Shown piece by piece: positions 1 through 17,590 of a stretch of DNA of 17,590 nucleotides. Position numbers and translations under genes: made by a program. Source of the DNA: Nitrospinae bacterium RIFCSPLOWO2_12_FULL_45_22 (GTDB lineage: Bacteria; 2-12-FULL-45-22); the NCBI GenBank assembly GCA_001803565.1, contig MHDQ01000282.1, positions 16,346 through 33,935 of the forward strand, in the 5' to 3' direction. The stretch's first letter is position 1, and every line of letters begins with the position of its first letter. The notes under the pieces were generated by a model, which made no database searches, was not told where the DNA came from, and saw nothing but the letters and a program-made list of their open reading frames with translations.

Positions 1-117
1 TCGCTTTTTAAGCCGATAGAGACATTATAACATAACAAAATACTACAAATTTCAACTATTTTTTCAGGTTTTGCCCCAAACTTATTTTTTATGGCATAAA
101 AGATTTTCCATTTTGTT

Positions 118-351
118 TTGGGGCCAGGTTTGCTTGATCAATATACAATTAAGAGGTTCCGCAGTGATAGTGCAGCTTATCAAGCAAAGATTATAAATTA
201 CTCCGAAGAGCAAGAGATAGAATATAGTATCACGGCGGATCAAGATAGTGCGGTTAAGAAGGCGATAGAGGCTATCCCAGTAGAGGATTGGAAGCCCCTG
301 AAAGGCAGGGAGGGTGCCTGCATAGCAGAGAGGGAGAGATTCGGGTCTTGA
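118..351 (+). pseudogene. IS1380-family transposase fragment (DDE domain piece)
   Basis: About 60 residues resemble the central catalytic domain of IS1380-group DDE transposases. The stretch 'RSDSAAYQAKIINY' followed by 'YSITADQDSAVKKAI' matches the family pattern in which a DSA segment and a 'tADqd' segment flank the second catalytic acidic region. A full family member is over 400 residues. Here there is no N-terminal DNA-binding part, and similarity stops at about residue 65, where the frame runs into a short unrelated tail. The only in-frame start is a TTG, so this is a relic and not an expressed gene. It was called from motif memory, without a database search. Confidence 0.6.
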
Positions 352-574
352 TTTTTGAATTAGTTTATGCCATGTTGTCTTTATGCCAAGAGCATTAAGA
401 ATAGAGTCTCGATGAATCCCTTATAAAGGCAAAGAGTAACCGGGAAAAGGCTGAAAAAATTGGTGAGCAAGGGTTGAGTAGACCAAAAAAAGCAGATGAA
501 CAACTCAAACTGGACAAAGCTTCCATCCATCCTCTTTTCCTCAGAGGTGGAGGGCCAAAAATGAGAGGTGCAAA
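352..574 (+). other. Intergenic stretch with an unrecognised open fragment
   Basis: There is no convincing gene. A stop-free plus-strand frame at 405-581 has no start codon. It encodes a charged, lysine-rich stretch ('KSNREKAEKIGEQG', 'ADEQLKLDKASIHPLF') with protein-like composition that could be the tail of a decayed gene. It runs into the start of the downstream antitoxin, whose ribosome-binding site it contains. Confidence 0.3.
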
Positions 575-823
575 ATGGTGACAATAAAAGGGATATATGA
601 TGGGGAAAAGATAGAACTATTAGAGGAAGTCCCCTTCAGAGAAAAGAAAAAAGTGGTCGTTACTTTTCTTGACGAAGTTCCTGAGAATACCGATATGCTG
701 CCATCTGGTATTGCTCCTATTGAAGCCTTAAAAGGTTGTGCAAGGGGTTCAAACTTGACTGAAAAACTACTTGAATCCAGGAAAAAGGATTTAGACCTTG
801 AAGAAGCAAAATGGAGAAAATGA
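575..823 (+). CDS. Antitoxin of a VapBC-like module (DUF104/AF2212-like)
   Basis: This 82-residue protein begins 'MVTIKGIYDGEKIELLEEVPF', the N-terminal beta-hairpin pattern of the small AF2212/DUF104-like antitoxins that sit in front of PIN-domain toxins. In that family the N-terminus dimerises and contacts DNA, and the charged C-terminus (here 'LTEKLLESRKKDLDLEEAKW') wraps the toxin. An AGAGG ribosome-binding site lies 6 nt before the ATG at 575. The gene overlaps the downstream PIN gene by 26 nt, typical of translationally coupled antitoxin-toxin pairs. The family call rests on the N-terminal pattern and the partner. DUF2281-like is the alternative. Confidence 0.65.
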   Translation: MVTIKGIYDGEKIELLEEVPFREKKKVVVTFLDEVPENTDMLPSGIAPIEALKGCARGSNLTEKLLESRKKDLDLEEAKWRK

Positions 824-1236
824 GTATTATGTTTTGGACAGTTCTGCCTTTTTAGCGCTGTTCGAGGATGAAAATGGGGCTGAAACTGTTCAGAACCTGC
901 TTGACCAAGCAACACGGGGGGGAGTTATTATCTTCGTCTCCTTTGTAACTTTTACTGAGATTTTCTACATTACCTTTCGAGAAAAAGGAGAAAAAGAGGC
1001 AAGAAAACAAACCAAACTAATGAATAGGCTTGCTATAACGCGAGTAGAATCTTCCCAGGAACTTGGCCTAATAGCGGGAAGGTTGAAAGCCACAAATAAA
1101 ATCTCTTTTGCCGATGCCTGGATTGCTGCTACAGCGATATTTTACGCTGCCACCTTGGTGCATTAAGGATCCTGAGTTTGAGCAATTAGAGGACGAAGTT
1201 AAAGTATTGAAGCTACCATACACAAAGAGTGCATAG
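798..1236 (+). pseudogene. vapC: PIN-domain (VapC-like) toxin, frameshifted near the C-terminus
   Basis: A PIN-domain ribonuclease, expected to cut RNA using acidic residues that hold Mg2+. The frame from TTG 798 gives 'YVLDSSAFLALF' with D14, then E54 (TFTE) and D106 (SFADAW), the canonical first three acidic positions. The frame stops at 1166 after '..ATLVH', but shifting one base at 1162-1165 (an extra T in GTGCATTAAGG) restores the standard PIN ending 'HKDPEFEQLEDEVKVLKLPY' and a natural stop at 1234-1236. The gene therefore carries a one-base insertion that removes about 24 residues, including the fourth acidic position. The start is uncertain: TTG 798 has an AGGAAAAAGGA upstream and is the only start ahead of D14 in this frame. 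Confidence 0.7.
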
Positions 1237-1243
1237 ATGCTAA

Positions 1244-1270
1244 GAGGGTTAATCCCTCATTATTTTTGTG
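1244..1270 (+). terminator. Weak terminator-like hairpin after the VapBC-like module
   Basis: GAGGG at 1244-1248 pairs with CCCTC at 1254-1258 around a TTAAT loop, followed by ATTATTTTTG. The stem is only 5 bp, but its position just after the repaired toxin stop and before the convergent DsbA-like gene suits a rho-independent terminator. Confidence 0.35.
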
Positions 1271-2024
1271 AAGAAAGGAGGCTGTCTATGGCCTCCCTGA
1301 AACTAGCATAGGGCTGGGCTCCCCTTATTACCCTGAGCACTTTTACCTTTGAGTTTTTGGGGTCCGTAAATCCCAAGAAAAAGATGGGTGTGCCTCTTAA
1401 GCCGCTCTTTTGCCCCTCTGCTATATCGTTGCGGATTTCAGTAGCGTGTTTGCCGCTATCAAGGCATTGTTGGAATTCAGGCATGTCTAGCCCGAGGGCC
1501 TGGGCATGTCCTGATAAATCCTTCGGGCTCAGGGCCTTTTGATGAGCAAAGAGCCGGGCATGCATCTCCCAGTATTTTCCTTGTTCACCGGCGCAGTTGG
1601 CCGCCTCGGCCGCCTTGAAGGCCTCTTTGTGGATGGATTCAATAGGAAAGTTGCGGAAGACATATTTGACCTTGCCGGTCTTGATATAATCCCGCTCGAT
1701 CTGGGGCACCGTCTCCCGGAAGTGCCGGGCACAAAAGGGTCACTGGTAATCAGAAAACTCGATCAGGGTCAGCTTAGCATTCTTGTCCCCTTTAAAGGGA
1801 TTATCAGCGACATTTAGAACAACCTCCTGGGGCAGCTGTTTCCCTTGCAGGATGTTTCTAATCTCCTGGAGCTCCTTTTGGATGGCTCTCTGGCCTTCTT
1901 TGAGCGCCTCTATCTCTTTTCGCAAAGCCTTCAACTCTTCACTGGATTGAGTAAAGCCCGATTGAGGGCAAAAGAAAGTCAATAGACACAACCCAAGAAG
2001 AATCCTTTGAAATATATTTATCAT
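1260..2024 (-). CDS. DsbA-like thioredoxin-fold oxidoreductase, probable selenoprotein (in-frame UGA at the CxxC position)
   Basis: A secreted thiol-disulfide oxidoreductase of the DsbA/thioredoxin_4 type. From the ATG at 2024 it has a hydrophobic signal ('FQRILLGLCLLTFF'), a charged coiled-coil-like linker (about residues 30-60, 'LKALRKEIEALKEGQ'), then the fold: 'LTLIEFSDYQ', UGA at 1742-1740, 'PFCARHF', 'VKYVFRNFPI', and the cis-proline loop 'GLRGTPIFFLG'. The UGA is residue 95 and sits exactly where relatives have the first Cys of CxxC. The second Cys is residue 98. Reading through gives 254 residues, normal for the family, with no other lesion. The frame stays open to a GTG at 2075, but that extension is encoded by a dispersed repeat (2043-2130), so ATG 2024 or 2036 is preferred. 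Alternative: a TGC-to-TGA nonsense mutation or sequencing error. Confidence 0.7.
1705..1726 (-). promoter_or_regulatory. Candidate bacterial SECIS hairpin downstream of the in-frame UGA
   Basis: Numbering U of the UGA as 1 on the minus strand, GGCA (17-20) pairs with UGCC (35-38). A CUU bulge follows on the 5' side. CCG (24-26) then pairs with CGG (32-34) and closes a GGAGA loop. Bacterial SECIS elements lie inside the coding region just after the UGA and have a short upper stem, often a 5' bulged U, and a G in the first two loop positions. The E. coli fdhF element has the same order: lower stem, bulged U, 3-bp upper stem, GGUC loop. Here the loop starts 23 nt after the UGA. The base after the UGA is C, as in fdhF. 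Folding was done by eye. Confidence 0.5.
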
Positions 2025-2042
2025 AGCTTTATCCATCAAAAA

Positions 2043-2130
2043 ACAGGGCAGACAGCCTCGCAAGAAGCCACCCACCTTGTCCTATTGCAAATCCCTTCAG
2101 CGGGATCTAACTCATGTCTTGCCGGGCCTG
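2043..2130. repeat. Dispersed palindromic repeat, degraded copy
   Basis: This stretch aligns with the element at 3266-3350. Both share the run ACC(C/G)CCTTGTCCT, a variable spacer and CCTTCAGCGGG followed by CTAAC. The hairpin arms that are perfect in the other copy are decayed here. It lies directly in front of the DsbA-like gene and supplies the apparent upstream extension of that reading frame. Confidence 0.55.
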
Positions 2131-2162
2131 TTTGGGTCGAATGACCAAAGGGAGCAAGCTGT

Positions 2163-2186
2163 AAAACCGATGTTATAAGGCATCGG
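2163..2186 (-). terminator. Rho-independent terminator after the TA operon
   Basis: On the minus strand CCGATG (2186-2181) pairs with CATCGG (2172-2167) and is followed immediately by TTTT (2166-2163). It begins 2 nt beyond the stop of the DUF4258-partner antitoxin, so it probably ends the transcript that starts near 3035. Confidence 0.55.
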
Positions 2187-2187
2187 C

Positions 2188-2385
2188 CTATCCTTGGTGC
2201 TTTGCAATCAGTTCCCGGACGGCAGGGACCAATTCATTAGGAATCTCTATGACAGTCTGGGTTCGATCTTCAAACGTCCATTCGTCTTCCGCAACCGCCT
2301 CCTCTTCCGTCTGTTCCTCGTAGTGGGTCAGAACCCTGCGGACTCTTGCTTCATCCCAGCCGGGTGGAAACTTGCTTTGCTTCAT
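2188..2385 (-). CDS. Antitoxin partner of the DUF4258/BrnT-like toxin
   Basis: A 65-residue acidic protein ('WDEARVRRVLTHYEEQTEEEAVAEDE', shown in two parts: 'WDEARVRRVL' and 'HYEEQTEEEAVAED') ending 'VPAVRELIAKHQG'. Its start overlaps the toxin stop in an ATGA, giving toxin-first order as in BrnT-BrnA modules. The small acidic sequence and coupling argue for an antitoxin that neutralises the very basic upstream protein. I recognise the pattern as a recurrent companion of such toxins but cannot give a firm family name. Confidence 0.55.
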   Translation of the reverse strand: MKQSKFPPGWDEARVRRVLTHYEEQTEEEAVAEDEWTFEDRTQTVIEIPNELVPAVRELIAKHQG

Positions 2386-2666
2386 CTTTTCTTCCTGCGC
2401 CTCCTTCGCCGATAAGCGGTTAAAGGCTTACCCTTCAATTCGTATGCTGTGATCACGAAGATACTATCTGGCTCCGGATCAGGAACATAAATAACCCGCA
2501 GATACCGTCCTCCCTGAGTCTGACCAATTGCAACTCTGGAACCCTCGCACCCAGGGCGATCTTCCCCTGGCCTTCTCAATACATCCTTAACCTCGTCTTC
2601 GTCAACTCCATGTCTATAGATATGAGGTTCGCTTGTCTCTGGGTCGATATAAAAGCGAAGCTTCAT
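2382..2666 (-). CDS. DUF4258/BrnT-like toxin
   Basis: A 94-residue protein with 'HIYRHGVDEDEVKDVL' (residues 15-30), 'GRYLRVIYV' (53-61) and 'SIFVITAYEL' (68-77), then a strongly basic tail of arginines and lysines. The early His/Arg, the strand-strand core and the 'VITAYE' strand match the compact RelE-like fold of DUF4258 and BrnT proteins, whose studied members act as ribonuclease toxins. A GGAAGAGG ribosome-binding site precedes ATG 2666. The start overlaps the stop of the truncated RelE gene (TGATG), and the stop overlaps its antitoxin (ATGA). Toxin activity is inferred from family and arrangement. Confidence 0.55.
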   Translation of the reverse strand: MKLRFYIDPETSEPHIYRHGVDEDEVKDVLRRPGEDRPGCEGSRVAIGQTQGGRYLRVIYVPDPEPDSIFVITAYELKGKPLTAYRRRRRRKKR

Positions 2667-2857
2667 CAGCCTCTTCCTACTAGCTCCTCAGGACGACGGT
2701 AGCTTGCTTCTAGACCATGAAGTTTACGGTGGTGCAATGGAAAAGGATTTTCAGCAAGGGATTTAATTTTCTCAAGAATCTTAGGTATATATTGTCTGTC
2801 AATACATTTTAGTTCTCGTTCTGCCGAGCTCTTCCAGTCAATTTCATAAGAGGCCAT
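2666..2857 (-). pseudogene. RelE/ParE-like toxin, C-terminally truncated
   Basis: 'MASYEIDWKSSAERELKCID' through 'HRKLHGLEASYR' is the N-terminal half of a RelE/ParE-superfamily mRNA interferase: the first strand, two helices, and the 'P..HRKLhG' loop before the core sheet. Full-length relatives have about 85-90 residues and continue after 'SYR' with 'IRvGdYRviY'-type strands that carry the catalytic Arg and Tyr. Here homology stops at about residue 53, and a short unrelated tail ('RPEELVGRG') runs into the next gene's start. A deletion has joined relE to the upstream sequence of the DUF4258 gene, so this product should be inactive. Confidence 0.7.
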
Positions 2858-3035
2858 CTACTTTTAACCGTTTTATTAATTCATCAAGGGATATTGTTGG
2901 TTCATCCCTACGTTCAGCAATAATAGCAAGGCCATGGAGATCTTCTAAAAGTTCTTCATATTCTTCTAATGGGATAACAACAGCGGTTTTTTTCCCACTC
3001 TCATCTATTAAATATTGTGTTTGGATTCTCCCCAT
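2844..3035 (-). CDS. RelB/Phd-like antitoxin
   Basis: This 63-residue protein contains 'QTQYLIDESGKKTAVVIPL', 'EEYEELLEDLHGLAIIAER' and 'ISLDELIKRLKVDGLL'. A short beta-rich N-terminus, the 'PleEYEeLleDL' helix and the C-terminal 'sldEl...LK..GLL' are typical of Phd/YefM/RelB-type antitoxins that pair with RelE toxins and repress their own promoter. A strong ribosome-binding site (AGGAGG, 5-6 nt before ATG 3035) precedes it. It overlaps the RelE gene by 14 nt. Because its cognate toxin is truncated, it may now serve only as regulator of the downstream TA pair. Confidence 0.7.
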   Translation of the reverse strand: MGRIQTQYLIDESGKKTAVVIPLEEYEELLEDLHGLAIIAERRDEPTISLDELIKRLKVDGLL

Positions 3036-3047
3036 CCTTTACCTCCT

Positions 3048-3265
3048 ACTAGATTAGCTTCTTACAAAATATGGCAGATCAAATTCAGCAAACCCATCTC
3101 CCTACCCTAAGACCCTAGCAAGCAGGCGAGGTAGTGGAAACCGTTGCATCATCAATAGTGGTCTTGCCTGGGTTTTTTCTTACCATAAACCTTACATCTT
3201 GTCAATTAGGTACAGGCCGAAGTTTCTTTTACAATCTCTTTGAAATGGGTTTATATACATATAAA
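3048..3265. other. Intergenic, no gene recognised
   Basis: No frame in either strand has recognisable protein features. It contains the likely promoter region of the minus-strand TA operon (just above 3047), but no clear -35/-10 pair could be assigned. Confidence 0.4.
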
Positions 3266-3350
3266 ACAAGGCGGGCACTTCCTTGCGGGCTACCCGCCTT
3301 GTCCTCTTGTAGAACCTCCTTCAGCGGGCACTAACTTCTGGCCCGCTGAA
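3266..3350. repeat. Twin-hairpin dispersed repeat (intact copy)
   Basis: Two perfect palindromes stand side by side. ACAAGGCGGG (3266-3275) pairs with CCCGCCTTGT (3293-3302) over a 17-nt loop. TTCAGCGGGC (3320-3329) pairs with GCCCGCTGAA (3341-3350) over an 11-nt loop. On the minus strand the first hairpin is followed by TTTTAT, so it could also terminate minus-strand transcripts. A degraded relative lies at 2043-2130. The layout resembles paired REP/BIME-type elements. Confidence 0.6.
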
Positions 3351-3361
3351 TTATATGGGTA

Positions 3362-3777
3362 CTACTTTTTACCTTTACCTGGATTCACTACCACTACCTC
3401 GCAGGTGCTGGTAGCAGGGTTGCCGTTACCATCATCAGCAGTGACGGTCCAGGTGATATGGTCGTCTACTCCACCTGAATCCACAATATTGATGGTACCG
3501 CCTGTGAATGATACCACACAGGATTCTTTCTTGTCTACCGTCTTGCCAGCACCATTAATCATCCAACAGTCATAGCCCGTAATCGTAGGAGATACTGTTT
3601 CGCAATTATCCATAGCGCTGGCTGTGAAGGAGATGGGAGCATTAGGTGGAACGATGGTTGCTGGAGAGTTACACTGGATTTGGGGTGGAGTAATGTCATC
3701 TACGATGACAGTCTGGGTCTGGGTCGAAGTGTTCCCGTTCCCGTCATTGTAGCTCCATGTAACCGTGGAGGGCCCCT
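3362..3777 (-). pseudogene. Fragment of an Ig/HYR-repeat surface protein (C-terminal piece)
   Basis: The minus-strand frame is open from about 3777 down to a stop at 3362 and reads as extracellular Ig-like/HYR repeats: 'GPSTVTWSYNDGNGN', 'TQTVIVDDITPPQIQC', 'APISFTASAMDNCE', 'VDDHITWTVTADDGNGNPA', 'TCEVVVVNPGKGKK'. The 'D..GN' turns and the 'V.DDi.PP.i.C' linker mark about one and a half repeats. A TAA interrupts the frame just before 'QGPSTV', and there is no signal peptide or credible start. An internal ATG at 3613 has no ribosome-binding site and begins mid-domain. This is the tail of a large secreted protein cut off at the repeat at 3778-3813. Confidence 0.65.
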
Positions 3778-3813
3778 GTTACCAAAATACTCAAGGGGTA
3801 ATCTGGTAACACC
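3778..3813. repeat. Inverted repeat at the break of the Ig-like fragment
   Basis: TGTTACCA at 3778-3785 is mirrored by TGGTAACA at 3806-3813 around a roughly 20-nt spacer. Homology of the Ig-like fragment stops exactly here, so this hairpin could mark an insertion or deletion boundary. From here to 3934 no gene is visible. A string near 3890-3910 (AAGTATGGTGTCCCCAGAAT) resembles sequence I associate with IS200/REP-transposase remnants, without proof. Confidence 0.4.
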
Positions 3814-3934
3814 TGACATCATCGGGACAAGTCAGTGATAATAGGGACTGCCGGTAGGGGAAAATTATTTGACCAGGATAAAAAATTAAAATTAAGTATG
3901 GTGTCCCCAGAATAAGCAGAATAGCCCAGGATCT

Positions 3935-4285
3935 TTAGGCTTCCAAAAAATCAATAGTATAAGATTCCATTCCAGATGGATGTTTAGAGGTATATTTTTT
4001 AAGGGCATTGGCTATTAGGGAGAATTTATCCCCTGCCAGGGTATAAGGTATGATAAGCACCCCATAATGAGGGCGGTGTTCATTAAAGAATTGAACCGTA
4101 AGTCTGATATAGTCATTCCGATTTCTGGTTACCATACACCTCCCTTTAGAAACGGCATATTCTAGTTGCTCTTTATCAAGGGCCTGGGTCATACCTACTT
4201 CATGGGCGCTAATAGCATCAATCTGATATTTTCTCAACAGCTCTGCAATCTTCGGGCTTATATCCTCGTCAAGATAATATTTCAC
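3935..4285 (-). CDS. DUF5615 PIN-like toxin
   Basis: A 116-residue protein beginning 'MKYYLDEDISPKIAELLR', the DUF5615 (Mut7-C-like, PIN-like) pattern, with acidic residues D6 and D8 at the end of the first strand. It continues 'IDAISAHEVGM', 'LEYAVSKGRCMVTRNRNDY' (D58) and 'HYGVLIIPY', matching the family's 'l.T.D.DF' and 'GiiiI' segments. Members pair with DUF433 antitoxins and are predicted RNases. Translation starts at a GTG whose G is the last base of the upstream antitoxin's TAG, so the two are tightly coupled. Family membership is clear. Toxin activity is inferred from the pairing. Confidence 0.75.
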   Translation of the reverse strand: MKYYLDEDISPKIAELLRKYQIDAISAHEVGMTQALDKEQLEYAVSKGRCMVTRNRNDYIRLTVQFFNEHRPHYGVLIIPYTLAGDKFSLIANALKKYTSKHPSGMESYTIDFLEA

Positions 4286-4701
4286 TAACTATTTCCCCTT
4301 AGAAAGGGGTATCCTTCATGAATACGTTCTCTGGTCCAGCTTTCGTTCTGAGTTATCAGTTGGTCAATCTCGCCAGGGTACTTCCGATAATAGCCAATAG
4401 CGGCCCTGAGTTGCTGTTCGGTAAGCCAGTGATAGATATTACGCAGGCGTTCAAAATCCTCTCTTACACCCTTATAATTGGCAATGACTTCCCACGCCTC
4501 TATGCCACTCCCAGCTATTCTGGCCCGGTAGCCACTTACTCCCTCAGAAAAAATAATCCCCGGACAGCATCGCATCTTGATGGCCTCTTCGAGAAGTTCT
4601 CTTACCATGGTAGAGAATTCTTTTCCCGATTCCTGGGCAATAGTTTGAACCTCTTTGACGAGTTCTTCGGGAATCCTCATACTTTTTTGAACGGTTGCCA
4701 T
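4285..4701 (-). CDS. Ribbon-helix-helix + DUF433 fusion antitoxin
   Basis: This 138-residue protein joins two modules. Residues 3-43 ('VQKSMRIPEELVKEVQTIAQ', 'FSTMVRELLEEAI') are a ribbon-helix-helix DNA-binding fold. Residues about 51-117 ('GYRARIAGSGIEAWEVIANY', 'LTEQQLRAAIGYYRKYPGEI') are a DUF433 domain, the antitoxin type that accompanies DUF5615 toxins. It probably binds both its promoter and the toxin. ATG 4701 is chosen because GAGGGGGTG lies 8 nt upstream. The frame is open 19 codons further, but that part translates the ribosome-binding site. A possible operator region lies upstream at about 4770-4800, with direct near-repeats of AATACAA/AATACGA, not demonstrable by eye. Confidence 0.7.
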   Translation of the reverse strand: MATVQKSMRIPEELVKEVQTIAQESGKEFSTMVRELLEEAIKMRCCPGIIFSEGVSGYRARIAGSGIEAWEVIANYKGVREDFERLRNIYHWLTEQQLRAAIGYYRKYPGEIDQLITQNESWTRERIHEGYPFLRGNS

Positions 4702-4802
4702 AATAACACCCCCTCTATTGCTAGAATCACCAACGATAAGGGGCCTCGTACTGTTCACATCCCATCATCATGCAATACAATACGATGAAATACAACGCAT
4801 GT

Positions 4803-4836
4803 CAAATTAGCGCAGGCTTTAGCCTGCGCTAATTTG
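4803..4836. repeat. Perfect 16-bp-arm extragenic palindrome
   Basis: CAAATTAGCGCAGGCT (4803-4818), two T, then AGCCTGCGCTAATTTG (4821-4836) form an uninterrupted inverted repeat. It stands between the RHH/DUF433 operon and the broken SEC-C gene. It resembles the GCAGGCT-AAGCCTGC type of dispersed palindromes common in metagenome-derived genomes. It could also act as a bidirectional terminator, although no long T run follows. Confidence 0.6.
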
Positions 4837-4846
4837 TGGAAAGCTA

Positions 4847-5304
4847 TTAGTAATCAACTGATAAGGAATTGCTTTTCTGTTTAGGAAAGATTAACATAGC
4901 GATAAGGAAGATGGCAACCTTTTTTCTAGCTTTGACACGGAATTTATATTTATCGAGCCAGAAGAAGTAATTAAGAGATAGATAGGATAGTAAGAGCTTG
5001 TTGTGAGGCAGATTTTTTGAAATAAAATGCTTAATTTTGGCTAGAAGTTCTTCAGTTTTTTCTTTGCCGAATTTCCGCACTATCTCATCCCACAATGGGG
5101 AAGTTCGAATTTGCTTTTGGTATTCCTTAGTCATATGTTCCAATTGTTCGGGGGACAGCGTCTCACCAGGCATAGCGAAGTGAATACCGTCGTCTTCAAT
5201 CCAAGAAAACGACGCAGTGAAGATTGAGCTTTCCTACAACATTTTTTGAATTTTTTCCCGCTGCCACATGAGCAAGGATCGTTTCTACCAATTCTTCTAT
5301 TCAT
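4847..5304 (-). pseudogene. SEC-C motif protein, frameshifted and 3'-replaced
   Basis: ATG 5304, with GAGG 6 nt upstream, opens a 57-residue frame (5304-5131) with a textbook SEC-C zinc motif, '[18 protein letters not shown]', as at the SecA C-terminus and in many small proteins. The second part is in another frame: '[20 protein letters not shown]', '[20 protein letters not shown]', 'VRKFGKEKTEELL'. I judge this to be the normal continuation, so a one-base frameshift lies between about 5230 and 5190. From about 5021 to the stop at 4847 the protein is encoded by the 163-bp direct repeat ('FLIAMLIFPKQKSNSLS'), so the natural 3' end was replaced by that insertion. It lies 61 nt after the PRiA4b-ORF3-like gene and was probably its operon partner. 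Confidence 0.6.
4859..5021. repeat. 163-bp direct repeat, copy 1
   Basis: Nearly identical to 6683-6844, with about four substitutions and one extra T in a T run by eye. Both copies begin TGATAAGGAATTGC and end GAGGCAGATTTTTT, and the flanks differ on both sides, so the boundaries are sharp. Copy 1 ends inside the SEC-C gene. The element's nature is unknown. On the minus strand it encodes a hydrophobic stretch. Confidence 0.75.
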
Positions 5305-5365
5305 TTACTGCCTCAAGGTGATTATTGACCTTTACTTTTGGGCAAAACTGACCTATTCTCCAACT

Positions 5366-6049
5366 TCAGTAAGGTGGCTCGGCTGGCCCACTATAGCCAC
5401 ACATCCCCAGACGTGGAGAATTGACTAGTGGTAAAGGCTCACCATAATCCTCGTGGGGATGCGCTTTAACGTGCGTATCGCACAATGTCCCCCAGACATC
5501 TTCTTCAATCAAACATTCTATACACAACCAAGCTCCTGGCCGCTCACATTCCATACAACGTTCTTCAGGGGGAATATTACGTGCCATGAGGGCGATTGGA
5601 TGGGAAGAGTTCGGTTTACCTTCACGTACACCCACTGCTTTTATCAGGGTTTCAGATGATGTGCCAAAATCATAAATGTGAGTCAGTTCTACGCCTGGTT
5701 CAAATACCTCTTGGATTTGGCGTTTCATAGCTATTTCTTCTCCACCCCACCCCCCTATAGAAAACTGGCTGAGATGCCCACAACATTCTAACCAGATTCC
5801 CCTCAAATAGTAATCCAAATCCTTCAACTTAGCCCTTCCGCACATCTCTAAATCTAACCAGAAATCACTAGAACCAGCATCCTGTACACGGAGATGGTAG
5901 ATAGTTTCTGTTTTCCCCGGCTTGTGATCTGCTTGTTCGATGATGGCTCGGCGTCGGGTACAAGTAGACAGATGTTTGATCATCCCACCTTTAGCCATCT
6001 CTTGCCCACAATAGACGCATACCCCTCGTGATTGTTTTTTTCGCGACAT
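5366..6049 (-). CDS. PRiA4b ORF-3-like (IS1096 passenger type) zinc-finger protein
   Basis: A 227-residue protein. Residues 11-30 form a Cys2-His-Cys zinc finger (C11, C14, H26, C30). Residues 49-155 match the plasmid pRiA4b ORF-3 domain (PF07929): 'YHLRVQDAGSSDFWLDLEM', 'LKDLDYYLRGIWLECCGHLS', 'LTHIYDFGTSSETLIKAVGV'. The C-terminus has a second metal cluster (C165-x2-C168, C176-x2-C179, C190, H193) and 'NSPRLGMCGYSG'. Such proteins are often labelled 'IS1096 element passenger TnpR family', but the name is historical, recombinase activity is not shown, and there is no serine-recombinase motif here. ATG 6049 has AGGAG 6 nt upstream. The gene is intact, unlike most neighbours. Confidence 0.75.
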   Translation of the reverse strand: MSRKKQSRGVCVYCGQEMAKGGMIKHLSTCTRRRAIIEQADHKPGKTETIYHLRVQDAGSSDFWLDLEMCGRAKLKDLDYYLRGIWLECCGHLSQFSIGGWGGEEIAMKRQIQEVFEPGVELTHIYDFGTSSETLIKAVGVREGKPNSSHPIALMARNIPPEERCMECERPGAWLCIECLIEEDVWGTLCDTHVKAHPHEDYGEPLPLVNSPRLGMCGYSGPAEPPY

Positions 6050-6060
6050 CGGATTCTCCT

Positions 6061-6485
6061 TTAAACTAAGGGATTATTTGTTTAGAATTTTATCCTGACA
6101 AGAATACTTTCTATTTGGTGCACCCAACGGTGGAATTGAGCGGCAACCGCAGATGGCATCAATATCGGATTTACATACTTTTGGCTAGGCCGTTTTAACC
6201 CTTCAAACTACCTTATTTAAACCCAAGGTGCAGATTTGAGCCAGTAATCTTGCTTTTAAACAAATTAGCTAATGAACCGGGTAGCCAGGAGCCCTAGCCG
6301 GCCCCAAGCCCCCTCAGGTAGGGTCAAGGAATAGTGCCCGGTACGCACGTTTAGCCTATTTGTTTCTCCCTGTTTCCTCTCGGAGTGCATCATTAGCACT
6401 ACCGTATCCTAGTTTACATCCCCTCCTGCCTCAAACTTAAGGTACAGATTTGAACCAGTAATATTACCTTTAACCAAGTTAATAT
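6061..6485. repeat. Gene-free stretch with two diverged 50-bp repeats
   Basis: No coding frame is convincing. Two imperfect direct repeats stand about 215 bp apart, at 6219-6268 and 6434-6482. They share the core AGATTTGA(G/A)CCAGTAAT and flanking AAGGT(G/A)C and TTTAA(A/C)CAA. AATATCGGAT also occurs twice (6162 and 6481 areas). The stretch looks like decayed, partly duplicated sequence. Confidence 0.4.
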
Positions 6486-6515
6486 CGGATGCGGAGTAGA
6501 GGCAACTGTTAGCCC

Positions 6516-6680
6516 TCAATATCTGTATCTGATTCGATCTAGATTTTCTCTGAATTTCTGCTTCATTCTGTATGACCATCTGCTGTCATTTAGAAGATTA
6601 TCGAAACCGTCCTCAACGAGATCCAGCGGAAAATAACGCAGACTCTTGAGAATCGCATCAATATAACTCCTTGTAGATGA
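6516..6680 (-). pseudogene. C-terminal fragment of an unrecognised protein
   Basis: A 54-codon minus-strand frame with strong protein-like character ends at a TGA at 6518-6516: 'YIDAILKSLRYFPLDLVEDG', 'FDNLLNDSRWSYRMKQKFRE', 'NLDRIRYRY'. Its upstream side ends where the 163-bp repeat copy 2 begins (6683), so the 5' part has been lost or displaced. I do not recognise the family. No start codon is assigned. Confidence 0.4.
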
Positions 6681-6682
6681 GA

Positions 6683-6844
6683 TGATAAGGAATTGCTTTT
6701 CTGTTTAGGAAAGATTAACATAGCGATAAGGAAGAGGGCAACCTTTTTTTCTAGCCTTGACACGGAATTTCTATTTATTGAGCCAGAAGAAGTAATTAAG
6801 AGATAGATAGGATAGTAAGAGCTTGTTGTGAGGCAGATTTTTTC
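6683..6844. repeat. 163-bp direct repeat, copy 2
   Basis: Second copy of the sharp-edged repeat at 4859-5021. Its right end (GCAGATTTTTT) lies 6 bp from the stop of the IS91-type transposase remnant. One extra T in a T run breaks the reading frame seen in copy 1. The two copies bracket the PRiA4b-ORF3-like gene, the SEC-C remnant and the gene-free stretch. Confidence 0.75.
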
Positions 6845-6849
6845 ATAGA

Positions 6850-7285
6850 CTATCTCGCCCTTAGGTGAAGATTCCCGGTTGGGTGGGTCTCTGGAAGGTC
6901 ATCCTCAGGTCTTGCTTGAGGCGCTTCACCAGGTCTCTGGATACCCTGTTTCTTGCGTATCCCCCGGGATTTATTGCGGATAATATACTGTGCTCGGGTC
7001 TCTCTTCCCTCCCCTTCATCCCTTAGCACCCTTACCCCGTTGTGCACACTAAAGCCAGAATGTCTCCAGCTAAAGTAGAGACGAGGCATAATTGGAATAC
7101 TGAAGACATATTGACGGTGGGGGACAGGGTAGAGAATATTATGGCGCAAAAATTCTCCGAACTGGATCACCTTTTTGGAGTGGCATGAAGGGCAGAACCA
7201 ACGGCCTTTACAACTAAAGGCAAGCAAATACTCTTCGCTGCAATCCTTGCAGCGCACCCTTGCGAAACCATAATGCCAAAGTTTT
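6850..7285 (-). pseudogene. IS91-family transposase, N-truncated and internally deleted
   Basis: The frame is open from a TGA near 7287, giving 'YGFARVRCKDCSEEYLLAFS', 'CKGRWFCPSCHSKKV', 'PVPHRQYVFSIPIMPRLYF', the zinc-binding domain and following strand of IS91-type Y2 transposases (C-x2-C and C-x2-C pairs present). It then jumps to 'FSVHNGVRVLRDEGEGRETR', 'AQYIIRN', which in full-length relatives comes well over 100 residues later. The tyrosine-bearing catalytic part between is missing. The last 40 residues do not match the family. The element is dead. In-frame GTG 7257 is not a real start. Confidence 0.75.
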
Positions 7286-7409
7286 CAGAGGGGGTGCACC
7301 CCAAAATTTGCTATCACGTAATGGTTATTGATGGGGAGATGTTTAAAGAATTGAGTCATGGGAGATGGAGGTAGGGAGAGGAGGATAGTCACGGTTTTCA
7401 TTAACCTGA

Positions 7410-8372
7410 TCAATTGTAATTTTTCACAGTTTCGATCATCGCCTTGATGTTTTCAAAAGGGGTATCAAAGGGGCAATCACATCCGGTAGCCACCACATAA
7501 TTGGGAACATCCCGCATTTTATCCATTAATTCTTTTGTCGCTTTTCTGACATCATCTGGTGTCCCATTTCTTAGAACCCCAACGGGGGATAAGTTCCCAA
7601 TTATTAATATATGGGATGGGACTCTGGGGACAATGGAGGGAAGATCCACGGGGTAGTCGACACTTATAGCCCGGACTCCAGTGGCACACATTTCTTCGAT
7701 AATATGAGAAGTATTCCCACAGATGTGCAAAGATGCCGGTACCTTTATCCTGTCAACAAACTTTTTGGTGTAAGGCGCCGAAAATTCAGCATAGGCCTTC
7801 TTGGATAGAAGACTCGAAGTAGGATCACCCAGGAAGAGGGAAGTAGCCCCGGCATCGATAAAGGCCTCAGAAAGGACTATAGCCGCCTCCACACAAAAGT
7901 CTAATAATTTTTTAACAAATTCGGGGTTCTTGATAGTCATTCTGGATATATGCTCTACCCCGGCCAGTTGCCCGGCAAAGGTAAAGGGGCCGACGCTCAT
8001 AGCCGATTTCGACCGGTTGGGATACCGTTCCGAAAGTAATCTGGCTGCTTTCAAAAACTCCGGTATTCTCCCGTCCCTGGTAGGGTCCGGAATCCTTAAT
8101 CTTGCAATATCATCCAAAGTTTTGACCGGATGGGTTACTACCGAAGGGATGTCATTATCTGTCATCTTTATCTCGCAACCACAGGTCTCGGCTAAAAAAC
8201 TGGAATCAGTATAAACAATAGGTATGGTATCGAGATTGAATTCTTCTACTGCGGCAGATATGGTCCTGAACTGGGTCTCCCCATCGAGCGCATTTTGCTT
8301 TATAGTCGTGTTAGTTAACCTACAGCTTACAGCACTGACAAAAGGAGTCCCTTTCCTTCTTTTTGGTCCCAT
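7410..8372 (-). CDS. URO-D superfamily methyltransferase, MtaA/CmuA-like
   Basis: A 320-residue protein of the uroporphyrinogen decarboxylase superfamily, closest by motif to methylcobamide methyltransferases (MtaA, MtbA, CmuA), which move methyl groups between corrinoid proteins and a thiol. The zinc ligands expected for that group are visible: H216 and C218 in 'LHICGNT', and C298 in 'VATGCDCPFDTP'. The 80-residue gap is close to that in MtaA. The Arg-rich substrate loop near the N-terminus of true URO-D enzymes is absent. ATG 8372 has GGAGG about 7 nt upstream. It stands alone on the minus strand, with no corrinoid protein gene next to it, so the methyl donor and acceptor are unknown. Confidence 0.75.
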   Translation of the reverse strand: MGPKRRKGTPFVSAVSCRLTNTTIKQNALDGETQFRTISAAVEEFNLDTIPIVYTDSSFLAETCGCEIKMTDNDIPSVVTHPVKTLDDIARLRIPDPTRDGRIPEFLKAARLLSERYPNRSKSAMSVGPFTFAGQLAGVEHISRMTIKNPEFVKKLLDFCVEAAIVLSEAFIDAGATSLFLGDPTSSLLSKKAYAEFSAPYTKKFVDRIKVPASLHICGNTSHIIEEMCATGVRAISVDYPVDLPSIVPRVPSHILIIGNLSPVGVLRNGTPDDVRKATKELMDKMRDVPNYVVATGCDCPFDTPFENIKAMIETVKNYN

Positions 8373-8434
8373 GTCTTTCCTCCTTTCTTTAACGACTCCA
8401 AATGGATAGGTTATTTTGTTTTTGCTACAAAGAA

Positions 8435-8440
8435 ATTATA
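8435..8440 (-). promoter_or_regulatory. Candidate -10 box for the MtaA-like gene
   Basis: TATAAT on the minus strand, 63 nt before the ATG at 8372. It is preceded by two direct repeats of TACCCTATTTT (8441-8462). The -35 match is weak (TTACCC at 18-nt spacing), so this is only a candidate. The tandem repeat could be an operator. Confidence 0.3.
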
Positions 8441-8459
8441 AAAATAGGGTAAAAATAGG

Positions 8460-8625
8460 GTAACACTTTTCCCCTGGGAAGATCAACCCAAAAGAGGGGG
8501 GAAGTGTTATGGAAGAGAAGGATAAAAGGCAAAGGAGTAAGGAAGAGAAGTTAATGTTTCTTAAGGCAGCAGAGGAACATGGGATAACGGGGGTCGCCCG
8601 ATGCGAGAAAGCCGCACGCCGGTAA
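8460..8625 (+). pseudogene. IS3-type transposase N-terminal relic with leader hairpin
   Basis: ATG 8509, with AGGGGGG upstream, encodes a 38-residue peptide. Its first 27 residues ('MEEKDKRQRSKEEKLMFLKA', 'AEEHGIT') match the helix-turn-helix start of IS3-group transposases, which normally continue 'eTCRKyGI...Y.W'. Instead the frame passes into an unrelated tail (8592 on) and stops at 8625. Upstream, TAACACTT at 8460-8467 plus CCCC mirrors GGGG plus AAGTGTTA at about 8499-8510, so the ribosome-binding site can be paired in a hairpin. Confidence 0.5.
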
Positions 8626-8654
8626 ATATGGGGATCATAATAAACCCCCGAATA
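8592..8654 (+). other. Structure resembling group II intron domain V/VI remnant
   Basis: Starting where the transposase homology breaks, GCCCGATGCG, AGAAAG and CCGCACGCCGGT line up with the strands and GAAA loop of bacterial group II intron domain V (typical core ATGCG, GAAA, CGCACG). A second hairpin with ATATGGGG and CCCC-GAATAT arms at 8627-8654 sits where domain VI would be. One 3' strand base is missing and the catalytic AGC triad is not clear, so it is degenerate or coincidental. No intron-encoded reverse transcriptase is present. The rest to 8744 shows nothing. Confidence 0.25.
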
Positions 8655-8744
8655 TCTAAATTGATTTTTATCCTGAGCATGTTTATAATCAATCCATTTA
8701 TCTAGCTCAATCTCAATCTTAATCTTTCCATAACTATAAGGACC

Positions 8745-10175
8745 ATGCGAATTCTTTTTGTGACCGAAGTCCTGAAGGAATATATAGGCACAGTACCGAT
8801 GGGTATCCTTTACCTGTCGGCATATCTTAGGGCTAACGGACACAAAACCCGCATTGCCGGGATGGAATTTAAAGAAGTAGATGGGGTTATTAAGGAATTT
8901 AACCCCCAACTGGTATGTTACAGCGTTACGACAGGGATACACCCCCTTTTTGTTGAGTTGAATAAAAGGCTAAAGGAAAAATATTCATTCTTTTCGGCCT
9001 TTGGTGGGCCGCATGCTACTTTTTTCCCGGAGATCATTGCCCAGGAAGGCATAGATGGAGCATGTATAGGCGAAGGGGAACTTGCTTTATTGGAGTTGGT
9101 AGAGAAATTAGGGCAGGGTGCTGATATACGGCAGGTGCAGAATTGGTGGATTAAAGATGCAGAAGGTATCCTTCATAAAAATCCGGTACGTCCACTTATC
9201 CCTGACCTGAACCTGTTGCCTTTCCCGGATAGGGATCTAATCCGAGAGTATGAGTCTCCTCGACCGCGTAGATTCTGGTTTTTCCTTACGGGTAGGGGCT
9301 GTCCGTATAACTGTACTTATTGTTTTAATCAAGCCTATTATGATCTCTATAAAGGTAAAGGAAACCGTATCCGACGGCTCACGGTTGATCGGGCTATAGA
9401 AGAAATCTTGTCGGTGAAAGAGACCTTTTCTCTGGACTTAGTTAATTTTATTGATGACTGTTTTGTTATAGAAATGGATTGGTTAGAGGAATTTGCCGAT
9501 AGATATCCGGAAACAATCAAGATACCTTTCAACTGTAATATTACCTTTGACCGGATTAATAAGCGGTTGGTAGCCCTTCTGAAGCGGGCAGGCTGTTATT
9601 CCGTTACCGGCGGGATAGAATCGGGCAATCCTGAGATCCGCAAAGAGGTCCTAAACCGAAAGGTCTCTAACCAGCAGATCATTGATGCCTGCCGGATGCT
9701 CAAAGAAGCCGGTATGCGGGTCTTTACCCAAAATATCCTGGCATTACCCAAAGAAACCTTAGGGAATGCCTTTGAGACATTAGATATAAATATCCGTTGT
9801 AGAGCAGATTATCCACATGTTTCCCTCTATCAACCCTATCCCGGCACCAGGCTAGGCGAGCTAGCTATTAAATGGAAAATGTTTGATGGGAATCTGGATA
9901 ATATTAAACCAGCCTTCTCCAAATATTCACCCCTTCATCACCCCCAAAAAAGAAAACTGGAGAATCTCTCTAAACTCTTTGCCTTTGGTGTGGAGTTTCC
10001 TTTTACAGTATCATTTATAAAGGTTTTGATTCATCTCCCCCTCCATAGGGTCTACCATTTCTTCTCAAAATTATGGAAAGGTTATTGTTTTAAATCTCGT
10101 GTATTTCCTCAAAAGATGAGCTTCCGTTATGCTATTTATGCAATTAAATGCTATCTGTTCGGCTATGGTGGCTAG
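8745..10175 (+). CDS. B12-binding radical SAM protein 1
   Basis: A 476-residue cobalamin-dependent radical SAM enzyme. Residues 1-130 form a B12-binding Rossmann-like domain ('MRILFVTEVL', 'GILYLSAYLRANGH', 'FGGPHATFFPE', 'IGEGE') without the DxHxxG axial-ligand motif, as is common in this subgroup. The radical SAM core has the [4Fe-4S] ligands C186, C190 and C193 in 'GCPYNCTYCFNQ', then 'NFIDDCF' and 'TGGIESGNPEIRKEVLNR'. The basic, aromatic C-terminus may associate with membrane. A short AAGGA-CC precedes the ATG. The stop lies inside the next gene's frame. Relatives act on lipids, glycans or cofactors. The substrate is unknown, and placement among glycosyltransferases suggests a glycan or lipid-carrier modification. 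Confidence 0.85.
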   Translation: MRILFVTEVLKEYIGTVPMGILYLSAYLRANGHKTRIAGMEFKEVDGVIKEFNPQLVCYSVTTGIHPLFVELNKRLKEKYSFFSAFGGPHATFFPEIIAQEGIDGACIGEGELALLELVEKLGQGADIRQVQNWWIKDAEGILHKNPVRPLIPDLNLLPFPDRDLIREYESPRPRRFWFFLTGRGCPYNCTYCFNQAYYDLYKGKGNRIRRLTVDRAIEEILSVKETFSLDLVNFIDDCFVIEMDWLEEFADRYPETIKIPFNCNITFDRINKRLVALLKRAGCYSVTGGIESGNPEIRKEVLNRKVSNQQIIDACRMLKEAGMRVFTQNILALPKETLGNAFETLDINIRCRADYPHVSLYQPYPGTRLGELAIKWKMFDGNLDNIKPAFSKYSPLHHPQKRKLENLSKLFAFGVEFPFTVSFIKVLIHLPLHRVYHFFSKLWKGYCFKSRVFPQKMSFRYAIYAIKCYLFGYGG

Positions 10176-11565
10176 CTGGGTGGGGTCTTTTCTTTTTTCT
10201 ATCATATTAAATTTGACCAATGCCTGGCTGGTCTATATCCTGGTCTTGTTGCTCCAAAAGAAAAGATTGATAGCCCTTATAACCAGTTTAATCTTTCTCG
10301 TCCACCCCTTCTTGTGGTGGGGATTGGGAGATGGTTCTAGCCAGCAAAGAGGTTTATTTCTATCTTTTTTTTTACTGGCGTTTATCTTGTTTGAGAGATC
10401 AACCACCCCCAAGAGGATCAATTATCTTAATTCCCTGGCCCTCTTCTTGCTTGCCCTCCTTTTTAGCCCCGGGGCCGTTATCCTCCCTTTCCTCTTGCTC
10501 TTATATGATTACCATTTTATTGTGCCTCAGGAAACCCAGGGCTCGCTGAATAGGTGGAAGAAATATTACCCTTTTTTTGAAGTCCTGGGGCTGTTTCTAG
10601 CCCTCAAATATATTCTCTTTGCCCCTAGCCTGATACCCGCCTCAGAACCACCGGACTTCTTAGTGAGCATAGCAAATATTCCAGCCATCTTCCTCTACTG
10701 CCTTGCTTTGTCCCCTGATCTTATTCCGCAAGTATCCGGGGCTTCCGAGATAAGCTTGTTGAAATACCTCCTTTCTGCTGCGGGGGTAGCCTTATTCATC
10801 TCAGGCAGTATAAAGCTGTATCGCTTTTCCCGGGTGTTATCTTTTGTTTCTCTCTGGTTCTTCCTCTCTCTGGTTTCTACCCTTTACCTAACACCTTCAC
10901 CGATAGAACCCCAGAGCTACTATCTGCCAGTGGTAGCAGTCAGTTGGTCTATTGGGTGGCTCCTGGCAGAGCTATGGTCTGCTAGATATGGATTTATGAA
11001 ATACCTGGCCTGCTTATTCCTCTTTTTTATCATGGCGTTTTATTTAGAGTCTGATATACCCTATAATGAGGCAGTTATTATACCTAGGCCTGAATCCCGG
11101 CAATTTGTTAGCCCTGATCTGGCTGATTATCACTTCTTTTTGGCCTATGCCTATCAGCGAGTGGGTAAGTATACTCAAGCCATTAAGGAAAATAACCTGG
11201 CCTTAAGACTTAATCCCCGCGCCATACACCCTCATCTCAACTTAGGAGTAATATATGCCCAGTTAGGAGAGCATGACCGGGCGATAAAGGAACTACAAGA
11301 AGTACTAAAGGTTTTTCCTTATCATTTATATGCCCTTAATTGGCTGGGAGATGTTTATAAAAAGTTAGGTAAGTGGGAAAAGGCCAAGGAGCAATATTTG
11401 CTGGCTATTATGTATGATCCCGATGATGTGGTTGCCCGTAATAATCTAGGGGTAATCTATTTACGGGAAGAAAAGCCCGTAGAGGCCAAATTGCACTTCC
11501 AGCACGTCCTGACCATTGATCCGACTGATCCAGTAGCAAAAGAATATTTGAGGATAATGAAATAA
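10129..11565 (+). CDS. TMTC-like polytopic membrane protein with C-terminal TPRs, catalytic loop missing
   Basis: Up to 478 residues. Residues about 15-305 are a series of hydrophobic helices matching the middle of TMTC/PMT-like glycosyltransferase-C proteins ('NLTNAWLVYILVLLLQKK', 'LIFLVHPFLWWGLGDGSSQQ'). Residues 332-478 are four TPRs ('AYAYQRVGKYTQAIKENNLA', 'LGVIYAQLGEHDRAIKELQE', 'LGDVYKKLGKWEKAKEQYLL', 'LGVIYLREEKPVEAKLHFQH'). Full-length relatives start about 90 residues earlier with a first helix and an acidic catalytic loop, and none of that is here. The frame overlaps the radical SAM gene by 47 nt if ATG 10129 is used. ATG 10138 or 10165 are alternatives, none with a good ribosome-binding site. 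It is probably N-truncated or repurposed as a TPR scaffold. Confidence 0.7.
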   Translation: MLFMQLNAICSAMVASWVGSFLFSIILNLTNAWLVYILVLLLQKKRLIALITSLIFLVHPFLWWGLGDGSSQQRGLFLSFFLLAFILFERSTTPKRINYLNSLALFLLALLFSPGAVILPFLLLLYDYHFIVPQETQGSLNRWKKYYPFFEVLGLFLALKYILFAPSLIPASEPPDFLVSIANIPAIFLYCLALSPDLIPQVSGASEISLLKYLLSAAGVALFISGSIKLYRFSRVLSFVSLWFFLSLVSTLYLTPSPIEPQSYYLPVVAVSWSIGWLLAELWSARYGFMKYLACLFLFFIMAFYLESDIPYNEAVIIPRPESRQFVSPDLADYHFFLAYAYQRVGKYTQAIKENNLALRLNPRAIHPHLNLGVIYAQLGEHDRAIKELQEVLKVFPYHLYALNWLGDVYKKLGKWEKAKEQYLLAIMYDPDDVVARNNLGVIYLREEKPVEAKLHFQHVLTIDPTDPVAKEYLRIMK

Positions 11566-11585
11566 ATAATAGATATAGGTTCATT

Positions 11586-13646
11586 ATGAATAAGATCAGG
11601 TCTTGCATCAGGCATATAAGAAAGCCCGGCTTAGCCTATCTAGTTATCTTCCTCGGTGCGTTTGGCTTTTTCTTATCTCTGTATAAATATGATTTCTTCA
11701 TAGAAGATGAAGGGCTCTACCTATACGAAACCCTTCGGATATATAAAGGGCAACTACCTTACCGGGACTTTCGCGTAGGCTACACCCCCTTAGGGCTTTA
11801 TCTCTATAGCCTGCTCTTCTATCTCTTCGGCCCCGGACAACCAGTATTACGTATCTGGACCTGTTTTATGAATGCCAGCTCTACGCTCTTACTCTTTGTC
11901 CTGGGCCGAAGGATACTCCCTATCCCCTGGGCCATTATCCCCTGCCTCCTATTTTTATCGTTAAAACCCGAGGGTTATGGCTCTTCTCTGTGGTTGCATA
12001 ATACCCCTTATTTTGGCTGGACTATCGTCTTTTTATGGCTTTTGGGTGTATGGTTTCTCTGTCGGCATATAGAATCTTATAAACCGTCCTGGCTTTTCCT
12101 TTCCGGCCTGGCTAATGGTGCCATGTTTTCTATTAAGAGCAATGCCGGGGTATATTTTGCCTGGCTAATCCTGCTTTATCTGGCCTACCAGACCACCGGT
12201 CATTCCAGGGAGAATAGGTGGTCATGGTGCTTTAAGGGATTGGTTTTTGTCTCTATACTCCTGGCATTAATAGGCTTATTCAGGTCCCATTTGACAGTAT
12301 CAAATCTCCTGGTTTTTATCCTACCCCTTCTGACTATCATGGCTACCCTTCTATTTCAAAGTACAAAGCTCAAGGCGCAAGGTTCAATCCAAAACTCTAG
12401 AGCCCTGAACCTAGAACCTAGAACCTCTTTGTTAGGCGCAATTTTATTGTGGTTAGGAGGTTTTTTAATTATCCTGCTTCCCTGGCTCCTATACTTAGGA
12501 TTAGAGATAGGGTGGCAAAATTTTGTCCAGAGCGATCTCTTTCAGAATACCTCCAGCCTGGGGGTATGGTATCTGCCCTTCTTCTATATATCTAAAGAAC
12601 TATTGATAATAATTATCTTCTTATATTTGTCAGTGCGACTATTTAAACTGCTACCCAGGTATGTCTCCATACCCTTAATAATGTTATCAGCATTAATTTT
12701 TGGTTTATTGATTAACCACTTCGCCTTACCAGACTTCAAGGGGAAGTGGCGTTATTTTAGCTGGCAGATAGATATCAACTTCATTTATCTAATCGCGGCC
12801 TCCCACTGGACCGCCCTATTTCTTATATCTGAGCATCTTAGAGGTAATAAAATAGTAACCGTTCACCCACTCGTTACCCGAAGTGTCATTCTGAGCCCTG
12901 AGATATTTATCCTAATGACCCTATCTGGCTTATTGATGATCTTGCAGGTTTATCCCCGGATGGATATTGCCCATATTATGCTCGCTTCGCCGGCCACATT
13001 GATCCTAATGGCCTGCCTGCTATATTTTAGTTATAGATATTGTACCGAGAAATATCCCTGGGGCCGGGTCATTGCCCTTATCCTGACTACCATCATACCA
13101 TTAGGGATAGTCTTCTCTAAGACCTTCCCTCTTATCTGGGAGTTGAGCCAGGTCAGACCAGCTTTATCTTCTGTAAGGATAGAGAAGGGCGGGCAAGTAT
13201 TGTTAGACCTGGCTACCATCAAATTTTATCAAATCCCCCACCAGCTTAGAGATAGGTATAAAGATATTTACCCGAGTTTATTCCATGATAAGATATTGGC
13301 TTTGAAGAAAGCGACAGAATATATTCAATCGGAAACACCAGAAGGTTCTCCACTTTTTGCTTTCCCTGCTTCGGCCATACTATATTTCCTGACCAATCGC
13401 GATAATCCTACTAAGATAGATTATTTTCGACCCCAGGTGGTAACCAGTAAAGAGGAAAAGGAAGTGGTCGAGCAATTAAAAAAGACTAATCCTCCCTATA
13501 TAGTGATGGGCAATGGGATAAGTGTGTGGTGGTTAGGAACCGAAAAATATTATCCCCTTATCCTGGATTACATTAGATCAAATTATTTTTTAGAGAAGAG
13601 GTTCGGGGAATTTGATATCCTTAAGAAGAGGGGTTATTCTGGATGA
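11586..13646 (+). CDS. GT-C family (PMT/ArnT-like, family 39) membrane glycosyltransferase
   Basis: A 686-residue polytopic protein. After the first helix (about residues 15-35) the loop carries 'FIEDEGLYLYE' (E40-D41-E42), the acidic motif expected for polyprenyl-phosphate-sugar-using GT-C enzymes, followed by 'GQLPYRDFRVGYTPLGLYLY'. Many helices follow, and a soluble C-terminal part (about 530-686) includes 'ALKKATEYIQSETPEGSPLF', usual for this group. It likely transfers a sugar from a lipid-linked donor on the periplasmic side. It lies 20 bp after the TPR protein and overlaps the next gene by 4 nt (ATGA). Two hydrophilic stretches between helices are encoded by repeat-like DNA (about 12356-12428 and 12863-12905). 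The ribosome-binding site (AGG) is weak. Confidence 0.8.
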   Translation: MNKIRSCIRHIRKPGLAYLVIFLGAFGFFLSLYKYDFFIEDEGLYLYETLRIYKGQLPYRDFRVGYTPLGLYLYSLLFYLFGPGQPVLRIWTCFMNASSTLLLFVLGRRILPIPWAIIPCLLFLSLKPEGYGSSLWLHNTPYFGWTIVFLWLLGVWFLCRHIESYKPSWLFLSGLANGAMFSIKSNAGVYFAWLILLYLAYQTTGHSRENRWSWCFKGLVFVSILLALIGLFRSHLTVSNLLVFILPLLTIMATLLFQSTKLKAQGSIQNSRALNLEPRTSLLGAILLWLGGFLIILLPWLLYLGLEIGWQNFVQSDLFQNTSSLGVWYLPFFYISKELLIIIIFLYLSVRLFKLLPRYVSIPLIMLSALIFGLLINHFALPDFKGKWRYFSWQIDINFIYLIAASHWTALFLISEHLRGNKIVTVHPLVTRSVILSPEIFILMTLSGLLMILQVYPRMDIAHIMLASPATLILMACLLYFSYRYCTEKYPWGRVIALILTTIIPLGIVFSKTFPLIWELSQVRPALSSVRIEKGGQVLLDLATIKFYQIPHQLRDRYKDIYPSLFHDKILALKKATEYIQSETPEGSPLFAFPASAILYFLTNRDNPTKIDYFRPQVVTSKEEKEVVEQLKKTNPPYIVMGNGISVWWLGTEKYYPLILDYIRSNYFLEKRFGEFDILKKRGYSG
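12405..12425 (+). repeat. Heptamer tandem repeat inside the GT-C gene
   Basis: Three copies of the 7-mer (C/T)(T/A)GAACC in a row, within a low-complexity stretch (about 12356-12428) that encodes the polar segment 'STKLKAQGSIQNSRALNLEP' between two helices. Such GAACC-rich strings are typical of intergenic repeats. Confidence 0.55.
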
Positions 13647-15067
13647 GAGTACTATTGGTTAAACCTGGGAGCCAGTGGCTGGCACGGATTGTAGGGCCTG
13701 ATATTGGCTTAGGCTATTTAGCTACCCAAATTAGAAATACCGGTCATACGGTAAAAATCCTTGATTGTTTAAAAGAAAAAATAGATCCTAAAGGCATTAA
13801 AAAGGAAATCCAGGAATACCAACCAGAGGTAGTAGGATTTAAGAGCTACACCATGGACCTTCCCTGGGTCAAAGAGGCGAGTTTAGCGGTTAAGGCCATT
13901 AACCCCAGGATAGTTACGCTGGTAGGTGGACCGCATCCGTCTGGTGATCCAGGGCATACGTTAAGATACCTGAAAGAGATAGATTTTGCCTTTAGGGGCG
14001 AGGCGGAGGTGGGATTACCTATGCTTTTGCATAGTATCTCGCATAATTCGAGCCCTAAGCTGGAAGAGGTTCCTAGTCTATGCTATAGGGTGGGCGAAGA
14101 AATAGAAGAAATAAAGGTGAATAAACAGTCCTTTGTGCAAGACCTGGATACTATTGGTATGCCAGCCTGGGATTTAATTGACCCGCGGGGATACCGCAAT
14201 TTTACCAGGGCCTGGGGTAACGGTGGTGCCTATATACCTATTTCTTTTACCCGGGGATGTCCTTTTAATTGCACCTTTTGTGCCACAAGGTTAATAAATG
14301 GAAATGGATTTAGAAAAAGGGGGATAGGCCATATCCTGGCGGAATTAAATTTACTCTACCATGAGTACGGTGTCCGTAACTTAAGTATTGCGGATGATAA
14401 TTTAACTCTGGATAAGAATTACTTGATGGAAGTATGCCGGGCAATTAATGAAGCGAATATTAGCTTCAGATGGGATTTTCCCAATGGGGTACGGGTAACA
14501 ACCCTGGATGAGGAGCTACTTCATAGGTTAGAGACAACCGGCTGGGGCTCAATATGTGTAGCTATTGAATCAGGCTCTCAGAGAATTCTGGATCATATGG
14601 GGAAAAAGATTACCCTCAAAGAAATAAGGGATGGGGTGCATCTAATAAAGAAAACTACTAAAATGGAAATTTTAGGTTTTTTTATCCTGGGCTATCCGGA
14701 AGAGACCCTGGAGGATATTCGGGCCACAATAAAATTTGCCTTAGACCTGCCCCTGGATATGGTTACTTTCTTCTACTTCTCTCCCCATCCCGGCACCGAA
14801 ATCCATAGGCAGTTAGTAGAAAAATATCCGGAAAAGTTTGATAATATTGATTGGACCACCTTCCAATATGTCAGACCAACTTTTCCCCCACCGAATATGT
14901 CAGGGGAACAATTTGAAAGATTGGTAAGGGGTGCCTACCTCCGCTTTTATCTCAGACCCAGGGTAATATTGAGAATCTTAAGGCGAAGGAGATACCAACA
15001 GACAAAATTAGCTACTATAATTATCAGGTTTATCAAGAGAATGTGGTACCTTTTCTTTGAAAGGTAA
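13643..15067 (+). CDS. B12-binding radical SAM protein 2
   Basis: A 474-residue cobalamin-type radical SAM protein. The N-terminal B12-binding domain reads 'MRVLLVKPGSQWLARIVGPD', 'GLGYLATQIRNTGHTV', 'LVGGPHPSGDP', 'FRGEAE'. The [4Fe-4S] ligands are C206, C210 and C213 in 'GCPFNCTFCATR', followed by 'SIADDNLTLDKNYL', 'VAIESGSQRILDHMGKKIT' and 'FILGYPEET'. The 'IPISFTRGCP' entry and 'FPP' segment near residue 415 fit the BchE/HpnR-like superfamily. The C-terminus is very basic and aromatic ('RVILRILRRRRYQQ'), suggesting membrane association. Its start overlaps the GT-C stop by 4 nt, so the two are translationally coupled. It shares only family-level similarity with radical SAM protein 1, so it is not a recent duplicate. 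Substrate unknown. Confidence 0.85.
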   Translation: MRVLLVKPGSQWLARIVGPDIGLGYLATQIRNTGHTVKILDCLKEKIDPKGIKKEIQEYQPEVVGFKSYTMDLPWVKEASLAVKAINPRIVTLVGGPHPSGDPGHTLRYLKEIDFAFRGEAEVGLPMLLHSISHNSSPKLEEVPSLCYRVGEEIEEIKVNKQSFVQDLDTIGMPAWDLIDPRGYRNFTRAWGNGGAYIPISFTRGCPFNCTFCATRLINGNGFRKRGIGHILAELNLLYHEYGVRNLSIADDNLTLDKNYLMEVCRAINEANISFRWDFPNGVRVTTLDEELLHRLETTGWGSICVAIESGSQRILDHMGKKITLKEIRDGVHLIKKTTKMEILGFFILGYPEETLEDIRATIKFALDLPLDMVTFFYFSPHPGTEIHRQLVEKYPEKFDNIDWTTFQYVRPTFPPPNMSGEQFERLVRGAYLRFYLRPRVILRILRRRRYQQTKLATIIIRFIKRMWYLFFER

Positions 15068-15371
15068 GGAGGAAAATTGTTTATCTGTGGTAAATTTTTG
15101 GGAGACTTAATCCGAAATTATGAAACAGGTTAGCCAAATAAAGCTCATTATAAAATTGTCGGAGATAGAATCTAAATCCCCTAATGCGGGATAAACATCT
15201 ACAAAAAGCGTTGGTAAAATGAAACCAAAGACTTAACCACGAATGACACGAATGGACGAATGGCATCAATAGCCTTTGGCGTTGCCTGCAACATTTTTTA
15301 CTCCATTCGTGCTATTCGTATATTCGTGTAATTTGTGTTCCCTCTTATTTTGGCTAAACATTTACGAAATT
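15068..15371. repeat. Intergenic gap with a CACGAAT-type inverted repeat
   Basis: No gene up to 15234. At about 15237-15264 CACGAATGACACGAATGG plus ACGAATGG is mirrored at about 15302-15332 by CCATTCGTGCTATTCG plus ATATTCGTG. This ACACGAAT/ATTCGTGT string is a familiar dispersed element in metagenome-derived genomes. It separates the upstream gene run from the family 9 glycosyltransferase and supplies the false N-terminal extension of that reading frame. A promoter could lie here, but none is clear. Confidence 0.55.
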
Positions 15372-16436
15372 ATGAAAATAGAAGATATATCTAGGATACT
15401 GATAATAAAACCTAGCTCCCTGGGCGATGTGATCCATACCTTGCCCCTGCTAAAGGCATTACGGGATCAATTCCCCCAGGCTTATATCGCCTGGTTAATT
15501 AGTCCAGAATTTAAAGATATTATTGAAGAGAACCCTTACCTGGATCAAATATTTGTTTTCCATAAAGAAAAATGGGGCAACCCTTACCGTCTCCCTTTAA
15601 CTATGAAGGAATTTTTTTCCCTGATCCGCCAGATACGGCGGCAAAGATTTCAGCTTGTTATAGATGTACAGGGGCTATTACGCAGCGGCATTGTGGCCTA
15701 TCTCTCCCGGGCTCCCTATCGGCTTGGTTTTGAAAACGCCCGGGAATTCAGCCCTATATTTTATAACAAGAAGATACCGGTGCCTAATACAGAAGTCCAT
15801 GCCGTTGACCGCTACCTGTCTCTGCTGCCCGGGAAAAGGGATGAGCTTCTTAAACCTGAATTTTATCTGCCTGTTTCTGAGCCGGTCAGAGATAGTATCT
15901 GGCATATGTTGCAGCAAAACCAGGTTGATCTTAATAAAGAACTCTTTCTCCTTAATCCCGGCGCTAAATGGAGTACTAAACGCTGGCCAGCAAAGAGCTA
16001 TGCCCGTTTAGCTGAGGCCATACATGCGCAATTTGGTGGCCATATTATCCTTATCGGTGGGAAGGAAGACCAACCACTAGCAGAGGAGATAGCATCTTGT
16101 GTCCGGATCAATCTTGCGGTATTAACCGCAAAGACCTCTTTGAAACAATTAGCGGCCCTCATGCAAATGTCAACCTTACTAATAACCAATGATTCAGGAC
16201 CAATGCACTTAGCTAATGCAGTTGGCACTCCTATTGTCGCTATTTTCGGGCCTACTAACCCTAAAAGGACCGGCCCTTATCAAGGTAACTATATAGTGGT
16301 TCAGAGGGAACTACCCTGTGCCCCTTGCTATCTAAGGAAATGCCCTGCCGGCCAGGAATGCCTGCAGGAATTAGGGGTAGATCAGGTTATGTCAGCCGTA
16401 CAACAGCTCATGAGGAGGATAAGATGCGGTGCCTAG
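15372..16436 (+). CDS. Family 9 glycosyltransferase (heptosyltransferase-like)
   Basis: A 354-residue ADP-heptose:LPS heptosyltransferase-type enzyme (GT-B fold, WaaC/WaaF/WaaQ superfamily). Key segments: 'RILIIKPSSLGDVIHTLPLL' at the N-terminus, 'VIDVQGLLRSG', 'LLNPGAKWSTKRWP' and the donor-binding 'TNDSGPMHLANAVGTPIVAI' with 'FGPTNP'. The C-terminal cluster 'CAPCYLRKCP' plus 'QEC' is also common in the family. ATG 15372 is chosen because 'MKIEDISRILIIKPSSLGD' is the normal start. The frame is open to 15276, but that part is repeat DNA. No clear ribosome-binding site precedes it. It overlaps the next gene by 13 nt. It implies a Gram-negative envelope. The transferred sugar could be heptose or another ADP/GDP-sugar. 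Confidence 0.85.
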   Translation: MKIEDISRILIIKPSSLGDVIHTLPLLKALRDQFPQAYIAWLISPEFKDIIEENPYLDQIFVFHKEKWGNPYRLPLTMKEFFSLIRQIRRQRFQLVIDVQGLLRSGIVAYLSRAPYRLGFENAREFSPIFYNKKIPVPNTEVHAVDRYLSLLPGKRDELLKPEFYLPVSEPVRDSIWHMLQQNQVDLNKELFLLNPGAKWSTKRWPAKSYARLAEAIHAQFGGHIILIGGKEDQPLAEEIASCVRINLAVLTAKTSLKQLAALMQMSTLLITNDSGPMHLANAVGTPIVAIFGPTNPKRTGPYQGNYIVVQRELPCAPCYLRKCPAGQECLQELGVDQVMSAVQQLMRRIRCGA

Positions 16437-17374
16437 TTAGCGGAGTAGCAGGATTTATCGGCTCCCATTTAGCCGAGAGGCTGGTGAGAGACGGCCAGGA
16501 AGTAATAGGTATTGACTGTTTTCTGGATTATTATCCCCGGGAGGTAAAGGAAGAGAATTTAGCCGGGCTGAAAAAATCGCCAAATTTCCATTTTCAGGAG
16601 GCTAATTTACTAGAGCTGGACCTACCAGCGTTAGTGCAAAAGACCGACTTTATCTTTCATCTGGCCGCCCAGGCCGGGGTACGGGCCAGTTGGGGGGAGA
16701 GCTTTTCTATTTATACCGAAAATAATATCCGGGCTACCCAGAGGCTCCTGGAGTCCTGTAAAGGCCAAAAGGTAAGCAAGTTTATCCTGGCCTCTTCCTC
16801 GTCGGTCTATGGTGATGCGGAGGAAATGCCAACTTCGGAAAATAGCGCTCCTAAACCAGTCTCACCTTATGGATTGTCTAAATTGGCCTGTGAACATTTA
16901 TGCTACTTATACTGGAAAAACCATAAGATACCCTATCTAGCCTTACGGTATTTCACCGTTTATGGCCCCAGACAACGGCCAGATATGGCCTTCCATAAGT
17001 TCTTACGGTCCGCCCTGCACGGAAAAGAGATAGAGATTTATGGCGATGGTAATCAAACTCGAGACTTTACCTATATATCTGATATTATAAATGCCACAGT
17101 AAAGTCTATATCAACCGATGCGGTAGCAGAATCAGTGAACCTTGGTGGTGGTTCCCCGGCTACTATCTGGCAGGTATTGAATATAATAGAAGAGATTACC
17201 GGTAAAAGGGTTAGATTAAGACATATAGAAGAGCAAAAAGGCGATGTACGGCATACCTGTGCCGATATCACTAAGGCCCAGAGGATATTGGGCTATGCCC
17301 CGCAAGTAAGGCTGGGAGAGGGTTTACGCAAACAATTCTTATGGCAGAAAGGAGGGATGCTAGATGCCTATTGA
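16424..17374 (+). CDS. NAD-dependent nucleotide-sugar epimerase/dehydratase (extended SDR)
   Basis: A 316-residue extended short-chain dehydrogenase. The NAD-binding glycine motif is 'SGVAGFIGSH' (G7, G10, G13), the catalytic serine region 'LASSSSVYG' (125-127), and the active Tyr/Lys 'YGLSK' (Y149, K153). 'LRYFTVYGPRQRPDMAFHKF' and 'IYGDGNQTRDFTYISDI' place it among UDP-glucuronate/UDP-glucose 4-epimerases and their relatives. The exact sugar is not readable. ATG 16424 has GAGGAGG 5 nt upstream. The longer open frame from 16325 overlaps the glycosyltransferase and is not used. It overlaps the previous gene by 13 nt and the next by 11 nt. Confidence 0.85.
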   Translation: MRCLVSGVAGFIGSHLAERLVRDGQEVIGIDCFLDYYPREVKEENLAGLKKSPNFHFQEANLLELDLPALVQKTDFIFHLAAQAGVRASWGESFSIYTENNIRATQRLLESCKGQKVSKFILASSSSVYGDAEEMPTSENSAPKPVSPYGLSKLACEHLCYLYWKNHKIPYLALRYFTVYGPRQRPDMAFHKFLRSALHGKEIEIYGDGNQTRDFTYISDIINATVKSISTDAVAESVNLGGGSPATIWQVLNIIEEITGKRVRLRHIEEQKGDVRHTCADITKAQRILGYAPQVRLGEGLRKQFLWQKGGMLDAY

Positions 17375-17534
17375 CAAAGAGTTACTCGATATACTGGCCT
17401 GTCCTAAGTGTAAAGGGGATATTATCTATGACCAGGAGAAGGATGGCTTGATATGTAATGCCTGCAAGCTAATGTACCCTATTAAAGATGAAATACCAGT
17501 TATGCTTATTGATGAGGCCATCAGAGTAGAATAG
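17364..17534 (+). CDS. Trm112-like (UPF0434/YcaR) small zinc protein
   Basis: A 56-residue protein beginning 'MPIDKELLDILACPKCKGDI', with Cys pairs C13-x2-C16 and C31-x2-C34 and the ending 'YPIKDEIPVMLIDEAI', the complete UPF0434/Trm112 pattern. Eukaryotic and archaeal Trm112 activates methyltransferases. Bacterial versions often sit near lipid A, LPS or nucleotide-sugar genes, as here. GGAGGG lies 7 nt before ATG 17364. It overlaps the epimerase end by 11 nt, so it belongs to the same transcript. The zinc knuckle is fully intact. Confidence 0.85.
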   Translation: MPIDKELLDILACPKCKGDIIYDQEKDGLICNACKLMYPIKDEIPVMLIDEAIRVE

Positions 17535-17539
17535 CAAAT

Positions 17540-17582
17540 TATACACCGCTTATACACCGCAAAGGCGCTAAGAACGCAATGA
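17540..17582. repeat. Dispersed-repeat-like sequence at the window edge
   Basis: ATACACCGC occurs twice in a row (17540-17562 area), followed by AAAGGCGCTAAGAACGCAA, which resembles the widespread ACCGCAAAGGCGCAAAGAACGCAA extragenic string. The element is cut by the window end. Confidence 0.4.
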
Positions 17583-17590
17583 CCCCCAAT

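Follow-up and report, generated by a model that had tools for sequence, protein, structure and literature searches.

The window analysed here, a stretch of 17,590 nucleotides, carries a gene for a DsbA-like thioredoxin-fold protein that is read on the minus strand from 2024 to 1260, encodes 254 residues and ends in a TAA stop; the ATG at 2036 is an in-frame alternative start. The earlier note gave the correct coordinates for this gene and left the strand unmentioned. The TGA at 1742-1740 (...EFSDYQ-U-PFCARHF...) is the sole in-frame stop and falls at codon 95 of 254, which bears out the claim that a UGA at the first CxxC cysteine is the only lesion. A stop can arise in the gene through 103 different single-base changes, and just one of these 103 produces TGA at codon 95. 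Without recoding, the frame is read as two ORFs, 2075-1740 and 1709-1260; standard annotation breaks the gene into two pieces there and so misses the enzyme. The features of the gene are as follows.

1260-2024, minus strand: gene for the predicted selenocysteine (Sec)-containing DsbA-like thioredoxin-fold protein (translation with TGA read as U, Pfam, AlphaFold)
1947-2024, minus strand: probable N-terminal signal peptide, residues 1-26 (the window copy and its homologues begin with a hydrophobic stretch)
1845-1943, minus strand: long N-terminal helix, residues 28-60, coiled-coil-like (helix 28-60 in the AlphaFold model; charged/leucine pattern kept in the 20-sequence alignment A1)
1740-1742, minus strand: codon 95, an in-frame UGA where CxxC has its first Cys (UPFC; alignment column)
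1731-1733, minus strand: second active-site cysteine, Cys98 (TGT), invariant in A1
1705-1726, minus strand: candidate bacterial SECIS hairpin GGCACUUCCGGGAGACGGUGCC (bSECIS rules)
1386-1391, minus strand: Thr212-Pro213, the cis-Pro loop of the thioredoxin fold; both residues invariant in A1

Both Pfam domains found in the protein, Thioredoxin_4 (4.6e-30) and DSBA (3e-19), span the TGA, and the DSBA domain scores 70 bits against a gathering cut-off of 25.6. With a score over the gathering cut-off, a CxxC equivalent and the cis-Pro, the protein is DsbA-like in the sense of PF01323 / PF13462. The AlphaFold model shows a DsbA-type fold with a mean pLDDT of 88.9. The earlier note had described the downstream frame as conserved, including the cis-Pro loop and the second Cys, and the invariance of Thr212, Pro213 and Cys98 agrees with this description. 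It had also called UGA an ordinary stop elsewhere in the window, and TGA indeed ends 6 of the 14 other window ORFs checked. The gene is surrounded by neighbours that resemble toxin-antitoxin modules (575-1166, 2382-2666 and 3935-4758): a small ORF followed by a PIN-domain protein, a DUF4258 protein, and a DUF5615/DUF433 pair. The fragment at 6850-7257 carries a zinc-binding domain of the IS91 transposase type.

A scan of GTDB contigs for DsbA-like homologues returned 80 loci, five of which have TGA in the same column (six copies: L027, L029, L031, L034 and two in L035). A further locus from another whole genome, L104, has it too. With the window gene, the family therefore comprises eight TGA copies in seven genomes; the other seven, which come from six genomes besides the host's, show 54-70% identity. 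The two copies of L035 share a contig, one on its plus strand (4705-5430) and one on its minus strand (6343-7032), and both have the loop CGUGA. Among 130 aligned sites at the UGA column, 69 are TGC, 47 TGT, nine TGA, four tyrosine and one alanine; the nine TGA sites are the eight family copies and a paralogue in the host genome (L023), and none of the 130 is TAA or TAG. The alignment of homologues that the earlier note called for thus contains Sec/Cys pairs at this column (TGA versus TGC or TGT), and the stops of close relatives, which that note had considered might be unrelated, sit at the same codon. Measured against five near homologues, identity is 59-62% ahead of the UGA and 65-77% beyond it, and the substitutions that separate the window gene from its near homologues fall mostly at third codon positions. 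This conservation beyond the UGA, at least equal to that before it, argues together with the third-position changes against a pseudogene.

A phylum-wide search in the area of genome G074 (three genomes) gave one further locus, L133, whose UGA-region sequence is identical to that of L027 and which probably belongs to the same genome. Plasmid records hold relatives only below 60% identity and none at or above it. A by-eye comparison of the genes next to the Sec copies revealed no partner gene in common. A separate arrangement occurs in Anaerolineae/Caldilineae, where, in a tandem DsbA-like pair, the gene with tyrosine for the first Cys (DYxYPxC) directly precedes one with a normal CxxC; the tyrosine-bearing loci are L068:899-1432, L074:2927-3457, L086:5001-5435 and L088:2604-3131.

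The host paralogue (L023:1369-2007, contig C222) is a divergent Thioredoxin_4 protein in which UGA takes the place of the equivalent Cys (DYQ-U-PHC); it is 36% identical to the window protein over about 144 residues. By-eye naming of its neighbours gives a ResB-like gene on one side and a DoxX-like gene on the other. Four other genomes contain distant relatives (L134-L137) with UGA at the same column. The hairpin loops of L134, L136, L137 and L023 begin with GG; L023 fails the automatic SECIS test when its minimum-energy fold is used.

The host genome (3.67 Mb in 321 contigs, 85% complete) contains selA (588 bits) adjoining selB (372 bits) on one contig, a tRNA-Sec of 75 bits with the anticodon TCA, and selD (401 bits; L018:1372-2457, contig C19). 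All four of selA, selB, selC and selD, for which the earlier note had proposed to search, are therefore present, and the absence of selA, selB or selC that it had named as evidence against its reading is not observed. The selD gene has an in-frame UGA of its own in GGG-U-ACK, and the host SelD is accordingly predicted from its sequence to be a selenoprotein itself. Besides the full-length selB on contig C264, a 246-residue ORF (L139:63-803, host contig C215) matches SelB over positions 1-180 only, with 233 bits, and has the appearance of a stand-alone SelB-like GTPase-domain protein.

Among the six other TGA-bearing genomes, selA and selB score over the cut-off in four (G098, G099, G101 and G102); tRNA-Sec is clear in three of these (74-81 bits) and marginal in G102 (50 bits). 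The genome of L104 (G074), 97% complete, has a clear tRNA-Sec of 78 bits, no recognisable selA and no selB over the cut-off, and that of L031 (G100) has no clear selA and a tRNA-Sec score that is only marginal. We infer assembly gaps for the Sec genes missing from these two genomes. G074 carries two UGA-bearing DsbA-like genes, and its missing selA and selB may reflect an assembly gap or something odd.

To be accepted under the bSECIS rules of a 2026 review (PMC13188914), a hairpin has a loop of 3-9 nt, an upper stem of 4-16 bp, a distance of 16-37 nt from the UGA, a G in the first two loop positions and an MFE of at most -7.5 kcal/mol; as applied here, the upper stem-length bound was not enforced because internal loops were bridged. 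The window hairpin has the apical loop GGGA (1714-1717) 22 nt after the UGA and -8.0 kcal/mol as an isolated hairpin. All eight TGA copies pass these rules, yet the same is true of 23% of arbitrary codons taken from the window ORFs and of 17 among 41 close Cys homologues, so the test is not specific. Seven of the eight copies have CGUGA as their loop, at a distance of 21 nt from the UGA. The window copy is the exception, and the V codon with which the other seven complete their upper stem is missing from it. Compared with synonymous-codon shuffles, the folding energy of the window copy has a z of about -1.5, with 8% of shuffles as stable. Covariation is weak, with one pair changed on both sides and 67 of 500 shuffles as good, and an Rfam search of 1200-2100 at a lax threshold gave chance matches only and no SECIS family. 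As to the SECIS check suggested in the earlier note, a rule-abiding hairpin occurs in all eight copies, but that of the window is unexceptional against the 23% background and the 8% of shuffles. A SECIS fits these results and keeps its position across the family; for the window copy by itself the evidence is modest and falls short of proof, which makes this SECIS the least well supported step of the reading.

In a tree of 70 rows the Sec forms fall into more than one clade and are intermixed with Cys forms. At least two Sec/Cys changes are forced by well-supported branches, and six is the fewest on the tree as drawn. The window copy clusters with L026, L024 and L025, all of which are Cys forms. 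Cys forms are found in genomes with and without selA, as expected for Sec/Cys pairs.

These comparisons establish, at the level of sequence, the UGA column, the Sec/Cys pairs among homologues, the genes for decoding and a reading frame that stays conserved past the UGA, and we are highly confident that the window gene is a real DsbA-like selenoprotein gene with UGA for Sec at the first catalytic cysteine. An ordinary nonsense mutation would make it a young pseudogene in which the UGA simply ends translation. Such a change takes one base (TGY to TGA), and the relatives closest to it in tree path carry Cys; however, the identical UGA column recurs in seven other copies with conserved frames beyond it, and the Sec machinery is encoded in the same genome, which leaves this explanation very improbable. 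We attach almost no weight to a one-base sequencing or assembly error that turned a Cys codon into TGA: the difference is a single base and the assembly is a draft, but the same base appears at the same codon in assemblies of unrelated projects and in the host paralogue. Nor do we give any real credence to UGA standing for another amino acid (e.g. Trp, code 4) or to general readthrough. Although any code that gives UGA a sense meaning would leave the frame open, UGA terminates other window ORFs, the homologue column is Cys rather than Trp, and tRNA-Sec, SelA, SelB and SelD are present.

The remaining alternative accepts the Sec machinery and holds that the hairpin is too weak, the window copy being a decaying Sec gene that is poorly decoded or not decoded. 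The departure of the window hairpin from the CGUGA consensus and a stability no greater than that of synonymous shuffles would fit this. The hairpin still follows the published bSECIS rules, however, and the frame after the UGA is conserved as in the other copies; we consider decay unlikely, with a small chance of being correct. The selenocysteine reading advanced in the earlier note is thus supported by the Sec/Cys pairs, by the presence of selA, selB, selC and selD, and by the hairpin in eight copies.

In the proposed mechanism, SelB and tRNA-Sec would decode the UGA of codon 95 as selenocysteine, directed by the stem-loop in the coding sequence about 22 nt downstream, which would serve as the SECIS. 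If codon 95 is decoded in this way, Sec (UPFC) occupies the exchange-active first position of the CxxC motif as the putative attacking residue, with Cys98 as its partner. The product would be a secreted DsbA-like thiol:disulfide oxidoreductase. The finding leaves the general understanding of selenoproteins unchanged. The natural Sec/Cys pairs (eight Sec copies and many Cys forms) offer a compact set in which one could measure both what Sec contributes to exported disulfide chemistry and how Sec and Cys are repeatedly exchanged.

The top PDB fold matches of the model are Wolbachia alpha-DsbA1 and Bacillus subtilis BdbD, solved proteins that, in contrast to the predicted window protein, are not known to be selenoproteins. 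They are the closest in both fold and sequence (3f4r/s/t and 3eu3; Foldseek E values of 3.9e-15 and 1.4e-11, respectively; about 25% identity). Periplasmic proteins of the ScsC / BcfH type share the DsbA-like domain, and their fold-match alignments reach the N-terminal part, but the rmsd over the full length is large.

DsbA-like and DsbG-like UxxC selenoproteins were reported from the Sargasso Sea selenoproteome in 2005 (PMC1088965), counted in bacterial genomes in 2006 (PMC1794560) and listed in reviews of 2022 and 2026; having been known since 2005, they make the window gene a member of a described kind. By description rather than alignment, it resembles form 1 of the DsbA-like selenoproteins (PF01323, UxxC; PMC1088965) in the DSBA domain and the Sec at the first CxxC Cys; a SECIS inside the coding region, in the window gene a candidate, is a further likeness. 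The best NCBIfam match of the window protein, also matched by all 20 aligned homologues, is NF041057 (Rcas_1661 family thioredoxin-like (seleno)lipoprotein, DsbG-like), which is listed as UxxC (PMC13188914) and shares with it the UxxC in a Thioredoxin_4 domain and the occurrence of Sec and Cys members. The name Rcas_1661 was not found in a literature search. NF041057 is a lipoprotein family, and by eye no canonical lipobox is seen in residues 1-26 of the window protein. Its score of 127.3 bits lies below the cut-off of 190, which places the window protein outside the NF041057 equivalog. The TGA copies may represent a separate DsbA-like selenoprotein subfamily outside NF041057, a proposal for which our doubt slightly exceeds our confidence. 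It would be marked by the long N-terminal helix, a near-invariant CGUGA SECIS loop and several Sec/Cys exchanges among uncultured bacteria, in records labelled Nitrospinae, Acidobacteria, Deltaproteobacteria and Syntrophaceae.
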